Shown piece by piece: positions 1 to 64,000 of a DNA stretch of 64,000 nt. The stretch is from NCBI RefSeq assembly GCF_026339995.1, contig NZ_JAPEPT010000001.1:1004501-1068500 (forward strand), in the 5' to 3' direction. Under the pieces are notes generated by a model. The model was not told where the DNA came from and made no database searches. It was given only the letters and a program-made list of their open reading frames with translations. How positions within the stretch are numbered: the first letter of the stretch is position 1; the number at the start of each line of letters is the position of its first letter. The translations under genes and the position numbers were made by a program. Source of the DNA: Streptomyces sp. NBC_01481 (GTDB taxonomy: Bacteria; Actinomycetota; Actinomycetes; Streptomycetales; Streptomycetaceae).

Positions 1-192
1 GTCGCGGACATGGTCCGCTACGCCGAGCTGGTGCGCGAGGGCGAGCACACCTTCGAGGCACGGCAGGAGCTGCTGCAGCAGACGCGGCGCGATGTGCGCA
101 GGCGCATCGCGGAGCTGCAGGACACGCTCGCCGTGCTGGATCACAAGATCGACTTTTACGCGGACGCCCGGCGGGCGTCGGAGAGGCTCTGA
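1..192 (+). CDS. MerR-family transcriptional regulator, C-terminal part (cut by window start)
   Basis: The frame is open from base 1 and stops at 190-192, so only the last 63 residues are present. They form one long charged helix (RRDVRRRIAELQDTLAVL) ending in a YADARR segment. This is the usual end of MerR regulators, where the antiparallel coiled coil makes the dimer and is followed by a 'L..KI..Y' signature. The DNA-binding head lies outside the window. An aldo/keto reductase starts 6 bases downstream on the same strand, an arrangement common for MerR-controlled reductases, so it is the likely co-transcribed partner. Confidence 0.75.
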   Translation, partial: VADMVRYAELVREGEHTFEARQELLQQTRRDVRRRIAELQDTLAVLDHKIDFYADARRASERL

Positions 193-198
193 AACCTG

Positions 199-1227
<1,029 letters not shown>

Positions 1228-1305
1228 CCGTACGGGGCCAGTCATGAGACGAAGCCCGCCGCGAGCAGTGCTGCTGCCGCGCGGCGGGCCCTCCCCACGT
1301 ACGAC

Positions 1306-2175
1306 TCACAGCTCCGCGAGCAGCTGCGCCTTCTTCGTGCTGAACTCCTCGTCCGTCACCAGACCCGCCTGGTGCAGCTCCCCGAGGTGCCGAATCCGCT
1401 CGGCGATGTCCGCCGGGTCGCGCCGCCCCGCCCGCAGCGCCATCACCGGGGCCGAGCCGCTGCTGCGTACGGATTCGAGCACCGCGGCGGCGAACGGCAG
1501 CGACTCGTGCACCGGCCCGCGGCTCACCCCGAAGAGCACCGCCGCCGGATCCTGGTCCGCCTGCCTGGGCGCGGCCGCCTCGTCGCCCGGATCGTCCGCC
1601 CGGCGCAGCAGTCGCAGATACCCGTCGAAGGCCTCCGGCGAGCGCCACTCCACGCCGCTCAGTTCCGTCACCGGGAAACTCTGGTCGCCCGCCCGCCACT
1701 TGGCGGACGACGCGGCCGTCCGGGACCAGCGGAAGGAAACCATCGAGCCGTCGAAGAAGGCCTTGCCGTCGTACGCCTTGAAGTGCATCGGCCCCTCCGG
1801 CGCGGCCACGGCGTACCGCTCGGCCGGGGTGTCCGCGTCGGCGGGGAGCAGGGCGCGCAGTTCGTCGGCGTAGTACTCGGCGAGCGTCTCGCGCTCCGCG
1901 GGCAGCACCAGCCGGTACGGGTCGCAGCCCTCCTTCAACTGCCCTGCCGCGGCATCCATCAGCGGATCGGCGCCGGGTCTTGGCAGGGCGTGCAGCACCA
2001 CCGTGCCGCGCTTGCCGGGGGAGAGGGTCACCGACGCCAACGCCTCGTGGGGGATGCGGCGTTCGCGAAGCGTCTGGAACAGCTTCGGCGCACGCAGCCC
2101 CCGTTCGAAGCGGATGAGCACGGAGTCGGTCTCGAACTCCCAAGTGGCTTGAATTCCGGCCAGAACATCACCCAT
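1306..2175 (-). CDS. DUF4429 domain protein with C-terminal SHOCT motif
   Basis: About 289 residues. I chose the ATG at 2175 (MGDVLAGIQATWEF) because typical DUF4429 proteins begin this way and the upstream extension is low-complexity. Two related beta-rich halves are visible (residues about 1-110 and 130-230), each with a VRFERGLRAPK- or MHFKAYDGKAFF-like strand, which fits a PH-like fold. The last 35 residues, with LGELHQAGLVTDEEFSTKK, are a SHOCT short helical domain often found at the end of actinobacterial proteins. The function is unknown. The gene runs convergently with the aldo/keto reductase. Confidence 0.8.
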   Translation of the reverse strand: MGDVLAGIQATWEFETDSVLIRFERGLRAPKLFQTLRERRIPHEALASVTLSPGKRGTVVLHALPRPGADPLMDAAAGQLKEGCDPYRLVLPAERETLAEYYADELRALLPADADTPAERYAVAAPEGPMHFKAYDGKAFFDGSMVSFRWSRTAASSAKWRAGDQSFPVTELSGVEWRSPEAFDGYLRLLRRADDPGDEAAAPRQADQDPAAVLFGVSRGPVHESLPFAAAVLESVRSSGSAPVMALRAGRRDPADIAERIRHLGELHQAGLVTDEEFSTKKAQLLAEL

Positions 2176-2250
2176 ACGCCTCATCGTAGGCTGCGCCTGC
2201 CCGCGCGTCGCCCCTCGGTGCTCAGGCCCGGCCACGATGCTCTACGCGCG

Positions 2251-3462
2251 TCAGGCCGCCTCATCGCCGTAAATACCACTGCGGCATGTGTCGCCGCCGC
2301 TCTCACAGGTCACGCCGTCGTACGAACCGACGCCTATCTCGGCGAAGTTGCTGACGCTCTCCGTACCCGGCTCGAAATAGCCGGTGTGACCGACCGCGTC
2401 CGACGCGGACAGCACCCGCGCGCCGAACGCCTCCGTCACCGGGTCCTCGCCGTGGCCGAGGCCGCCGACCGCCAGATGCGGCACGTCCTCGATCCAGTCG
2501 TCCCTGTCGCGCATCGCCCAGACGCGGGCACGGGCATGGAGCCCGGCCACGTTCTCGGCGCGCATGCCGGGGCTGCCGGCCACCGCCACGTCACGCACGC
2601 GGGCGGGAAGATGGCGGGCGGCGACGCCGCACACGACGGAGCCGTAACTGTGGCAGAACAGCGCGATCTTGGAGCTGCCCGGCAGCGCGCCGGTGAGCGC
2701 GGTCAGGCGCACGGCGCCGTCCTCCGCGCGGCGGCCCGTGGCCGAGTCCATGCCGAGGCCTGCGGGTGCGGTGTAGTCGGCCCAGGCGATGACCGCAGTA
2801 CGCGTGCGCGGGGACGCGGCCCGCTCGGCGGCGTACAGCGACTCCGCCATGCCGACCGGCGCGGTGTACTTGCGGGAAGTCTTCTGGAACGTGAGCACAT
2901 TGGTGTCCACACCGGGGACGATCACCGACACCCGCTGGGCGCGGTCGAGATCGCCGAGCACCTCGGCGACCTTGCCGGGACCGGACGGGTCGAAGGCGAG
3001 GATCTGCCGCTCCGCGCTCATGAGCGCCTCGAAGCGGTGCATACGGCGGACCGCCTGGTGCCGGCCGTCCGCGGTCAGGTTGACGTCCTTCACGCGCTTG
3101 CGCTCCTCGGCGATCGAGAGCGCGAGGGCCTTGCGGTTGGCGCGGTAGCGCAGGGTGACCGGGGCGCCGTTGAGATTGCCGACGAGGATGGGGTACCGGT
3201 CGGCGAGGCGGGCCCGCTGCGTGCTGCCGATGGAACCGAAGAACGCGGCGAGCCGCTGCGGCGGTGACGCCGGATCGGGCAGTGCCCGCACCCCGATCCT
3301 GGCCTTGGCCCAGCCGGACAGCTCGGCCTCGAGAGCGTCGCGAGGACCGCCCTGATGTCGTATGGCGGTCCAGCCGGTCGTCGCCAGCATCATGAACACG
3401 ACCGCGAGCGCGAGCAGGGCGCGCCAGGCGGTGAGGGTGGGGGAGGAGTCGAAGGAAGTCAC
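2251..3462 (-). CDS. DUF1023-type alpha/beta hydrolase, membrane anchored
   Basis: About 403 residues from the GTG at 3462; the longer upstream reading lacks hydrophobic or family-like sequence. One N-terminal membrane segment (ALLALAVVFMMLATTGW) should anchor the enzyme outside the membrane. The hydrolase core has the nucleophile elbow FCHSYGSVV, an acid region near MRDRDDWIEDVPH and a likely catalytic His in VGHTGYFEPGT close to the end. That order is typical of the DUF1023 family. The substrate is unknown. Confidence 0.82.
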   Translation of the reverse strand: MTSFDSSPTLTAWRALLALAVVFMMLATTGWTAIRHQGGPRDALEAELSGWAKARIGVRALPDPASPPQRLAAFFGSIGSTQRARLADRYPILVGNLNGAPVTLRYRANRKALALSIAEERKRVKDVNLTADGRHQAVRRMHRFEALMSAERQILAFDPSGPGKVAEVLGDLDRAQRVSVIVPGVDTNVLTFQKTSRKYTAPVGMAESLYAAERAASPRTRTAVIAWADYTAPAGLGMDSATGRRAEDGAVRLTALTGALPGSSKIALFCHSYGSVVCGVAARHLPARVRDVAVAGSPGMRAENVAGLHARARVWAMRDRDDWIEDVPHLAVGGLGHGEDPVTEAFGARVLSASDAVGHTGYFEPGTESVSNFAEIGVGSYDGVTCESGGDTCRSGIYGDEAA

Positions 3463-3810
3463 TGCGGGACACCCTAGGAGACGCGCGACGCGGCTCGCGA
3501 AGACCGTGAGACAGATCACGTGTCCGGGGGGAGTGCGGGGGGCAAGTCGTCACTTTCCGTGCGCGGGCGCGCCCCTGTGGTCACCGGGATCGCGGTGGGC
3601 CGCCCACCACCCTCCTGCGCCGGGGCGCGTGCGGGCGCGACCCACATCTGGGGGCGGCCGCGCGTCAACCTTGTGCGTACGACAGCTCCGCCGCGCCCGC
3701 CCGGCGGAGCCGTCCCCTATCAGGGTGATGCGCCCCGAACCCCCTTTCCCGACCCCCGGCCAGGGGGCAGGGTGCGGTCAAGTGATCAGTACGACACGGG
3801 GGTTACCGAC
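3463..3810. other. Intergenic region between divergent genes
   Basis: A 348-base gene-free stretch between the hydrolase and the I36 inhibitor gene, which are transcribed away from each other. It must hold both promoters. I see no conserved operator or hairpin that I would name. The sequence is G-rich near 3530-3545 and 3765-3800, including the GGGGG that probably serves the gene starting at 3811. Confidence 0.5.
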
Positions 3811-4185
3811 ATGCGCATGATCGTCACGGCCGGAGTCCTGGCCACATCAGCCCTGGCCGCGGCAGTGCTGGTGCCGCAGACGGCGGCCGCCGCGCCGCCC
3901 CGCCTCGGGGAGTGCGCGGCGGGCCAGCTCTGCCTGTGGGAGAAGGGGAACTTCAAGGGCACACGCCAGGTCCACGAGCTGTCCGGCACCGATATCGAGA
4001 GCTGTGTTCCGCTGCCGTCCGGCACCACCGCCGAGGCACTCGCAAACCGGACCGGGCGCCCCGTCACCGCGTACCAGTCGGCGGAGTGCGAGGAGACGGG
4101 CGAGTTCGAGACCTACCCGGGCGGTGGCACGTGGGTGCCTCAATCCCCGTACCAGGTCAGAGCGTTCAAGGTCTGGGAGCGCTGA
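3811..4185 (+). CDS. Secreted peptidase-inhibitor family I36 protein
   Basis: 124 residues. The ATG at 3811 opens a clear Sec signal peptide (MRMIVTAGVLATSALAAA, cleavage probably after AAAA near residue 28). The mature part of about 95 residues carries CAAGQLCLWEKGNFKG and later TAYQSAECEE, matching the beta-gamma-crystallin-like fold of the Streptomyces metalloproteinase inhibitor family (I36). Four Cys in the mature chain could form two disulfides. The function is inferred from family resemblance only. Confidence 0.8.
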   Translation: MRMIVTAGVLATSALAAAVLVPQTAAAAPPRLGECAAGQLCLWEKGNFKGTRQVHELSGTDIESCVPLPSGTTAEALANRTGRPVTAYQSAECEETGEFETYPGGGTWVPQSPYQVRAFKVWER

Positions 4186-4235
4186 ACCGGGGTACCCGCT
4201 GACGAAGCCCCGATTCGACGACTCGAGGAGTGATG

Positions 4236-4541
4236 ATGGCGGGCTTCGGACACACAACGCGCAGGCACCCTCGCTCACGCAGCCGTAACTGGTCGCGGAG
4301 CGGGCCGGATCGTGCGGCACTCGGAATCATCGGCCTGATCTGTGCGATCGCCGGTTTCTTCGTGCTGGGGATCGTCCTCGGCCCGATCGCGATCGTCTGC
4401 GGATGGCTCGGTATGGGCCGTCGCTGGAACGGCGCACAGCCGGTCCCGGCACTGGCCGCGGTCGTGCTCGGCGGCATCGACACCCTGCTGGCGATCGTCT
4501 GGCTCGCGGGAGCCACGGTTCCCGCGAGCGGGATGTGGTGA
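4236..4541 (+). CDS. Small DUF4190-like membrane protein
   Basis: 101 residues. GAGGAG at 4225-4230 fits the ATG at 4236 better than the overlapping GTG/ATG at 4230 and 4233. A basic N-terminal tail (RRHPRSRSRNW) is followed by two membrane helices: ALGIIGLICAIAGFFVLGIV and PALAAVVLGGIDTLLAIVW. A GPIAIVCGWLGMG loop joins them. This is the DUF4190 pattern of small actinobacterial membrane proteins of unknown role. The gene ends 16 bases before a small transposable element. Confidence 0.7.
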   Translation: MAGFGHTTRRHPRSRSRNWSRSGPDRAALGIIGLICAIAGFFVLGIVLGPIAIVCGWLGMGRRWNGAQPVPALAAVVLGGIDTLLAIVWLAGATVPASGMW

Positions 4542-4556
4542 TCGTCAGCCACGCCT

Positions 4557-4753
4557 TAGGTCCTGTCCGGCCGACCTTGCCGGGCTCGCGTGCCCTGGCG
4601 CGGCACCTCGCCGCGTTGTCGTCAGTCGCCGACGCTCCGCGTCGGCTCCTTCCTCCGCCTTGCGATGCTCCCCCGTAGCCCTTCGGGCACGGGAGGTGCC
4701 CCCATCGCCAGACCCCGCTCACTGATCCGGCCTGGTCGACCGGACAGGACCTA
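4557..4753 (-). mobile_element. MITE-like element, copy 1 (with nested hairpin)
   Basis: A 197-base non-coding element bounded by inverted ends TAGGTCCTGTCCGG and CCGGACAGGACCTA. Read on the minus strand it matches the element at 5581-5744 almost base for base, but carries about 33 extra bases that include a GC-rich hairpin at 4670-4703. Size, terminal inverted repeats and lack of coding capacity fit a miniature inverted-repeat element moved by a transposase elsewhere. The TA at each tip may be part of the target. Its last three bases (4751-4753) supply the TAG stop codon of the ion-channel gene. Confidence 0.75.
4670..4703. repeat. Short GC-rich hairpin repeat, copy in MITE 1
   Basis: CCCCCGTAGCC followed by CTTCGGGCAC and GGGAGGTGCCCCC forms an imperfect stem-loop flanked by C and G runs. 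The same unit occurs at 35900-35931 and, more diverged, at 17381-17412, both inside genes. It is absent from the otherwise matching MITE copy at 5581, so it was gained by one copy or lost by the other. Confidence 0.7.
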
Positions 4754-5560
4754 GTCGGACGGACCGACCGGGGTGGGCATCGCGCCCGCCCCGGTTTCCG
4801 CCGGCATCGCCGTATCCGGGAGCTCCGTGACCGCGCGGGCCTGCGACAGCGTGGCCACCTGCTCCCGCAGCGCCCGTACTTCCGCAGTCAGCGCCTGGAG
4901 CAGCGCCGTCTGCTTGCGTTCCTCCAAGTCGTCCCGCTCGAAGCGGGAGATGAACCACGCCGCGATATTGGCGGTGACGACACCGAGCAGCGCGATCCCC
5001 GAAATCATCAGCCCGACCGCGAGCACCCGCCCCAGACCCGTCGTCGGCGCATGGTCGCCGTACCCGACCGTCGTCATCGTGGTGAACGACCACCACACCG
5101 CGTCGCCCAGCGTCTTGATGTTCCCGTTCGGCGCGTCCCGCTCCACATGCAGCACGGCCAGCGAGCCGAACATCATCAGCCCCACCACCGCGCCACCGAC
5201 ATACGTCGTCAGCGTGATCTGGGGCGCCATCCTGGCCCGGCGGCCCACCAGCAGCAGGGTCGAGACGACCCGCAGCAGCCGCAGCGGCTGCACCAGCGGC
5301 AGCACCACCGCCACCAGATCCAGCGGATGCTTGCGTACGAAGAGCCACTTGGCCGGTGCCAGCAGCAGCCGTACGAGGTAGTCGACGGCGAAGGTCCCCC
5401 ACACCACCCACTCGGTGACCGTGCACACGGTTATCACCGAACCACTGGCGTCGGGCGCCACGATCGGCACGGCGTACGCGAGGGCGAACGCGATGGCGAG
5501 TGCCAGCAGGGGGGTCTGCATGCGCTGTTCCCACCGGACCTGCGCTGTTCGCTGCTTCAT
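4751..5560 (-). CDS. Voltage-gated-type potassium channel
   Basis: 269 residues with membrane helices near 17-33, 43-66, 83-97, 118-138 and 175-205. The selectivity filter TVGYGD is at residues 164-169, after the pore helix (LGDAVWWSFTTMT), so this is a K+-selective pore. The helix around 91-110 (QPLRLLRVVSTLLLVGRRAR) has spaced Arg residues like a degenerate voltage sensor. Residues 215-250 form a charged coiled coil that would help tetramerise. The TAG stop is made by the end of the adjacent MITE, and the start codon lies 20 bases from the second MITE, so the gene fills the whole space between them. Confidence 0.88.
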   Translation of the reverse strand: MKQRTAQVRWEQRMQTPLLALAIAFALAYAVPIVAPDASGSVITVCTVTEWVVWGTFAVDYLVRLLLAPAKWLFVRKHPLDLVAVVLPLVQPLRLLRVVSTLLLVGRRARMAPQITLTTYVGGAVVGLMMFGSLAVLHVERDAPNGNIKTLGDAVWWSFTTMTTVGYGDHAPTTGLGRVLAVGLMISGIALLGVVTANIAAWFISRFERDDLEERKQTALLQALTAEVRALREQVATLSQARAVTELPDTAMPAETGAGAMPTPVGPSD

Positions 5561-5580
5561 GCCTGCATGTTAGAGACGCG

Positions 5581-5744
5581 TAGGTCCTGTCCGGTCGATC
5601 GGGCCGGGTCAGGGAGCGGGGTCTGGCGTGGTGCATCGCAAGGCGGAGGATGGAGCCGACGCGGAGCGTCGGCGACTGACGACAACGCGGCGAGGTGCCG
5701 TGCCAGGGCACGCGAGCCCGGCAAGATCGGCCGGACAGGACCTA
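5581..5744 (+). mobile_element. MITE-like element, copy 2 (without hairpin)
   Basis: A 164-base element with the same ends as copy 1 (TAGGTCCTGTCCGGTCGA ... CCGGACAGGACCTA) in the opposite orientation. Apart from the missing hairpin block and a few substitutions the internal sequence is the same. It lies immediately upstream of the channel gene, so it must contain or displace that gene's promoter. Its other end directly abuts the aceE terminator palindrome. Confidence 0.75.
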
Positions 5745-5778
5745 AGGGCGGCGGGACCCGGCCGGGTCCCGCCGCCCT
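5745..5778 (-). terminator. aceE transcription terminator
   Basis: A perfect 34-base palindrome (AGGGCGGCGGGACCCGG and its complement) lying 14 bases past the aceE stop. There is no long U-tract, as is usual in Streptomyces. It is probably bidirectional and touches the tip of MITE copy 2. Confidence 0.8.
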
Positions 5779-5792
5779 TCACCGTGCAAGCG

Positions 5793-8540
5793 TTACGCGT
5801 CGCCGCCGGCCGCGCCCGGGTCCGCCGCGGCCACGTCGAGCAGCTGGTAGCGGTCCACCGCCTGCTTCAGCACCGAACGGTCGACCTTGCCCTCACGCGC
5901 GAGCTCGGTGAGCACCGCGAGGACGATCGACTGCGCGTCGATGTGGAAGAAGCGACGCGCCGCGCCCCGGGTGTCCGCGAAGCCGAAGCCGTCGGCACCC
6001 AGCGACTGGTACGTGCCGGGAACCCAGCGCGAGATCTGGTCCGGAACCGAGCGCATCCAGTCCGAGACGGCCACGAACGGGCCCTCGGAGCCGGAGAGCT
6101 TCTGCGTGACGTACGGGACGCGCTGCTCCTCCTCGGGGTGCAGGAGGTTGTGCTGTTCGACCTCGACGGCCTCGCGGCGCAGCTCGTTCCAGCTCGTCGC
6201 CGACCACACGTCGGCGCGTACGTTCCACTCCTCGGCGAGGATCCTCTGCGCCTCGATCGCCCAGGGCACGGCCACACCCGAGGCCATGATCTGCGCGGGA
6301 ATCGCGCCGGCCTCGCCCGCCCTGAAGCGGTGGATGCCCTTGAGGATGCCCTCGGCGTCCACGTTCTCGGGCTCGGCCGGGTGCTGGATCGGCTCGTTGT
6401 AGACGGTGAGGTAGTAGAAGACGTCCTCGCCGTGCGGGTGCTCCTCGGACGAGCCGTACATCCGGCGCAGACCGTCCTGGACGATGTGCGCGATCTCGAA
6501 ACCGAAGGCCGGGTCGTAGGCGACACAGCCCGGGTTCGTCGAGGCGAGCAGCTGGGAGTGGCCGTCGGCGTGCTGCAGGCCCTCACCGGTCAGCGTCGTG
6601 CGGCCCGCGGTCGCGCCCAGGACGAAGCCGCGCGCGAGCTGGTCGGCCATCTGCCAGAACTGGTCGCCGGTGCGCTGGAAGCCGAACATCGAGTAGAAGA
6701 CGTACACCGGGATCAGCGGCTCGCCGTGCGTGGCGTACGCGGAACCGGCGGCGATGAGCGACGCCGTACAGCCCGCCTCGGAGATGCCGTCGTGCAGCAT
6801 CTGCCCGGTCGGCGACTCCTTGTACGCGAGCAGCAGCTCGCGGTCCACGGCTTCGTACTGCTGGCCCAGCGGGTTGTAGATCTTGGCGCTCGGGAAGAAC
6901 GAGTCCATTCCGAAGGTGCGGTACTCGTCCGGCGCGATCAGCACGAAGCGCCTGCCGATCTCCTTGTCCCGCATCAGGTCCTTGAGCAGCCGGACGAACG
7001 CCATGGTGGTGGCGATCGACTGCTGGCCGGAGCCCTTCTTGACCGGGGCGTACGTCGTGTCCTCGGGCAGGACCAGCGGCTTGGACCGCACGACTCGGGT
7101 CGGGACATACCCGCCCAGCGCCTTGCGGCGGTCGTGCATGTACTGGATCTCCTCCGAGTCGCGGCCCGGGTGGTAGTACGGCGGCGCGCCGTTCTCCAGC
7201 TGCTGGTCCGTGATCGGGATGTGCAGACGGTCGCGGAAGCGCTTGAGGTCGTCGACCGTCAGCTTCTTCATCTGGTGCGTCGCGTTGCGGCCCTCGAAGT
7301 TCGGGCCGAGCGTCCAGCCCTTGACCGTCTGGGCGAGGATCACGGTCGGCTGGCCCTTGTGGGCCTTGGCCGCCGCGTACGCCGCGTAGACCTTCTTGTG
7401 GTCGTGGCCGCCGCGTCCCAGGTGCAGGACCTGGTCGTCGGTCATGTTCTCGACCATGGCGCGCAGCCGGTGGTCGTCGCCGAAGAAGTGCTCGCGGATG
7501 TACGCGCCGGTCTCGGTGGCGTACGTCTGGAACTGGCCGTCGGGCGTGGTGTTCAGCTTGTTGACCAGCACGCCGTCGCGGTCCTGGGCGAGCAGCGGGT
7601 CCCAGGAGCGGTCCCAGACGAGCTTGATGACGTTCCAGCCGGCGCCGCGGAACTGGGACTCCAGCTCCTGGATGATCTTGCCGTTGCCGCGCACGGGGCC
7701 GTCGAGACGCTGCAGGTTGCAGTTGACCACGAAGGTCAGGTTGTCCAGGCCCTCACGGGCGGCGATGGAGAGCTGGCCCAGCGACTCGGGCTCGTCCATC
7801 TCGCCGTCGCCGAGGTAGGCCCAGACATGCGACCTGGAGGTGTCGGCGATACCGCGCGCCTCCATGTAGCGGTTCATCCGCGCCTGGTAGATCGCGCCGA
7901 GGGGGCCAAGGCCCATGGAGACGGTCGGGAACTCCCAGAAGTCCGGCATCAGCCGCGGGTGCGGGTAGCTGGACAGACCCTCGGGAGCCTTGGACTTCTC
8001 CTGGCGGAAGGCGTCGAGCCGGGCCTCGCTGAGGCGGTCGAGCAGGAAGGCCCGGGCGTAGATGCCGGGGGAGGCGTGGCCCTGGAAGAAGATCTGGTCG
8101 CCCCCGTCGCCCTGGTCCTTGCCGCGGAAGAAGTGGTTGAAGCCCACGTCGTAGAGGGAGGCGGAGGAGGCGAAGGTGGCGATGTGGCCGCCGACGCCGA
8201 TGCCCGGGCGCTGGGCGCGGGAGACCATCACCGCGGCGTTCCAGCGGGTCGCGTTGAGGACCTTGCGCTCGATCTCCTCGTTGCCGGGGAAGAACGGCTC
8301 GTCCTTGGTGGCGATGGTGTTGACGTAGTCCGTGCTGCGCATCTCGGGCACGGCCACGCGCTTCTCGCGGGCTCGCTCGATCAGGCGGAGCATCAGGTAG
8401 CGGGCGCGCTCCCGGCCCCGCTCGTCGACGGCGGCGTCGAGGGAGTCCAGCCACTCCTGGGTCTCTTCAGGATCGAAGTCCGGGACCTGGCTGGGAAGGC
8501 CGCCAATGATGATCGGGTTGCGATCTGATCCGGAAGCCAC
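5793..8540 (-). CDS. aceE: Pyruvate dehydrogenase E1 component, homodimeric type
   Basis: 915 residues from the GTG at 8540, which has GAAGGA six bases upstream; the further upstream frame is not protein-like. It decarboxylates pyruvate with thiamine diphosphate and passes the acetyl group to E2 lipoamide in the cytosolic PDH complex. The thiamine-binding motif [10 protein letters not shown] begins near residue 244 and ends at [16 protein letters not shown]. Conserved [16 protein letters not shown] (near 125) and EMTFG-type C-terminal regions are present. Length matches the roughly 900-residue homodimeric enzymes. No E2 or E3 gene lies nearby, which is normal for Streptomyces aceE. Confidence 0.97.
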
Positions 8541-8999
8541 GCTAATCCTTCGCTGTTCGGTGGGTTCTGCCCCTGCGGGAGACACGGGATGTCCAGGCGG
8601 TGTCGCGCCGCCTCCCATCGTGTACCGCGGGGAGGAAAACGTCATCTCTACCGGGGGGTAACCCTTGTTCTGACTGACATCCTGACCCAACCCCGGTTCC
8701 GGGTACGGTCAAATCGCAACCTTACGCCCAAGCCGCCAATGTGTTTCGTTTGGCTGTTCGGTTCCGATTGGCCCACCGAAGGGAAAGATTGCCGCAAAGA
8801 TGGTCGAATGGTGTGCCATGAATCACGAGACGGGATTGAGCGTGTCTGGAGTTGGGCCGAGACGGCCGCAAACGTCACCGTTTCGGCGGTCTGAACGGCC
8901 GGGTACTTGCGCGATCCGTCCCGCCCGTGTGGACTACGGCCAACGCCACGCGTACGCGCGCGGCCGCAGGATTTTCCAAACATGATCAGGAGGCAAGCC
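8541..8999. other. Divergent promoter region of aceE and the DUF3052 gene
   Basis: 459 bases without a credible gene. It holds the promoters of two divergent genes. The stretch 8690-8780 is locally AT-richer than its surroundings (CAAATCGCAACCTTACGCC, TGTTTCGTTTGG). I see no clear palindromic operator. Confidence 0.5.
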
Positions 9000-9428
9000 G
9001 TGAGCGCGACCGCGGACCACGCGGAGGAGCGGACCAACCCGGCCGTCAGGCTGGGGTTCGAGCCCGGACAGGTGGTCCAGGAGATCGGCTACGACGACGA
9101 CGTCGAGCAGGAGCTCCGTGAGGGCATCGAGGCCGTTATCGGCCAGGAACTCGTGGACGAGGACTATGAGGACGTCGCTGACGTCGTCGTGCTCTGGTTC
9201 CGTGACGAGGACGGCGACCTTACGGATGCGCTGGTGGACGCCATCGGCCTGCTGGACGAAGGCGGCGACATCTGGCTGCTGACGCCCAAGACCGGCAGGG
9301 ACGGATACATCGAGCCGAGCGACATCAACGAAGCCGCGCAGACCTCCGGTCTCTCCCAGACCAAGAGCATCAACGCGGGCAAGGACTGGTCGGGCACCCG
9401 GCTGAGCGCACCCAAATCCAAGCGCTGA
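9000..9428 (+). CDS. DUF3052 family protein
   Basis: 142 residues from the GTG at 9000, which has AGGAGG at 8988-8993. The protein is acidic and soluble, with no membrane segments. It contains GYDDDVEQELREGIEAVIG near residue 30 and DVADVVVLWFRDEDGDLTD near 65, the signature of the actinobacterial DUF3052 family. Its place next to aceE and a peroxiredoxin is common in Streptomyces. The biochemical role is unknown. A hairpin terminator follows at 9449. Confidence 0.85.
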   Translation: MSATADHAEERTNPAVRLGFEPGQVVQEIGYDDDVEQELREGIEAVIGQELVDEDYEDVADVVVLWFRDEDGDLTDALVDAIGLLDEGGDIWLLTPKTGRDGYIEPSDINEAAQTSGLSQTKSINAGKDWSGTRLSAPKSKR

Positions 9429-9448
9429 GCCCCCGTACGCCCTGAGGG

Positions 9449-9474
9449 CCCCCGTCGGCAACTGCCGGCGGGGG
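9449..9474 (+). terminator. Hairpin terminator after the DUF3052 gene
   Basis: CCCCCGTCGGC and GCCGGCGGGGG pair in an 11-base stem around a 4-base loop, 21 bases past the stop codon. Confidence 0.75.
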
Positions 9475-9542
9475 TCCTCTGCGTAGGGTGGACCCACCCG
9501 AACGGACCAGTCGGGCCCAGCCCAGTGAAGGGACGCAACGTC

Positions 9543-10001
9543 ATGGCGATCGAGGTCGGCACCAAGGCCCCGGACTTCGAGCTGAAGGACAACCACGGCC
9601 GCACCGTGAGCCTCGCCGAATTCCGCGGCGAGAAGAACGTGGTGCTCCTCTTCTATCCCTTCGCCTTCACCGGTGTGTGCACCGGCGAGCTGTGCGCGCT
9701 CCGTGACGAGTTGCCGCGGTTCGTCAACGACGACACCCAGCTGCTGGCCGTCTCCACCGACTCCATCCACACCCTGCGCGTCTTCGCCGAGCAGGAGGGT
9801 CTGGAGTACCCGCTGCTCTCGGATTTCTGGCCGCACGGCGAGACCTCACGGGCGTACGAAATCTTCGACGAGGAGAAGGGGTGCGCGGTGCGCGGAACCT
9901 TCATCATCGACAAGGAGGGCGTGGTCCGCTGGACCGTCGTCAACTCTCTGCCCGAGGCGCGCGACCTGAACGACTACGTCAAGGCGCTCGACGCGCTCTG
10001 A
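9543..10001 (+). CDS. Peroxiredoxin, AhpE-like
   Basis: 152 residues from the ATG at 9543, with GAAGGGA upstream. It is a thiol peroxidase that reduces hydroperoxides in the cytosol. The active-site stretch YPFAFTGVCTGELC places the peroxidatic Cys at residue 46 with Thr43. A second Cys at 51 could serve in resolution. The catalytic Arg lies in VRGTFIIDKEGVVRW. This matches the one-Cys AhpE group of actinobacteria better than BCP or Tpx. The reductant cannot be named from sequence. Confidence 0.9.
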   Translation: MAIEVGTKAPDFELKDNHGRTVSLAEFRGEKNVVLLFYPFAFTGVCTGELCALRDELPRFVNDDTQLLAVSTDSIHTLRVFAEQEGLEYPLLSDFWPHGETSRAYEIFDEEKGCAVRGTFIIDKEGVVRWTVVNSLPEARDLNDYVKALDAL

Positions 10002-10152
10002 CGCGCGCCCTCTGACGCACGCCCCTATTCATCGGCCGACCCCTGCCCGAAAGGGTGTTTTCGATGGGAACCGGTCACTAGGATCCACTCGTTGATCCGA
10101 TACATCACCGCACGACGGGGGCGCTGCCCCTGACAAAACAATGGAGGGACTC

Positions 10153-10728
10153 GTGGGAGTCAGCCTCAGCAAGGGCGGCAACGTCTCGCTGACCAAGGCC
10201 GCGCCCAACCTGACCGCGGTCACCGTGGGCCTGGGCTGGGACGCACGCAGCACCACCGGCACCGACTTCGACCTCGACGCCAGCGCCCTGCTGACCAACG
10301 CCGAGGGCAAGGTCGCCAACGACGGCAACTTCGTCTTCTTCAACAACCTCAAGAGCCCCGACGGCTCCGTCGAGCACACCGGTGACAACATCACGGGTGA
10401 GGGCGAGGGCGACGACGAGCAGATCAAGGTGAACCTCGCCTCGGTGCCCGCCGACGTCGACAAGATCGTGTTCCCGGTCTCGATCTACGAGGCCGAGAGC
10501 CGCCAGCAGTCCTTCGGCCAGGTGCGCAACGCCTTCATCCGCGTCGTCAACCAGTCCGACAACAACGAACTCGCGCGCTACGACCTGAGCGAGGACGCCT
10601 CGACCGAGACCGCCATGGTCTTCGGCGAGCTCTACCGCAACGGCGCGGAGTGGAAGTTCCGTGCCATCGGCCAGGGGTACGCCTCGGGTCTGCGCGGCAT
10701 CGCGCAGGACTTCGGCGTGAACGTCTGA
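10153..10728 (+). CDS. TerD-family protein 1
   Basis: 191 residues, exactly the usual TerD length. The start is the GTG at 10153, with GGAGGGA seven bases upstream. The two calcium-binding acidic blocks are clear: [17 protein letters not shown] near residue 30 and [12 protein letters not shown] followed by [12 protein letters not shown] near 70. TerD proteins are cytosolic calcium-binding beta-sandwich proteins linked to tellurite, phage and envelope stress. A strong hairpin follows, and a close paralogue starts 98 bases downstream. Confidence 0.93.
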
Positions 10729-10746
10729 GCGAGCGGTTCATTCCCT

Positions 10747-10780
10747 GTCCGGCGCCGCACCTTCCAGTGCGGCGCCGGAC
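10747..10780 (+). terminator. Hairpin between the two terD genes
   Basis: GTCCGGCGCCGCAC and its exact complement make a 14-base stem with a 6-base loop, 18 bases after the first terD stop. It probably attenuates or ends transcription of the first gene, so the second terD may have its own promoter or receive only partial readthrough. Confidence 0.7.
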
Positions 10781-10826
10781 GCGCCTGCACCACCTTTGTT
10801 TCGTCATCTCGGGGAGGACCACAAAC

Positions 10827-11402
10827 ATGGGCGTCACGCTCGCCAAGGGAGGCAATGTCTCCCTCTCCAAGGCCGCACCGAACCTCACACAGGTGCTGGT
10901 CGGGCTCGGCTGGGACGCGCGCTCCACCACCGGAGCGCCCTTCGACCTCGATGCCAGTGCCTTGCTCTGCCAGTCCGGCCGGGTGCTCGGCGACGAGTGG
11001 TTCGTCTTCTACAACAACCTCAAGAGCCCCGACGGCTCCGTCGAGCACACCGGTGACAACCTCACGGGCGAGGGCGAGGGGGACGACGAATCGATTCTCG
11101 TGGACCTCTCCCAGGTGCCGGCTCATGTCGACAAGATCATCTTTCCGGTCTCGATCCATGAGGCCGACAACCGGGGCCAGACCTTCGGCCAGGTCAGCAA
11201 CGCTTTCATCCGTGTGGTCAACCAGGCGGACACCCAGGAGCTCGCGCGCTACGACCTGAGCGAGGACGCCTCGACGGAGACCGCGATGATCTTCGGCGAG
11301 CTCTACCGCTATGGCGGGGAATGGAAGTTCAGGGCCGTGGGGCAGGGGTACGCGTCGGGTCTGCGAGGCATCGCTCTAGACTTCGGGGTCAACGTTTCGT
11401 AA
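10827..11402 (+). CDS. TerD-family protein 2
   Basis: 191 residues from the ATG at 10827, with GGGGAGGA upstream. It is closely related to the preceding gene (same acidic calcium-binding blocks, for example [17 protein letters not shown]) but with different inner residues ([20 protein letters not shown]). The two probably arose by tandem duplication and could form mixed assemblies. The gene ends 48 bases before the TerC-like membrane protein. Confidence 0.93.
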
Positions 11403-11450
11403 AGCCGCGCACGGCGCGGGGGAGACCCGTACTTACACGATTGGGTACCA

Positions 11451-12590
11451 GTGGTTCTGAAAACCTTCGGCTGGTCGTTCGCGGTCACCGCGCTCGGCCT
11501 GGTCGCAGCGGTCTTGTTCGGCGGGTGGACGGCGTTGGGGGTCGTCGCGATCCTGTCCGTCCTCGAGATCTCGCTGTCCTTCGACAATGCGGTGGTCAAC
11601 GCCGGAATCCTGAAGAAGATGAGCGCCTTCTGGCAGCGGATCTTCCTCACGGTCGGCGTGCTCATCGCCGTATTCGGCATGCGACTGGTCTTCCCCGTCG
11701 TGATCGTTGCCATCAGCGCCAAGATCGGCCCCATCGAGGCAGTCGACCTGGCGTTCAACGACGCTGAGCGCTACGAGCAGCTGGTCACCGACGCTCACCC
11801 GTCGATCGCCGCGTTCGGTGGCATGTTCCTGCTGATGATCTTCCTGGACTTCATCTTCGAGGACCGTGACATCAAGTGGCTCGGCTGGCTGGAGCGCCCG
11901 CTGGCCAAGCTCGGCAAGATCGACATGCTGTCGGTCTGCATCGCGCTGATCGCACTTCTCATCACGGCCATGACCTTCGCGACCCAGGCGCACCAGCACG
12001 CCGGGCATGCCGACAAGGCGGCGACGGTGCTGCTGTCCGGCGTCGCGGGTCTGATTACGTATCTGGTGGTCGGTGGTCTCTCCGGCTTCTTCGAGAACAG
12101 GCTCGAGGAAGAGGAGGAGCGCGAGCACGAGGCCGAGGAGGAGGCCAAGAAGAGCGGCAAGCAGGTTTCTGCGGTCCAACTGGTCGGCAAGGCCGCGTTC
12201 TTCATGTTCCTGTACCTCGAGGTCCTGGACGCCTCGTTCTCCTTCGACGGTGTCATCGGCGCCTTCGCCATCACCAACGACATCGTGCTGATGGCGCTCG
12301 GCCTCGGTATCGGCGCCATGTACGTCCGGTCGCTCACGGTCTACCTGGTCCGCCAGGGCACCCTGGACGACTACGTCTACCTGGAGCACGGCGCGCACTA
12401 CGCGATCGGCGCCCTCGCCATGATCCTCCTCGTGACCATCCAGTACCAGATCAGCGAGATCATCACCGGTCTCGTCGGCGTCGTGCTGATCGCCTGGTCC
12501 TTCTGGTCCTCGGTGCGCCGCAACCGGGCGCTCGCAGCGGAGGGCGGGGACAACTCCGACGAGAAGCAGGAAGTCACCTCCGGGGTGTGA
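11451..12590 (+). CDS. TerC-like membrane protein (DUF475)
   Basis: 379 residues from the GTG at 11451. At least eight membrane helices are visible. Paired acidic membrane motifs typical of the TerC/DUF475 group are EISLSFDNAVVNAGIL near residue 40 and LDASFSFDGVIGAFAIT near 265; such Asp-Asn pairs are thought to handle metal ions. A charged, Glu-rich cytoplasmic loop (EEEEREHEAEEEAKK) near 220 joins the two halves. In Ter systems TerC is the membrane partner of TerD proteins, which matches the preceding genes. Confidence 0.9.
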   Translation: MVLKTFGWSFAVTALGLVAAVLFGGWTALGVVAILSVLEISLSFDNAVVNAGILKKMSAFWQRIFLTVGVLIAVFGMRLVFPVVIVAISAKIGPIEAVDLAFNDAERYEQLVTDAHPSIAAFGGMFLLMIFLDFIFEDRDIKWLGWLERPLAKLGKIDMLSVCIALIALLITAMTFATQAHQHAGHADKAATVLLSGVAGLITYLVVGGLSGFFENRLEEEEEREHEAEEEAKKSGKQVSAVQLVGKAAFFMFLYLEVLDASFSFDGVIGAFAITNDIVLMALGLGIGAMYVRSLTVYLVRQGTLDDYVYLEHGAHYAIGALAMILLVTIQYQISEIITGLVGVVLIAWSFWSSVRRNRALAAEGGDNSDEKQEVTSGV

Positions 12591-12616
12591 CCCGGAGGGG
12601 ATTGAGGAACGCTCTG

Positions 12617-12658
12617 AGCGGGGCGGCTCCGAGGCACCGGCCTCGGAGCCGCCCCGCT
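12617..12658 (+). terminator. Strong terminator after the TerC-like gene
   Basis: AGCGGGGCGGCTCCGAGGC and its exact complement form a 19-base stem with a 4-base loop, 27 bases past the stop. Confidence 0.85.
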
Positions 12659-12687
12659 GGGTTCATCGACGCATGTGGGGGTGGGGC

Positions 12688-13425
12688 ATGGCCTTCTGGG
12701 ACGGCCTGCGGCGTGGCAGGTCACTGCAGTTCGACTCCGGCAGCGCAGCGACCAATTCGATCGAGCTGACCAAACGGCACCCGACGGTCTCGCTCACCAA
12801 GCAGGGCGCGGCCACCGGCAATCTGCGCGTCAACCTCTCCTGGAGGATGCGCACTTCCGACATCGAGGGCAGGTCCAAGCAGAGCGGCAGACTGCTGCGG
12901 CACCCCTTCAAGCTCTTCCAGCCCGATGTGGTCCAGGCCCACACCCAGGGCGTGGTCAATGTGGACCTCGACCTGGGCTGTCTCTACGAGCTGACGGACG
13001 GCAGCAAGGGCGTGGTGCAGCCGCTGGGCAGCTTCTTCGGCAGCATCAACGAGGCGCCCTATGTGAAGCTCAGCGGCGACGACCGCTTCGGCTCCCCCTC
13101 GGGCGAGACGATCTACGTCAATCTCGACCACCGCGAGTCGATCAAGCGGCTGCTGTTCTTCGCGTACATCTACGACCAGACACCGGCCTTCGACCGTACG
13201 CACGCGCATGTGACGCTCTACCCGAGCAATGGTCCGCGGGTGGAGATAGAGCTCGACGAGCGCGCGCCGCAGGCCCGTTCCTGCGCGATCTTCTCCATGG
13301 AGAACGTGAAGGGGGAGCTGGTCGTGCGCCGCGAGGTGAAGTTCGTATACGGCTTCCAGGCGGAGCTGGACCGGCTGTACGGCTGGGGTCTGCAGTGGGG
13401 ACGCGGTTACAAGAACCGGGTGTAG
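12688..13425 (+). CDS. TerA/TerD-superfamily tellurium-resistance protein
   Basis: 245 residues from the ATG at 12688 (MAFWDGLRRGRSLQF). The body is beta-rich and reads like a TerD-superfamily domain with changed ligand residues: VDLDLGCLYELTDGSKGVVQ near residue 95, DDRFGSPSGETIYVNL near 130 and FDRTHAHVTLYPSNGPRVEI near 170. The usual GWD and SPDG blocks are missing, so it fits the TerA-like branch rather than TerD itself. It lies behind the TerC terminator, tail to tail with another TerD-domain gene. Confidence 0.8.
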   Translation: MAFWDGLRRGRSLQFDSGSAATNSIELTKRHPTVSLTKQGAATGNLRVNLSWRMRTSDIEGRSKQSGRLLRHPFKLFQPDVVQAHTQGVVNVDLDLGCLYELTDGSKGVVQPLGSFFGSINEAPYVKLSGDDRFGSPSGETIYVNLDHRESIKRLLFFAYIYDQTPAFDRTHAHVTLYPSNGPRVEIELDERAPQARSCAIFSMENVKGELVVRREVKFVYGFQAELDRLYGWGLQWGRGYKNRV

Positions 13426-13436
13426 CGGCTGACCAC

Positions 13437-14237
13437 TCAGGGGCGTACGAACTGGGGGCCCATGGGCGGCAGCCGGAAATTCGGGTCGGGCGCGGGCGCC
13501 GCCGCGGCGGCGGGCTGCGGATAGCCGTACGCCGGAGGCGCGACCGGCTGGGTCGCCGGCGGCTGCGGGTAACCGTACGCGGGCTGAGGGTAACCATAGG
13601 CGGGCTGGGCGGCCGGGGGCTGCGCGGGCGGCGCGGGGTGCGGGTCGGTCTGCGGCCGAGGCTCGGGCTCGGCGGACGGCTCGGCAGCCGCCTCCGCCTC
13701 GTCCACCGAGATGCCGAACGCCGTGGCCAGACCCACCAGACCGGTCGGATAACCCTGCGCCACCGCGCGGAACTTCCAGCCTTCCCCGCGCCGGTACAGC
13801 TCGCCGCAGATGATCGCCGTCTCCAGGCCCGTCTCCGGCTTCACATCGAAGACGGCGAGCGGCTCGCTGTCGGCCAGGGCGGCGTCGTAGAGCAGTATCC
13901 GCAGATCGCGTACATGCTGGAAGGTGTCGCCGTCGGACGAGGCGGCGAGTACCACCTGGTCGACGGACGGGTCGAGGGAGGAGAGATCCGCCTCGACGGT
14001 GTCCGTCAGATGCTCCGCGACGCGCTTCTTGGACAGCCGCCGCACCAGACCCGACGGATGGCGCGGCTGGTTGTAGAAGACGAAGTCCTCGTCGGAGCGC
14101 ACACGCCCGTCGCTGCCGAGCAGCAGGGCCGAGGCGTCCACGTCGGGGACCCCGGCGCCCGGGGTCCAGCGCAGCACGGCCCGTACGGCCGTGGCATCGA
14201 GAGGAACGTTCGAGCCCTTCACCATCGCGTGCGTCAT
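13437..14237 (-). CDS. TerD-domain protein with Pro-rich YGYPQP tail
   Basis: About 266 residues from the ATG at 14237 ([13 protein letters not shown]); an ATG at 14246 would add three residues. Residues 1-180 are a TerD domain with [17 protein letters not shown] and [12 protein letters not shown], a ligand block altered from the classical GWD/SPDG. Residues 185-266 are low-complexity, rich in Pro, Ala and Gln, with YGYPQP three times, ending in [11 protein letters not shown]. Such tails mediate protein contacts in Ter proteins. The divergent neighbour is the CitE-like gene. Confidence 0.85.
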
Positions 14238-14449
14238 GTCCGTCATCCTGCCTTCCCGATGGCCGCCCGGACAACGCGGGGGCCCTTAGGGAGTGTTCGA
14301 AGGAGACCCCCTTGTCGTCAGGCCAGGACATGGGCATGGTGCAAGCGGGTTACCTGGAATTCATGGGCTTGGGGAACTCTTGACACATGGTCGTACGTAC
14401 TATTACCGGCCACGCCAGTTGGGCCGCCAAGGCAGTACGGGGGAAATAT

Positions 14450-15613
14450 ATGCGTCACTTTGGGCAAATTTCGCCTACTGTGCGTGACAGTCTGTTCCAT
14501 CAAGAGCCGTGCGAATTCAGCGCCGCCTCGCCCGCGCGCACCCTCGCGGCCGCGCTGGGCGCCACCCTCTACAGCCCCGCGACCCGGCCCAAGCTCGCCG
14601 ACGACGTGCTCAAGCTGGCGGCTCGCGGAGCCGTCTCCATGGTGCTCTGCCTGGAGGATTCCATCGACGACGCGGAAGTCGCCGAGGCCGAGGAGAACCT
14701 GGTCCGGCAGTTCGCCGACCTCGACGCGCGCGGCGAAGAGCTGCCGCTGCTGTTCATCCGGGTCCGCGAACCCGGGCAGATCCCGGATCTCGTGGAGCGG
14801 CTCGGCCCCTCGGTCCGACGACTGTCCGGTTTTGTACTTCCCAAATTCACCGAAGAGCGGGGCGTTCCCTTCCTGGAAGCCCTCGCCGACGCGGAGACCG
14901 CGAGCGGACAGCGGCTTTTCGCCATGCCCGTCCTGGAATCCCCGGAACTTCTCCACCTCGAAACCCGCACCGAGACGCTCACCGGCATCGCGGCGACCGT
15001 CGACAAATACCGCGACCGGGTCCTGGCGCTGCGGCTCGGCGTCACCGACTTCTGCTCGGCGTACGGGCTGCGCAGATCGCCCGACATGACGGCGTACGAC
15101 GTCCAGATCGTCGCCGCGGTCATCGCCGACGTGGTGAATGTCCTGGGGCGGGCGGACGGCACCGGCTTCACGGTGACCGGACCCGTATGGGAGTACTTCC
15201 GGCTCCAGGAGCGCATGTTCAAGCCCCAGCTGCGCCGCAGCCCCTTCATGGAGGGCCGGGCCGAGGAGCTGCGTGCCACCCTGATCGAGCACGACCTGGA
15301 CGGGCTGCTCCGCGAGATCGAACTGGACCGGGCCAACGGCCTGCAGGGCAAGACCTGCATTCATCCCTCGCACGTCCTGCCCGTGCACGCGCTGTCGGTC
15401 GTCAGTCACGAAGAGTTCAGCGACGCGCAGGACATCCTGCGGCCGGAGCGGGGCGGCGGAGGCGTGATGCGTTCCGCGTACACGAACAAGATGAACGAAG
15501 TGAAGCCCCACCGGGCCTGGGCCGAGCGCACGCTGCTGCGCGCGGAGGTCTTCGGGGTGGCCAGGGAAGAGGTCGGCTTCGTGGAGCTGCTCACGGCCGG
15601 ACTCTCCGGCTGA
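14450..15613 (+). CDS. HpcH/HpaI aldolase / CitE-like lyase of the Ter module
   Basis: 387 residues from the ATG at 14450 (MRHFGQISPTVRD). The TIM-barrel lyase signature is present: ATLYSPATRPKL near residue 45, MVLCLEDSIDD near 67 (the acidic pair that holds Mg2+), and LRLGVTDFCSAYGLRR near 190. It should cleave or form a carbon-carbon bond in a CoA- or acyl-type substrate. It starts a three-gene operon with a PRTase-PELOTA protein and a HAD phosphatase, the set described by Anantharaman, Iyer and Aravind as the biosynthetic module of Ter systems. Confidence 0.87.
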   Translation: MRHFGQISPTVRDSLFHQEPCEFSAASPARTLAAALGATLYSPATRPKLADDVLKLAARGAVSMVLCLEDSIDDAEVAEAEENLVRQFADLDARGEELPLLFIRVREPGQIPDLVERLGPSVRRLSGFVLPKFTEERGVPFLEALADAETASGQRLFAMPVLESPELLHLETRTETLTGIAATVDKYRDRVLALRLGVTDFCSAYGLRRSPDMTAYDVQIVAAVIADVVNVLGRADGTGFTVTGPVWEYFRLQERMFKPQLRRSPFMEGRAEELRATLIEHDLDGLLREIELDRANGLQGKTCIHPSHVLPVHALSVVSHEEFSDAQDILRPERGGGGVMRSAYTNKMNEVKPHRAWAERTLLRAEVFGVAREEVGFVELLTAGLSG

Positions 15614-15614
15614 C

Positions 15615-18278
15615 ATGAAGAGGGAAGAGACTGTAAGCGTGGTGTGGTCGGGTGCATGGGTCGCTGAACGGCTGGGCGTCGGGCTTGTCGGAGACGCCGA
15701 GCTGAGCGCTCTGCTGGGACTGGCCCTGAGGCGCAATCCCAAGCGGGCGCATCTGCTCGTGTCGAACGTGCTGGGCAAGCATGTGCCGCAGTCGCCGCAG
15801 GTCGTGTACGACGCCGGGTACGGGCTCGGTGAGCAGGTCCGCAAGCTGCTCGGCGACGAGGAGGCGGCCCGCGCGGTCGTCCTCGGCTACGCGGAGACGG
15901 CGACGGGGCTGGGCCACTCGGTGGCGGACGGGGTGGAGCTCGCGCCGTATCTGCACTCCACGCGCCGCCCGGTCGACGGGGTCGAGCGGGCGGGCGGCTT
16001 CGAGGAGTCCCACTCGCACGCGACCTCGCATCTGCTGCTGCCCGAGGACCCGGCGCTGCTGGCCGGTGACGGACCGCTGATCCTGGTCGACGACGAGTTC
16101 TCGACGGGCAACACCGTGCTGAACACGATCCGGGATCTGCACGAGCGGTATCCGCGGGAGCGGTACGTGATCGTGGCGCTGGTCGACATGCGCTCGGAGG
16201 CGGACCGCGAGCGCTTCGAGCGCTTCGCCCAGGAGATCGGCGCGAGGGTCGACCTGGTGGCCTTGGCCTCGGGGACGGTCCGGCTCCCGGAGGGAGTGCT
16301 GGAGAAGGGCCAGGCGCTGGTTGCGGAACAGGAGGCGATCGCGACGCGGACCGCGGCCGTCGGCGGTACCGGGGCCCTGGCGCGGGCGACATCCGGTGAC
16401 GCCCTGCGAGGGGAGTCCGGGCCCCTGGCCCAGGCTGCGGCGATCGACGGCGCTCCTGGCGAGGCCTTGGCCGGCGGTGCGGAGTCCGGGACGCGGGGCG
16501 CGTCCGGCGAGGCTGCCTCCGGCGGGGCCGGGTCCGCCGCCCATACCCGTGTCGAGCTCGGCTGGCCGAGCGGCGTGCCCGATGGTGGGCGGCACGGGTT
16601 CACTCCCGCGCACCGCGCCGCGCTCGAAGCGGCCCTGCCCGGTATGGCCGAGCGAACAGCCGAGGCCGTAGGCCGCGCCTCCCGCGTACTCGTCCTCGGC
16701 TTCGAGGAGTTGATGTACGCCCCGCTGCGCCTCGGCACCGCCCTTGAGCAGGCCCTCGACGCCGACGTCCGCTACTCGACCACCACCCGCTCACCCGTCC
16801 TCGCCGTCGACGACCCCGGCTACGCCATACGCACCCGGCTCGTGTTCCCGGCACACGACGACCCCGCCGACGGTCCCGGCGAGCGGTACGCCTACAACGT
16901 CGCCGGCGCCGGATTCGACGCCGTCGTCGCCGTTGTGGACTCGGCCGCCGACACGGCCCAACTGCATGCCCCCGACGGCCTGTTGGCCCAGCTCGCCGCG
17001 CAGGTCCCGCACGTCGTCCTGGCCGTCGTACCGAGCTACGTACCCCAAGCACCCGAAGCAACTGAAGCTGCCGAAGTACCCGAAGCACCCGAAAGGGCGT
17101 CCATGCTGCCCGAGCCCCTCCGTGGCCCCGCCTTCTCCTCCTACGCCCCGGACGAGGTCGGCTGGCTCCTCCAGGATCTGTCCGAGGTCGATCTCGAGGC
17201 CCCGACCGAGGAGCGCGAAGAGGCCATACAGAGCGGCGGCGCGCACTACGCCGAGTCGCTTCCTGTCGAGTACCAGCCCAGCGCCCAGTACCAAGAGCTG
17301 TTCAAGTCCGCCCTGGAGATATCGGCGGCCCGCATCGCCCGCGCCGTCGGCACCGTCACCGAGACCGTCATCGCCGAGCTCCCCCAGCGCCTTCGGCCTG
17401 GGAGGGACCCCCACGAGCCGCGCCCCGTGCTCGTGTCGCTGGCCCGCGCCGGCACCCCCGTGGGCGTGCTGATGCGCCGCTGGGCGCAGCACCGGCACGG
17501 CCTGGACCTGCCCCACTACGCCGTCTCCATCGTCCGCGGCCGCGGCATCGACGCCAACGCCCTGCGCTGGCTGCAGCAGCACCACGACCCGGCCGACGTC
17601 GTGTTCGTCGACGGCTGGACCGGCAAGGGCGCGATCACCCGCGAACTGGCCGATGCGCTGGAGGAGTTCGAGGGGTTCAACCCCGAGATCGCGGTGCTCG
17701 CCGACCCCGGCGGCTGCGTCCGCACCTACGGCACCCGCGAGGACTTCCTCATCCCCTCCGCCTGCCTCAACTCCACGGTCTCCGGCCTGATATCGCGTAC
17801 GGTGCTGCGCGCCGACCTGGTCGGCCCGAACGACTTCCACGGCGCGAAGTTCTACCGCGAGCTCGCCGGCAGCGATGTCTCGGAACACTTCCTGGACACC
17901 GTCGCCGCCCGCTTCGCCGAGGTCGCGACCGCCGTCGACGCCGAGGTCAAGGAGCTGCTCGCGGCGGACCGCGCACCCACCTGGGAGGGCTGGGCCGCCG
18001 TCGAGCGGATCAGCGAGGAGTACGGCATCCACGACGTGAACCTCGTCAAGCCGGGCGTCGGCGAGGCCACCCGCGTGCTGCTGCGCCGCGTCCCCTGGAA
18101 GATCCTCGCCAAGCGCGGCGCGGGCGCCGACCTCGACCATGTCCGGCTGCTCGCCGAGCAGCGCGGCGTACCGGTCGAGGAGGTCGACGAACTCCCGTAC
18201 ACCTGCGTCGGGTTGATCCACCCCCAGTACACCCGCGGCGCGACGGGCGCGGACGGCAAGGCGGTGTCGGCGCTGTGA
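15615..18278 (+). CDS. Double phosphoribosyltransferase with TRSP and PELOTA domains
   Basis: 887 residues. Residues about 30-245 are the first PRTase domain, with PRPP loop LILVDDEFSTGNTVLN at 155-170. An Ala/Gly/Ser-rich linker (250-310) leads to a TRSP-like region (325-500), then a second PRTase-type domain with VFVDGWTGKGAI near 660. The last 70 residues (LLRRVPWKILAKRGAGAD onward) look like the PELOTA RNA-binding domain. This fusion is a hallmark of the Ter biosynthetic module, thought to make a nucleoside-like compound. The ATG at 15615 follows the citE-like stop by one base; GTGs at 15639/15642 are alternatives. A hairpin repeat at 17381 is read through in frame. Confidence 0.85.
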   Translation: MKREETVSVVWSGAWVAERLGVGLVGDAELSALLGLALRRNPKRAHLLVSNVLGKHVPQSPQVVYDAGYGLGEQVRKLLGDEEAARAVVLGYAETATGLGHSVADGVELAPYLHSTRRPVDGVERAGGFEESHSHATSHLLLPEDPALLAGDGPLILVDDEFSTGNTVLNTIRDLHERYPRERYVIVALVDMRSEADRERFERFAQEIGARVDLVALASGTVRLPEGVLEKGQALVAEQEAIATRTAAVGGTGALARATSGDALRGESGPLAQAAAIDGAPGEALAGGAESGTRGASGEAASGGAGSAAHTRVELGWPSGVPDGGRHGFTPAHRAALEAALPGMAERTAEAVGRASRVLVLGFEELMYAPLRLGTALEQALDADVRYSTTTRSPVLAVDDPGYAIRTRLVFPAHDDPADGPGERYAYNVAGAGFDAVVAVVDSAADTAQLHAPDGLLAQLAAQVPHVVLAVVPSYVPQAPEATEAAEVPEAPERASMLPEPLRGPAFSSYAPDEVGWLLQDLSEVDLEAPTEEREEAIQSGGAHYAESLPVEYQPSAQYQELFKSALEISAARIARAVGTVTETVIAELPQRLRPGRDPHEPRPVLVSLARAGTPVGVLMRRWAQHRHGLDLPHYAVSIVRGRGIDANALRWLQQHHDPADVVFVDGWTGKGAITRELADALEEFEGFNPEIAVLADPGGCVRTYGTREDFLIPSACLNSTVSGLISRTVLRADLVGPNDFHGAKFYRELAGSDVSEHFLDTVAARFAEVATAVDAEVKELLAADRAPTWEGWAAVERISEEYGIHDVNLVKPGVGEATRVLLRRVPWKILAKRGAGADLDHVRLLAEQRGVPVEEVDELPYTCVGLIHPQYTRGATGADGKAVSAL
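17381..17412. repeat. Short GC-rich hairpin repeat inside the PRTase gene
   Basis: CCCCCAGCGCC / TTCGGCCTGG / GAGGGACCCCC forms the same kind of C/G-flanked stem-loop as at 4670 and 35900. It is translated in frame as PQRLRPGRDP in the linker before the second PRTase domain, a place where an insertion would be tolerated. Confidence 0.55.
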
Positions 18279-19093
18279 GCACGCCCGGCACCTCCCTGAT
18301 CGCGAGCGATCTCGACCGCACCCTCATCTACTCCAACGCCGCGCTCGATCTGCGCATGCCGGACGCGGACGCGCCCCGCCTGCTGTGTGTCGAGGTGTAC
18401 GGGAGCAAGCCGCTGTCGTACATCACGGAGACCGCGGCCGGGCTGCTCGACGAGCTGGCCCGTAGAGCCGTCTTCGTACCGACCACCACCCGCACCCGCG
18501 AGCAGTACCAGCGGATCCATCTCCCGGGCCCCGCCCCCGAGTTCGCGATCTGCGCCAATGGCGGACATCTGCTCGTCGACGGCGTCTCGGACACCGGCTG
18601 GCAGCGGCAGGTCGCCGCCCGGCTCGCCGACGAGTGCGCCTCGCTCGCCGAGGTCCGCGCCCATCTCCTCGCGGCGGCCGACCCCGCCTGGCTGCTCAAG
18701 GAGCGGGTCGCGGAAGACCTGTTCGCGTATCTCGTCGTCGAGCGCACCCTGCTGCCCGAGGGCTGGGTGAAGGAGCTCTCCGAGTGGGCCGAGGGCCGCG
18801 GCTGGACCGTCTCGCTCCAGGGCCGCAAGATCTACGCGGTGCCGCAGCCGCTCACCAAGAGCGCGGCGGTGCGCGAAGTGGCCCGGCGCAGCGGCACGGA
18901 GCAGATCCTCGCGGCCGGGGACTCCCTCCTCGACGCCGATCTGCTGCTCGCCGCGGACCGCGCCTGGCGCCCGGGCCACGGCGAGCTCGCCGACAGCGGC
19001 TGGGACGCCCCGAACGTCGAGGTGCTGTCCGAGACGGGGGTCGCGGCGGGTGAGGAGATCCTGCGCCGCTTCGGCCGCGCCACGACTGCCTGA
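18275..19093 (+). CDS. HAD-superfamily phosphatase of the Ter module
   Basis: 272 residues. The GTG at 18275 overlaps the previous stop by four bases (GTGA), so the two are translationally coupled. HAD motif I is SDLDRTLIYSN at residues 9-19, motif II is VPTTTRTREQYQ near 68, a Lys lies in SLQGRKIYAVPQP near 185, and motif IV is AAGDSLLDADLLL near 210. It should remove a phosphate from the product of the PRTase enzyme. The ATP-grasp enzyme that often completes this module was not seen in the window. Confidence 0.87.
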   Translation: MSTPGTSLIASDLDRTLIYSNAALDLRMPDADAPRLLCVEVYGSKPLSYITETAAGLLDELARRAVFVPTTTRTREQYQRIHLPGPAPEFAICANGGHLLVDGVSDTGWQRQVAARLADECASLAEVRAHLLAAADPAWLLKERVAEDLFAYLVVERTLLPEGWVKELSEWAEGRGWTVSLQGRKIYAVPQPLTKSAAVREVARRSGTEQILAAGDSLLDADLLLAADRAWRPGHGELADSGWDAPNVEVLSETGVAAGEEILRRFGRATTA

Positions 19094-19132
19094 GCGCGCG
19101 GGGGGTGGCCGCGTGGGGGTGACCGGAGGCAG

Positions 19133-19354
19133 TCAGCCGCAGCAGCCGCCCCCGCAGCAGCCCCCTCCGCCGCCTCCGTTTCCGCCGCCGGGCGCGGGCG
19201 CGGACTTCGTACCGCCGACGGCGACGGCCGAGAGCAGCTTGACGGTGTCCTCGTGTCCGGCGGGGCAGTTCGCCGGGTCGGAGGACTGGGCCATCGGCCG
19301 GTTCACTTCAAAGGTGTCGCCGCAGCTGCGGCAGCGGTATTCGTAACGAGGCAT
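19133..19354 (-). CDS. FmdB-type zinc-ribbon protein
   Basis: 73 residues. It starts MPRYEYRCRSCGDTFEV, with a CxxC pair at residues 8 and 11 and a second pair around CPAGHEDT, the FmdB zinc-ribbon pattern. The tail is Gly-rich and ends CCGGGCCG, which could bind additional metal. The role of this family in bacteria is unclear. Confidence 0.85.
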   Translation of the reverse strand: MPRYEYRCRSCGDTFEVNRPMAQSSDPANCPAGHEDTVKLLSAVAVGGTKSAPAPGGGNGGGGGGCCGGGCCG

Positions 19355-19363
19355 GGCCTCAGG

Positions 19364-19978
19364 CTAGCTGCCCTGCCCCTTGTCCAGCGTCGGTCCCGGG
19401 CCCGGTCCAGGTTCGGCGGGGCGGGCGGGCTGTTCCTGTGCTTGTGCCTGGGCCGGAGCCTGGGCCTGGGCCGCGCGGTCGGGATGGCGGGCCTTCCAGT
19501 ACGGGTTGTCGTGCGGCAGCGTCGAACTGACCCTGCCGTACATCCCGAAGAACATCAGCAGCACGCCGACCACGAAGCTGAAGAGGACGTTCTGGATCTC
19601 GAAGGCGAGGGGGTTGAAGGTCGTGTCGATCAGCGCGAGGTTGATGAAGCCGCTGAGGATGAAGGCGATGCCGAGGACCATGTTGAGGGTCGAGGCGAAG
19701 TTCCCGCCGATGACCATGCCGACGAAGAGCAGCAGGCCGATGCAGATGGACAGCACGCTGAGCGCGCCGTTGGTGTTGAGGCCCGCGACGGTGTCTCCGT
19801 CGGTGTCGAAGAAGCCGACTTCGTCGATGAGCCCGAGAATCCCGAAGGCGAGCAGCACGAGCCCCATCAGCCCGGCGCCCACGCGGTAGACCTGGTTGAG
19901 CCGGTGGTCGACGGGGAGGTGTTCGTCGAGCAGGGGCGCGTTCCGGCTGGATTTGGGGAGAGGTACGTGTGCGGCCAT
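19364..19978 (-). CDS. DUF4383-type four-helix membrane protein
   Basis: 204 residues with AAAGGAGG just before the ATG at 19978. Four membrane helices are clear (residues about 32-52, 75-98, 103-122, 130-150), with the conserved DHRLNQVYRVGAGLMGLVL entry and GGNFASTLNMVLG loop of DUF4383. The C-terminal 50 residues are Ala/Gln/Pro-rich and cytoplasmic. The function is unknown. Confidence 0.8.
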   Translation of the reverse strand: MAAHVPLPKSSRNAPLLDEHLPVDHRLNQVYRVGAGLMGLVLLAFGILGLIDEVGFFDTDGDTVAGLNTNGALSVLSICIGLLLFVGMVIGGNFASTLNMVLGIAFILSGFINLALIDTTFNPLAFEIQNVLFSFVVGVLLMFFGMYGRVSSTLPHDNPYWKARHPDRAAQAQAPAQAQAQEQPARPAEPGPGPGPTLDKGQGS

Positions 19979-20105
19979 GTCCGGCCTCCTTTGGACGTAC
20001 GTACTCCTAGGATCCGCCCGAGTGCGACAGCGTTCAATCGGTGGGCTCCGGGCCGGGCCGACGGGAGCGCGGGGGCAGGCCGAAGGGGGGCCGGGTGGAC
20101 GTCGG

Positions 20106-21479
20106 TCAGGCGTGGCCCGCGCCGCGCTCCTCGCGGATCTGCTCGACCACGTGCGCGGCCGTGTTCCGCACCGCCTCGGTCTCCATCAGAAAGTGCCAGT
20201 AGTCGGGGTGACGGCTCTCGAGCCCCGCGACGGCCCGCTCCAGCCGCCCCACAGCATCGTCGAGCGGCCGTGCGTGCCGGGGATCGGGGGTGTTGCGCCC
20301 GGCCATGGCGAGGCGCTGCGCGTCCCTGATGGCGAAGCGGGTGCGCTCGATCTCCTGCTGCGGATCCTTGGCCACGGCGTTGAGCCGCTGCAGCCGGTCG
20401 CCGGCGGCCGATACGGCTTCGTCGGTGGTGTTCAGCAGCGCCCGTACCGTGCTGAGCAGGGCCGTCGCATCCGCCCACCGCTGCTCGTCGCGCGCCTTCG
20501 CCGCCTCCGTGAGTTTTTCCTCGGCCTTGCGGACGCTGATTGCCGCCTGCTCGGGGACGGGCTGCAGATCCTGCCAGCAGGCGGCGGAGAAACGCCGCCG
20601 GAGCTCGCTGAGGACGGGCTCGACGGATCCGGCGCGGTTGGTGAGGGCCTGGGCGCGCGTACGGAGGGAGACGAGGCGTTTGTCGGTCTCGGCGGCGCGC
20701 TCGGGGAGCCGCTCGGCCTCGGCCCGTACGGCTTCGGCGTCGCGCAGGACCCGGTCGGCGCGCTGGAGGGTCTCGGCGACGCCGTGCCGGCCCGCGCCCT
20801 GATTGAGCATGGTCAGCTCGGGGGCGAGAGCCGCGAGTCGGGCCGCGAGATGATCTGCTCGCAGTCCGGAGCTCCGCACCGAATCGAGAGCATTGCTCGC
20901 GGAAAGGAGCGCCTGTCTTGCCCGCTCGACGGCGGGCGCGAGCCGGGCGAGCTGTGTCTCCGCCTTGTCGAGCAGCGGCCCGAGCCCCTGAGCGAACCGG
21001 TCGAGATCGCCCTTGACCCGTACGAGCTCGTCCTTGGCCCGGTCCAGCTCCCCGCGCGCCCGCGTGGCGACCGAAGCTTCCAGATCGTCCCGGTCGAGAT
21101 CGTGCGCGTCGACGGCGGTGATGTACCGATCGCTCGCCTCGTCGATCCGCTGCCCCAGCGCGGCGAAGTCGTCCACGGCCCTGCGGGCCCCCGGCGTACT
21201 GTCGACGGCGCTGATCGTCTCGATCGAGATCCGCAGATCGCGCTGGGCGGTGTCCAGCTCGTAGAAGGCGGCGGCCGCGGCATCCTTCGCGGCCTGCGCA
21301 TCGGCCCGGTGACTCTCACCCCGCCCGCCGAACCAGCGCCGCGTCCCCCCGCTGGCGAACGTGCCCGGCAGCGCCACGGCGATCAACGGCAGGGGCAGCA
21401 GCACAAGCGCGAGGACGTCACGGACGGCACTCGCTCGCGCCTGCGCTCTGGCGTGCGGCCGCGCGTGTGTCGCCGTCAC
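20106..21479 (-). CDS. Membrane-anchored coiled-coil protein of unknown function
   Basis: 457 residues from a GTG at 21479 with GAGAGGGA upstream. One N-terminal membrane segment (LALVLLPLPLIAVALPG, residues about 23-40) is followed by 400 residues of almost continuous charged helix with heptad spacing and no enzyme motif. It would stand out from the membrane as a rod or scaffold. I recognise it only as an actinobacterial hypothetical protein. Confidence 0.75.
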   Translation of the reverse strand: MTATHARPHARAQARASAVRDVLALVLLPLPLIAVALPGTFASGGTRRWFGGRGESHRADAQAAKDAAAAAFYELDTAQRDLRISIETISAVDSTPGARRAVDDFAALGQRIDEASDRYITAVDAHDLDRDDLEASVATRARGELDRAKDELVRVKGDLDRFAQGLGPLLDKAETQLARLAPAVERARQALLSASNALDSVRSSGLRADHLAARLAALAPELTMLNQGAGRHGVAETLQRADRVLRDAEAVRAEAERLPERAAETDKRLVSLRTRAQALTNRAGSVEPVLSELRRRFSAACWQDLQPVPEQAAISVRKAEEKLTEAAKARDEQRWADATALLSTVRALLNTTDEAVSAAGDRLQRLNAVAKDPQQEIERTRFAIRDAQRLAMAGRNTPDPRHARPLDDAVGRLERAVAGLESRHPDYWHFLMETEAVRNTAAHVVEQIREERGAGHA

Positions 21480-21550
21480 ATCCCTCTCCCGTGCTGTGTC
21501 GCCCTGCCCGGTTCATTCTCCCACCAGGTAAGGACGAACACACGGGCCCG

Positions 21551-22342
21551 TTAGTTCGCGCTTCGCACAGTGACTTTGCCATTGTCGCTGCGCGCCGTCA
21601 CGACATGTGAGCTGCTGCTGTCGTTCGGCACGTCGACGTCCACGTCGCCGTTGTCGCTCTTGGCCGTCACGGCGTACGGAGCCCCCGCGCGCGGCAGCTC
21701 GATGAGGACCGACCCGTTGTCACTGACGGTGTCGACCAGCTCGGGCACGGCAAGGAGCCCGAGCCGCACGTCCCCGTTCGCCGAGTCGACACTCACGGTC
21801 CGGGCCCTGACGCGCTCGGTGACGACGTCCCCGTTGTCGCTGTCGAGCTGCAACGGCCCGCTGGAGTCCCGTACCGTCACGGAACCGTTGTCGGATCGGA
21901 TCGCCAGCGCGGTGTCGAACCCACTGGCGGTCACGCTCCCGTTGTCATCCTCAACGGTCACGGCGACGCCGCGGGGCACCTTCACGATGTGCCGCGCCTC
22001 GCAGTCACTGGCGACGGCATCGCACTTCACCCGGAGGGTCAGCTTCCCGCCCTCCATCTTCCAGGTGGCCTCGGGCCCGTTCCCGAGAAAGACCCACCCG
22101 TCGACCTGCCGCGTCACCTGCACATCCTTCACATCGGCGGGCTGCAGCTCGATGTCGGAGTCGTCACTGTCGATGGTGAGCGCCTTCCCGGCAAACGGGA
22201 AAGCCCGCTTCTCGACGGGCGCCTCCCCGGCATCGGCACTCCCGCACCCGGTCAGCGAGAGGCCGAGGACTGCCGCGCCCCCGAACACGGCGAGCGCCCG
22301 ACGGCCGGTACGGCGGGTGCGGCGGGTGCGGAGTGCGTCCAT
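21551..22342 (-). CDS. DUF4097-type beta-repeat lipoprotein
   Basis: 263 residues from the ATG at 22342. The N-terminus is a lipoprotein signal with lipobox LSLTGC near residue 35, so the mature protein is lipid-anchored outside the membrane. The rest is a regular series of beta turns with repeated SDNGSV/SDNGDV/SANGDV units every 20-25 residues, the DUF4097 (adhesin-like) beta-helix pattern. The role is unknown. Confidence 0.85.
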   Translation of the reverse strand: MDALRTRRTRRTGRRALAVFGGAAVLGLSLTGCGSADAGEAPVEKRAFPFAGKALTIDSDDSDIELQPADVKDVQVTRQVDGWVFLGNGPEATWKMEGGKLTLRVKCDAVASDCEARHIVKVPRGVAVTVEDDNGSVTASGFDTALAIRSDNGSVTVRDSSGPLQLDSDNGDVVTERVRARTVSVDSANGDVRLGLLAVPELVDTVSDNGSVLIELPRAGAPYAVTAKSDNGDVDVDVPNDSSSSHVVTARSDNGKVTVRSAN

Positions 22343-22533
22343 GGTGATCGTTTCCCCCAGGTCTGGTTCAGGCGGTGTCGCCGATGTGCTCTCACCGTAT
22401 GAGGGGGGATGGGGGTGGAACGATCCGGGCGACCACCGTGTGCGGGGTGGGGGTAGCCCCCGTAGCGGCCCGGTCACGGGGAACGGGTTTGCAGGGCGGC
22501 CCCATCTGCCATGTACGCTGTTGCCTCATCCAC

Positions 22534-22608
22534 GGGTGCGTAGCTCAGGGGTAGAGCGCTGCTCTTACAAAGCAGATGTCGGCGGTTCGAAACCGTCCGC
22601 GCCCACCA
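22534..22608 (+). tRNA. tRNA-Val (anticodon TAC)
   Basis: 75 bases with a full cloverleaf: acceptor GGGTGCG paired with CGCGCCC (one G-U), D arm TAGCTCAGGGGTAGAGC, anticodon loop CTTACAA with TAC, and T arm GGCGGTTCGAAACCGTC. The CCA end is encoded. Its last 47 bases plus the next base recur exactly at 47968-48015 and almost exactly at 52935-52977, so the tRNA 3' half is the attachment site of an integrated element. Confidence 0.97.
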
Positions 22609-22636
22609 GAGAAGATGCAGGTCAGGGCCCTGAAAT

Positions 22637-22659
22637 CCCCCCACGAAGATCGTGGGGGG
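22637..22659 (+). terminator. Terminator downstream of tRNA-Val
   Basis: CCCCCCACGA and TCGTGGGGGG make a 10-base stem with a 3-base loop, followed by CTTTT. This is a near-classical intrinsic terminator. It belongs to the integrated element, because the tRNA 3' end here is the element-side copy. Confidence 0.85.
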
Positions 22660-22676
22660 CTTTTCCTGTGCCCAGA

Positions 22677-22694
22677 TGGGAACATCCTGGGAAC
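22677..22694 (+). repeat. Paired TGGGAAC repeat, left end of island
   Basis: TGGGAACATCC TGGGAAC: two copies of TGGGAAC with an 11-base period, about one helical turn, 67 bases inside the left attachment core. A 17-of-18 match lies inside the right end at 47833. The placement fits arm-type binding sites for a tyrosine integrase. Confidence 0.5.
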
Positions 22695-22965
22695 AATTGA
22701 TGCTCTGATATGTCTTCTATATCTAGATTTTCGATATTCGAAGACCCGGCTGCGGGACGTACGCCGATGCGCTGCACCGCTCGCCGACCCGGTGCCGTGT
22801 CCGTCGGCGGCCTCGCGTGAGCGGCCTCCATCGACGTGCGCGACTGCCCTGTCGGCCGTTCACCGGTGTTGCGGCAGTCGTGCCGTGGGCCGGCCGGTGT
22901 CCTCGATGATCGCGCAGATGGTGACCGGCGCGTCGCCGGTGCAGGTCACAGCCCGTCGACGGGGT

Positions 22966-23231
22966 CTAGGCGAGGGCCATTCGCAGGGCGAGGAGTTCGG
23001 TGACGGTGGCGTCGATCTCCGCGATGCGGGTGTCGAGCAGCTCGCGGACGGTGTCGCACGGGGGCACGCCGCCGTCGCGGATGGCGAGGACTTCGCGGAT
23101 GTCGTCCAGGTGCAGGCCGAGAGTGCGGGCCCGGCGGATGAAGGTCAGCAGCTCGATGTCGTGCTCGCCGCCTTGCGGGTCAGCCCGGCGGCCACGGCGG
23201 CTTGCCCGATGGTCTGTGCGTGCGGCGGCAT
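22966..23231 (-). pseudogene. MerR-family regulator with internal deletion
   Basis: The ATG at 23231 opens MPPHAQTIGQAAVAAGLTRKA, the first helix pair of a MerR regulator. The reading then breaks, and the remainder (HDIELLTFIRRARTLGLHL and the dimerising helix through LLALRMALA) continues in another frame. About 20 residues are missing: the recognition part and wing (normally VRLYEARGLL...GYR). The protein could not bind DNA normally. The remaining part, with CDTVRELLDTRIAEID, resembles metal- or stress-sensing MerR proteins. Confidence 0.75.
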
Positions 23232-23333
23232 GGTCGTTGCCTCCTCCTGTCTCCACTCTTGACCTTGCCCCTGGGGCCGGGTTCTAGCGTCGCGGACGTA
23301 CGGAGGGAAACGCGACGAGAGAAGTGAAACGCC

Positions 23334-23400
23334 ATGCCGTTCCGTGAGGGCGAGGTCTACCGCTGTCCCGATGCGGACTGCGGGAGCCCGCACGTCGTCG
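23334..23400 (+). pseudogene. Possible truncated small zinc-binding protein
   Basis: An ATG with a purine-rich upstream (GAGAGAAGTGAAACGCC) opens MPFREGEVYRCPDADCG, which looks like the start of a small Cys-rich protein often divergent from a MerR gene. After the CPDADCG pair the sequence stops looking like protein, and no further metal-binding Cys pattern follows. I treat it as a remnant; confidence is low. Confidence 0.3.
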
Positions 23401-23597
23401 GCGTGCGCGCCCGCGACGGGGCCGAGGCCTATCAGTCGACGCTCGGCTCACGGGTTTGCCCGGCGGTCTTGCCAGTCGGGTGGCGATGCCGCGCCACTGG
23501 TGCCGGTCGAAGGCGGGCGGACGGCCGCCTTCGCCTGTGCGTGCCGCAGTCACCCCCAACGGGACCCCGCGTCCGGACCGGGTGGGACAATGCGCGG

Positions 23598-24803
23598 GTG
23601 GATCTTGAGGCGTTCAAGGCGCTGCTGACCGATGAGGGACAGGCGCTGCTGGCTTCCCTGAGTGACTTCGACCCGGCCGACGAACTCGCGACGGCGGCCC
23701 GACTGCGGCGCGAGTACCCCGCGGAGCTGGTGTCGGCCGCCATCGAGCAGATCCGGCTACGTCAGCAGGCCGTCGCGAAGTTCGGCGCGGACGCACACCG
23801 CATGTACTTCACCCCGGATGGCCTCGAGCAGTCGTCCCACAAGGCCGTCGCCGAGTACCGCGCGAAACGGCTGTACCAGTACATCGGCACCTTCGGCGTG
23901 GAGACGTTGGGCTGCGGCATCGGTGGCGACGCGATCGAGGTGGCTGATACTGGGCTGGTCGTCTGGGCCGTCGACCACGACCCGCTGGCATGCGCTGTCG
24001 CGGCGGCGAACGCGGACGCGCTGGAACTGCCGCTGATCCTCATGACGGTGACCTGCGAGGACGATGTGTTGGAGTCCGTTGGCTTTGGTGAGACGGTCGT
24101 CATCGACCTGGTGCGGCGCGTCGACCAGGACAGGAACGTCGACCCCGAGGCGTACTCGACGCATCTGTCGCGGGCGGTAGAGACCGTGCGCGAGGCTACG
24201 GCGGGAGGAGCCATCAAGATCGCGCCCGATATCCCGCACGAGGTTCTGCCCGACTGCGCCTTGGCCGAATGGATCTCCTACGACGGGGACGTCCAGGAAG
24301 CCGTCTTGTGGTTCGACTGGCCCGACGGGACCGGGTTCGGCGGGCTCCACGGCGTGCGGAGCGCCACTCTGCTCCCCGGCGGCGAGTCACTGATCAGCCG
24401 CGGTCTGCCGGACCCGGCCGTGCGTCCCGTCGGCCGCTACCTGTATGAGCCGGACGGTGCCGTCATCCACGCCCACCTCGTAGCCGAGCTCGCGCAGGAC
24501 GTCGACGGTGGCCTCATCGACGAGACCATCGCCTACATCACCGCCGACGACCTGCACGCCACCCCGTTCGCCACCGCTTACGAGATCACCGATGTCATGC
24601 CGTTCAGTACCGAGGTACTCAGCGCACTGCTATGCGAGCGCGGGATCGGCGAGCTGACCGTCAAGGAGCGCGGCTCGGCCGCCGATCCGGAGGAGCTGTG
24701 CTGCATCGTCAAGCCTCACGGCCCGAACGCGGCCACGGTGTTCGTGACCGGCACCGCAGGATCCCCCACGATGCTGCTCGGCCATCGGTTGCACTCACGG
24801 TAG
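23598..24803 (+). CDS. THUMP-like class I methyltransferase, altered catalytic motif
   Basis: 401 residues from the GTG at 23598 (MDLEAFKALLTDEGQALL). The protein follows the actinobacterial THUMP-like methyltransferase family: YFTPDGLEQSSHKAVAEYRA near residue 75, the SAM-binding GCGIGGDAIEVA near 110, AVDHDPLACAVAAANA near 130, and a C-terminal substrate domain. The family's usual D-P-A-R-R motif reads VVIDLVRRVDQDRN here, and the first Cys-rich SAM loop is ETLGCGIGG rather than DLCCGIGG. It is therefore a divergent copy that may have changed or lost activity. Confidence 0.75.
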   Translation: MDLEAFKALLTDEGQALLASLSDFDPADELATAARLRREYPAELVSAAIEQIRLRQQAVAKFGADAHRMYFTPDGLEQSSHKAVAEYRAKRLYQYIGTFGVETLGCGIGGDAIEVADTGLVVWAVDHDPLACAVAAANADALELPLILMTVTCEDDVLESVGFGETVVIDLVRRVDQDRNVDPEAYSTHLSRAVETVREATAGGAIKIAPDIPHEVLPDCALAEWISYDGDVQEAVLWFDWPDGTGFGGLHGVRSATLLPGGESLISRGLPDPAVRPVGRYLYEPDGAVIHAHLVAELAQDVDGGLIDETIAYITADDLHATPFATAYEITDVMPFSTEVLSALLCERGIGELTVKERGSAADPEELCCIVKPHGPNAATVFVTGTAGSPTMLLGHRLHSR

Positions 24804-24957
24804 GCACCCGACGCGGTACCTGAGGGTTGAGGGCGCTCCCCGATCCGCGAGGGGGCGGGCCGTCGCGTCGCCCCGTACGGCACACAGGCCGAGCAGGAAA
24901 AAAGTGGTCGGACGTGGCGTGGGCATGAGCGGGGCCCGGCGGTGCTGATCGGTGGCG

Positions 24958-25254
24958 CTACTTCACCCTCTTCGCACCGGTGATCAGCTTGGTGACGTAT
25001 TTTTCGCCGTCGGCGTACGCGAGGTCGTGAGTGTAGTTCTCGGAGACGTACTGGCGCCGCCCGGTTGTTGTGTCGATGACCCGCACGCGGAACCCGAGGG
25101 CGCTGCAGCCGCGTCTCAACGGGACCCCGACACCCATTTGGCCCTCTGCGATGTCGATGGCGAAACGCTCGCGGCTCACCGAGCCGTCCACCGGTGGCAC
25201 CGGCCGACGGCCGAATCCGATCGTGAACGGCCCGATTCGTATCGTGCGGCGCAT
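24958..25254 (-). CDS. Small hypothetical protein
   Basis: 98 residues with an excellent ribosome site (GGGAGGAG, 3 bases before ATG). It starts MRRTIRIGPFTIGFGRRP and contains QMGVGVPLRRGCSALGFRVR and TTGRRQYVSENYTHDL. It is a soluble, beta-rich, basic protein that I do not recognise. The strong ribosome site and lack of overlap support a real gene. Confidence 0.55.
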   Translation of the reverse strand: MRRTIRIGPFTIGFGRRPVPPVDGSVSRERFAIDIAEGQMGVGVPLRRGCSALGFRVRVIDTTTGRRQYVSENYTHDLAYADGEKYVTKLITGAKRVK

Positions 25255-25437
25255 GACTCCTCCCGCAGGTAGTCACAAACTCTACGCCGGATCAGGCCAA
25301 GGGCCAGTGAGCTGGACCGGGGCGCAGTGCCCACAGTCGGGGCTGCGCTTTCTGTTCCGGATCCGCCGGCCGTTCAGCCCTCACTGGAGCCCCATCGCTG
25401 ATGAACCCGGATCTGGGCTGCATCGACGTTAGAGCCG

Positions 25438-26331
25438 TCACCCGGACAATGGTGTATGCGATGCGGGCGGGGATCCAGGGGCTGAGCCGCGGCGACCTGC
25501 TCGGCGCCTGCGGATGATCACTCCTGTGACGAGCACACCCGCGAAGAGTGCGGTGATGATCGCTGGGCCAATCGTGTCCAGCGTTTCAGCGATGGTGCGC
25601 TGGACGGTGCCCGCGGCGTCGATGACCGGGTCCTGGGCTGTGGGGTCGCGCTGGACGCGGATTTCGTACCAGCCGTAGTAGGCGACGTATGCGCCCACGA
25701 GCAGGAGCAGGCCGCCGCCGAGGCGGGGTGCGAGGGCGCCGAGGCGGCGCAGGCGGGTGACGGCGGTGGTGCGGGTGAGAGCCACGGTCAGGGATGCGGC
25801 GCCGACGATCAGACCCATCCCGGCCGCGTACGCGGCGAAGAGGGCGATGCCTTCGCCGGTGGATCTGCCGCGGAAGGCGGAGACGACGATGGCGAGGAAG
25901 GGGGCGATGGTGCAGCCCAGCGAGGCGGTGGCGTACGCCATGCCGAACAGCGCCATCGAGGGGACGGAGCGGGTGACGGTGGGAGCCCGGCGAACCTTCG
26001 GGGTCAGGGCCGGGAGTTGGCGGCCGGTGATCAGCCAGGTCCCGGCGGCGGCCATGAGGAGTCCGAAGGCGATGGTGAACCAGGGCAGGTGCTCCTGGAC
26101 CTGTCCGGCGACGGGCTGCACGGCCAGGCCGAAGACGCCGAAGAGCGCGGCGAATCCGGCGGTCATCGCAGCGGTGGCCGTCAGTGCCCGACCGACGGCC
26201 ACGGTGCGTGTGGGGCTGTCGTCGCCGAGGACGAGCAGCGACAGGTAGGCGGGGAGCAGGGCGAATCCGCACGGGTTGACGGCGGCGAGCATGCCGGCGG
26301 TGAGCGCGAGGGCGAGGGGCAGGTCGGCCAT
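25438..26331 (-). CDS. ccdA: Cytochrome c biogenesis protein CcdA (thiol-electron carrier)
   Basis: 297 residues with seven to eight membrane helices. The opening MADLPLALALTAGMLAAVNPCGFALLP contains the NPCGF signature with one redox Cys. The second conserved Cys is in TASLGCTIAPFLAIV near residue 140, so the two membrane Cys of the CcdA/DsbD core are present. It moves electrons from cytosolic thioredoxin to extracytoplasmic thiol proteins. The gene starts 6 bases after the lipoprotein thioredoxin gene, its natural substrate. Confidence 0.92.
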   Translation of the reverse strand: MADLPLALALTAGMLAAVNPCGFALLPAYLSLLVLGDDSPTRTVAVGRALTATAAMTAGFAALFGVFGLAVQPVAGQVQEHLPWFTIAFGLLMAAAGTWLITGRQLPALTPKVRRAPTVTRSVPSMALFGMAYATASLGCTIAPFLAIVVSAFRGRSTGEGIALFAAYAAGMGLIVGAASLTVALTRTTAVTRLRRLGALAPRLGGGLLLLVGAYVAYYGWYEIRVQRDPTAQDPVIDAAGTVQRTIAETLDTIGPAIITALFAGVLVTGVIIRRRRAGRRGSAPGSPPASHTPLSG

Positions 26332-26337
26332 GGGAGT

Positions 26338-26928
26338 TCAGCCGGTGAGTCCGGCGACCTTCTCGGCCAGCCCGTCGCCGCCGGGCAGGACGCCTTCGTA
26401 GACGGTCTTGCCGTCCTTGTCGAGGATGACGTATCGGCTCTGCTCGGTGACCTTGAACCGCTTCCACACGTCGCCGTTCTCGTCGGAGAGGTGCGGGAAG
26501 GCGTCGGTCTTGGTGTCGGAGACGAATGCCTTCATGGCGGCGTTCTTGTCCAGCCCTGCGACGCCGACCACGTTGGCCCTGCCCGCGTAATCGGCGGCCA
26601 CCTTCGCGGTCTCGGCGGCCTGGGCCTTGCACTTGGGGCACCAGGGAGCCCAGAACCACAGAACGGTGGGCTTGCCGGCGAGGGTCTTGGCGTCGAAGGG
26701 CTTGCCGTCCACGGTGGTGCCGGTGAACTTCAGCAGCTCGGGCACCTCGGCCCCTGCGCTCCCGGTGTCGCCCCCGTCCGAGGGGGCTGGCGGCTGGGCT
26801 GAGGACGATGTCTTCGAGGCGGCCGCCCCCGCGTCACCGGCGGAGTCGGAGCCGCCGTCAGCTCCGCACCCGGTGACGGTGAGCAGGGCGGCGGCCAGGA
26901 CGGCCGGGAGGAGAGTGCGGGCGCGCAT
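26338..26928 (-). CDS. TlpA/redoxin-type thioredoxin lipoprotein
   Basis: 196 residues from the ATG at 26928, with AGGAG upstream. The signal ends in lipobox LLTVTGCGAD, so it is a membrane-attached extracytoplasmic protein. After a Ser/Ala/Pro linker comes a thioredoxin fold with active site FWAPWCPKCKAQ (CxxC with Pro-Lys between) near residue 98. It would reduce disulfides outside the membrane and be recharged by CcdA encoded next in the operon. Confidence 0.9.
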   Translation of the reverse strand: MRARTLLPAVLAAALLTVTGCGADGGSDSAGDAGAAASKTSSSAQPPAPSDGGDTGSAGAEVPELLKFTGTTVDGKPFDAKTLAGKPTVLWFWAPWCPKCKAQAAETAKVAADYAGRANVVGVAGLDKNAAMKAFVSDTKTDAFPHLSDENGDVWKRFKVTEQSRYVILDKDGKTVYEGVLPGGDGLAEKVAGLTG

Positions 26929-27017
26929 GGAGGACTCCTGTGTGTTCGGGACCGGGCATGACTGTAGATCCACCAGGCCCCGCAGGTGCGTGGTGGTGGT
27001 CTTACGGTTTGGTGACG

Positions 27018-27726
27018 TCAGCCTGCGGCGTCCTTGAGGCGGGCGGTGTCGAGGACGGTGATGCGGCCGCGGGCGAGGCGGAGCAGTCCTTGGTCGGCGT
27101 AGTCGTGCAGCACCTTGGTGCAGGTTTCGCGGGAGGTTCCGGCCAGCGCGGCGAGCTGTTCGTGGGTGAGGGCGATCTGCGGGTGCCGTCCGCCGGGCCG
27201 CAGCGGGCTCGCCGGGGGCTGCGCGGTGGTGAGGGTGTCGAGGGTGGTGGCGATGCGCTGGGCGACGGTCTTGAAGACGCTGTTCGAGGTCGGCGAGGCG
27301 GCGGCCGAGGATCGCGGTGATACGGGCGGCGATCCGGGCGTCGGTCAGCAGTAGCCGGTGCACGTCGGCGCGGCTCATCACGCAGACGACGGTGTCGTCG
27401 AGGGCTTCGGCGTAGTTGTCGTACATCTGCTGTCCGAGCAGGGCCATCTCGCCGAAGACGGTGCCCGGGGTGATGATTGCGGTGGTGAGCGCCCGGCCGT
27501 CGGCGGAGACGCGGAAGACGCGCACGCGGCCCTTCTTGAGGATGAACAGCACCTCGCTGGGCTGAACGGGCGAGTAGAGGATCTCGCCCGCGGTGTAGGT
27601 CTTCATCGGCGCCGCGGCGGCGATGGCCTCCATTTCCTGTGCTGACAGGTCGCAGAAGATGTCGACCTCGGCCATGCACCAGGTCCTGTCGGCGTCCCCG
27701 GCGTCGTCCGTACCGGCGTCGATCAT
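27018..27726 (-). pseudogene. Crp/Fnr-family regulator, frameshifted near 27275
   Basis: The ATG at 27726 opens a cyclic-nucleotide-type sensor domain (residues about 20-135: KTYTAGEILYSPVQPSEVLF, ITPGTVFGEMALLGQQMYD) and the long dimer helix. At about residue 151 (LADLEQRL) the frame breaks. The DNA-binding domain is complete in another frame (QIALTHEQLAALAGTSRETC, ending KDAAG) with its stop at 27018-27020. The total of 709 bases is one more than a multiple of three. Either the gene is newly broken or the base call is wrong. It is the natural candidate to bind the GTRA-N6-TYAC sites in this island. Confidence 0.8.
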
Positions 27727-27914
27727 GGTGTGCGTCTCCTCGCGTCGTCCGGGTGCCCACGGCGGGGGCGCGGTGCCCCACGCCGGGCCGGCCAGCGCAT
27801 CGGCGCTGTCGGCCAGACAGTAGGACACCGCCATACCGGCGTCGCCCGTCCGGCGCGGCGCTGCCCCCGGCCGTGGACTATGGGGGCCGGGTGTTGACGC
27901 GGGCGGCGGCGGGC

Positions 27915-28402
27915 TCATCCGCCGGCCGGGCCGGTGCGCTGCTTGTCCGCGGCCTGGGCGATCGCGGCGAACGTGAGTCCGGCGAGCAGCCCGAACACCA
28001 GGTGTGCGCCGAGGCTGGAACTGCTGACGTCGTTCCATTCGAAGACCGGCATGCCCATGTTCGCGGGCATGATCCACAGCGCACCGACGAACCACCACAC
28101 CGCGCCGTAGGCCACGCCGAGGAGGACGGCGGGTGCGAGGCGCTGGGCGAACTGGCCGAGCAGGGCGCCGAAGGTGATGACGGCGAAGAGCGCGATGGAC
28201 AGGTGGATCAGCCAGCCTGCGAAGGCGTTGGTCGAGCCGAGGAGTCCTGCGACCATGGTGATCATTGCGGTGTCCGTCATCGGCCGAGAGACCGACATCC
28301 AGATGCCCATCCCTATTCCGCCGACGAGTCCGGCCGCAGCGCCCCATGCCGCATGGATCGGGACGGCGGCGTGCTTGGGGATACCTGCGTCGTCGTTGTC
28401 AT
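27915..28402 (-). pseudogene. Four-helix membrane protein with a frameshift near the start
   Basis: The ATG at 28402 (GAGAGGG upstream) opens MTTTTQVSPSTPPSRSMRHG. One missing base near 28345 breaks the frame. The remainder, AAAGLVGGIGMGIWMSVS and then four membrane helices ending ALIAQAADKQRTGPAGG-like sequence, is open to 27915; an internal ATG at 28310 gives a 131-residue product. The 488-base span is one short of a multiple of three. A GTGA-N6-TTAC palindrome lies 80 bases upstream. The function is unknown. Confidence 0.6.
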
Positions 28403-28475
28403 GGTGAGCGCCCTCTCACATTCGGTGATGTCTGCTTCTCGGCTTCGACGCTATGACCGATGGCGGGGCAGGTAT

Positions 28476-28489
28476 GTGAGGGCGCTTAC
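28476..28489. promoter_or_regulatory. Crp/Fnr-type palindrome (site 1)
   Basis: GTGAGGGCGCTTAC is an inverted repeat with the half-sites GTGA and TTAC separated by 6 bases. It is centred 80 bases upstream of the start at 28402. It belongs to the same family as sites at 38097 and 41230. Confidence 0.5.
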
Positions 28490-28759
28490 GTACCCGGTGG
28501 TAGCGCGGGTCTCACGGCGACAGGCTGCCGGAGCTGTGAGCAGACGCATGGTGTGCCGTTGGTGAGGATGGTCAGGCGGTAGGTGCCAGGATGAAGAGAC
28601 CCGGTCGGTTGGCTGATGTCCTGATCGACTCATCCGCCGCTGACGAGCTCTGCTTGGGCCGCAAGAGCTCTTCTTGGAAGCACTTGTCGATCCGGGCCGA
28701 GGCTCGTTCGTAGTTGGGGTGAGGCGGGAAGTGCCCGCACCGTCACGAGGAGCACCACC

Positions 28760-29119
28760 ATGACGAAGTACATGCTGTCCGTCCACAGCGTCGAGGGCGA
28801 GGCCCGCGCTCCGATGACCGACGAGGAGATGCAGCAGTCCCACAAGCAGGTCGGCATCATCGAGCAGGAGATGAAGTCGCTCGGCGCCTGGGTGTTCTCC
28901 GGCCGACTGCACGGACCCGACACCGCCACCGTCGTGCGCATGTCCGACGGCAAGGTGCTGACCACGGACGGCCCCTTTGCGGAGGCCAGGGAACACCTGG
29001 GCGGCTTCTACATCATCGAGGCCGACGACCTCGACGCCGCGATCGCCTGGGCGTCGAAAGTAACCGACGCCATCAACGCGCCGATCGAGGTCCGCCCCTT
29101 CGCGGGCTTCGCCGCGTAG
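28760..29119 (+). CDS. YciI/DGPF-domain protein paired with an ECF sigma factor
   Basis: 119 residues with GAGGAG before the ATG. The DGPF signature is VLTTDGPFAEAREHLGGFYIIEADD near residue 70, inside a YCII-related ferredoxin-like fold. Genes of this kind sit directly upstream of ECF42-group sigma factors in many Streptomyces, and that is the case here (14-base gap). They are thought to act in the same stress pathway, but no direct biochemical role is proven. Confidence 0.88.
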   Translation: MTKYMLSVHSVEGEARAPMTDEEMQQSHKQVGIIEQEMKSLGAWVFSGRLHGPDTATVVRMSDGKVLTTDGPFAEAREHLGGFYIIEADDLDAAIAWASKVTDAINAPIEVRPFAGFAA

Positions 29120-29133
29120 CCCGGAGCCTGACC

Positions 29134-30348
29134 TTGCCGATCGTCGACCAGGCCGCGGTCGGCCGGATCTTCCGCGAGGAATCCGGCCGATCGGTGGCTG
29201 CCCTGATCCGCGTCTTCGGCGACATCGACGTCGCCGAGGATGCGGTGCAGGAGGCGTTCGCCGTCGCCCTGCACACCTGGCCGGACCGCGGCCTGCCGCC
29301 CAACCCGGGCGGCTGGATCACCACGACCGCCCGCCGGCGTGCCATTGACCGTCTGCGCCACGAGTCGCGTGAACGGGAACTGCTCGGCGAGGCGGCGGTG
29401 CTCTCGCCCGGCAACGACGATTACGGCACGCTCGAGGAGGCGGGACCCGTGCAGGACGACCGGCTTCGCCTCATCTTCACCTGCTGCCACCCGGCACTCT
29501 CCACGGAAGCGCAGGTGGCTCTCACCCTCCGGCTGCTCGGCGGCCTGTCGACCGCGGAGGTCGCACGATCCTTCCTCCTGGCTGAACCGACGATGGCGCA
29601 ACGCCTCGTGCGTGCCAAGCACAAGATCAAGGCCGCCCGGATCCCCTACCGCGTGCCGGAGGATCACGAGCTGCCCGACCGCCTGCCCCTGGTACTGGCC
29701 GTCGTCTACCTCGTCTACAACGCCGGACTGACCGGACCGGCCGAACAGGGTCTGTGCCCCGAGGCGATCCGGCTGGCACGGATCCTGACGACGCTCATGC
29801 CCGACGAGCCGGAGGTGGCCGGCCTGCTCGCACTGTTGCTCCTGACCGAGTCCCGTCGCTCGTCACGCATGCGGCCAGACGGCTCCCTGGTGCTGCTCGG
29901 CGAGCAGGACCGCAGCCGATGGGATCGGGCCTTGATCGAGGAGGGCCAGGCGATCGTCCGCAAGTGCCTTCGCCGCGATCACCCCGGTGTCTATCAGCTC
30001 CAGGCCGCCATCAATGCCGTACACGCGGACGCAGCGACATTCGAGCAGACCGACTGGTCGCAGATCGTCGCCCTGTACGACCAGTTGCTCGCCATCGCCC
30101 CCACGCCCGTCGTGGCCCTGAACCGTGCCGTCGCCATCGGTGAGGTGCAGGGCCCCGCCGCCGCGCTGGCTCTGGTGGACGAGCTGGACCTGGACAATTA
30201 CCACCCCTTCCACGCCACGCGAGCTGATCTGCTGCGGCGGCTGGGCAGGAACAGCGAGGCCGCGGTCGCCTACGAGCGCGCCGCCGCCATGGCGCCGACG
30301 GACGCAGAGCGGGACTTCCTCAGGCTCGGCGGCCGAGCTGCGCGCTGA
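29134..30348 (+). CDS. ECF42-type RNA polymerase sigma factor with long C-terminal domain
   Basis: 404 residues, probably from the TTG at 29134 with GGAG 7 bases upstream. Residues 1-75 are sigma region 2 (SVAALIRVFGDIDVAEDAVQ) and about 110-170 region 4 (ALTLRLLGGLSTAEVARSFL). Residues 185-400 form a helical TPR-like extension (DUF6596-type, with LAVVYLVYNAGLTG) typical of ECF42, where it replaces an anti-sigma factor as the control element. It should direct transcription of its own operon and of DGPF genes. Confidence 0.9.
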   Translation: MPIVDQAAVGRIFREESGRSVAALIRVFGDIDVAEDAVQEAFAVALHTWPDRGLPPNPGGWITTTARRRAIDRLRHESRERELLGEAAVLSPGNDDYGTLEEAGPVQDDRLRLIFTCCHPALSTEAQVALTLRLLGGLSTAEVARSFLLAEPTMAQRLVRAKHKIKAARIPYRVPEDHELPDRLPLVLAVVYLVYNAGLTGPAEQGLCPEAIRLARILTTLMPDEPEVAGLLALLLLTESRRSSRMRPDGSLVLLGEQDRSRWDRALIEEGQAIVRKCLRRDHPGVYQLQAAINAVHADAATFEQTDWSQIVALYDQLLAIAPTPVVALNRAVAIGEVQGPAAALALVDELDLDNYHPFHATRADLLRRLGRNSEAAVAYERAAAMAPTDAERDFLRLGGRAAR

Positions 30349-30560
30349 GCGAACCGGCTTGCAGCGCGCGGGCGTCGCGCGCGTAGCCGCCCGCCGTCAG
30401 GGCGTGGCTCCGTGCCCGTGCTCCGGGCCTCCAGCACAGTCGGTCGGCGCGGGAGCCACGAGGATCGGCCCTCAACAAATACCCTCAAACACCGGTATTT
30501 GGGGCTACTGTTCGGCGTTGGTCAGTGGTCTGCCGTTCCGTGAACAGCGCAAGGGATCCC

Positions 30561-32093
30561 ATGGGCAACACACACGATGAGGGGGAGCCTTCCTCGGCAG
30601 ACGAGCCGGCCGTCAGCGCAGGCGAGTCGGGTCGGCGCGGTGCGGACGAGACGTCTGGGGAACGAAGTGACGCGACGAGCGTGCAAAAGGCCGGTATGGA
30701 ACGCAGTCCTTCCGCGGCTGAGCCACCCGACGGGCACGAAAGGGAGGACCGTTCCCCGCGGACTCCGGCGGCGGGCTCAAGGCCGAAGACATCGAGGGCG
30801 CGGGCTGCGGACATGCTGCTGGTGGGCCCACCGGCCGGTCCGTCCCGGCCGGGCTTTTGGCGAAGTCCTCTGCGGGGGCCGTGGCTGACATCCGTATTCG
30901 GCGCGGTTCTGCTCGTTGGTATCCCGGTGTTGTTCGTGACCGGGCTGCTCTCCTACGCCGCGTACAACCCGGATCTTGCGGGCAATGACCAGACCCCCGA
31001 CAGGCGGTGGCTGGGCTTCTATCTGTTCGCCTGGCCAACCGATCCGTCCTGGCTGTACCGCCTCAACCAGGGCGTGCATGTCACGCTCGGCATCGTGCTG
31101 ATCCCGGTGTTGCTGGCGAAGCTGTGGTCGGTGATTCCCCGGCTGTTCGCCTGGCCCCCTGTGAGGTCACTCAGCCAGGCGCTTGAACGGCTGTCTCTGC
31201 TGCTGCTCGTGGGCGGCGTGTTGTTCGAATTCGCCACCGGTGTGCTCAATATCCAGCTGGACTACATCTTCCCCGGCTCCTTCTACGTCCTGCACTTCTA
31301 CGGGGCCTGGGTGTTCATCGGCGCCTTCGTCGTGCATATCGCCTTCCGCATTCCCCTGGTGATCCGGACGCTGCGCAGCGGCGGCCTCCGCGACGAGTTG
31401 CGCACGCCGGCCGGCAGCACGCAGGCAACATTCGTGGACGCGACCGGCCTGGTGACACCGAACCCGGCCCCGCCGACCTTGTCGCGGCGGGGTGCGCTGG
31501 GCATGGTGGGTGCGGGCTCCCTGGTTCTGCTGGCTGTGACGGCAGGGCAGAGCATTGGCGGTTCCCTCAGAGCCACGGCCTGGCTGGCCCCGCACGGCCA
31601 GGACCCCGGGCCCGGACCGAACGGCTTCCAGATCAACAAAACCGCGGCGGGTGTGGGAATCCGTGCCCGCGACATCGGACCCGCCTGGCGGCTGGTCGTA
31701 CGAGGCGGGGGCCACGAAAGGATCCTCACCCGCGACCAGGTGCTGGCGCTGCGGCAGCACAGTGCGGCGCTGCCCATCGCCTGCGTGGAAGGGTGGTCCA
31801 CCGACGACCAGGAGTGGAGCGGGGTGCGGCTGGCAGACCTTGCCGCACTCGTCGGCTTCGCGGACCGTGCGCCGGGTGTGTTCGTCGAATCGGCCCAGCG
31901 CAGCGGGGCGTTCCGCTCGGCCATGCTGCGCGACAACCAGGTCCGCGACGCGCGCTCGCTGCTGGCCCTGCGGGTCAACGGATCCGTCCTGTCGCCGGAT
32001 CACGGGTATCCGGCGCGGGTCATCGTCCCGGCCAACCCCGGTGTCCACAACACCAAATGGGTCACCCGACTGACCTTCGGGGAGAGCGCATGA
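30561..32093 (+). CDS. Cytochrome b561-like / molybdopterin oxidoreductase fusion
   Basis: 510 residues from the ATG at 30561 with AAGGGA upstream. After a hydrophilic 95-residue tail, four membrane helices (about 105-290) carry paired His residues (LNQGVHVTLGIVL, VLHFYGAWVFIGAFVVHIAF), as in heme-b membrane anchors. A second hydrophobic segment near 325 follows an SRRGALGMVG Tat-like motif. The last 150 residues are a sulfite-oxidase-type molybdopterin domain with the Mo ligand Cys in IACVEGWSTDDQEW. It should pass electrons from an external substrate to the membrane. Fusion of both parts in one chain is notable. Confidence 0.82.
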   Translation: MGNTHDEGEPSSADEPAVSAGESGRRGADETSGERSDATSVQKAGMERSPSAAEPPDGHEREDRSPRTPAAGSRPKTSRARAADMLLVGPPAGPSRPGFWRSPLRGPWLTSVFGAVLLVGIPVLFVTGLLSYAAYNPDLAGNDQTPDRRWLGFYLFAWPTDPSWLYRLNQGVHVTLGIVLIPVLLAKLWSVIPRLFAWPPVRSLSQALERLSLLLLVGGVLFEFATGVLNIQLDYIFPGSFYVLHFYGAWVFIGAFVVHIAFRIPLVIRTLRSGGLRDELRTPAGSTQATFVDATGLVTPNPAPPTLSRRGALGMVGAGSLVLLAVTAGQSIGGSLRATAWLAPHGQDPGPGPNGFQINKTAAGVGIRARDIGPAWRLVVRGGGHERILTRDQVLALRQHSAALPIACVEGWSTDDQEWSGVRLADLAALVGFADRAPGVFVESAQRSGAFRSAMLRDNQVRDARSLLALRVNGSVLSPDHGYPARVIVPANPGVHNTKWVTRLTFGESA

Positions 32094-32638
32094 GCGGCTT
32101 TCGAGCCCGCTACGGGGCCTCGCCTCTGCACCTGCTGCTGGTGCTGTGCTCCTTTGCCCTGACCGGGTATGCGGGAATCCGGCTACTGGACGGGGACCAA
32201 CCGTGGATGGTCGTGGTGTGGTTCGTCGGAGCAGTCCTCCTGCACGACCTGGTCCTGCTCCCCCTCTATACGCTCACCGACCGCGCCGCACAGACCGTAT
32301 TGGGCAGACCCCCAGATCCTGCCGCTCAAGGTGACGACAACCCGCCGATGCGGGGATGGATCAACTACGTCCGAGTGCCCGTCTTCCTGTCCGGTCTCCT
32401 GCTCCTGACCTACTTTCCCCTGATCCTGGGACAGGTGGAAATCTTCACCGCATACACCGGCCTCCCCGACGACGTGTTCCTCGGCCGCTGGCTACTGATC
32501 AGCGCCGCACTGTTCGGCCTCTCCGCTCTCCTGCTGCTGGTCCGGATGTGGTCGTCCCGCCCGACCAGGCGGGCGCCGGAGCCGAACCGGGAATCCACAC
32601 CCGGCATGGAGTCGGACGAACCGGATGAGCCGGATTAG
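32090..32638 (+). CDS. Four-helix membrane protein coupled to the molybdopterin enzyme
   Basis: 182 residues. The ATG at 32090 overlaps the previous stop (ATGA). Membrane helices lie near 13-30, 40-62, 92-112 and 128-150, with a charged Asp/Glu-rich tail (GMESDEPDEPD). No known motif is visible. The tight coupling suggests a subunit or assembly factor of the oxidoreductase. Confidence 0.7.
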   Translation: MSGFRARYGASPLHLLLVLCSFALTGYAGIRLLDGDQPWMVVVWFVGAVLLHDLVLLPLYTLTDRAAQTVLGRPPDPAAQGDDNPPMRGWINYVRVPVFLSGLLLLTYFPLILGQVEIFTAYTGLPDDVFLGRWLLISAALFGLSALLLLVRMWSSRPTRRAPEPNRESTPGMESDEPDEPD

Positions 32639-32689
32639 GACGAGGACGACGAGCCGTTCCCGGACACCTGCGACGAGTGCGGCTCGGCC

Positions 32690-32890
32690 TCACCCGCCGA
32701 CTTCGAGATTTCTGCCGACCACATCGAGCGTGCGCTTGAGTTCGGCGGTCGGACTGAACTCGACAACCTCACTGCCTTCGAAGATCTCGGGAGGGTGGCC
32801 CGGCGACACGTAGTAGGCGTCACCGGCCAGGAAGGCCTCCTCGCCGTCGGCAGTCTTGAAGCCCGCCCCTGGGGCGACGCTCCCCCAGGT
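32690..32890 (-). pseudogene. Cupin-domain protein, C-terminal fragment
   Basis: About 60 residues at the end of an open frame read KTADGEEAFLAGDAYYVSPG and VVEFSPTAELKRTLDVVG. This is the last half of a cupin barrel (the 'G..Y....GH.P' second motif), without the first motif or a start codon. It sits at the end of a chimeric region after the TfoX fragment. Confidence 0.55.
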
Positions 32891-33002
32891 TCGGGGCGCC
32901 GGTTCGTGCGAGTGCCTCCGTCGGCGCAGCCCCCTGGACGCGGCAACGACCGGACTCGTGGCGGGGCCAGCCGGGCTCGTCGGTGGCGGCGAAGCGGACC
33001 CA

Positions 33003-33113
33003 TGTGGCCGCCGGCAGGAACGCCAGTCCGCCCAACATCTTGCGTCCGCTGACGTCATCGGTCGGTGGCAGCGTGTCCCGTACTCGCTCGGCCAGGGCCT
33101 CGTCGTACGGCAT
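33003..33113 (-). pseudogene. TfoX N-terminal domain, truncated
   Basis: The ATG at 33113 directly follows the sigma factor stop (TAGATG). It opens MPYDEALAERVRDTLPPTD and VSGRKMLGGLAFL, the start of a TfoX/Sxy N-terminal domain. After about 33 residues the expected 'V.G.MACGV' is replaced by unrelated sequence that runs into the cupin fragment. A deletion has probably joined two genes. Confidence 0.65.
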
Positions 33114-34175
33114 CTATGCCTCCAGTACGTCAGGTAGGTGGTCGGGCAGGCCGAACAGAGCGAAGAGAGAGGGGTCGGTGAAGCCGGTGATCTCGGCGAT
33201 CGCATCGTCGTCAACGGTGAGGACCATGATCCCGTAGGCGGAGGCTTTCGTCCCGCTGGGGTCGCGGCCGTAGGCGGCGAGGGCGGGCTGGCCATTGGCC
33301 CGGGTGGGAACCAGCGTGATCCGGGTCAGGTCGCCCCCCGCGGGCACGGTGGCGAGGAAGGATGCGATCGCGGGCCGCCCGCGGTAGGCCATCGGGTAGG
33401 GCGGCATCGTCAGCAGCGCGTCGTGGCTGAGCAGCGTGACCAGTCCGTTGACGTCACCTGCCTGCCAGGCAGCCGTGAACCGCTCGATGAGCGTTGATTG
33501 CAGGGCGCGAGTCGGTGGCGGGCCGCCGCTGTGCAGGCGTCCGCTCGCACGATGCCGCTCCAGCGTCGCGCGTGCCCGCTGCAGGGCGCTGTTCACCGAG
33601 GCGACGCTGGCCTCCAGGAACGCTCCGGTCTCGGCGGCGGAGTAGCCGAGGACGTCGCGCAGCAGCAGTACCGCCCGCTGCCGTGCCGGCAGGAGCTGGA
33701 TGGTGGCGAGGAAGGCCAGCTGGACGCTTTCGCGCAGCTCGTAGCGTGCCGACGGGTCATTACGGTCATCGAGCAGGTCCAGCAGCGCGTCGGGGTAGGG
33801 CTCCAGCGCGACCACCTCCACGTCATCGGCGTTGGAGAGCGGCGGTCCCTGAGGCTGTTCCAAGGGAGGCCAAGTCCTGGCCCGGCTGCGGCTGGTGAGG
33901 CAGCGGTTGGTGGCGATGCGATACAGCCATCCCCGCACCGACGACCGGCCCTCGAAGGCGTCCATGTGACGCCAGGCGCGTAGCAGGACCTCCTGCATGA
34001 CATCCTCAGCGTCCTGGACCGAGCCGAGCATCCGGTAGCAGTGAACGTGCAATTCCCGCAGGTAGGGGCCGACCAGCGCCTTGAAGGCGTCCTCGTTGCC
34101 CGCGCGGGCCGCTGCCAGCAGTTCGTCCTCGGACGGACTGTCCTCGGGCGGCGGCTCACCTGTCACAGCGTCCAT
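33114..34175 (-). CDS. ECF sigma factor with SnoaL-like C-terminal domain
   Basis: 353 residues. Region 2 (KALVGPYLRELHVHCYRMLG, then VQDAEDVMQEVLLRAWRH) spans residues 28-95 and region 4 (LPARQRAVLLLRDVLGYSAA) about 155-210. The last 130 residues are a SnoaL/NTF2-like fold (FTAAWQAGDVNGLVTLLSHD), as in the SigG/TIGR02960 type. Such domains can bind a small ligand and modulate the sigma factor. A TfoX remnant follows with no gap. Confidence 0.9.
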   Translation of the reverse strand: MDAVTGEPPPEDSPSEDELLAAARAGNEDAFKALVGPYLRELHVHCYRMLGSVQDAEDVMQEVLLRAWRHMDAFEGRSSVRGWLYRIATNRCLTSRSRARTWPPLEQPQGPPLSNADDVEVVALEPYPDALLDLLDDRNDPSARYELRESVQLAFLATIQLLPARQRAVLLLRDVLGYSAAETGAFLEASVASVNSALQRARATLERHRASGRLHSGGPPPTRALQSTLIERFTAAWQAGDVNGLVTLLSHDALLTMPPYPMAYRGRPAIASFLATVPAGGDLTRITLVPTRANGQPALAAYGRDPSGTKASAYGIMVLTVDDDAIAEITGFTDPSLFALFGLPDHLPDVLEA

Positions 34176-34271
34176 CCGGTCACGCTACGCTCTGCCAGGA
34201 CATTCGCCCGTCCCGACCTGACCGGCGCGGACAGGTGACGGCTGGCGTGCGGGGCATCGCTCGCGGTCAGG

Positions 34272-34631
34272 TCAGCGGTTCTGGGCCATGGCGGCGCGGA
34301 GAGGCTCGGCATCGTAGATCAGCTCACCTCGGACTATCTTCCCGTCCTCGATCTCAAGGATCTCCGCCGAGGTCATCGGCGGCACCGGCAGGCTCATCTC
34401 CCAGTCGATGATCGAGCACACCCGGCTGCCGTCCACGAACTGATGACGGACCGTGAATCGGGTCACCATAGGGCCGGCCTGGGCGGCCATCGCCCGGTAT
34501 CCCTCGGCTGACTCGAAACTGGCCACTGGCCCCCGGAACACGAAATCGGCCGCCAGGGGCACGCGGCTGAAATCGCCCTTCCCGCTGATCCACGCCTCGT
34601 AGTAAGCATCCACGATTTCCTGGACTGTCAT
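34272..34631 (-). CDS. SnoaL/NTF2-like protein
   Basis: 119 residues from the ATG at 34631. A single NTF2-like fold is readable: MTVQEIVDAYYEAWISGKGD, AADFVFRGPVASFESAEGYR, then FTVRHQFVDGSRVCSIIDWE and a closing sheet with AEILEIEDGKIVRGELIYD. Proteins of this type are ester cyclases, isomerases or simple ligand binders; none can be chosen here. It lies upstream of the sigma gene on the same strand. Confidence 0.8.
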   Translation of the reverse strand: MTVQEIVDAYYEAWISGKGDFSRVPLAADFVFRGPVASFESAEGYRAMAAQAGPMVTRFTVRHQFVDGSRVCSIIDWEMSLPVPPMTSAEILEIEDGKIVRGELIYDAEPLRAAMAQNR

Positions 34632-34774
34632 GATCCCTCCAGCTGCGATGTCGAAGGACCGGGCACGGCAGGTCCCCACCTATACAGACCCCGGGATGTG
34701 CTCCGAACTCATCGGTGGGGCCCGAAAGGCACGTGGTGTTCGGGCAGCCGGGTCTCCGGTGGAAGCGCGCATCG

Positions 34775-35584
34775 CTACGTGGCGTCACCAAGGCGGACTG
34801 TTCGTTCGGCGATCAGCATGGCGTAGCCCAGGACGCCGTCGGCCACGGCCTCGCGGGCGGCCTGAAGGACGGCTGGGGCCGCGTTCAGGTCGACGCCCGC
34901 GGCGGCGAGTTTGTCGGGAGCGGTCATGCGCAGCAGGTTCAGACGGGCCGCGATCTGGTCGATCATGCGGACCATGGCCTGGTCGTGGCGCTCGGTGGTG
35001 ATGGTGCGCAGTCCGGCGGAGGCCAGGATGTCGGTGTACTCGGCGAGCGGGCGGGCGTCGGCGATGCAGGCGATCCGGGCGCCGAGACCCCTCAGTTCCG
35101 GTGGAAGCCGGTCCGGTTGGGCGGTCACATCGGTGACGCCGAGCCGACCGCCCGGGCACAGAACCCGGGCGAACTCGGCTGCGGCCTGCGCTTTGTCGGG
35201 GAAGGTGCACAGCGCGCACTCGCACACCACCGCGTCGAACATCCCGTCCGCGTAGGGCAGGTGCTCCGCGTCGCCGGTGACGAACACCGCCCGTTCCGCA
35301 AGACTCGCCGCCTGGGCCGCTCCTTGGGCGAGGGCGGTGTTGGCGGCGGAATAGTCGACGCCGTCCACCCGCACCCCGTAGATGTCAGCGAGGAGGAGCG
35401 CGGTGGTGCCCCGGCCCGAGGCCACATCCAGGACACGGCCGTCCTCGGTGAGGCCGAGAGAGCCGGCGAGGCGGCGGGTCAGGGCGGTGCCGCCGGGATG
35501 GTAGGAGTCGCCGAGCAGCAGGGCGACGACGTCGGAGGAGTACGCGGCGGCGCAGCAGGCTTTGAGCTTGTCCTCGGCGGTCAT
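34775..35584 (-). CDS. SAM-dependent methyltransferase (ArsM-like N-terminus)
   Basis: 269 residues. The ATG at 35584 overlaps the radical SAM stop (ATGA), so the two are co-translated. It opens KLKACCAAAYSSDVVALLLG with a Cys pair at residues 9-10, then LLLGDSYHPGGTALTRRL. The SAM site is VLDVASGRGTTALLLA near 50 with VDGVDYSAAN, and the post-I motif VCECALCTFPDK has two more Cys near 125. The Cys-rich N-terminus resembles metalloid-type methyltransferases, but the substrate is not certain. It probably works with the radical SAM enzyme. Confidence 0.8.
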   Translation of the reverse strand: MTAEDKLKACCAAAYSSDVVALLLGDSYHPGGTALTRRLAGSLGLTEDGRVLDVASGRGTTALLLADIYGVRVDGVDYSAANTALAQGAAQAASLAERAVFVTGDAEHLPYADGMFDAVVCECALCTFPDKAQAAAEFARVLCPGGRLGVTDVTAQPDRLPPELRGLGARIACIADARPLAEYTDILASAGLRTITTERHDQAMVRMIDQIAARLNLLRMTAPDKLAAAGVDLNAAPAVLQAAREAVADGVLGYAMLIAERTVRLGDAT

Positions 35585-37188
35585 CGCGTACTCCCGTCCG
35601 TGCGGGCGGTCTTGGAGCCGTACGGGGTATCGGTGAGCTGGTCGGTGAGGGGCAGCGCGTTGGGCACCACGTCCGCGACCGGGACGCCGGACATCTGTGC
35701 CCGGATCTGTTCCCGGTAGCCGACGGAGTTGTAGGCGCAGAACGGGATGAGGCGTCCGTCGGGGGTGATCTCCTCGACGCAGCACTTCATGAGCTGTTTG
35801 ACGTTGAGGGTGTAGGGGTCCTGGAAGTCCTGCACGACGATCATGAACGCCTTGTCGTTCAAGTCCTTCACGGCCTGCGGCAGGTCGATGCCGCAGGTTC
35901 CCCCGTAGCCTTCGGCACGGGAGGTGCCCCCAGCGCAGTCCAGCGCCACGGCTGTCGTCCGTAGCTGCTCCTCGGTGGTGGCTGTGCCCATGAACGCGGA
36001 GGCGGACCACAGCTTTTCCAGGGCCTCGCGGATGCCGGTGTCGGGCATGACGCGGTTGGTGACGTAGTCGAGGTAGTCCTCGACCTGGAGAAGGCGTGGG
36101 ATCGGGACGACCGTTCGGTTACCGGGTTCGCCGTCTACGAGGAGGTAGGTGACGGACCGGCAGGTGGGGAAGCAGCAGGGCACGGGGAAGAAGTCTCCCT
36201 TCCGGAACCAGCTGGGCCGCTGCTCGCCGATCAGCCGGATGACATCGGGGTTGGTGAGCCGGTTCAGTGGGTCGAAGGCGACGTGCCTGCCGGAGTGGGT
36301 GACGGGCTGGAAGGCCACGGACCGTACGGCGGGGTGGTCGATGCCGTACTCGATGATCGCGCCGACTTCGTGCTCGTTCAGTCCGCGTTCGACGGCGGCG
36401 ACCAGGGTGACGGTCAGCCCGGCCTCGGCACAGTTGTCCAATGCCCGCTGCTTGAACGTACGCAGGTCCCGGCCACGGATCTCCAGATGGGTGCGCTCGT
36501 CGAAGCCATCGAACTGGAGATAGATGTTCACCGACCTGCCGGGCATCTGGTTGCGTGTGCCGAGCTCCGCGACGAGCCGCTTGTCGGAGGCGAGGCGGAT
36601 GCCGTTGGTGTTGAGGGTGACATTGCGGATCGGCCGGGCCTGGGCGAGGTCGATGAAGTCGAGGATGTGCTGGTGGATGGTGGGCTCGCCGCCCGAGAAC
36701 ATCACCACCTCCGCCTCACCCTCGGACTCCACGAAGACATCCAGCATCCGCTCGCACTGCTCGTGCGTGATGGAGTAGCCGTCCGGTTGGTGGCCGGAGT
36801 CGGCGAAGCAGATCGGGCAGTCCAGGTTGCAGCCGGTGTTGACCTCGATGATCCCCAGGCAGGCGTGCTGCTTGTGCTCCGGGCACAGCCCGCAGTCACT
36901 CGGGCAGCCGTCCCGTACTTCGGTCTGGAAGACGAGCGGGATGGTGCCGGGCTTGTTGAACCGCGAAGACGACAGGTACTCCTCCGCATCCCCGTAGACA
37001 AGAGCCTCGAACCCGCCGTGCTCGCGGCAGCGTTTGCGCAGGTAGACCTTGTTGTCGCGGATGTTGACCTGGGCGTCGACGGGCGTCTTGCACATCGGGC
37101 AGATGGACTTGGTGAACTCCACGAACACCTCGTCGCGATCCACCTTGCGCTGCGGCACGGGTGCTTGGGTCATCCGGGGGTTCTCCAC
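35581..37188 (-). CDS. Radical SAM protein of the tetraether-lipid-synthase (Tes/MJ0619-like) type
   Basis: 535 residues. It begins with a CPMCKTPVDAQV zinc- or cluster-type site (CxxC, then CREHGG). Next come CPSDCGLCPEHKQHACLG near residue 95 and the radical SAM motif GCNLDCPICFADSG near 118 (CxxxCxxC). FSGGEPTIH follows near 165. A late Cys cluster includes VPCCFPTC (near 325), LMKCCVEEI and IPFCAYNSVGYR. This order matches archaeal Tes, which joins lipid tails, and the methanopterin methylase MJ0619. The true substrate here is unknown. A mobile hairpin is read in frame at 35900. Confidence 0.82.
   Translation of the reverse strand: MENPRMTQAPVPQRKVDRDEVFVEFTKSICPMCKTPVDAQVNIRDNKVYLRKRCREHGGFEALVYGDAEEYLSSSRFNKPGTIPLVFQTEVRDGCPSDCGLCPEHKQHACLGIIEVNTGCNLDCPICFADSGHQPDGYSITHEQCERMLDVFVESEGEAEVVMFSGGEPTIHQHILDFIDLAQARPIRNVTLNTNGIRLASDKRLVAELGTRNQMPGRSVNIYLQFDGFDERTHLEIRGRDLRTFKQRALDNCAEAGLTVTLVAAVERGLNEHEVGAIIEYGIDHPAVRSVAFQPVTHSGRHVAFDPLNRLTNPDVIRLIGEQRPSWFRKGDFFPVPCCFPTCRSVTYLLVDGEPGNRTVVPIPRLLQVEDYLDYVTNRVMPDTGIREALEKLWSASAFMGTATTEEQLRTTAVALDCAGGTSRAEGYGGTCGIDLPQAVKDLNDKAFMIVVQDFQDPYTLNVKQLMKCCVEEITPDGRLIPFCAYNSVGYREQIRAQMSGVPVADVVPNALPLTDQLTDTPYGSKTARTDGSTR
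35900..35931. repeat. Short GC-rich hairpin repeat inside the radical SAM gene
   Basis: CCCCCGTAGCC / TTCGGCACGG / GAGGTGCCCCC is nearly identical to the unit in the MITE at 4670-4703. On the coding strand it is translated as GGTSRAEGYGG between two Cys (DC ... TCGIDLP), so it adds about 11 residues to a metal-cluster loop. Confidence 0.7.
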
Positions 37189-37287
37189 TCATATCGCGAC
37201 CGGGCACGCACACCTGGCCTTGGCGTCGCCGCATCGGGCTGCTGCGGTCTGGGTGAACGGCGGAAGGGTCCGGCCGGTCACCGGATG

Positions 37288-37611
37288 TCATGGATGGTGG
37301 CGGGCGTCTTCCGTGTCCGAGCCATGCGGCCTGCCTTGGCCGGCCGCGTCGGATGGTGGTGTGACGGACGGGCAGCAGTCCTCGGGCCCGGCACCACCGC
37401 GGGACCGGTAGCGCAGGGTGCGGACGACAGCGGCAAGGACCATCACCGTACCGACGGCGATCAGCCAGGGATTGCGCCGCGCACCGCCTACGGCAACGGC
37501 CACACCGCCGGCAACGAGTAGCGGGCCCGCGCAGGCCAGCACTGTCAGCAGCCCCCTACCGACTGCGGCCGGCGTGCCGCGCAGGCCGGTGGGTTCGCGG
37601 GGTTCGGACAT
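37288..37611 (-). CDS. Small two-helix membrane protein
   Basis: 107 residues from the ATG at 37611, which shares a base with the MauE stop (TGATG). Two membrane helices (GLLTVLACAGPLLVAGGVAV and PWLIAVGTVMVLAAVV) lie near residues 20-65. A Cys pair, EDCCPSVTP, lies near residue 83. No known family is apparent. It lies between mauE and the radical SAM gene and may serve the same pathway. Confidence 0.7.
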   Translation of the reverse strand: MSEPREPTGLRGTPAAVGRGLLTVLACAGPLLVAGGVAVAVGGARRNPWLIAVGTVMVLAAVVRTLRYRSRGGAGPEDCCPSVTPPSDAAGQGRPHGSDTEDARHHP

Positions 37612-38060
37612 CAGGCATCGGCCTCCTCCCTCATGTGCGGGTACTCGGCGGGTGCGGCAGGGCGCCTGCGTGCCCCGTGCAGCAGCAGCCCCGCGTAGAG
37701 CAGCGTCAAGGCGTCCTGGACGAGTACGAACCAGCTCAGCCGCTGGGACAGGTAGATGCCGAAGCAGCCGCAGTTGGCCACGGTGAGCCCGCGTGCGTAC
37801 GCCTGCACAGCCAGGAACGACCGCACCACCGAGACGGCCGTGAACACCCACACCGGTGCAAGCGCCTTTGAGCGCGGGCGGGCCAGGAACCAGACCCCGC
37901 ACACCAGCTCGCCCGCGATCAGGGCCACGGCCAGGGCGGTCGCGGCACCGCCGGTCGCCAGCCCGTAGGCGGCCAGTATCCCGGGCATGTGCCCGATGGA
38001 GGCCAGCTGGCCGAGCGCCATCGCGGCATACACCGCGCCCAGCATGATCCGCAGCACCAT
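37611..38060 (-). CDS. MauE-like redox membrane protein
   Basis: 149 residues from the ATG at 38060. Four membrane helices are clear, and the family signature ANCGCFGIYLSQ (two Cys in CGC) lies near residue 98, at the start of the last helix pair. MauE proteins resemble DsbD/VKOR-type thiol carriers and help form disulfides in exported redox enzymes. Upstream is the shared GTAA-N6-TCAC palindrome, centred about 43 bases from the start. Confidence 0.85.
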   Translation of the reverse strand: MVLRIMLGAVYAAMALGQLASIGHMPGILAAYGLATGGAATALAVALIAGELVCGVWFLARPRSKALAPVWVFTAVSVVRSFLAVQAYARGLTVANCGCFGIYLSQRLSWFVLVQDALTLLYAGLLLHGARRRPAAPAEYPHMREEADA

Positions 38061-38096
38061 GATCTGAACGCTAGACGCGGGTGGGTGCCGAGAACT

Positions 38097-38110
38097 GTAA
38101 GCGCGCTCAC
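38097..38110. promoter_or_regulatory. Crp/Fnr-type palindrome (site 2), divergent promoter
   Basis: GTAAGCGCGCTCAC has GTAA and TCAC half-sites around 6 bases. It lies between the mauE operon (minus strand) and the DUF3179 operon (plus strand), so one bound dimer could control both. Confidence 0.55.
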
Positions 38111-38178
38111 CGAACGGGCACCGGCTGCGCGGGACCATCGGGAGTGTGGGAACCGTGTTCCGAGGCGGGTGATGCACG

Positions 38179-39213
38179 GTGAACGGTCAGCGGCAGCCCA
38201 GGCGGGACCGTCGGCAGGTCATCAAGGGCGCCGGCGTGATCGGGGGAGTTGTCGTCCTGGTCGCGGGCGGGGGCGTCATCGGCTGGCAGGCCCTCTCGGA
38301 CCGCCCGTCCGAGCCCGTGACCGCCGTACAGCCCGGACAGGATCCGTCGCTGGAGGCGCTGGCCGGCGCGGCGGTCTCCGGCGGGCCGGGCAAGGACGGA
38401 ATCCCCTCCATCGACCGGCCCCGGTTCATCCCGGCGGGTGACGCGGACTTCCTCGCGGACGACGACCCGGTGTTCGGACTGGAGTACCGCGGCGAGGTCC
38501 GGGCCTACCCGCAGCTCGTGCTGGTGTGGCACGAGATCGTCAACGACACCGTGGGCGGCCAGCCGCTGGCGGTCACCTACTGCCCGCTCACCGGCACGGT
38601 GATCGGGTTCTCCAGCCCGCCTGGTGTGCCGAAGCTGACGTTCGGCACGACCGGACGGCTCGTCAACTCCAACCTGCTGATGTACGACCGGCAGACCGGA
38701 TCCGAGTGGCCGCAACTGCTCGGCACGGCCGTCAGCGGCCCGCTCAAGGGCAAGCAGCTGGACACGCTCCCCCTGGTGTGGACCACGTGGAAGCAGTGGC
38801 GGGCCGCGCACCCCGACACCCAGGTACTGTCCACCAGCACCGGCGCCCTGCGCAGCTACGGCAGCGACCCGTACGGCTCCTACGACTCGTATCCGGACCG
38901 CAGCGGCTACTACGCCGGGGGTCGTCCATTCTTCCCGGTGCTGACCAGCAGCGACCGCTTCTCCGACAAGGACGTCGTTATAGGAGTACGGGTCGGCAAG
39001 GAGCGCCTCGCCATCCACAAGGACCTCGTCCGCAAGGCAAAGACCGTGCACTCCGAACTCGCGGGCACCGAACTCGTCGCGCGATGGGACGAGCGGCTCG
39101 ACACCGCCCGGGTCCTTCAGCGGGTCGGCGACCGGTGGGAGCCTGCCGACCACCTCGACTCCATGTGGTTCGCCTGGTACGCGTTCTACCCGAGCACCCA
39201 GGTACGGCAATGA
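38179..39213 (+). CDS. DUF3179 family membrane-anchored protein
   Basis: 344 residues from a GTG at 38179. A basic start (RQPRRDRRQVIKGAG, twin-arginine-like) leads into one membrane helix (VIGGVVVLVAGGGVIGW). The outside part has the DUF3179 signature VTYCPLTGTVIGFSS near residue 135, VNSNLLMYDRQTGSEWPQ near 160, and conserved YP..DP region near 235. The single Cys in TYCPL suggests a redox or metal role; the function is unknown. It overlaps the next gene by ATGA. Confidence 0.85.
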   Translation: MNGQRQPRRDRRQVIKGAGVIGGVVVLVAGGGVIGWQALSDRPSEPVTAVQPGQDPSLEALAGAAVSGGPGKDGIPSIDRPRFIPAGDADFLADDDPVFGLEYRGEVRAYPQLVLVWHEIVNDTVGGQPLAVTYCPLTGTVIGFSSPPGVPKLTFGTTGRLVNSNLLMYDRQTGSEWPQLLGTAVSGPLKGKQLDTLPLVWTTWKQWRAAHPDTQVLSTSTGALRSYGSDPYGSYDSYPDRSGYYAGGRPFFPVLTSSDRFSDKDVVIGVRVGKERLAIHKDLVRKAKTVHSELAGTELVARWDERLDTARVLQRVGDRWEPADHLDSMWFAWYAFYPSTQVRQ

Positions 39214-39872
39214 ACAGGCCACTCGCCGCGCTTGCCAGGGCCGGAGACGCCTGGGACGCCACGATCGCCGCCGCCGTGGCCACCCCTCGCCGTGTGCGCG
39301 CCGCCCTCGCCGTAAGCCGCCACCGGCGGATCGGACTGGTCGCTGCTGCCGTCGTGCTGGTGGCGTACCTGTTCTCCATCGGCGATCTCGCGGTGTCGGC
39401 CTCCGGCCGGTACACCGGCGCCCCCGTGTTCCAGACCGCCTGGGACCAGCTGTTCCGGGCCCGTGCGCCCTACCTGTTCGAGCCGGTACTCGCGCTGCAT
39501 CCCACTCGGCATGTGGCGGCGTTCGTCAGTCCGGTCAACCTGATGCTCGGCGCGGTCGTGGCCGCGCTGGTCGGGTGCAATGTCGCCACCGCCGGGCTGG
39601 CGGCCCGGCAGGCGGCCTCCTGCCGACGGACCGGTTACGCGCGGCTGCTCGGCGTGCTCCCGGCGTTCCTGCTCGGATTCGCCTGCTGCGTACCGACCTT
39701 CCTGCTCGTCCTCGGCACTGGCGCCGCCGCGGCCCTCCTGCCGGTACTGATCCCCCTGCGCCCGGTCTTCTACCCGCTCACGCTGTTGATGCTCGTCAAC
39801 ACACTGGTGTGGGGCGCATCCCGGATCGGCCGGCCGTATGACCGACCGAGCCGGGACTCGGTTCAGATCTGA
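39210..39872 (+). CDS. Membrane protein with a vicinal Cys pair in a helix
   Basis: 220 residues; the ATG overlaps the DUF3179 stop. Helices lie near 40-60, 105-130, 150-172 and 175-200. One contains FACCVPTFLLVLGTG near residue 160, a Cys-Cys-x-Pro arrangement inside the membrane like that in mercury or copper transporters such as MerT. That makes metal or thiol transport plausible but not proven. Confidence 0.7.
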   Translation: MNRPLAALARAGDAWDATIAAAVATPRRVRAALAVSRHRRIGLVAAAVVLVAYLFSIGDLAVSASGRYTGAPVFQTAWDQLFRARAPYLFEPVLALHPTRHVAAFVSPVNLMLGAVVAALVGCNVATAGLAARQAASCRRTGYARLLGVLPAFLLGFACCVPTFLLVLGTGAAAALLPVLIPLRPVFYPLTLLMLVNTLVWGASRIGRPYDRPSRDSVQI

Positions 39873-40231
39873 ACGAACACGGTTGCGCTGCCGGGAACGA
39901 TCGTGTCGAAGTTGATCAGTCCGGGGATGATGAGCTTGATGCCCTCCTCGGCTCCGGCAGGCGGGCTGCCGAGCAGGCAGTCGATGGTAAGAATCGCGGG
40001 GATGCGCGCCTTGGGGTCCGTGTCGGGAGTGATGTCCACGGCCAGAATGAGCAACCCGCCGAACCAGTCGGCGGGCGCCCCTTGCGGCGTGCCGTTCCCG
40101 TAGGACGTGAAGCTATTGACCCAACGGGCCTGGAATGTCCCGGTCAGGGTTTCCCCGGTGGCCGCGACGTAGTGCTTGAAGGTGCCGCCGCCGCTCGCGG
40201 CATGGTGCCGCGGGACCAAGGACCGATGCAC
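39863..40231 (-). pseudogene. Hypothetical protein, truncated at its start
   Basis: About 110 residues at the end of an open frame read as real protein: TFKHYVAATGETLTGTFQAR, GAPADWFGGLLILAVDITPD, ending PGSATVFVQI. Upstream the sequence turns into the opposite-frame tail of the DUF1707 gene, and there is no start with a ribosome site. A GTG at 40231 is possible. I think its 5' part was removed. Confidence 0.45.
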
Positions 40232-40248
40232 ACGCACCGGTCCGGCGT

Positions 40249-40539
40249 TCACCCGTGCGGAGGGGGCAGCCAGCAGAACACCGCGCGCCGAAGCGCCCGG
40301 ACAAGCCAGTTGCCGACGCGATCGCGTACCGGCACCGGGCCGACGACAGCGGGCGGTTCGGCCACGGCAGCGGGCACGAGCGGGAGCAGCTGGCTCAGCT
40401 CGTCCTGGGTGTGCGCGGGCGTTGCCTGGCTGACGCGTTCCTTGAACGTCGGTTCGTCCAATCGGCCTTCGGCGTATGCCGTCTTGAGGCGATCGACGGC
40501 CTGGTCCCGTTCGGTGTGACCGACCTGCGGTGACGGCAT
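40249..40539 (-). CDS. DUF1707 (SHOCT-like) protein
   Basis: 96 residues with a very strong ribosome site (AGGAGGAGGT) before the ATG. It opens VGHTERDQAVDRLKTAYAEG and LDEPTFKERVSQATPAHTQD, the DUF1707 helical domain (residues 8-60) found at the start of many actinobacterial membrane proteins. The remainder is short and ends soon after VRALRRAVFCWL, so it may have lost its usual membrane region. Confidence 0.7.
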   Translation of the reverse strand: MPSPQVGHTERDQAVDRLKTAYAEGRLDEPTFKERVSQATPAHTQDELSQLLPLVPAAVAEPPAVVGPVPVRDRVGNWLVRALRRAVFCWLPPPHG

Positions 40540-40586
40540 GGGGACCTCCTCCTTTCACGGTACGGCCGGTGGCGGCGGGCCCGGGC

Positions 40587-41156
40587 TTACTGCAGGGCAG
40601 AGCGCCGCTCCGCCTCCTTCTTGACCGAGGTCAGTGAGGCCGCGACTGTTTCCTCCCAGCGCCTGGCCACCAGCTGTCCCCAGCGTTGCCCGAGCGCCCA
40701 CAGGTCCGTGCCCAGCTCGCCCTCGTACGCCAGACGCGTGCCCGTCTCGTGCTCGGCCAGGACGAAGGACTCCATGACATACGGCACCGGCCCGCGGACC
40801 AGCCGGAAGTCCACTCGCGAGGGCCGGGTGAGCCGGACCGTCTCCACCGTGACGGCCGTCAGACGCCCGCCGGCCACCGGGGTGGAGTGTGCGGCGAGCA
40901 CCATGTCGATGCCGCGCTCCAGCACCCGTACTTTCTCCCGCATCGCCCGGGTGGCCCGCCCGAGATACGGCTGGGCGATCACGTCGAAGACGACCTCCCG
41001 GGGGGCCTGGATGCCGACCATCTGCGGCCCCAGCGGGCGGGTCCGCCGACCAACGCCCACATCCAGGGGCAGCGCCCCGGTCACCAATCCCAGATACCCG
41101 GCCACAGCGCCGCCGCCCACCGCAGCCACACCCACCAGCTTCGCCGGCAACGACAT
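40587..41156 (-). CDS. SRPBCC-fold protein with N-terminal membrane segment
   Basis: 189 residues from the ATG at 41156, which has GAGAGGA six bases upstream (two earlier starts exist). One membrane helix (VGVAAVGGGAVAGYLGLVTG) is followed by a START/SRPBCC ligand fold: MVGIQAPREVVFDVIAQPYL, VTVETVRLTRPSRVDF, FVLAEHETGTRLAYEGELGT. Such proteins bind lipids or other hydrophobic molecules. A perfect GTGAGCGCGCTCAC palindrome lies 80 bases upstream and is shared with the divergent phosphatidyltransferase gene. Confidence 0.78.
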   Translation of the reverse strand: MSLPAKLVGVAAVGGGAVAGYLGLVTGALPLDVGVGRRTRPLGPQMVGIQAPREVVFDVIAQPYLGRATRAMREKVRVLERGIDMVLAAHSTPVAGGRLTAVTVETVRLTRPSRVDFRLVRGPVPYVMESFVLAEHETGTRLAYEGELGTDLWALGQRWGQLVARRWEETVAASLTSVKKEAERRSALQ

Positions 41157-41229
41157 ACCGGGTCCTCTCTCCATGCTCCGCACTCGTGCCATCCGGGGAT
41201 GACGCTACGGCCGACGGGCCGGCGGATCG

Positions 41230-41243
41230 GTGAGCGCGCTCAC
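41230..41243. promoter_or_regulatory. Crp/Fnr-type palindrome (site 3), perfect
   Basis: GTGAGCGCGCTCAC is a perfect 14-base palindrome (GTGA-N6-TCAC) centred about 80 bases from both divergent starts (41156 and 41318). Confidence 0.6.
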
Positions 41244-41317
41244 CTTCGGGCCGCAGGTCGGCCGTCTACCGTGAGCGCAGCACATCCCGCGCTCGAAGAG
41301 AGGGGCACCGCCTCCAC

Positions 41318-41986
41318 GTGTCCGTATCCGATCTCACCGACAGCCGCGCCGCCACCAACGCCCTGCTGGGAGCACTGAGGCGGGATGGCTGGAGACCGCA
41401 CGCCGTCGCCCGCTTCCTGTGGCAGGCCGCCGACCGCTCAGCGCGGCAGGCGGCCCGCCGCCCCCGGGCACTCGGCCAGATCACTGCCCTGCACTGCCTG
41501 CTGCTCGCTCGCGCCGGGCAGCAGCGCCCGGGGCGGGGATGGGTGGCGACCAGCTGGACCCTTGCCGTGGTCCATCTGGGCCTGCTGGAGCACCGTGACC
41601 GGCTCTCGCCGGCCGATATGCTCACACTGATCCGCGGCAACCTCCCCGCCACGAGCATGGGACCGAGCCGCTGGTCGGGCCTGCTGGCCATCACCCTGGA
41701 CCTGACGGACGGGCACCTGGCCCGGAACCAGGGCACCGTGTCACCGTTCGGCGACTACGCCGACTCCTTCGCCGACGCCGCGTACTGGACCTGGCTCACC
41801 CTGAGCCACGAACCCAGCCGTGCGGTACGGGCGGCGGCGATCGCCGCATGGGCACTACCGGTCGTCACGGTCACGGCCATCGGCATCCGCCGCGGCACCA
41901 TGCCCGAGCGGCCCCGCCCCGCACTGCTGCGCCCGGCCGCCGCGATGCAGGGCGTCGTCGCCCTGCGGCACTTCCTGCGCCGTTGA
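41318..41986 (+). CDS. CDP-alcohol phosphatidyltransferase family membrane protein
   Basis: 222 residues from a GTG at 41318. The catalytic motif DG-x2-AR-x8-G-x3-D-x3-D is complete in DGHLARNQGTVSPFG plus DYADSFAD near residue 130. This family swaps CMP of a CDP-lipid for an alcohol in the membrane during phospholipid synthesis. Helices lie mostly in the second half. The alcohol acceptor cannot be named. It shares its upstream palindrome with the SRPBCC gene, which supports a lipid-related role for this part of the island. Confidence 0.85.
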   Translation: MSVSDLTDSRAATNALLGALRRDGWRPHAVARFLWQAADRSARQAARRPRALGQITALHCLLLARAGQQRPGRGWVATSWTLAVVHLGLLEHRDRLSPADMLTLIRGNLPATSMGPSRWSGLLAITLDLTDGHLARNQGTVSPFGDYADSFADAAYWTWLTLSHEPSRAVRAAAIAAWALPVVTVTAIGIRRGTMPERPRPALLRPAAAMQGVVALRHFLRR

Positions 41987-42035
41987 CCGGGCACCCCTGT
42001 GCCCCAACCGACAGCTGAAGAACCTGCCGGAGTCG

Positions 42036-42260
42036 ATGCAGCACCACCTGCGCCAGCGCCTGAACGAGCACGCCCGCTCGCGCTGGCCGCAGCTGACCCG
42101 TGTCGACGTGCGCTTTCGGGCCGGATTTGCCGACGTTGCGGGGACGTTTCCCACCGGGCAGAGCCTGCCGCTGTGCCGTCTGCGCTTCGCCGGGTCATGC
42201 ACACCTGGGGCTTCGCCATCGACCTCGCCAAGCGACGGCTACCAGGACGGTTCTACCTGA
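42036..42260 (+). pseudogene. Conserved hypothetical protein, two frameshifts and truncated
   Basis: The ATG at 42036 opens MQHHLRQRLNEHARSRWPQL and VRFRAGFADVAGTFPTGQ. After LRFAGS the family sequence HTWGFAIDLA continues in another frame, then shifts back near DGYQD, where the gene ends. Intact relatives go on for about 40 more residues with a Cys pair. This is a decayed copy. Confidence 0.6.
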
Positions 42261-42303
42261 CTGGCAGAGCGATCAGTCGTAGAAGGCCGGGGAGCGACGA
42301 GCC

Positions 42304-43089
42304 TCATCCTGCTCCGGTCGTGGGCTCCGCATGGGAACTCGCGGGCTCTGTTCGCCGAGGCAGGCGGCCCTTAGCCGCCAGTTTGCGCAGTCGGTGTTCT
42401 TCTCTGTCCGCCCACTGGCGCACCCGGTCGGGATCGAGCGCAGTGCCGTGGCCCACGTGCAGTCTGGTCGGCTTCAGCGCGAGCATCTCGCGCAGGCTGG
42501 CCAGGTTGCGCAGCGGGTCGTCGTGGAAGGGCGGGTTGGCCGGCCTGCCGGTGATGAGGCCCATGAAGGAGTTGGCCACCAGGTCGCCGGCGACGAGGTC
42601 GCCCGCGTCGGTGATGACGGACACCGAGCCGGCGGTGTGCCCCGGAGTGGGCATGATGCGAGCCTCGACTCCGTAGTCGGACAGACTCATCTCTCCCCGG
42701 ACGAGCACATCGGGTTCGACTCGTTCCACGGTGACGTGCATGGCTTTGCTTCTGTTCATCAGGCGTCCCATCGTCCCGGTCGGCAGGTACGGTCGGCGGG
42801 AACGGCCGGTGCTGTACGGGCCGAGGTCGGCGATATGGCCCGCGACGGGCGCACCGGTGAGCCGGTGCAGTTCGGTCGCGGAGCCGAAGTGGTCGATGTG
42901 ACCGTGCGTCAGAACGATCAGAGCGATGTCCTGGGGATCCACTCCGTGCTGGGCTACCTGGTCGTGGATCCTGCGGCCGTTTCCTGGTGTCCCCGCGTCG
43001 ACGACGACAGCGCGTCGGCCCAGCACCAGGTATGTATTGATCGCGTGCTTTCCCAGGACGGGCATGGCAATGATCTTCGTATGGGACAT
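42304..43089 (-). CDS. MBL-fold metallo-hydrolase
   Basis: 261 residues. The metal site THGHIDHFGSA (HxHxDH) is near residue 62, PTPGHTAGSVSV gives the next His near 150, the bridging Asp is in GDLVAGDLVANSF, and the last His is LHVGHGTALD near 215. It is a two-metal hydrolase of lactonase/glyoxalase II type; the substrate is unknown. It lies tail to tail with the decayed gene before it. Confidence 0.9.
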   Translation of the reverse strand: MSHTKIIAMPVLGKHAINTYLVLGRRAVVVDAGTPGNGRRIHDQVAQHGVDPQDIALIVLTHGHIDHFGSATELHRLTGAPVAGHIADLGPYSTGRSRRPYLPTGTMGRLMNRSKAMHVTVERVEPDVLVRGEMSLSDYGVEARIMPTPGHTAGSVSVITDAGDLVAGDLVANSFMGLITGRPANPPFHDDPLRNLASLREMLALKPTRLHVGHGTALDPDRVRQWADREEHRLRKLAAKGRLPRRTEPASSHAEPTTGAG

Positions 43090-43239
43090 GGTTCCTCCAA
43101 AGTGCCTCCGCCTCGGCTCCGGCGTGGCTTCTGTGGGTCGAGGCGCGCGAAGTCCGGCGCGCCGCCCGGCCCCGGCACCCGGTACGGCCCGGTCGTGTCG
43201 AGGATCGACGGAGTGATCCGTCAGTCGCCTGTGGTGCGT

Positions 43240-43854
43240 TCAGTCCTCGAACGGTGCGGCAGCGATCAGGTCCAGGAAACCGGCGTGCCGGATCAGCAGG
43301 GCGATCCGCGAGTCTGGCTTGGCAGCCGCCTGTCGGCGTACTGCGTCGGTCACGAAAGCGGCGAACCCCTGGCGGGGGTGGAGTTTGAGCACGTCGGTGA
43401 GCAGGCCTGGCGGCAGCTGGTCCAGGCGCAACCCCATGACGTCCGCCGCGGCGCCCAGGTGGACCGCGGCCACCTCCGGCCGGGGGTCGTCGGCAGTGGT
43501 GATTTCCATGTGCAGGGCGATCGCGTCCCGGACCAGTCCGACCAGATCGGGCCGGGCTCCGCGGGAGTGCAACTCCTGCTCGGCCAGCCGGGCTCCGTGC
43601 ACCTCGAACGGGGTCTGGGGATCGTCATACGCCTCGGTGAGTGCCAGATCGTGCAGGGCCGAGGCGATGAACAGCGCCTCGGCGTCGAAGGCGCGCCGTT
43701 GTCCCTCGAGGAAGGCCGAACCGAAACGGTAGGTGCGGTGACAGTGGGCCACCAGCGTCGGGGGGCTCGCGGCGCACAGCATCTGGTCGGCGGCGCGGGC
43801 GAGCGGCGAGTCGGGGAACGAGGACAGCGGCATGGGACTCTCTCTGCGGGTCAT
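43240..43854 (-). CDS. HD-domain hydrolase (cyanamide-hydratase-like)
   Basis: 204 residues; the ATG at 43854 overlaps the stop of the upstream regulator (ATGA), though an ATG at 43833 with AGAGAG is possible. The metal motif is split as in HD proteins: a first His in THCHRTYRFG-like region near residue 38 (LVAHCHRTYRFG), the HD pair in FIASALHDLALTEA near 65, and ALHMEITTADDP near 120. It resembles the HD family that includes cyanamide hydratase. It is probably controlled by the co-transcribed GlxA-type regulator. Confidence 0.82.
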   Translation of the reverse strand: MTRRESPMPLSSFPDSPLARAADQMLCAASPPTLVAHCHRTYRFGSAFLEGQRRAFDAEALFIASALHDLALTEAYDDPQTPFEVHGARLAEQELHSRGARPDLVGLVRDAIALHMEITTADDPRPEVAAVHLGAAADVMGLRLDQLPPGLLTDVLKLHPRQGFAAFVTDAVRRQAAAKPDSRIALLIRHAGFLDLIAAAPFED

Positions 43855-44903
43855 GGTGCCGGGATCTGGTCGGGCAGGGGGAGAGGGCCGTCAGGGAACG
43901 CGCCGACGGTGTCGGCAGCGGGCGGGGACCGGAAGCGGCGCCGGTATTCGGCCGGAGTGGTGACGAGCCGCCGCCGGAAGGCCCGGTGCAGGGTCTCCAC
44001 GGAGCCGAGGCCGCTCGCGGTTGCCACATCGGGCAGACTGCGGTCGGTCTCTTCCAGGAGGCGGCGCGCGGTCTCCACCCGGACCGCTTCGATGTACGAG
44101 GCGGGCGTGCTGCCGGTGCGCTGCCGGAACAGCCGGGCGAGGTGGCGCACGCTCAGGTGCATCCGCTCGGCGAGTGTTTCGATCGACAGGTCATCGGCGA
44201 GATGGTCGGCGATCCACAGGCGTAGCTCATCGATCCGGTCACCCGAGGGCGCGTGGATCGAGAGCGGCACGCTGAACTGGCTCTGCCCGCCGGGACGCTT
44301 CACATACATGACCATCATGCGGGCGGTGGCGAGCGCCAGAGCCTGGCCGTGGTCCTCGGCGACCATGGCCAGGGCCATGTCCATCCCCGAGGTGACACCC
44401 GCACAGGTCCACACCTGCCCGGCCCGGATGAAGATCGGATCCGGGTCGACGGCGATCTGCGGGTAATCGGCGGCGAGCCGCTCGGCGGTGAGCCAGTGCG
44501 TGGTGGCAGACAGTCCGTCCAGGAGCCCCGCCGCGGCCAGCACATGCGCACCCGCGCAGACCGAGGCGGTCCGGCGGGCCTGGGGGGCCGCCGTACGCAG
44601 CCACTCGACGACAGCAGCGTCGATTACCGGTTCGACGCCACCGTCGACCAGGTTGATCGCACCCGACACGAGCAGGGTGTCCACCTGCCCGCCCACCTCC
44701 TCCAGGGCCACGTCGGCCACCAGTCGGACCCCACTGGAGGTGGGCAGTTCGCCGGCCCGAGTCGCCGCGATCTCCACCTGGTAGCCGGGACGGTCTGCCC
44801 CGGCGATGCCCGAGGCGACGGAGAAGACCTCGGCCGGACCGGTGACATCCAGGAGTTCCACCCCGGGAAAGGCGACGATGACGACTCTGCGTGATGCGGG
44901 CAT
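43851..44903 (-). CDS. GlxA-family AraC-type regulator with DJ-1/PfpI domain
   Basis: 350 residues. Residues 5-190 are a DJ-1/PfpI (amidase-like) sensor with VVIVAFPGVELLDVTGPAEV and the nucleophile-elbow ARRTASVCAGAHVLAAAG near 115. Residues 225-330 are the double helix-turn-helix AraC domain (LAERMHLSVRHLARLFRQRT, ... FRRRLVTTPAEYRRRFR). It likely regulates its own operon with the HD hydrolase. The signal is unknown. Confidence 0.92.
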   Translation of the reverse strand: MPASRRVVIVAFPGVELLDVTGPAEVFSVASGIAGADRPGYQVEIAATRAGELPTSSGVRLVADVALEEVGGQVDTLLVSGAINLVDGGVEPVIDAAVVEWLRTAAPQARRTASVCAGAHVLAAAGLLDGLSATTHWLTAERLAADYPQIAVDPDPIFIRAGQVWTCAGVTSGMDMALAMVAEDHGQALALATARMMVMYVKRPGGQSQFSVPLSIHAPSGDRIDELRLWIADHLADDLSIETLAERMHLSVRHLARLFRQRTGSTPASYIEAVRVETARRLLEETDRSLPDVATASGLGSVETLHRAFRRRLVTTPAEYRRRFRSPPAADTVGAFPDGPLPLPDQIPAP

Positions 44904-45401
44904 GCCGCCATGGTTCCCCGCCTGTCCCCGCGGCCGCTATGACCAGTTTCTGTCAGATCCGGCCACAGGAACTGCCGCACGCCACGGGCCTCGCCCTACC
45001 CGAACACCGATCAGCCAACAATGCGCCCACAGCGCGTGGGGCGGCGACATCGCCATCAGACCGTTCCAGGTATTGGCGAGGTCCCTTCACGGCCTGGCCC
45101 TCGAGTGCCATGGCGATTGCGTCGAGGGCGCTGAGCGGTGACTGGGCCGAGTTCTCCCCCGATCGTCTCGGCTTCTATCACCCCTGGAACGGCCTGCGAC
45201 ACCTGATCCTCAGCTCAGATACGCGCTGTCGACCGCAGCGAAGCGGGTGGTAACCCCCATCACCGGACGCACACCCTCAACCAATCAACGCGGTGCAGCA
45301 CTAGAGCGCCCCATCCGCGGCGACGGTGACGCTGCCTACAGTCCACGGAACACCCCTCGCCTGACGCCCCCGATCCGCGGCCGCCGTCTCTCTGTGACCC
45401 C
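44904..45401. other. Gene-free island stretch
   Basis: 498 bases with no protein-like reading frame that I trust on either strand. It begins with the promoter of the GlxA-type regulator. No tRNA half-site, hairpin terminator or long repeat was seen. It may be the remains of decayed genes. Confidence 0.5.
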
Positions 45402-45653
45402 TTGGGGCGCGGATGGGTGAACGAGAAAGCCGCCGCCGAACGGCTGCGGCAAGCCCTGGACGACATCGGTCTGCACGACACCTCCGGCTTCACCGGCTCC
45501 CCGACCATCCTCGTCGACGGACACGACCCGTTCACCGACCCCAGCCGCCCGCCAGGACTGGCCTGCCGGATCTATCGCACACCGCACGGCCTGTCAGGGG
45601 TACCCGAAATCGACCAGCTCCGGCAGGTGCTCACAGCCGCCACGACGGCCTGA
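45402..45653 (+). pseudogene. Thioredoxin-like (alkylmercury-lyase-associated type) protein, 5' truncated
   Basis: The frame reads AERLRQALDDIGLHDTSG, FTGSPTILVDGHDPF and GLACRIYRTPHGLSGVPEID. This is the second half of small thioredoxin-fold proteins that normally begin with a Cys-containing first strand (LLYFDGCPN-like). That first strand and its Cys are absent; the nearest start is a TTG in unrelated sequence. Only the SPTILVDG cis-Pro loop and GLACR Cys remain, so it is probably inactive. Confidence 0.5.
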
Positions 45654-46150
45654 CCACCCACCCCTCGCCTCAACGCAGTGCCTGGCGGGCTGTTGTGGCT
45701 TTGGGCTCACCTTGGCTGAACCCCTGTCTGTTGTCCTGGGTCCCACCGGGGCCCGGGAGCTCACCGCCCGGCGGTCGTCTGCTCCCTGGAGTGCAGGAAC
45801 TGTATTTTTGCCGAGAAAGCGAAGAAACTCCTTGACTCGCTGTAAATCGGGAGGAAAATGCTCAATACACCGGAAAACCAGAGCGAGCCGCACCGCCGGC
45901 GGAGACGTTCGCCGACTCGCGTGACCCACTCCTTGGCTCTGGCCAGGCCCCCGGCAGCCCACTCGATCTCAGAGCTTTCAGCGACGGCTGAAAGTAATGG
46001 CATCGGGACGGACTGCCGGGGACTGCATGGTTGCTGCGATACGCTGTTGCCACGTGGCTGACGCGTAAATACGTGCACGTCAGGGTGGTTTCGGGCAGCA
46101 CGGTGTACTCGGCGGGTCGCGTGGCGGTCGTCGAGTGTGGGGTGCCTGGG
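45654..46150. other. Stretch with one candidate small frame and no firm gene
   Basis: 497 bases between the truncated thioredoxin-like gene and the IS110 remnant. The part 45795-45860 is unusually AT-rich for this DNA (CTGTATTTTTGCCGAGAAAG) and ends in a very good ribosome site, GGGAGGAAA, before an ATG at 45858. Apart from that frame I see nothing. Confidence 0.45.
45858..46061 (+). CDS. Candidate small protein with strong ribosome site
   Basis: A 67-residue frame starting with MLNTPENQSEPHRRRRRSPT and ending in a Cys-rich tail, TDCRGLHGCCDTLLPRG. GGGAGGAAA lies immediately upstream at good spacing. The AT-rich leader suggests a promoter. No family is recognised, so it could be a small peptide gene or the decayed start of a larger gene. 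Codon third positions are not clearly GC-biased, which argues for caution. Confidence 0.3.
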   Translation: MLNTPENQSEPHRRRRRSPTRVTHSLALARPPAAHSISELSATAESNGIGTDCRGLHGCCDTLLPRG

Positions 46151-47374
46151 TCAGGCTGCGGTGTCGAGGGGGTTGAAGGTCACGCTGTAGCCGAGTTGGT
46201 TGAGCTGCGTGATCGCTCTGCGGGTGGCCCGTTCGGGGTCGCGCTGGGCGAAGTAGGTCCCGCCGAGCTCGTGGTACGGCCTGTTGTCGGTGAGCATGTG
46301 CCAGATCGCGGTGACGATGGAGTGCTCGACGGCGACGAGGGCCTTCATCATGCCGCGCCGTGCGGTGAGCCATTTGTAGCGGGCCTGGAGGTAGGTGTCC
46401 TGGGTGCCGTACGGCGCCGAGGGCGGCGATGCCCAGGGCGCCCTTGAGATGCGGGTTGCCGGGGCGGACCTTGGTGCTCTTGGTGCGTCCGGCCGAGGAG
46501 TGGTGGCCTGGGCAGACGCCGGCCCAGGAGGCGAGGTGCTTGTCGCTGGCGAAGCGGCTCATGTCGCCGCCGGTCTCGGCGACGATCACTTCGGCGACGG
46601 CCCGGTTGATTCCGGGGATGGTGTCGAGGAGGTCCAGGGCGGGCCGAAAGGGGGCCATCGCCTCCTCGATCCGCTCGTTCAACTGCCCGATCGCTTCGGT
46701 GAGCTGGTCGTACTGGTCCAGATGCAGGCGGGCCAGGAACCCGTGATGCTCACGGAAGCGGCCGGTCAACGCCTCGGTCAGTTCCGGGATCTCAGTTCGG
46801 CCAGGACCTGCGGGTCACGCTCCGCGGCGATCAGCGCCTCCAGCATGGCCCGGCCGGAGACGCCCATGATGTCGCAGGCCACTGCGGCGAGCTTGATGCC
46901 GGAGTCCTCCAACATCTTCTCCACCCGCTGGACGATCTGACCGCGCGTCCGCGTCATCTGGGTCCGGGTGCGGGTCAGGTCCCGCAGTTCGCGCACGGGC
47001 TGCGGCGGCACGAACGACGCCCTCACCAGTCCGTGCGTCCCCAGGTGGGCCAGCCAGGCCGCATCCGAGACATCCGTCTTGCGGCCGGGCAGGTTCTTCA
47101 CCTGCGCGGCGTTGACCAGGACGACGTTCAGCCCCTCGGCAAGCAGGAAGTAGAAGGGCTTCCAGTAGTCGCTGGTCGCCTCCATCACCACCAGCGTGAC
47201 CTGGGCCTGCAAGAGGTGATCCCGCAGTTCCAGGACGGCGTTGGTGGTGGCACCCCAGGTGGTGGTCTCGCTCGTGAAGGCCCCCCGGCGCTTCACGCTC
47301 GGCACCCGGATGCACACCTTCGCGTCCCGCTTGCTGATGTCCATGCCCGCGCACCGCTCATGCAGTACGTCCAT
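46151..47374 (-). pseudogene. IS110-family transposase, two frameshifts
   Basis: The first part (47374 to about 46785) has the DEDD-type N-terminus of IS110: GMDISKRDAKVCIR, VVMEATSDYWKPF and the NAAQVKNLPGRKTDVSDA block. A deletion near 46778 shifts the frame. The middle (Transposase_20 region: IPGINRAVAEVIVAETGGDM, LASWAGVCPGHHSSAGR) reads to about 46400, and a second shift moves the tail (MMKALVAVEHSIVTAIWHML to FNPLDTAA) into a third frame. It is dead as read. It lies near the right end of the island. No terminal repeats were seen, as usual for this family. Confidence 0.85.
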
Positions 47375-47967
47375 GACCCCGCTCCTTCACCGACCGACAG
47401 CGCACCCCAGCGGGCCGCCCGTTCCGGGAGGGCCAGGGCAATACAGGAGTCTGACGCCCGTGCTCACAGCAACACTCCACGGTTCCCGTGGACGTCCCTC
47501 AGCACCAAGCTGACCTACGAGCTGCAGGCATCACAGCCGCATCGGTTTCGACCGGAACGGACAGCCCTGAACATGGTCTCGATCACGTCCACCGTGCTGA
47601 CAGGGCACACAAGAAGCACCCCGGCGCGCCGAGGACATTTACCACGCCCCCGGCGCGCACCGAAGGTGCGCTGGGTAGCTGACCTGTGAAAACGGTCATC
47701 GGCTCGCCCCCGGGCAAAGGCGCGGATTCTACTCCGCGCCTCAAATGCACTGCCGTAGTCGAGCGATCAGCATTGCCGCAGCCAGGAGCGGACATCACCT
47801 CGGAGCTGCACGCGGGTCTCCATGCCGTCCGCTGGGAACATCATGGGAACGCAAGGACCGAGAAAGACCAGTAAAGATCGCGCAGTCTGGTTCGCCTACC
47901 CTGCCTATGACCAGCGAAAATGAGGCAGCCGAAGCAAGATCCGCCATGATGATCTAGGTTCTTGGAC
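47375..47967. other. Gene-free right end of the island
   Basis: 593 bases without a convincing gene. They hold the promoter side of the IS110 remnant and the paired TGGGAAC repeat at 47833. In many tRNA-integrated elements the integrase gene lies at this position; only short frames remain here, one ending VRWEHHGNARTEKDQ, so the integrase may have been deleted. Confidence 0.5.
47833..47850 (+). repeat. Paired TGGGAAC repeat, right end of island
   Basis: TGGGAACATCATGGGAAC differs by a single base from the left-end copy at 22677 and has the same orientation. It lies 117 bases inside the right attachment repeat. Confidence 0.5.
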
Positions 47968-48015
47968 CTCTTACAAAGCAGATGTCGGCGGTTCGAAACC
48001 GTCCGCGCCCACCAG
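47968..48015 (+). repeat. Right attachment repeat: 3' end of tRNA-Val
   Basis: 48 bases, from CTCTTACAAAGCAG to GCGCCCACCAG, identical to 22562-22609. It starts inside the anticodon stem and includes the encoded CCA. No 5' half of the tRNA is present, so it is an attachment-site copy and not a gene. Confidence 0.9.
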
Positions 48016-48021
48016 TGAAGA

Positions 48022-48047
48022 GGCCCCGACCGATCATGGTCGGGGCC
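48022..48047 (+). terminator. Terminator next to the right attachment repeat
   Basis: GGCCCCGACC and GGTCGGGGCC form a 10-base stem with a 6-base loop, followed by TTTT. It probably served the original chromosomal tRNA-Val before integration. Confidence 0.85.
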
Positions 48048-48171
48048 TTTTCCGACCCGGGATCGAGCACTCTACGGCGAGGGCAGGGCGAGCACGCCGG
48101 GACGTGGCGTCATCGGTCGACGGTCGAACTGCCGTTCGTGCGGCGTGCTGGAGGTGTCCGGCCGTACAAAC

Positions 48172-50277
48172 TCACGCCGGCTGCCGCTGCAGCGTGTCCG
48201 TCGCCGAACCGGTGCGCTGCATCCGGTGCCAGCGCAGCCTGCTGCCCAGCAGCGCCGTGACGACCGACTGCACCACCACCAGGTACATCAGCTGCCGGTA
48301 GACGAAGATCTGCAGCGGCAGCGTCCACAGCGGTTCGAACTTCTCCTTGTCGAGGCGGAGCGCGTAGAGGGCGCTGATCACCTGCACGGTCGTGAAGCCG
48401 AGCCACACGGCCCCGGCCTGGGCGGCGCTCTGGAACAGCAGCCCGTACACGGCGAACACGTCGACGAGCGGCGCGAGCAACGGCAACAGCGTCTGAAAGA
48501 CGGCGAGATAGGTCAGTCCGCGGCGGCCGAACTTGCCTGCCGACCCCTTCTCGAAAAGCGACCTGCGGTGCTTCCACATCGCTTGGAGGGTGCCGTAGCA
48601 CCAGCGGTATCGCTGCTTCCAGAGCTGTCGGACGGTGGACGGCGCCTCCGTCCAGGCGATCGCCGACTCCTCGTACACGACCCGCCAGCCCATGCGGCAC
48701 AGCGCCATCGTCAGATCGGTGTCCTCGGCAAGGGTGTCCTCGCTGACCCCGCCGACGCCCGTGAGCGCCTGCCGACGGAAGGCGCCGATGGCTCCCGGCA
48801 CAGTCGGCATGCATTCGAGCACGTCGAACATGCGGCGGTCGAGGTTGAAGCCGACGACGTACTCGAGGTGCTGCCAACGGCCGAGTATGCCCTGCCGGTT
48901 GCCGACCTTCGTGTTGCCGCTGACCGCGCCGATGCGCGGGTCGGCGAGCGGCTGGATCAGATTGCGGATCGCCTCCGGCTCGAAGACCGTGTCACCGTCG
49001 ATCATCACCACGATGTCGAAGTGTGCCCAGGCGAGACCGGTGTTGAGTGCAGCCGCCTTGCCCGCGTTGGGCTGGCGCACCACCATCACGCGCGGATCCG
49101 CCTGCCTGACCCACTCGGCGATCTCGAAGGTGCGGTCGCTCGATCCGTCGTCGACCACGATGATCTGGATGTACGGGTGCGTGGAAGCGAGCAGCGAGCG
49201 CAGGGTCGCCTCGATGCCTGCCTCCTCGTTGTACGCGGGCACGATCACGGTGACCGGGTCGTTGACCGGTGGCAGCCGCTTGCCGCGGCGCCGTTTCCCG
49301 CGGGTGCGGCGCACATGCACGCGGGCGACCGTGAACAGCAGCACGAGGCGCCCCAGGGAGATCACACCTGCGGCCACCAGCAACCAGGTCATGGAGTCGG
49401 CGAAGCCGCGGGACAGGGTCTGCGCCCACAGGACGGCTGTGCCCTTCGCCTCGGTGGCCTCCGAGACGGGGTAGCTCGCGCCGTTCATCCCGAGCGCCGC
49501 CCCGACCGTCGTGAACCGCACGCTGTGCGGCGCGGACGCCAAGAGTTTCTCGGTGGCGTCGACGGCCTCCTGCGAGCCGCTGAACTGGCGGATCGCACCC
49601 CGCTTCGTGCTCCGGTCGGCGGCGTCGGCGGCAACCAGGATGTAGCCGTCGTCGATCGCGCGCCGTCCGGCCGCCCACTGGTCGGCGCACATGGACGAGA
49701 TGTCCCCGGTGTGCGGCAGCCTCACCAGACGTGTACCGAGGCCGGCGGCGCCGGCGAGGGTGTTCTGGGTGATGGCGAGTTCGAGCCGCGCGCGGGCCGC
49801 CGAGACCTGTGCGAGGTTGGCGTCGGTGTAGGTGTGCGAGCCGATCTCGTGGCCCTCGCCGTGGATCCTGCGCACGAGGTCCGGGTGGGCGGCCACCTGG
49901 GTGCCGGACAGGAAGAACGTCGCCTTGGCGTGATGCTTCTTCAGGACGTCGAGAAGTGGCGGAGTCCAGGTGGGATCGGGGCCGCCGTCGTAGGTCAGGG
50001 AGACCCTCCCGGCGGGCAGGTGCGCGCTGTGCGCCTTTCCGCCTGCCTCGCTGAGCACGGGGCCGCCCGTGCGTACCGCCGCGGGGGCGGCGGCGGTGCA
50101 GGGATGTGCGGGGGTGGCGGTGGGCGTTATCTCGTGCCGACCGTAACCGCTGAACAGCAGCGCGGTGGCGGCGACTGCGAGAGTGAGCAGTAGCAGCAGC
50201 CAGTGGGCGCGGGGGTCGCGCCGCAGGGCATGCCGGTTGGTTCTGGCAGGCGGCGCCGTCTGCGTTGCGCGGGTCAC
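48172..50277 (-). CDS. Membrane fusion: NodB deacetylase-like domain plus GT2 glycosyltransferase
   Basis: 701 residues from a GTG. A membrane helix (WLLLLLTLAVAATALLFSG) precedes an outside NodB-type domain (residues 90-270) and a further helix. The cytosolic GT2 domain follows (about 340-570) with VIVPAYNEEAGIEATL, VVDDGSSDRTFEI, the DGD metal site, EDTDLTMAL and QRYRW, then three to four helices. The GT2 part is complete and fits hyaluronan/PNAG-type synthases. The deacetylase motifs are changed (TYDGGP, SHTYTD, RLPHTG), so its catalysis is doubtful. The likely role is cell-surface polysaccharide synthesis. Confidence 0.88.
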   Translation of the reverse strand: MTRATQTAPPARTNRHALRRDPRAHWLLLLLTLAVAATALLFSGYGRHEITPTATPAHPCTAAAPAAVRTGGPVLSEAGGKAHSAHLPAGRVSLTYDGGPDPTWTPPLLDVLKKHHAKATFFLSGTQVAAHPDLVRRIHGEGHEIGSHTYTDANLAQVSAARARLELAITQNTLAGAAGLGTRLVRLPHTGDISSMCADQWAAGRRAIDDGYILVAADAADRSTKRGAIRQFSGSQEAVDATEKLLASAPHSVRFTTVGAALGMNGASYPVSEATEAKGTAVLWAQTLSRGFADSMTWLLVAAGVISLGRLVLLFTVARVHVRRTRGKRRRGKRLPPVNDPVTVIVPAYNEEAGIEATLRSLLASTHPYIQIIVVDDGSSDRTFEIAEWVRQADPRVMVVRQPNAGKAAALNTGLAWAHFDIVVMIDGDTVFEPEAIRNLIQPLADPRIGAVSGNTKVGNRQGILGRWQHLEYVVGFNLDRRMFDVLECMPTVPGAIGAFRRQALTGVGGVSEDTLAEDTDLTMALCRMGWRVVYEESAIAWTEAPSTVRQLWKQRYRWCYGTLQAMWKHRRSLFEKGSAGKFGRRGLTYLAVFQTLLPLLAPLVDVFAVYGLLFQSAAQAGAVWLGFTTVQVISALYALRLDKEKFEPLWTLPLQIFVYRQLMYLVVVQSVVTALLGSRLRWHRMQRTGSATDTLQRQPA

Positions 50278-50359
50278 CGCAGTCGTGCCGAGCGTTTGGT
50301 GCGGGGAGAACGGCTGCTGCCGGTGGAGCGGTTCGTTCCGGTGTCGCGCTGTGCCTGAC

Positions 50360-51283
50360 TCACCTAGGTCCCTTGGTCGATCCCTGGCCGCTGGTCGATC
50401 CCTGGCCGCCGCCGGGGTGGTCGCCGGAGTTCCCCTGGCCCGGCGCGCTTGTGGCGGAGGCGGCCGTGGTCGTAGGCGCCTTGGTGGGCAGTTCCGTGGT
50501 CTCGCCGCCAGTCTTGGTGGCGCTCACCGAGGGCGAGGGGCTCGGGGCCGCTGACTCCGCGGGCGTGGCGGAAGGGCCGGCGGTGGGCCGGTCGGTCGAG
50601 CCGGGCTGGTCCGTGGCCTTCGTCGAGCCCTCCTGCTTCTGCTCCCGTTCCGGCTCCTGCTTCTGGCTCCAGGGCAGCACGCCGCCGGAAGGCACCGGAC
50701 TGAAGAATCCTGCGATCACGACGGCTATGAAGACAACACAGACCGCCGCGACAGCGAGGGCCGCACGGCGGATCAGCCGACTGCGGCGGCCCGATGCATC
50801 GACGAAGACCGAGCCGTCGGCGTGCCCGGCGTCGTGCTGGTCGTCGTCGGTGCCGTAGGCGTATCCGTCGTCTCGATATATGTGGTCGTGCTCGATGCCG
50901 TAGGCCCCATGGTCGGTCTCATGGGGGCCGAAGCCCCCCTTGTGGGTGTCGTGGCCGTCACCGTACGCATCGTGACCGTCAGCGTACGTGCCTCGGGGGT
51001 GGCCGAAAGCATTGCCGGGCGCAACCCCGTGACCGGTCGCAGCCGACTCCTGCCACCCCTGCCCGGCCGCCGGATCCACGTATCCGTCATAAGCCAGGGG
51101 GCTGTCGCCGTACCGGTGGGACACGAGCGGCGGGCCCTGGGTGTCGCCACGGTCCTGGTAGGCGCCGTTCCCGGCGTACACGCCATTGGCGCCGTCCGCG
51201 AGGTTCGCTTGCTCCGCGTGGTACACGCCATTGGCGCCGCTTGCGCCGTACGCACCGTTGCCGTGTTGAGGCTGCCAGGACAT
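50360..51283 (-). CDS. Single-pass membrane protein with His/Gly/Tyr-rich and Ser/Pro/Thr-rich ends
   Basis: 307 residues from the ATG at 51283 (MSWQPQHGNG). Residues 1-160 are low complexity with repeated ANGVY, YGDGHD and similar short units rich in His, Gly, Asp and Tyr. One membrane helix (LAVAAVCVVFIAVVIAGFF) lies near 175-195. The outer 110 residues are Thr/Ser/Pro/Gln-rich and end in GGGQGSTSGQGSTKGPR. It has no known domain. It lies 82 bases upstream of the glycosyltransferase on the same strand, so a shared cell-surface role is plausible. Confidence 0.72.
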   Translation of the reverse strand: MSWQPQHGNGAYGASGANGVYHAEQANLADGANGVYAGNGAYQDRGDTQGPPLVSHRYGDSPLAYDGYVDPAAGQGWQESAATGHGVAPGNAFGHPRGTYADGHDAYGDGHDTHKGGFGPHETDHGAYGIEHDHIYRDDGYAYGTDDDQHDAGHADGSVFVDASGRRSRLIRRAALAVAAVCVVFIAVVIAGFFSPVPSGGVLPWSQKQEPEREQKQEGSTKATDQPGSTDRPTAGPSATPAESAAPSPSPSVSATKTGGETTELPTKAPTTTAASATSAPGQGNSGDHPGGGQGSTSGQGSTKGPR

Positions 51284-51465
51284 GGGCGCAGAGTATAGAG
51301 ACTCGGGAGACCTGCGATGCAACGGAGGACGATACCGGCTCAAAGCCCCCAGCCCTCCATGGCAAAACGGCTGGAAAGCTGCGCTATATCGCCCTATCAG
51401 TACAAACGCGACGGCTATGTCTAAAGCGGGTGTCAGAGGCGTGCCCTGTCGTCGAGGATGCGCTC

Positions 51466-51700
51466 ATGAGAGATGACGTGGTGGTGTTCTTGCGAGCTCG
51501 GTTGGACGAGGAGGCCGAGCTGGCCGTTCGATGCGACGGCGATGACTGCGGACAGTGGAGTGCCCACGGAGACACGGTGGACTTCTGCCAGATTCCACCC
51601 AACGATCGCCCAGCACGTGGCGCTTCACGATCCCGCCCGCGTCCTTCGCGACGTAGAAGCCAAGCGCCGTGTTCTTGCGCGGCACACGCTCAGCCCACCG
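51466..51700 (+). pseudogene. DUF6221-like protein, frameshifted and truncated
   Basis: The ATG at 51466 opens MRDDVVVFLRARLDEEAELA, the N-terminus of DUF6221 proteins. After DTVDFCQIPPND the family sequence continues in the next frame as TIAQHVALHDPARVLRDVEA and KRRVLARH, then loses similarity. One frameshift near 51600 and loss of the end make it a pseudogene. Confidence 0.55.
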
Positions 51701-51892
51701 ATCGGCGATCCCGAATTGCCCTGGGACAATCGCAGCGACTGCCAATACGACGAGGCGTCGCCATTCGGCGCGGGCGGTGCGGAGTGCGCCGAGGGTCCAG
51801 GCGGTGCGGATGAGTCGGCGGGTGTGCCATCGGGCCCGTGTGCGATCGTCACGCCTCCCAGGTACGTTGAGCCGTCAGCAGAGGGGGGAACC

Positions 51893-52357
51893 GTGAAGTA
51901 TGCAGTCGTCGAGCAGCAGGGCCGGGGAATCTTCTGGCACGACCCGAGTCCGTACGTTTCCAAGCTCCCGGAGCTGCTGCCGGCCCTTCCGCTCGGAGCA
52001 CGTGCCTTCGCCTCACATCCGGAGCACTACGACTTCTCGGCACCTCGCTGCATCAAGGACCTGAGGCCCCAGGCGTTGCCCGCCGCTGCCGATTCACTGG
52101 GGCAGTACGAGATCCGTTTCGCCAGGTCAGGTTGTGAGGAGGACGTGCTCACGATTCGGTACAGCGGAGTCAAGAGCGTTCAGATCGCGGCTGACGACGG
52201 GGAGTCGATCGAGCTGTCGGACTTCGGCTCCGTTCGTCTGGACGAAGTCCTGCCAGATGAGGCCGGATGTAGTCACGAGCTGAGGCTGACGACCACAACG
52301 GTACGCATCCTGTGCGCGGACCTCAGGGCTGAGTGGGTGGCCAGCGCGGGCGTCTGA
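51893..52357 (+). CDS. Hypothetical protein
   Basis: 154 residues from a GTG at 51893 with GAGGGGGGA upstream. It opens MKYAVVEQQGRGIFWHDPSP and later has DVLTIRYSGVKSVQIAADDG and CSHELRLTTTTVRILCADLR. The fold looks like mixed alpha/beta with no signal or membrane part. I do not recognise a family. Third-codon GC and the ribosome site support a real gene. Confidence 0.65.
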   Translation: MKYAVVEQQGRGIFWHDPSPYVSKLPELLPALPLGARAFASHPEHYDFSAPRCIKDLRPQALPAAADSLGQYEIRFARSGCEEDVLTIRYSGVKSVQIAADDGESIELSDFGSVRLDEVLPDEAGCSHELRLTTTTVRILCADLRAEWVASAGV

Positions 52358-52638
52358 GGCGTGCCCCTCGCGTGCCCGATCCGGTGGGGGCGAGGGGGAG
52401 CCACGCGGAGGTGTGGAGCAACCATCGCTCCCTCGCAGGTCAGCGGACGTGCAGGTCAGGCTCAGTCCGCATACGGGACCTTCCAAACTCGTGCGCCAAG
52501 AACCGTCGCGCCATCGCTCGACTGGGCCATTGAGACTCCGCCGACCTCATCCTCCGGGGCCGTCTGGGAGCCCAATCCATACGCCGCCGAACTTCGAGGA
52601 GCGGCTACTGTTCGGCTCACCACGAGGGGGAGGTCACG

Positions 52639-52875
52639 GTGGGCGATTACGCCACGCATGTTCAGAACGCTCAGAAGCTGCTTGAAGCCCTGGACGTGGA
52701 GAGACAACTGAGTCGCCGCGTGAGAGGTCTGCTGAATGAGCACGTAATAGGTATCGCTCAGGTGGAAGCGCTCCTGGCGCTGGCTGAAGCCATCAACGCC
52801 GGGAACGGCGCTGCGGATAAGAATGCTTCTGACATCCACCGTGACATCAACAACGCCGCACAGCGGCAACCTTGA
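52639..52875 (+). CDS. Small helical hypothetical protein
   Basis: 78 residues from a GTG with GGGGGAGG upstream. The sequence is nearly all helix (MGDYATHVQNAQKLLEALDV, ALLALAEAINAGNGAADKNA), soluble, with no known motif. It ends about 60 bases before the third tRNA-Val attachment copy. Confidence 0.55.
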   Translation: MGDYATHVQNAQKLLEALDVERQLSRRVRGLLNEHVIGIAQVEALLALAEAINAGNGAADKNASDIHRDINNAAQRQP

Positions 52876-52934
52876 GTAGCTCCGAACGGCACCCGCTTCC
52901 CCAGCTGGAGGCCCCGAGAGGCGGTCTGGGCGAA

Positions 52935-52977
52935 CTTGCAAAGCAGATGTCGGCGGTTCGAAACCGTCCGCGCCCAC
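52935..52977 (+). repeat. Third, imperfect copy of the tRNA-Val 3' end
   Basis: 43 bases from CTTGCAAAGCAGATG to CCGCGCCCAC match the tRNA (22564-22606) with one change (A to G in the anticodon). The match ends within CCA. No 5' half exists. It marks another integration or excision event by an element using the same tRNA. Confidence 0.8.
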
Positions 52978-53007
52978 AGCGGTAACTAGCAGGTGAGAGC
53001 CTGTTTC

Positions 53008-53037
53008 GGCCCTCCGGTCATGATCGACCGGGGGGCC
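53008..53037 (+). terminator. Hairpin terminator beside the third attachment copy
   Basis: GGCCCTCCGGTC and GACCGGGGGGCC pair in a stem with one mismatch around ATGATC, followed by GTTT. It lies in the same relative place as the terminators after the other two tRNA ends. Confidence 0.65.
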
Positions 53038-53049
53038 GTTTCGATGATC

Positions 53050-53070
53050 GAGGCCACATAGAGGCCACAT
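53050..53070 (+). repeat. Tandem GAGGCCACAT repeat (possible integrase arm site)
   Basis: GAGGCCACAT occurs twice with an 11-base period, 73 bases after the third attachment copy. The geometry matches the TGGGAAC pair at the left end of the 25 kb island, but with another sequence, which suggests a different integrase. Confidence 0.45.
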
Positions 53071-53078
53071 CCCCACCT

Positions 53079-53222
53079 CAGCAGCAGCTCGGCGAGCTCG
53101 TCGACGCGGACCACAAGACGATCCACCGCATCGAGTGCGCGCACACTGATCCGAGCCTCGGGATCCTGCTCCGCATTGCCGCGGCTGTCGATGTGCCGCT
53201 CGCCGACCTCGTACACACGTGA
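53079..53222 (+). pseudogene. XRE-type helix-turn-helix protein, C-terminal fragment
   Basis: The frame reads QQLGELVDADHKTIHRIECA then HTDPSLGILLRIAAAVDVPL and ADLVHT before TGA. This is the second half of an XRE/Cro helix-turn-helix domain, as in regulators of Streptomyces integrative elements. No start codon remains, since the frame enters the repeat and attachment sequences upstream. Confidence 0.6.
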
Positions 53223-53274
53223 GCCCCGGCCTTCCCGCGACGGGGGGCGCAGGCAGACCGGGGCTCGCTGGGGG

Positions 53275-53403
53275 TCAGGCCTTGGACGGGACGATGAACG
53301 CCCTCACGGGCCTGGGTTGCGGATCGCGGGAGCTGGGCACCTGCTCGCGCTTCCACGCTGCGACCAAGTACGCGTACCGCGGGTCAATCCATTCCTTCGC
53401 CAT
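53275..53403 (-). CDS. Very small hypothetical protein
   Basis: 42 residues, MAKEWIDPRYAYLVAAWKRE followed by a Pro/Arg-rich tail ending FIVPSKA. The ribosome site is weak. It follows a larger truncated frame on the same strand by 10 bases and reads like a real actinobacterial small protein of mobile elements. The function is unknown. Confidence 0.4.
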   Translation of the reverse strand: MAKEWIDPRYAYLVAAWKREQVPSSRDPQPRPVRAFIVPSKA

Positions 53404-53412
53404 GCCGGATGC

Positions 53413-53619
53413 CTAGAACGCCTTGGGCTTGGGCTTGGGGGTGATGACGATTGTCCCGCTGTCGTCGGAGTGCTGGCAGTCCGCGGCCACGGATACGAGT
53501 GTGTCTGTTGGGCCGCGCCACAGGTCCCGGTCCACTTCGTACCCTGCCGCCTCGATCAGCGCTGTCGTCCGCTCAAGGATGGCCGGGTCGTACCGGCCGG
53601 GGTCGGGCTGCTCGGGCCC
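53413..53619 (-). pseudogene. Hypothetical protein, C-terminal fragment
   Basis: An open frame without a start, beginning after an in-frame stop at 53620, reads YDPAILERTTALIEAAGYEV, DRDLWRGPTDTLVSVAADCQ and HSDDSGTIVITPKPKPKAF. It looks like true protein with a Lys/Pro tail. Its 5' part is missing, which fits deletion within the element debris. Confidence 0.4.
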
Positions 53620-53969
53620 TCAGCTGACGCTACGGTACGCAGCGGTATGTCCCGGCTGTCGACGTTGGTGGTTGTCGGGACCAAGGCTGATCAATTCCGC
53701 ACGATCCCCAGGCCGCGTGCCCGCTAAGGCGGCATCTGTCGGGGACCCACGGGGAAGACGGCGTCGTAGGAGCTCCCGTGCAGGTCAGGGACTTGCCAGG
53801 TCAGGCCGCATGCGCCTACGCGATCTTCCGAACTGGGGCTTCAAGGCCCGGTGCGCCAGCACTTGACCGAGACTCCACTGACCTGTGCACGAAGCCAATG
53901 CTCGGCCGGCAGCATGCTCACACGGAATCTCGGTTGCCATTCCTTCTCAACGACTGGCGATACTCCCTC
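53620..53969. other. Intergenic stretch with a repeat shared with 52447
   Basis: 350 bases without a firm gene. From 53778 the sequence GTGCAGGTCAGG, then GATCTTCCGAACT and GAGACTCCACTGACCT, resembles 52449-52555 (GTGCAGGTCAGG ... GACCTTCCAAACT ... GAGACTCCGCCGACCT). The two blocks lie on either side of the third attachment copy. Confidence 0.4.
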
Positions 53970-54383
53970 ATGAGCAGATTTGCCGAAGTCATCGTGCTGG
54001 CCAGCAACGAAAAAGAGACCATGGAGCCGCTGACCCAGCCAGACGACAGTCGAGAGTGGTCGGGGTGTTTCACCGATATCGGACATGGCATGTTCGGCGG
54101 CTGGGCCATTGAGTTCGTGCGGCGGTCCAGATGGATCGGATTGCTGGAGCACCTTGAGTCTTTGCCCTGGAAATCACCACACTCAGTGCAGGTGCTGGTT
54201 CACGACGAGGAGGACGAGTGCTTTGGCCTGTGGATGATCCACGACGGCCGACTCGTGGAGATACCCCTGCCGCGCACCCGCCGGGCGTTCTGGCCGAGCC
54301 ATTACACGGGTGAGGTTGATCCGGACGACCCCGGGATCCTCATCCGCACAGACGGACCCGGCGGCTGGCCTGACGGAGGCTGA
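53970..54383 (+). CDS. Hypothetical protein
   Basis: 137 residues from the ATG at 53970 (MSRFAEVIVLASNEKETMEP). Further sequence includes GCFTDIGHGMFGGWAIEFVR, SVQVLVHDEEDECFGLWMIH and PRTRRAFWPSHYTGEVDPDD. It is soluble, acidic, alpha/beta. The upstream extension of the frame is not protein-like. I do not recognise a family. The content resembles small proteins of contact-dependent or immunity gene sets, but there is no toxin beside it. Confidence 0.6.
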   Translation: MSRFAEVIVLASNEKETMEPLTQPDDSREWSGCFTDIGHGMFGGWAIEFVRRSRWIGLLEHLESLPWKSPHSVQVLVHDEEDECFGLWMIHDGRLVEIPLPRTRRAFWPSHYTGEVDPDDPGILIRTDGPGGWPDGG

Positions 54384-54625
54384 GCGTGGCATGGCAGGGT
54401 GCCCGTGGGCTGGACTGGGGCTTGAACACGTGGCTGCAGGCGACGGGGCGTAGGAGTCGGCGGCTGGGGCGGACGGCTCCTGGCAGCGTCCCCCTCGCCT
54501 GGTTCACGTAGGGCGTAGGAGATGTTGCGGCCGCTGATCAGTGAGGGGAATCTGAGCGGGAAGCACCGGATCCCAGCGAGCGCGGACGGAACCGCGCAGG
54601 TCGTGGTGCGCGAGGAGAGCGTGCG

Positions 54626-54913
54626 ATGCGGATGATGATGAAAGCCCGCATGGACACCCAGATGTCGAATCAGGTGACGAAGGGGGGAGCCATGCCCGCG
54701 TCGGTGAAGTCAGCCATCGAGCGGCTGAAGCCGGAAGCCGCCTACTTCACCCCTGAGGGCGGGCGCTCCATGATTCTCGTATTCGACATGCAGGACAGCT
54801 CGCAACTCCCTTCCATCGCCGATCCGTTCTTCCAGGAGATGGGCGCCGACGTCACATTCGAGCCGGTGATGAATCTCGAGGATCTGCAGCGGGGCCTTGC
54901 TGCCCTGAAGTAG
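54626..54913 (+). CDS. Small DUF3303-like hypothetical protein
   Basis: 95 residues from the ATG at 54626 with CGAGGAGA upstream; an internal ATG at 54692 (MPASVKSAIERLKPEAAYFT) is an alternative. Sequence such as RSMILVFDMQDSSQLPSIAD, ADVTFEPVMNLEDLQRGLAA suggests a ferredoxin-like alpha/beta fold, near DUF3303. The function is unknown. Confidence 0.65.
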   Translation: MRMMMKARMDTQMSNQVTKGGAMPASVKSAIERLKPEAAYFTPEGGRSMILVFDMQDSSQLPSIADPFFQEMGADVTFEPVMNLEDLQRGLAALK

Positions 54914-55013
54914 TGGTGCCGACCTCGGCGACCGCACGCTGATCAGCCTGAGAGACCCCAGCGATCGCCCCGCCGTGGTTCGGCATCGAGGGCAGCCTGA
55001 CATCTCCTTCAAA

Positions 55014-55043
55014 TGCCCCCAGCCGATCGCGGCCGGGGGCCTT
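55014..55043 (+). terminator. Hairpin terminator upstream of the terB-like gene
   Basis: GCCCCCAGCCGATC ... GGCCGGGGGCCTTT forms a GC-rich stem with a short T run, about 100 bases after the DUF3303-like gene. Confidence 0.65.
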
Positions 55044-55215
55044 TGGCATCCATATCCGACGTCAACGAGGGCGGTCACTCACGGCCGGGCTTCGCGCACC
55101 CGGCGACACGGCAGGCCGAGCGCGGAACTTCGGCGGGGCCGGGAAGCGTTGGCAGGAGGACGCGCGAAATCGCGCGACGACCGGAACGACATGGGCAGAA
55201 GCCGAGGTGGCACGA

Positions 55216-55767
55216 GTGGCGATGTGGGATCGGATCAAGGACCAGGCCAAGAATCTGCAGCAGCAGTCGCAGGGGACGCGGGGCTCCGGCGGACATGGGC
55301 GGCCGGGTGCGGGGTCGTCCGGCGGATCGCGGGCTCAGCTGGTGAACACGCTCAAGTCCCAGCTCACCTCCCTCAAGGCCGAGCTGAAGAGTGGCGCCTA
55401 CCGGGATGCCAGCATGGCGATGTGCGCCTTGGTCGCGGCCGCCGACGGGCACGTCGATCCGGCCGAGCGGCAACATGTGGAGTCGTTGATCCTGAACAAC
55501 GACGTCCTGCAGAACTTCCCGTCCGACCAGCTGCGGCAACGGTTCAACAAGCACGTCGACCAGCTGGCGTTCAACTTCCAGCAGGGCAAGGCGGAGGTCA
55601 TGCAGGAGATCGCCAAGGCGGCGAAGAAGCCGACGGAGGCCAGGGCGGTCGTGCAGACCGGATTCGTCGTCGCCGGTGCGGACGGATTCGTCGCGCCGGC
55701 CGAGGAGCAGGTCCTGCGTGAGGCGTGCTCGGTACTCGGCCTGTCCCCGCAGGAGTTCGGCATCTGA
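55216..55767 (+). CDS. TerB-family tellurite-resistance protein
   Basis: 183 residues from the GTG at 55216 (MAMWDRIKDQAKNLQQQ); a GTG at 55207 would add three residues. After a Gly/Ser-rich linker, residues 65-180 are the helical TerB domain with MAMCALVAAADGHVDPAERQ and GFVVAGADGFVAPAEEQVLR, the two acidic D-G-x-V helices typical of TerB. It lies 40 kb from the TerD/TerC cluster, across the island, yet belongs to the same stress system. Confidence 0.9.
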   Translation: MAMWDRIKDQAKNLQQQSQGTRGSGGHGRPGAGSSGGSRAQLVNTLKSQLTSLKAELKSGAYRDASMAMCALVAAADGHVDPAERQHVESLILNNDVLQNFPSDQLRQRFNKHVDQLAFNFQQGKAEVMQEIAKAAKKPTEARAVVQTGFVVAGADGFVAPAEEQVLREACSVLGLSPQEFGI

Positions 55768-55888
55768 CCACCGGCCCCACCGCCTGTCGCCGTCGGTGAC
55801 CCTTCGACCGCGCTCACCCGCGCCACCACCCCGATGACCGCACTGGGCAGCACCGAATGAACCGGAAGCCGAGCAGCCGTTGGGGCCA

Positions 55889-56158
55889 TCACGTTTGCGG
55901 AATCAGCGTCACTTCGACTTCTCCCACCTTGGCCGTCCAGCGCTCTCCCCGTTCTACGGCCGCGCGGCCGTCGCTGAGCATCAGATCGCGGACGACTCGC
56001 GCCGATTCATCCAGGACCGCAGCGTGGCCAGGGGGCGTGGCTCGTTCCTGAATCCGCTGCACCGACTGATCAAGAGCCTCCACTGCGCCCTCGATGTCGC
56101 CCACATCCTCACCCGCCGAGGCGATCGGCGAGACTTCCCAGGACATCCACAGAGCCAT
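55889..56158 (-). CDS. Small hypothetical protein
   Basis: 89 residues from an ATG at 56158: MALWMSWEVSPIASAGEDVG, then a helical part (VEALDQSVQRIQERATPPGH) and RWTAKVGEVEVTLIPQT. No ribosome site is obvious and longer starts are open. It may be a small partner of the kinase gene upstream on the same strand, but a terminator hairpin lies between them. Confidence 0.45.
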   Translation of the reverse strand: MALWMSWEVSPIASAGEDVGDIEGAVEALDQSVQRIQERATPPGHAAVLDESARVVRDLMLSDGRAAVERGERWTAKVGEVEVTLIPQT

Positions 56159-56269
56159 GGTCGAAGCATAGGAGCAGGCCAGGGGGTCCGTCGTCGTCAC
56201 CGGGCCGAACGAGGTCGGCCGGCAAACAGCGGGGAACAGCGGTCGCCGGGGGACAACGCCAATGAGACA

Positions 56270-56301
56270 GGCCCCCTGACCGAGTTGCCTGGTCAGGGGC
56301 C
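56270..56301 (-). terminator. Terminator after the Ser/Thr kinase gene
   Basis: GGCCCCCTGACC and GGTCAGGGGCC pair with one bulged base. It lies 39 bases past the kinase stop. Confidence 0.7.
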
Positions 56302-56339
56302 GATCACCTGCGGTGAGTGTGGGGTGTGAGCCGCGTCCG

Positions 56340-57902
56340 TCAGCGCCGGGTGAGGGTGGACGGCGCGCCGGCGGACTGCGCACCTTCGTCGCCCAGGCCC
56401 AGGGTGTCGCGGCCGGTCATCGTGACGATGTAGATACTGCCCTTGGGACAGGAGAAGGCCGCCGATTGGTCGGTGGGGCGGCTGGTGACCGCCTCGAAGA
56501 CCATCGATGTCCTGCGCACCTCCCGCAGTTGCAGGGCCTCGGTGCAGCCCAGCTCACGACCGCTGCCCACTTCGGTCACCTTGCTGACCTGCTTGCCCGC
56601 CAGTTCACCGCGCAGTGCCGGGTGGAGGGTCAGGGTGACGGCGAACCGGCCGGTCCGGGCCTGGGTGACGCCGTCGGCGGTTGGGGTGCCTGGGCCTGTG
56701 CCGACCCATGTCCCGGTCCAAGACGCGGGAAGAGAAGCGACGGTGGGTGACGGCGAAGGCGTCGCGCCGGATGCGTCATCGCCGGAGAAGTGCTGCACGA
56801 GGAGCGTGCCCGCCGTGGTGATCAGGGCCGCGGTAACGGTCCCTGCGACAGCCCAGGCGGTACGGCCGGACAGCCGCCGTGGCAGGGAAGTGGCAGTCGG
56901 CGGAGCGGTGGCGCCTGCGCCATCAGAAGCCGGGCCATCCGCCGCCTCACGTGACACAGGTGCCACGGGCGCCACGGACGGCGGTTGGACTGCTTCGGAG
57001 ACCAACGCGTGCGCCTCCTCCTCCCGCACGGCGAGATCCCTCTCCAGCACCTCGGGCAGCAGCTGCGGCCAGGTACCGGTCCGGCCGCCCAGGCGTTCCA
57101 GCATCGCGCCGGCGGCGCCGACCGTAGGCCGCTGCTGCGGGTTCTTGGCCAGGCAGGACCGCAGCAGCGAGACCAGGGCGGCCGGAACCCCGTCGAGGTT
57201 CGGCTCATCGTGCACGATGCGGTAGAGCAACACCGCCGCCGAGACCTCCTCGCCCCGGTGGGAGAACGGGCCCAGTCCGGTCGCCGCGTACACCAGCACC
57301 GCAGCCAGGGAGAAGACATCACCCGGCGCACCCGATCCCCCAGCACTCGCCTGCTCCGGCGCCAGATAACCGGGAGAACCGATCACGCCGCCGGTCATGG
57401 TGTGGCGCGAGTCCTCCGTCGCGCGCGCGATCCCGAAGTCGATGAGCAAAGGACTTCGGCGGCCCAACAGCACATTGGACGGCTTGACATCCCGATGGGC
57501 CAGACCCGCCGCGTGTACCGCCCCCAGCGCCCCGCACAGCTCGGCCGCAAGAGCCAGTACGGACCGCTCGGGCAGCCGGCCGTACCGCTGCACCCACTCC
57601 GCCAACGAAGGCGCGGCCACGTACTCCGTGGCGAGCCACTGCGGGCGCTGGCCCGCAGGGCTGTAGTCCACCACCGCGGTGGTCCATGGGGAGCGCACCC
57701 GGTCGCTGTTACGGATTTCCCGCGCGAACCGCTCCTCGAACCCCGGCTCCCGCCCGAACTCGGCACGCACCGTCTTCAACGCCAGCGGCCGCCCCGACAC
57801 CGTCCGCGACAGATACACCAGCCCCATGCCGCCCTCACCGAGCCGCGCCAGCAGTGGATAACCACCAATGGCCCCCGGATCCGACCCCTCAAGCAACTCC
57901 AC
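56340..57902 (-). CDS. Membrane Ser/Thr protein kinase
   Basis: 520 residues from a GTG with a G-rich leader. The kinase domain (14-275) has the glycine loop LGEGGMGLVYLS, catalytic Lys in LALKTVRAEF, HRDVKPSNVLL near 137, DFGIARA near 155 and the APEQ segment near 182. A Pro/Ala-rich stretch leads to one membrane helix (AVAGTVTAALITTAGTLLV, about 350). The outer 150-residue domain has Cys in RELGCTEALQ and FSCPKGS, which could form a disulfide, and is not a PASTA repeat. It senses an unknown outer signal. Confidence 0.93.
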   Translation of the reverse strand: MELLEGSDPGAIGGYPLLARLGEGGMGLVYLSRTVSGRPLALKTVRAEFGREPGFEERFAREIRNSDRVRSPWTTAVVDYSPAGQRPQWLATEYVAAPSLAEWVQRYGRLPERSVLALAAELCGALGAVHAAGLAHRDVKPSNVLLGRRSPLLIDFGIARATEDSRHTMTGGVIGSPGYLAPEQASAGGSGAPGDVFSLAAVLVYAATGLGPFSHRGEEVSAAVLLYRIVHDEPNLDGVPAALVSLLRSCLAKNPQQRPTVGAAGAMLERLGGRTGTWPQLLPEVLERDLAVREEEAHALVSEAVQPPSVAPVAPVSREAADGPASDGAGATAPPTATSLPRRLSGRTAWAVAGTVTAALITTAGTLLVQHFSGDDASGATPSPSPTVASLPASWTGTWVGTGPGTPTADGVTQARTGRFAVTLTLHPALRGELAGKQVSKVTEVGSGRELGCTEALQLREVRRTSMVFEAVTSRPTDQSAAFSCPKGSIYIVTMTGRDTLGLGDEGAQSAGAPSTLTRR

Positions 57903-58042
57903 GCCCCCGCCGCCCCCTCACACCCGCACACTGCCAACCAGGTTCGCCCCCGGACCGGACCGGCCAGGCGCCGTATCCATAACGTCCGCACCAAGCATCA
58001 CCTGCCGCACCCACAACAGACCACCCGGGCCACGGTTTCCTG

Positions 58043-59506
58043 TCAGCAGCGACGGGTCTGGTACGGCACGGGGGCGGGGTGCGGTTCCGTCGGTGTCGGG
58101 CACCGGCTCACGGCGACGAGGAAGGTCAGCACGATTCCGCCCGCCACGACGAAGAGCGCGGTGCTGATCCCGTCGGCGGTGGCGACGCGAAGCTGTTCAC
58201 CGGAGAGGCCGTCGAGGCCTGCCGTCGCCACCAGGACAAGGATGGCGAGGCCGACAGCCGCTCCCGCGCCTGAGCCGGTGGAGGCAATGCCGGAGGCGAT
58301 GCCTTGTTGTCGGTCGGGGACTCCGGTGGCGGCGGCGATGAACATGGTCGTGAAGACCACCCCGTCGCCGATGCTGAGCGCCACGAGGCCGGGGACGAGT
58401 TCGACGTATGTGCCGTTCGGCGAGATCGCGAGGCCGAGTGCGAGCGCACCGAGCGCACCGACGGCGAGGGCCGCGGCCAGCGTGCGCCTGAGACCGAACC
58501 GCGTCACGAACTGGCCTGCGGTTGTCGAACCGGCAACCACCACTGCCGTGGGGATGAGGAAGCCGGCGCCGGTCTGCAGTGCGTCGTAGCCCAGAATCTC
58601 CTGGAAGTAGAGGGACAGGAAGTAGAGCACGGAGCCGAAGGTCGCCATGAACATGAACGCGATGACGGTGCCGGTGACCAGGTTGGGGTTGGAGAGCATC
58701 CGTGGTGGCATGAGCGGGTCGTCGCTGTGCCGCTCGATGATGACGAAAGCCCCGATGAGCAGCACGCCCGCCACTGCGCTGACCAGGATGCCCGGCGAAA
58801 GCCAGCCCAGTCCGGGGCCTTGCACGAGGGCGAACACGATGAGCGTGACGCCGAGAGTGACGCTGAGCGCACCGGGGAGGTCGAACGTGCGGCCCTTCTC
58901 GCGTTCACCGTCCCGGGGGATCAGTACGAAGGCGAGCAGCAGCGCAGGACCGGCCAGGGCGACGTTGACGAGGAAGACCGCTTGCCAGCCGAACGCCTGC
59001 GTCAGAAGACCGCCGAGCAGCACACCGATGACCAGTCCTGCCGCGCCCGACCCTCCCCAGATTCCCAACGCACGGTTGCGGGCGCGGCCTTCGGCGAAGG
59101 TGGTGTTGATGAGTGCCAGGGTGGTGGGGAAGACGAGCGCTCCGCCGAGCCCTTGGAAGGCGCGGGCGGCGAGGAGCATTCCGGGGCTGGTCGCGAGTCC
59201 TCCAGCGAGCGCTGAGCCGGCATAGAGCGCGAGGCCGGTGGCCAGGATGCGGCGTCGTCCGAGCAGGTCGGCGGCACGCCCGCCGAACAGCAGGAAGCCG
59301 GCCGAGGCCACTGTGTAGGCGCTGATGACCGACTGGAGCGTCTGCGCGGAATAGCCGAGGTCGCGCGCGATGTCAGGGAGTGCCACGACCACGATGTACT
59401 GGTCGAGCGAAACGATCAGCATGGCGAAGGACAGCAGCGCCAGCATCGCTGTCTCACGGTTCCAGCCGAGGCTTCCGGGCGCTGATGGTGTCTCTATGGG
59501 GCCCAC
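58043..59506 (-). CDS. MFS drug/proton antiporter, DHA2 (14-helix) type
   Basis: 487 residues from the GTG at 59506, which has AGGAG seven bases upstream; the longer open frame is not protein-like. It starts in the first helix ([20 protein letters not shown]) with the DHA2 motif D1 ([18 protein letters not shown]), motif A ([15 protein letters not shown]) near 75 and motif C-like [14 protein letters not shown] near 155. About 14 helices can be counted. It should export drugs or metabolites. The divergent gene is a broken hydrolase. Confidence 0.9.
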
Positions 59507-59872
59507 GGCAGCACTCCTGATGATCGGCCAAGTCTGCGCATACGGCCTGCCGGGAAAGTCCGTCTGATTCGGGGCGGGCGGGAGGGCGGGCCACGTCGAG
59601 ATAGGGACGGTTGGCCAAGACCCTATACAGCTCGCCCTGACCGATCCCGTCAACGACCCACGCTCGTCGGACGGCGCACTGACGACGGACCACATGCGTT
59701 GTCCCGCACGGTTCGACGGACCGCCCGCCGCCCGGTGGACGTTGCCACCCGTTCGGATGTGCGCCTGTTGCCCGGCACGGCCGGGGCCGGTCATATGTGA
59801 CTGTGCCTGCCGATGATCGGCCGTCGCCATGACTCATGCCGCAGCTCGTGCTGCCCCAGGAAGGGTCTTCGG
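59507..59872. other. Divergent promoter region
   Basis: 366 bases between the MFS transporter and the hydrolase remnant. It must hold the transporter promoter. I see no operator palindrome of note. Confidence 0.45.
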
Positions 59873-60415
59873 ATGCCAGGAGCCACTCTGACGTGGCGGG
59901 GCCGTGGTGCTCTCTGCGCCGCGGCAGCCCTGTTGATCTCCTCCGCGGTTGCGACCGGTTCGGTCGCGGCCGACCCGGCCAAGGGGAAAGCGTCCGCGGG
60001 CGGCACGGGGACGGCGCTGCGGTGGAGGGCCTGTGAGGGCGAGGAGCAGCAGGGGTTCGAGTGCGCGACGGCGAAGGTGCCGCTCGACTACACCCGCCCA
60101 CGGGGGCGCACCATTGATCTGGCGGTGATCAGGCACCCGGCCACCGCTCCCGGCCGGCGCGTCGGATCGTTGTTCTTCAACCCCGGAGGGCCTGGAGGCG
60201 CCGGGACGGTGGGACTCCCGGCACAGTACGAGAAGTTCCCGGCTCAGCTGCGGGAGCGGTACGACATCGTCAGCTGGGACCCGCGCGGCATCGGCCAGAG
60301 CACGGCCGTGCGGTGCTTCGCCACCGCGGAGGAGGCCGCCGCCTGGATCGCGAACGTCCCCGCCTTCCCGGTCGGCAGGGCCGAGATCAGGGACTTCGTC
60401 GCGTCGTACGCCGAA
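59873..60415 (+). pseudogene. Secreted TAP-like alpha/beta hydrolase, C-terminal two-thirds lost
   Basis: The ATG at 59873 with AGGAAGGG opens a signal peptide (GALCAAAALLISSAVATGSV). The N-terminal part of a tripeptidyl-aminopeptidase-like hydrolase follows: CATAKVPLDYTRPRGRTIDL, LFFNPGGPGGAGT (oxyanion loop) and DIVSWDPRGIGQST. After RDFVASYAE the similarity stops, before the nucleophile GxSxG and the remaining catalytic residues. It is a deletion remnant joined to a TetR fragment. Confidence 0.75.
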
Positions 60416-60559
60416 CCCCTCCCTTCACGGAGCCGAGCGCGCGCACTGCTGCTCCCGCGGGAAGCTGACCGTCGCGCATGTGGTGACCGGCCGTTGTTCG
60501 GCCCGCTCCGCCGAATGTGGAGCGCCGGACTCGGTATCCGGGTCTCAAGCTGCAGATCC

Positions 60560-60715
60560 GCGGGGCCCCCGCTGCCCGGTTGGAGGGCTGCCTGTTCCTC
60601 CAGGGCGTGGCCCACGGTGACCTGACTGATTCAGCAGACCAAGGGCTGTTCGCAGGGTGCGCGCAAAGTCGAGCCGCGCGGGTCGGCCTCGGGCCGGGCT
60701 TGACGGGGAGCTCAT
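60560..60715 (-). pseudogene. TetR-family regulator, internally deleted
   Basis: The ATG at 60715 opens MSSPSSPARGRPARLDFART, LRTALGLLNQSG, the start of a TetR DNA-binding domain. The next helices are missing; a different frame then shows TVGHALEEQAALQP, typical of the C-terminal ligand domain. Only scraps of both ends remain. The operator-like palindromes at 60729 lie just upstream. Confidence 0.6.
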
Positions 60716-60728
60716 GGACCTCACTATA

Positions 60729-60756
60729 GTGAACACCGTTCACGAGAACGACGTTC
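60729..60756. promoter_or_regulatory. TetR-type operator with tandem palindromes
   Basis: GTGAACACCGTTCAC is a 15-base palindrome and GAACGACGTTC a second one, 2 bases apart, overlapping a TATAGT element. They lie between the TetR remnant and the RidA gene, where such a regulator would control both. Confidence 0.55.
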
Positions 60757-60860
60757 ACTAAATGGGAAGGGCGACGACATCGCCGCACGCCGTGACGAGC
60801 GGCGAAAGGCGCTGACCGCCTGGGCCGGAACGCCCTCCTGAATCCCAGAAGGAAACAGCC

Positions 60861-61355
60861 ATGCCTGTACAACGCGTCAATCCCCCCGCCGTGCACAGCC
60901 CTTCAGGGATGGTCAGCCAAGTCGTCACCACCGACGGCGAGCGGCTGGCGCATCTCTCGGGCCAGGTCGCCTGGGACGCCGACGGGCGGCTCGTGGGGCC
61001 CGGGGACCACGAGGCCCAGGCCACCCAGATCGCCCGCAACATCGAAGCGGCTCTCGCGGCGGTCGGCGCCACCCGGCACGACATCATCAAGGAAACCGTC
61101 TACGTCGTGGACTACCGCCCCGCACTGCTGCCCGCGATCTTCGGACCGCTGCGGGCGGGCATCCGGCAGGCACCCGCCAGCACACTGGTGGGCGTGCCTG
61201 CCCTCTTCGCACCGGAGTATCTGCTCGAGGTCGATGTGGTCGCCGCTTTGCCGGCGGCGCGCGCAGTGCGGGTCCCCACCGGCGAGAACGCCCTACGCCC
61301 CGTGCCGGCCACCGGCAACCGTCCCGCCGGGGCAGAATCCGACCGTGAGAACTGA
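60861..61355 (+). CDS. RidA/YjgF-family protein
   Basis: 164 residues with AGAAGGA before the ATG. The trimeric RidA fold is clear: SPSGMVSQVVTTDGERLAHL, SGQVAWDADGRL, ARNIEAALAAVGATRHDIIK and the C-terminal PAFAPEYLLEVDVVAALP. The key Arg that in true RidA binds imine carboxylates (in the R-x3-x 'VGAPALFA' region) is not obvious, so it may belong to a RidA subgroup of different activity. It leads an operon with two NAD(P)-binding enzymes. Confidence 0.85.
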   Translation: MPVQRVNPPAVHSPSGMVSQVVTTDGERLAHLSGQVAWDADGRLVGPGDHEAQATQIARNIEAALAAVGATRHDIIKETVYVVDYRPALLPAIFGPLRAGIRQAPASTLVGVPALFAPEYLLEVDVVAALPAARAVRVPTGENALRPVPATGNRPAGAESDREN

Positions 61356-61367
61356 GGAACTGTCACC

Positions 61368-62036
61368 GTGCGTCTGTTCGTCACAGGAGCCAACGGCGGG
61401 ATCGGCCGCCAGGTCGTGTTCCGCGCGCTGTTGAGCGGTCATCGCGTCACCGCGTTCGTCCGGCGGGCGGAAGGTTTGCCGCCTGATCCACGTCTGACGG
61501 TGGTGACGGGGGCGGTCGCGGACGAGCCCGATGCCGTGCGCAAGGCGGTCCCCGGACATGATGCCGTCATCTGCGCCCTCGGCAACCCGCTGTGGCTCAA
61601 GGGCCGCAAAGGACCGGCGATCGTTGCGAGGGCGACCGGACATCTGGTGGCTGCGATGCGCAACGGCGAAGTGGAACGGATCGTGATGCCCCTGGCCTGG
61701 GGCGCGGGCGCGAGCCGCCGCGGGGCGTCCCCGCTGGTCCGGACAGCGACCCGAGTGTTCATACGGCGTGACTACCGGGACTTCGACGCCGCTGAGCGGA
61801 TGCTCGAGGAGTCCGAACTCAATTGGACGGTCGCGTACTTCGGCGCCCTGACCGACGCGTCGGCCGGCGCGCACTGGTCGGCGTCCGCGGAGATCCGCAC
61901 CCCGGCGAACCTCGCGATCTCACGCGCGGACGTGGCCCAGTTCCTGCTCACCGCGGCCGAACACAATGCCTTCGCCCGGGCGCGCGCCGTGCTCAGCGGG
62001 CCTTCCGGCGACCGGAAGGGAGCGGTCCCGCGATGA
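61368..62036 (+). CDS. NAD(P)-binding (NmrA/SDR-like) protein
   Basis: 222 residues from a GTG, 12 bases after the RidA gene. It begins MRLFVTGANGGIGRQVVFRA (GxxGxxG dinucleotide site), followed by VTAFVRRAEGL and HDAVICALGNPL. No Tyr-x3-Lys pair stands out, as in atypical short-chain reductases such as BVR-B or NmrA-like proteins. It probably reduces a quinone-like or flavin substrate, or acts as a sensor. It overlaps the next gene by ATGA. Confidence 0.85.
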   Translation: MRLFVTGANGGIGRQVVFRALLSGHRVTAFVRRAEGLPPDPRLTVVTGAVADEPDAVRKAVPGHDAVICALGNPLWLKGRKGPAIVARATGHLVAAMRNGEVERIVMPLAWGAGASRRGASPLVRTATRVFIRRDYRDFDAAERMLEESELNWTVAYFGALTDASAGAHWSASAEIRTPANLAISRADVAQFLLTAAEHNAFARARAVLSGPSGDRKGAVPR

Positions 62037-62887
62037 GCAGCACCGCGGCCGACAGCGCCCTCGGCACCGTCGTCATCACCGGAGCCAGCTCCGGAATCGG
62101 CGCCGAGGCCGCCCGGCAACTCCACCGACAAGGCGCCCGGGTGATCGCCGTCGGCCGCGACCCCGCGAGGACCCGCGCCTTGGCGGGCGAGCTCGGAATC
62201 GACGGCCTCACGGTGGACTTCGCCGATCTCGCGGACGTCCACCGGCTGGCCGACGCCCTGCGCTTGCTGGTGCCCCGGATCGATGTGCTCGCGGCGAACG
62301 CGGGAGGCATCCCGCGCGCCCGCGGCGCGACGGCGGATGGCATCGAGCCCGTCTTCCAGGTCAACGCGATCGGGCCATGGCTGCTCATGACCCTCCTCGC
62401 CCCCCTGCTGGCGGGAGGACGGGTGGTGGCGACCTCCTCCCGCTCCCACACCGGGGCTTCGCTCACCCGGGGCACGGTCGTGGCAGCCGCGGCCGGCGCC
62501 TCGGGCCTGAGTGCCCACAAGGTCTATGCCCGGGCCAAACTGGCCGCCGGGATCCTGCTGCGCGAATTCGGCCGCCGCCACCCGGAGATCACGGTCGCCG
62601 ACTTCCATCCGGGCATCATCGCCTCCGACTTCGGCCGCTACATGGGCCCTGTCGGCACCCTTCTCAAGACACTGGCCCGGCCCTTTCTCGACAGCCCGGC
62701 GGACGGCGCGAACCGTCTGGTCCGGCTCGCCACGACGGCGGATCCCATCGAAGAGGCCTACTTCGTCCGCAATCGCCCGGCGCCCGGCTCACCACAGCTT
62801 CACGACCCGGCGCTCGGCGCCGAACTGTGGGCGCTGGCCGAGCACCTCACCGCCCACCACGGGCTGGGCCCCGTCCAGCCGTCATGA
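62033..62887 (+). CDS. Short-chain dehydrogenase/reductase
   Basis: 284 residues; the ATG overlaps the previous stop. The Rossmann motif VVITGASSGIGAEAA (residues 13-27) fits NADP preference with VGRDPART. NAGG is in LAANAGGIPRA near 88, Ser in TSSRSHTG near 140 and the catalytic pair in VYARAKLAAGILL near 162 (Y-x3-K). It oxidises or reduces an alcohol/ketone. It forms an operon with RidA and the NAD-binding protein. Confidence 0.9.
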   Translation: MSSTAADSALGTVVITGASSGIGAEAARQLHRQGARVIAVGRDPARTRALAGELGIDGLTVDFADLADVHRLADALRLLVPRIDVLAANAGGIPRARGATADGIEPVFQVNAIGPWLLMTLLAPLLAGGRVVATSSRSHTGASLTRGTVVAAAAGASGLSAHKVYARAKLAAGILLREFGRRHPEITVADFHPGIIASDFGRYMGPVGTLLKTLARPFLDSPADGANRLVRLATTADPIEEAYFVRNRPAPGSPQLHDPALGAELWALAEHLTAHHGLGPVQPS

Positions 62888-62908
62888 ACCGCCGGCGCCG
62901 AGGCAGTC

Positions 62909-63082
62909 ATGCCGCGTTCGGCACTGAAGTGGCCCGGCTACGGGCGAGCACCGGAGGAGATCATGCGGCTGTTCCTGTCCGACCTTGCCGCCACGTACGG
63001 CTCGGTGCACGAGTACGCGGTCAAGCAGCTCGGCGTCGACGAGGCCTTGATCTCCCGACTGCGCGCGCGGCTGCTGAGCTGA
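62909..63082 (+). pseudogene. Tyrosine phosphatase, C-terminal fragment
   Basis: 57 residues read PGYGRAPEEIMRLFLSDLAA, TYGSVHEYAVKQLGVDEALI and SRLRARLLS before TGA. This resembles the C-terminal helices of Tyr/Ser phosphatases of the PtpB/MptpB type ('YGS...Y....LG..'), without the HCxxGKDRTG site. It is probably a deletion remnant. Confidence 0.5.
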
Positions 63083-63133
63083 GCCCTTAGCATCGTCCCT
63101 TCTGCCGGCCCCGAGAGCTGGAGTGATCTGGAC

Positions 63134-64000
63134 GTGACCCGACCGCGCGTGGGTGTGGCCGTACTGACCATGGGAACCCGGCCCGCCGAACTGCGGGCCC
63201 TCCTCGATTCGGTGGTCAAGCAGGGCGAGCCCGCTGCCCGTGTCGTCGTGGTCGGCAACGGCACACCCCTGCCGGAACTGCCCGACGGGGTCGACGGTGT
63301 GGAGCTTCCGGAGAACCTCGGGGTCTCCGGTGGCCGGAATGTCGCGATCGACCTGCTCCGCGAAGCCGGGGACGTGGACGTCCTCGTGGACCTGGACGAC
63401 GACGGGCTCCTGATCGACAACGACGTGTTCACACGGATCGCCGATCTGTACGCCGCCGACCCCGGGCTCGGTATCGTCAGTTTCCGTATCGCCGACGAGA
63501 CCGGCTTCACCCAGCGGCGGCACGTGCCCCGGCTTCGAGCCGGCGACCCGATGCAGCGTGGCCTGGTGACCACGTTCCTGGGTGGCGGCCATGGCCTGTC
63601 GATGCGGATGCTCGCCGAAATCGGCGGCTGGCCCGACCAGTTCTTCTTCACGCACGAGGAGACCGACCTCGCCTGGCGGGCGCTGGATGCGGACTGGAAG
63701 ATCCTCTACGAGCCGGATCTGGTGCTCCAGCACCCACGCACGTCGCCGGCCCGCCATGCGGACTTCTATCGCATGACCGCCCGTAACCGCGTCTGGATGG
63801 CTCGCCGCCATCTGCCCGCCCCGCTCGTGCCGGTCTATCTCGGAACATGGATCGCGCTCACACTGGCCCGAACCCGTTCACTGGCCGGTCTGCGGGCTTG
63901 GTTCGGCGGCTTCGCGGAGGGTGTGCGGAAGCCTTGCGGATCGCGCCGCCCCATGCGGTGGCGCACTGTCCGGCGCATGACTCGCCTCGGCCGTCCGCCG
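63134..64000 (+). CDS. GT2 glycosyltransferase, 3' end beyond window
   Basis: The frame opens at a GTG at 63134 and stays open to base 64000 (289 codons), so the end lies outside. It begins VTRPRVGVAVLTMGTRPAEL, then VVVVGNGTPLPELPDGVDGV, NLGVSGGRNVAIDLL, VDLDDDGLLID (DxD-type metal site) and FLGGGHGLSMRMLAEIGGWP with FFFTHEETDLAWRA. This is the GT-A fold of rhamnosyl-type GT2 enzymes. It probably adds a sugar to a cell-surface glycan or a metabolite. Membrane segments, if any, lie near the end (VPVYLGTWIALTLA). Confidence 0.85.
   Translation, partial: MTRPRVGVAVLTMGTRPAELRALLDSVVKQGEPAARVVVVGNGTPLPELPDGVDGVELPENLGVSGGRNVAIDLLREAGDVDVLVDLDDDGLLIDNDVFTRIADLYAADPGLGIVSFRIADETGFTQRRHVPRLRAGDPMQRGLVTTFLGGGHGLSMRMLAEIGGWPDQFFFTHEETDLAWRALDADWKILYEPDLVLQHPRTSPARHADFYRMTARNRVWMARRHLPAPLVPVYLGTWIALTLARTRSLAGLRAWFGGFAEGVRKPCGSRRPMRWRTVRRMTRLGRPP

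Follow-up and report, generated by a model that had tools for sequence, protein, structure and literature searches.

A Streptomyces gene island links a Tes/TrsS-superfamily radical SAM protein to a methyltransferase with ArsM-position cysteines and a predicted Crp-type operator

What does a Streptomyces gene island make when its central radical SAM protein resembles an archaeal membrane-lipid synthase, and which neighbouring genes belong with that protein? We examined this question in a window of 64,000 nucleotides from Streptomyces sp. NBC_01481 (the whole stretch of DNA analysed, in which positions are counted), where a first-pass annotation had proposed a Tes-like enzyme modifying membrane lipids under redox control. 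A literature search found no description of this island. The reading that we tentatively favour is an island with one predicted Crp-type operator, in which a core of the radical SAM protein and a methyltransferase with ArsM-like cysteines would form a carbon-sulfur (or carbon-arsenic) bond and then methylate the product.

All the genes named by that annotation were recovered at their coordinates. The radical SAM operon, on the minus strand, starts with the gene of a MauE-like protein (37611..38060; PF07291, E 1.2e-11), followed by those of a 107-aa protein matching no family above cut-off (37288..37611), the 535-aa radical SAM protein of the Tes/TrsS superfamily (35581..37188) and a class I, DVU_1556-like methyltransferase of 269 aa (34775..35584). 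The radical SAM and methyltransferase genes share 4 nt, ATGA, where the former stops and the latter starts, and are thereby coupled, as first claimed. The DUF3179, SRPBCC and CDP-alcohol phosphotransferase genes are divergent. The DUF3179 protein (38179..39213, plus strand; PF11376, E 1.4e-95) carries a TYCPLT motif and, by eye, an N-terminal twin-arginine-like signal, and its family is described as a selenoprotein family in the portion of PMC9312934 available to us. Coupled to its gene is that of a FACCVPT protein (39210..39872, plus strand), hydrophobic by eye and without a Pfam match. The CDP-alcohol phosphatidyltransferase (41318..41986, plus strand; PF01066, E 1.1e-8) contains, again by eye, DGxxAR...GxxxDxxxD, which we take to be the motif of these enzymes. 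These Pfam matches confirm the first assignments of MauE, DUF3179 and CDP-alcohol phosphotransferase; for the SRPBCC-like protein (40587..41156, minus strand) the gene was confirmed, while the family match is weak (Polyketide_cyc2, E 0.0011, under the Pfam cut-off).

The island extends beyond the span first described, and the segment 25438-28489 belongs to it too. All on the minus strand, this segment encodes a CcdA/DsbD-like protein (25438..26331; just under the Pfam cut-off), a TlpA-like thioredoxin-fold protein (26338..26745; AhpC-TSA/Redoxin match), a Crp-family regulator whose gene is read in two frames with a break near 27268-27287 (27021..27726), and a DUF6789-like protein (27915..28310; under the Pfam cut-off). 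The genome holds a second copy of the island, with a radical SAM protein 90% identical to the first and an open relative of the Crp-family gene (L003, 13026-13727). This genome has two genes of the CDP-alcohol phosphotransferase type and two of the SRPBCC type, all of them next to one or other of its two radical SAM loci.

The locus had been thought unusual in Streptomyces, which proved half right: it is present in 24 of the 392 sampled genomes of the genus, and also in other actinobacteria. Across 80 named loci (46 Streptomyces, 34 others), the methyltransferase gene directly follows the radical SAM gene in every case (76 by a 250-nt rule, 4 touching or overlapping), a conserved neighbourhood that recurs as the same pair in 5 of 5 haloarchaeal plasmid loci, with redox neighbours including DUF3179 beside it. 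The accessory genes are not universal, which counts against our favoured reading: DUF3179 lies near 9 of the 46 Streptomyces and 5 of the 34 other loci, and outside Streptomyces MauE is near 1/34 and SRPBCC near 3/34. Further against it, no such methyltransferase stands beside four more distant relatives (Persicobacter, Nonomuraea and two mycobacterial plasmids). A DUF1707 gene (40249..40539, minus strand), near 7/46 Streptomyces and 1/34 other loci, is peripheral.

A near-palindromic operator, GTGAGCGCGCTYAC, is common to the radical SAM operon and the divergent DUF3179, SRPBCC and CDP-alcohol phosphotransferase genes. It reads GTAAGCGCGCTCAC between mauE and the DUF3179 gene (38097..38110), GTGAGCGCGCTCAC between the SRPBCC and CDP-alcohol phosphotransferase genes (41230..41243) and, with one mismatch, GTGAGGGCGCTTAC upstream of the DUF6789-like gene (28476..28489). 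With up to two mismatches allowed, the window contains 5 matches against 1.01 expected, a count reached in 0 of 100 shuffles. Among the named Streptomyces loci, the exact operator is present in 32 of 46 (0-1 of 46 in shuffles) and accompanies a local Crp-family gene; its distance ahead of mauE is 48-50 nt in 28 of 28 cases. The shuffle test and this survey bear out the suggestion that the lipid-type, MauE and DUF3179 operons have operator-like sites in common. A near-palindromic site, a fixed distance and a Crp-family gene are found together in the Streptomyces loci, as in a predicted Crp-type regulon; the Crp-family protein may bind this operator, and the whole island is likely switched as one unit. 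Two results count against the favoured reading: the operator was found in 0 of the 34 non-Streptomyces loci, and in the Streptomyces loci its presence showed no association with SRPBCC (p 0.70), CDP-alcohol phosphotransferase (p 0.19) or TlpA (p 0.09). A fifth perfect operator in the genome (C1:191655) falls on a gene end, has no regulon gene near and was taken as chance; one-mismatch places outside both islands number four, and the three inspected (all except C1:910963) lie inside genes. The variable second N-terminal cysteine of the Crp-family regulator led us to give up the idea that it carries an FNR-like iron-sulfur cluster.

Is the radical SAM protein then a Tes? Among the closest known proteins is Tes, the GDGT/MAS tetraether lipid synthase (MJ0619; PDB 7TOL, 7TOM), which joins two lipid chains end to end, and the profile match to 7TOL covers most of the length (472 profile positions, E 1.8e-118), which substantiates the proposed relation to Tes and MJ0619. 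The motifs CPSDCGLCPEHKQH and GCNLDCPICFADSG and the late KCC...PFC cysteines noted at first are present, and four metal-site motifs (rubredoxin-like, Fe4S4-N, radical SAM and Fe4S4-C) come in the same order as in Tes. These Tes-type motifs, CX2C-X20-CX2H, CX3CX2C with His, CX3CX2C and CC...PFC, recur in 121 of 121 family proteins, namely the window protein and the 120 proteins listed out of 5,752 matches. Haloarchaeal relatives lack the N-terminal cluster cysteines, which weighs against the favoured reading. Unlike Tes, the window protein has extra PCCFPTC cysteines and a coupled methyltransferase, and it scores 320.1 bits on the Tes model NF045702, under the curated cut-off of 450. Moreover, the available part of PMC9433317 describes Met439 and Tyr459 as fully invariant among 1,000 archaeal Tes; here they are replaced by Gln453 and Glu473, and the family has Gln and Glu in 121/121. 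Judged by sequence, the protein is a member of the Tes/TrsS superfamily but not a Tes: the HMM comparison upheld the superfamily relation, and the claim of a Tes-type enzyme was not supported, given the score, the two replaced residues and the ArsM-like methyltransferase partner in 80/80 close loci. Both Tes papers (PMC8941075, PMC9433317), in their accessible sections, note bacterial homologues without an assigned task. Structure predictions gave poor models for the radical SAM protein (30 rows; mean pLDDT 58.9), in which the quality is too low to show the pocket, and for the DUF3179 protein (10 rows; 58.6), another point against the favoured reading.

Given the superfamily relation, the foremost alternative is a Tes-kind membrane-lipid enzyme that couples or modifies branched acyl chains, with the CDP-alcohol phosphotransferase and SRPBCC protein serving the same lipid; we regard it as doubtful. 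The loss of Met439 and Tyr459 is compatible with lipid chemistry, since Tes can do without these residues in vitro (PMC9433317, available part). The common operator and the exclusive linkage with the two lipid-type genes also argue for it, as do the phosphotransferase type near 7/34 non-Streptomyces loci and, in 4/4 of the more distant relatives, a same-strand upstream gene of the LGT (lipid) family. Against it stand the score under the Tes cut-off, the Gln and Glu of all 121 proteins, the failure to find an LGT-family relative at the close loci, and the occurrence of the same pair in haloarchaea, which to our knowledge make no tetraethers. Nor does the methyltransferase partner have a known role in Tes chemistry; of the two papers that report the discovery of Tes, PMC8941075 nowhere uses the word methyltransferase in its text. 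The original proposal of membrane-lipid modification under redox control is retained in part: the regulon with its exclusive lipid-type genes, the thiol-redox partners and the LGT genes of the four distant relatives speak for it, and its Tes-type enzyme is not supported.

Among NCBIfam models, those of the radical SAM (seleno)protein TrsS (NF045646) and the DVU_1556 family methyltransferase (NF045667) match the two partners best and over nearly their full length, here and in haloarchaea. This raises the alternative of a TrsS-like system in variant form, whose radical SAM protein and methyltransferase would perhaps modify a cofactor or peptide, with no lipid or arsenic link. The methyltransferase reaches 143.9 bits on NF045667 (match 3-213 of 213), and the genome's next methyltransferase after the two island copies scores 74.2. 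Yet both partners fall under the cut-offs (328.1 of 490 bits for TrsS; 143.9 of 155), and the island differs in its accessory genes and predicted Crp-type regulon. Our literature search found nothing on DVU1556 and turned up no task for either TrsS or DVU_1556, which leaves the comparison with little to explain, and we judge this alternative unlikely.

The methyltransferase also resembles ArsM, with 26-31% identity to five ArsM-family proteins and 84.5 bits on the ArsM model NF008823 (under the cut-off of 263). Cys123 and Cys173 align with columns that are Cys in 5/5 of these proteins, and 12/12 partner enzymes, actinobacterial and haloarchaeal, keep both. Six further methyltransferases of this genome were tried, and the three that could be aligned lack counterparts. 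The arsenic-ligand cysteines of CmArsM are Cys72, Cys174 and Cys224 (PMC3877260), and the two shared columns may correspond to two of these. The cysteine of the ArsM SLGCGNP column is absent here, counting against the favoured reading; also unlike ArsM, the protein has an extra Cys126 and its gene is linked to a Tes-like radical SAM gene.

These cysteines raise the possibility of an organoarsenical pathway, in which the radical SAM protein and its ArsM-like partner would build a C-As compound, in phospholipid form in Streptomyces. Arsinothricin (arsL-arsM) and arsenosugar (ArsS, ArsM) systems likewise join a radical SAM enzyme to an ArsM-type methyltransferase to yield C-As compounds (available parts of PMC8552651 and PMC12159101), a likeness drawn from the published descriptions. 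An ArsC type occurs in 3/46 Streptomyces stretches against an estimated 0.1 or so expected (on about one copy per genome, from 41 matches in 41 genomes), and genes of the ArsR, SBF (ACR3-like by eye) and ArsC types lie close to one Micromonosporaceae locus. However, arsinothricin genes sit among ars genes (PMC8552651, in the part available) that are mostly absent here. This ArsC type is a rare neighbour (1/34 other stretches; near 4 of the 80 named loci, absent from the stretch examined in 76), by this gene the loci do not look like an ars-linked cluster, which would carry ArsR, ArsC or arsenite transporter genes, the own genome has no ArsC of that type, and the local regulator is of Crp type, not ArsR; the ArsC results weigh on the favoured reading too. 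We consider this pathway likewise unlikely, and plain arsenic detoxification was rejected as a leading idea, the genome lacking that ArsC. The name 7,8-dihydro-6-hydroxymethylpterin dimethyltransferase in some database entries, which the Pfam HMPTM N-terminal zinc ribbon match recalls, is highly improbable as a function: the Tes paper was unable to corroborate the pterin methylation proposed for MJ0619 (PMC9433317, available part).

We return to the favoured carbon-heteroatom reading. The pair would likely make a sulfur- or arsenic-type, possibly membrane-linked, compound. For this reading speak the Tes-type metal-site motifs and profile match, the TrsS and DVU_1556 models, the ArsM-column cysteines, the known radical SAM-ArsM systems, the regulon, the exclusive lipid-type genes, the redox neighbours on haloarchaeal plasmids and the LGT-family genes of the four distant relatives. 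The radical SAM enzyme likely makes a carbon radical, which would be trapped on arsenic or on a sulfur atom of the iron-sulfur cluster at its C-terminal end. This chemistry is proposed by analogy with Tes, which itself makes a sulfur-carbon intermediate; when SAM is low, a lipid bearing sulfur accumulates with Tes (PMC9433317, available part). The methyltransferase, whose cysteines may hold a thiophilic atom, would next likely methylate the product. In Streptomyces, the CDP-alcohol phosphotransferase and SRPBCC protein could put or carry it into the membrane, and MauE, CcdA, TlpA and DUF3179 would manage the redox state of extracytoplasmic thiols. The most specific form, a Tes-fold enzyme stopping at the C-S (or C-As) stage and handing over to a thiophile methyltransferase, to give an actinobacterial thio- or arseno-lipid mounted on phospholipid under Crp-type control, is quite improbable as a whole.

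Gene coupling, the regulon and a neighbourhood found in both domains now connect one branch of the superfamily with a defined partner, the methyltransferase that has ArsM-position cysteines, and with a few lipid-type and thiol-redox genes. Should the pair end at a carbon-heteroatom bond, it would illustrate how a single scaffold was converted from C-C coupling to heteroatom chemistry.

The first-pass annotation had read 34775-41986 gene by gene as a Tes-like radical SAM island, and its genes are confirmed where it placed them. On the minus strand, mauE (37611-38060) opens the radical SAM operon and is followed by the gene for a 107-aa protein (37288-37611), the radical SAM gene (35581-37188) and, last, the methyltransferase gene (34775-35584), the latter two overlapping in ATGA. 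Divergent from mauE run the DUF3179 gene (38179-39213) and, overlapping it, the gene for a protein with a FACCVPT element (39210-39872). Further along, an SRPBCC-like gene (40587-41156, minus strand), whose Pfam match is weak, stands back to back with a CDP-alcohol phosphatidyltransferase gene (41318-41986, plus strand). The island extends beyond these genes and at 25438-28310 also includes CcdA, TlpA and DUF6789-like genes and a Crp-family gene; the Crp-family gene (27021-27726) is read in two frames with a break near 27268-27287, indicative of either an assembly error or decay.

We compared the radical SAM protein with tetraether synthase (Tes) and the related TrsS family. The closest solved structure is Tes itself (7TOL; E 4.3e-79 by sequence, E 1.8e-118 by profile), and the metal-site motifs are all retained in 121 of 121 family proteins, namely the window protein and the 120 listed of 5,752 hits. 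The Tes relation proposed earlier stands for the superfamily and the metal sites, but not for family membership or for two signature residues. With 328.1 bits against the TrsS model (cut-off 490) and 320.1 bits against the Tes model (cut-off 450), the protein belongs to neither family by those models. Passages of the Tes study describe Met439 and Tyr459 as invariant across 1,000 archaeal homologues (PMC9433317). In contrast, the same 121 proteins (again the window protein and the 120 listed of 5,752 hits) all carry Gln453 and Glu473 at these positions, and this residue pair marks another branch. In more distant relatives the first position is Thr, Lys or, in Persicobacter, Met; Tyr is absent from the second in all seven relatives outside the branch. 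Since the Tes forms M439A, Y459F and Y459L are described as active in the same passages (PMC9433317), lipid chemistry is still compatible with Gln453 and Glu473. Additionally, the window protein and its haloarchaeal relatives have in common a PCC...C triad that is missing in the 7TOL sequence as aligned.

In all 80 named loci, the best 80 of 222 relatives, the methyltransferase gene directly follows the radical SAM gene (76 by a 250-nt rule and four with touching or overlapping matches), and a methyltransferase of the same type lies directly downstream in 5/5 haloarchaeal plasmid loci examined, including one whose radical SAM gene is fragmentary. The window methyltransferase matches the DVU_1556 family model best (143.9 bits, cut-off 155), followed by ArsM (84.5 bits, cut-off 263). 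Like ArsM, where the same columns are Cys in 5/5 family proteins, the partner methyltransferases carry Cys123 and Cys173 (12/12); unlike ArsM, they also carry Cys126 (12/12 versus 0/5), and the window methyltransferase has no cysteine in the SLGCGNP column. Among three alignable methyltransferases from six other loci of the genome, none has Cys at 123, and all three show gaps at 173. According to an excerpt of the CmArsM work, arsenic is bound by Cys72, Cys174 and Cys224, and the second methylation needs only Cys174 and Cys224 (PMC3877260); the two shared columns probably correspond to the latter two. An arsenic form of the system, in which the radical SAM enzyme and an ArsM-like partner yield a carbon-arsenic product, would fit these cysteines as well as the radical SAM-ArsM systems outlined in parts of two reports (PMC8552651, PMC12159101). 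Yet ArsC-type genes occur near only 4 of the 80 named loci (best 80 of 222) and are absent from this genome, and we consider this form less likely.

A thiol-redox setting is shared across the two domains. Among the five haloarchaeal pairs of radical SAM and methyltransferase genes, three lie near DUF3179, three near DUF547 and a redoxin or peroxiredoxin, and four near a dihydrolipoyl-dehydrogenase-like or other FAD oxidoreductase. DUF3179 is known as a selenoprotein family whose motif is UxxC or UxxT, as stated in a section of PMC9312934; the window protein carries CPLT, which we take, from its sequence, to occupy the same place. Lipid-type genes are not shared between the domains, the exception being one SRPBCC gene in Salinirubellus, 3 kb from the pair with a transposase gene in between.

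Several other genes recur around the pair. A DUF427 protein is encoded near 33 of the 80 radical SAM loci (24 Streptomyces, 9 others; best 80 of 222), for example at 12674-13021 of the Pseudonocardiaceae locus L127; a relative is present in the stretch of the genome's second island (L003), and the window yielded none. In L127 and three further Pseudonocardiaceae loci (L094, L097, L104), the few kb around the pair also encode a second methyltransferase, different from the partner, together with a Crp-type regulator, a CMD-family protein and a CDP-alcohol phosphotransferase. A small LCCVGPT protein (L106, 16337-16660), with relatives near the pair in L097, L104, L107, L111 and L117, is similar to the FACCVPT element of the 39210-39872 product; it is also reminiscent of MerT, to which it has no Pfam match. 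On a Mycolicibacterium plasmid (L129), the pair adjoins CcdA, a disulfide oxidoreductase, a second radical SAM gene, and glutaredoxin-domain and deiodinase-like genes.

Another radical SAM gene, with 90% identity, lies 988 kb away on the same contig, and its island (L003) includes an open relative of the window's Crp-family regulator. A 404-aa ORF at 29134-30348 has a 95% identical counterpart near that island (L003, around 5489), indicating that the two islands have more in common than the radical SAM operon. Across 21 genus loci (L003 and 20 stretches of other genomes, drawn from 27 matches), we found the methyltransferase in 21, MauE in 18, SRPBCC in 16, the DUF6789-like gene in 14, CDP-alcohol phosphotransferase, CcdA and TlpA in 10 each, and DUF3179 in 6. 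The radical SAM gene occurs in 24 of 392 sampled genus genomes (as fragments in two of the 24) and in 14 of 394 sampled genomes of the class; this sparse distribution, combined with high identity, suggests exchange among strains.

A predicted operator ties the lipid-type genes to the radical SAM and DUF3179 operons. In line with the shared operator-like sites noted in the first-pass annotation, the same GTGAGCGCGCTYAC lies between mauE and the DUF3179 gene and between the SRPBCC and CDP-alcohol phosphotransferase genes; with one mismatch it also lies upstream of the window's DUF6789-like gene. Genome-wide there are five exact sites, four of them in the two islands, and 18 strand hits with at most one mismatch versus 5 for a reversed control pattern. 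Among the 46 named Streptomyces loci, 32 contain an exact site, whereas each of 20 shuffles gave 0-1. Of 46 sites, 44 precede, by at most 250 nt, a gene for MauE, the radical SAM protein, DUF3179, SRPBCC, the CDP-alcohol phosphotransferase or the DUF6789-like protein, and the distance to MauE is 48-50 nt in 28/28 cases. All 34 non-Streptomyces named loci lack it. A Crp-family gene is nearby in 24 of 32 loci with the operator versus 3 of 14 without (Fisher p 0.001), several site-less loci being short contigs that confound the comparison, and a Crp-family protein may be the binder. Under the same confounding, the operator is associated in these 46 loci with the DUF6789-like gene (p 0.001) and with DUF3179 and MauE (0.04-0.05), and not with SRPBCC (0.70), CDP-alcohol phosphotransferase (0.19) or TlpA (0.09).

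By whole-genome search, the CDP-alcohol phosphotransferase type and the SRPBCC type each have two copies, each adjoining a radical SAM copy. Outside Streptomyces, they lie near 7/34 and 3/34 named loci, respectively. The strongest case for a connection to the membrane comes from these exclusive lipid-type genes, and that connection is one of regulon and neighbourhood rather than of chemistry. Four more distant relatives from the plasmid collection (Persicobacter L130, Mycobacterium avium L132, Nonomuraea L133 and Mycobacterium branderi L184; 27-34% identity over the match) have no methyltransferase of the partner type beside the radical SAM gene. All four have an upstream, same-strand LGT-family (prolipoprotein diacylglyceryl transferase) gene, which immediately precedes the radical SAM gene in Persicobacter and Nonomuraea and is about 1 kb away from it in both mycobacterial plasmids, as identified by Pfam (two of four), tblastn (Nonomuraea) and annotation. 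The close loci yielded no LGT-family relative; a second branch of the superfamily thus has a lipid-type partner via a different gene.

In Tes, as passages of PMC9433317 relate, a lipid radical is caught by a sulfur of the C-terminal cluster, and the sulfur-bearing lipid can be isolated. By analogy, the branch enzyme would generate a carbon radical and stop once a bond from carbon to a heteroatom, in the simplest case sulfur, has formed. The methyltransferase cysteines may hold or orient a thiophilic group, and the methyltransferase would then methylate the product. In Streptomyces, the CDP-alcohol phosphotransferase and the SRPBCC protein would bring this product to the membrane, as we propose because both genes share the operator and, in this genome, are linked exclusively to the two radical SAM loci.
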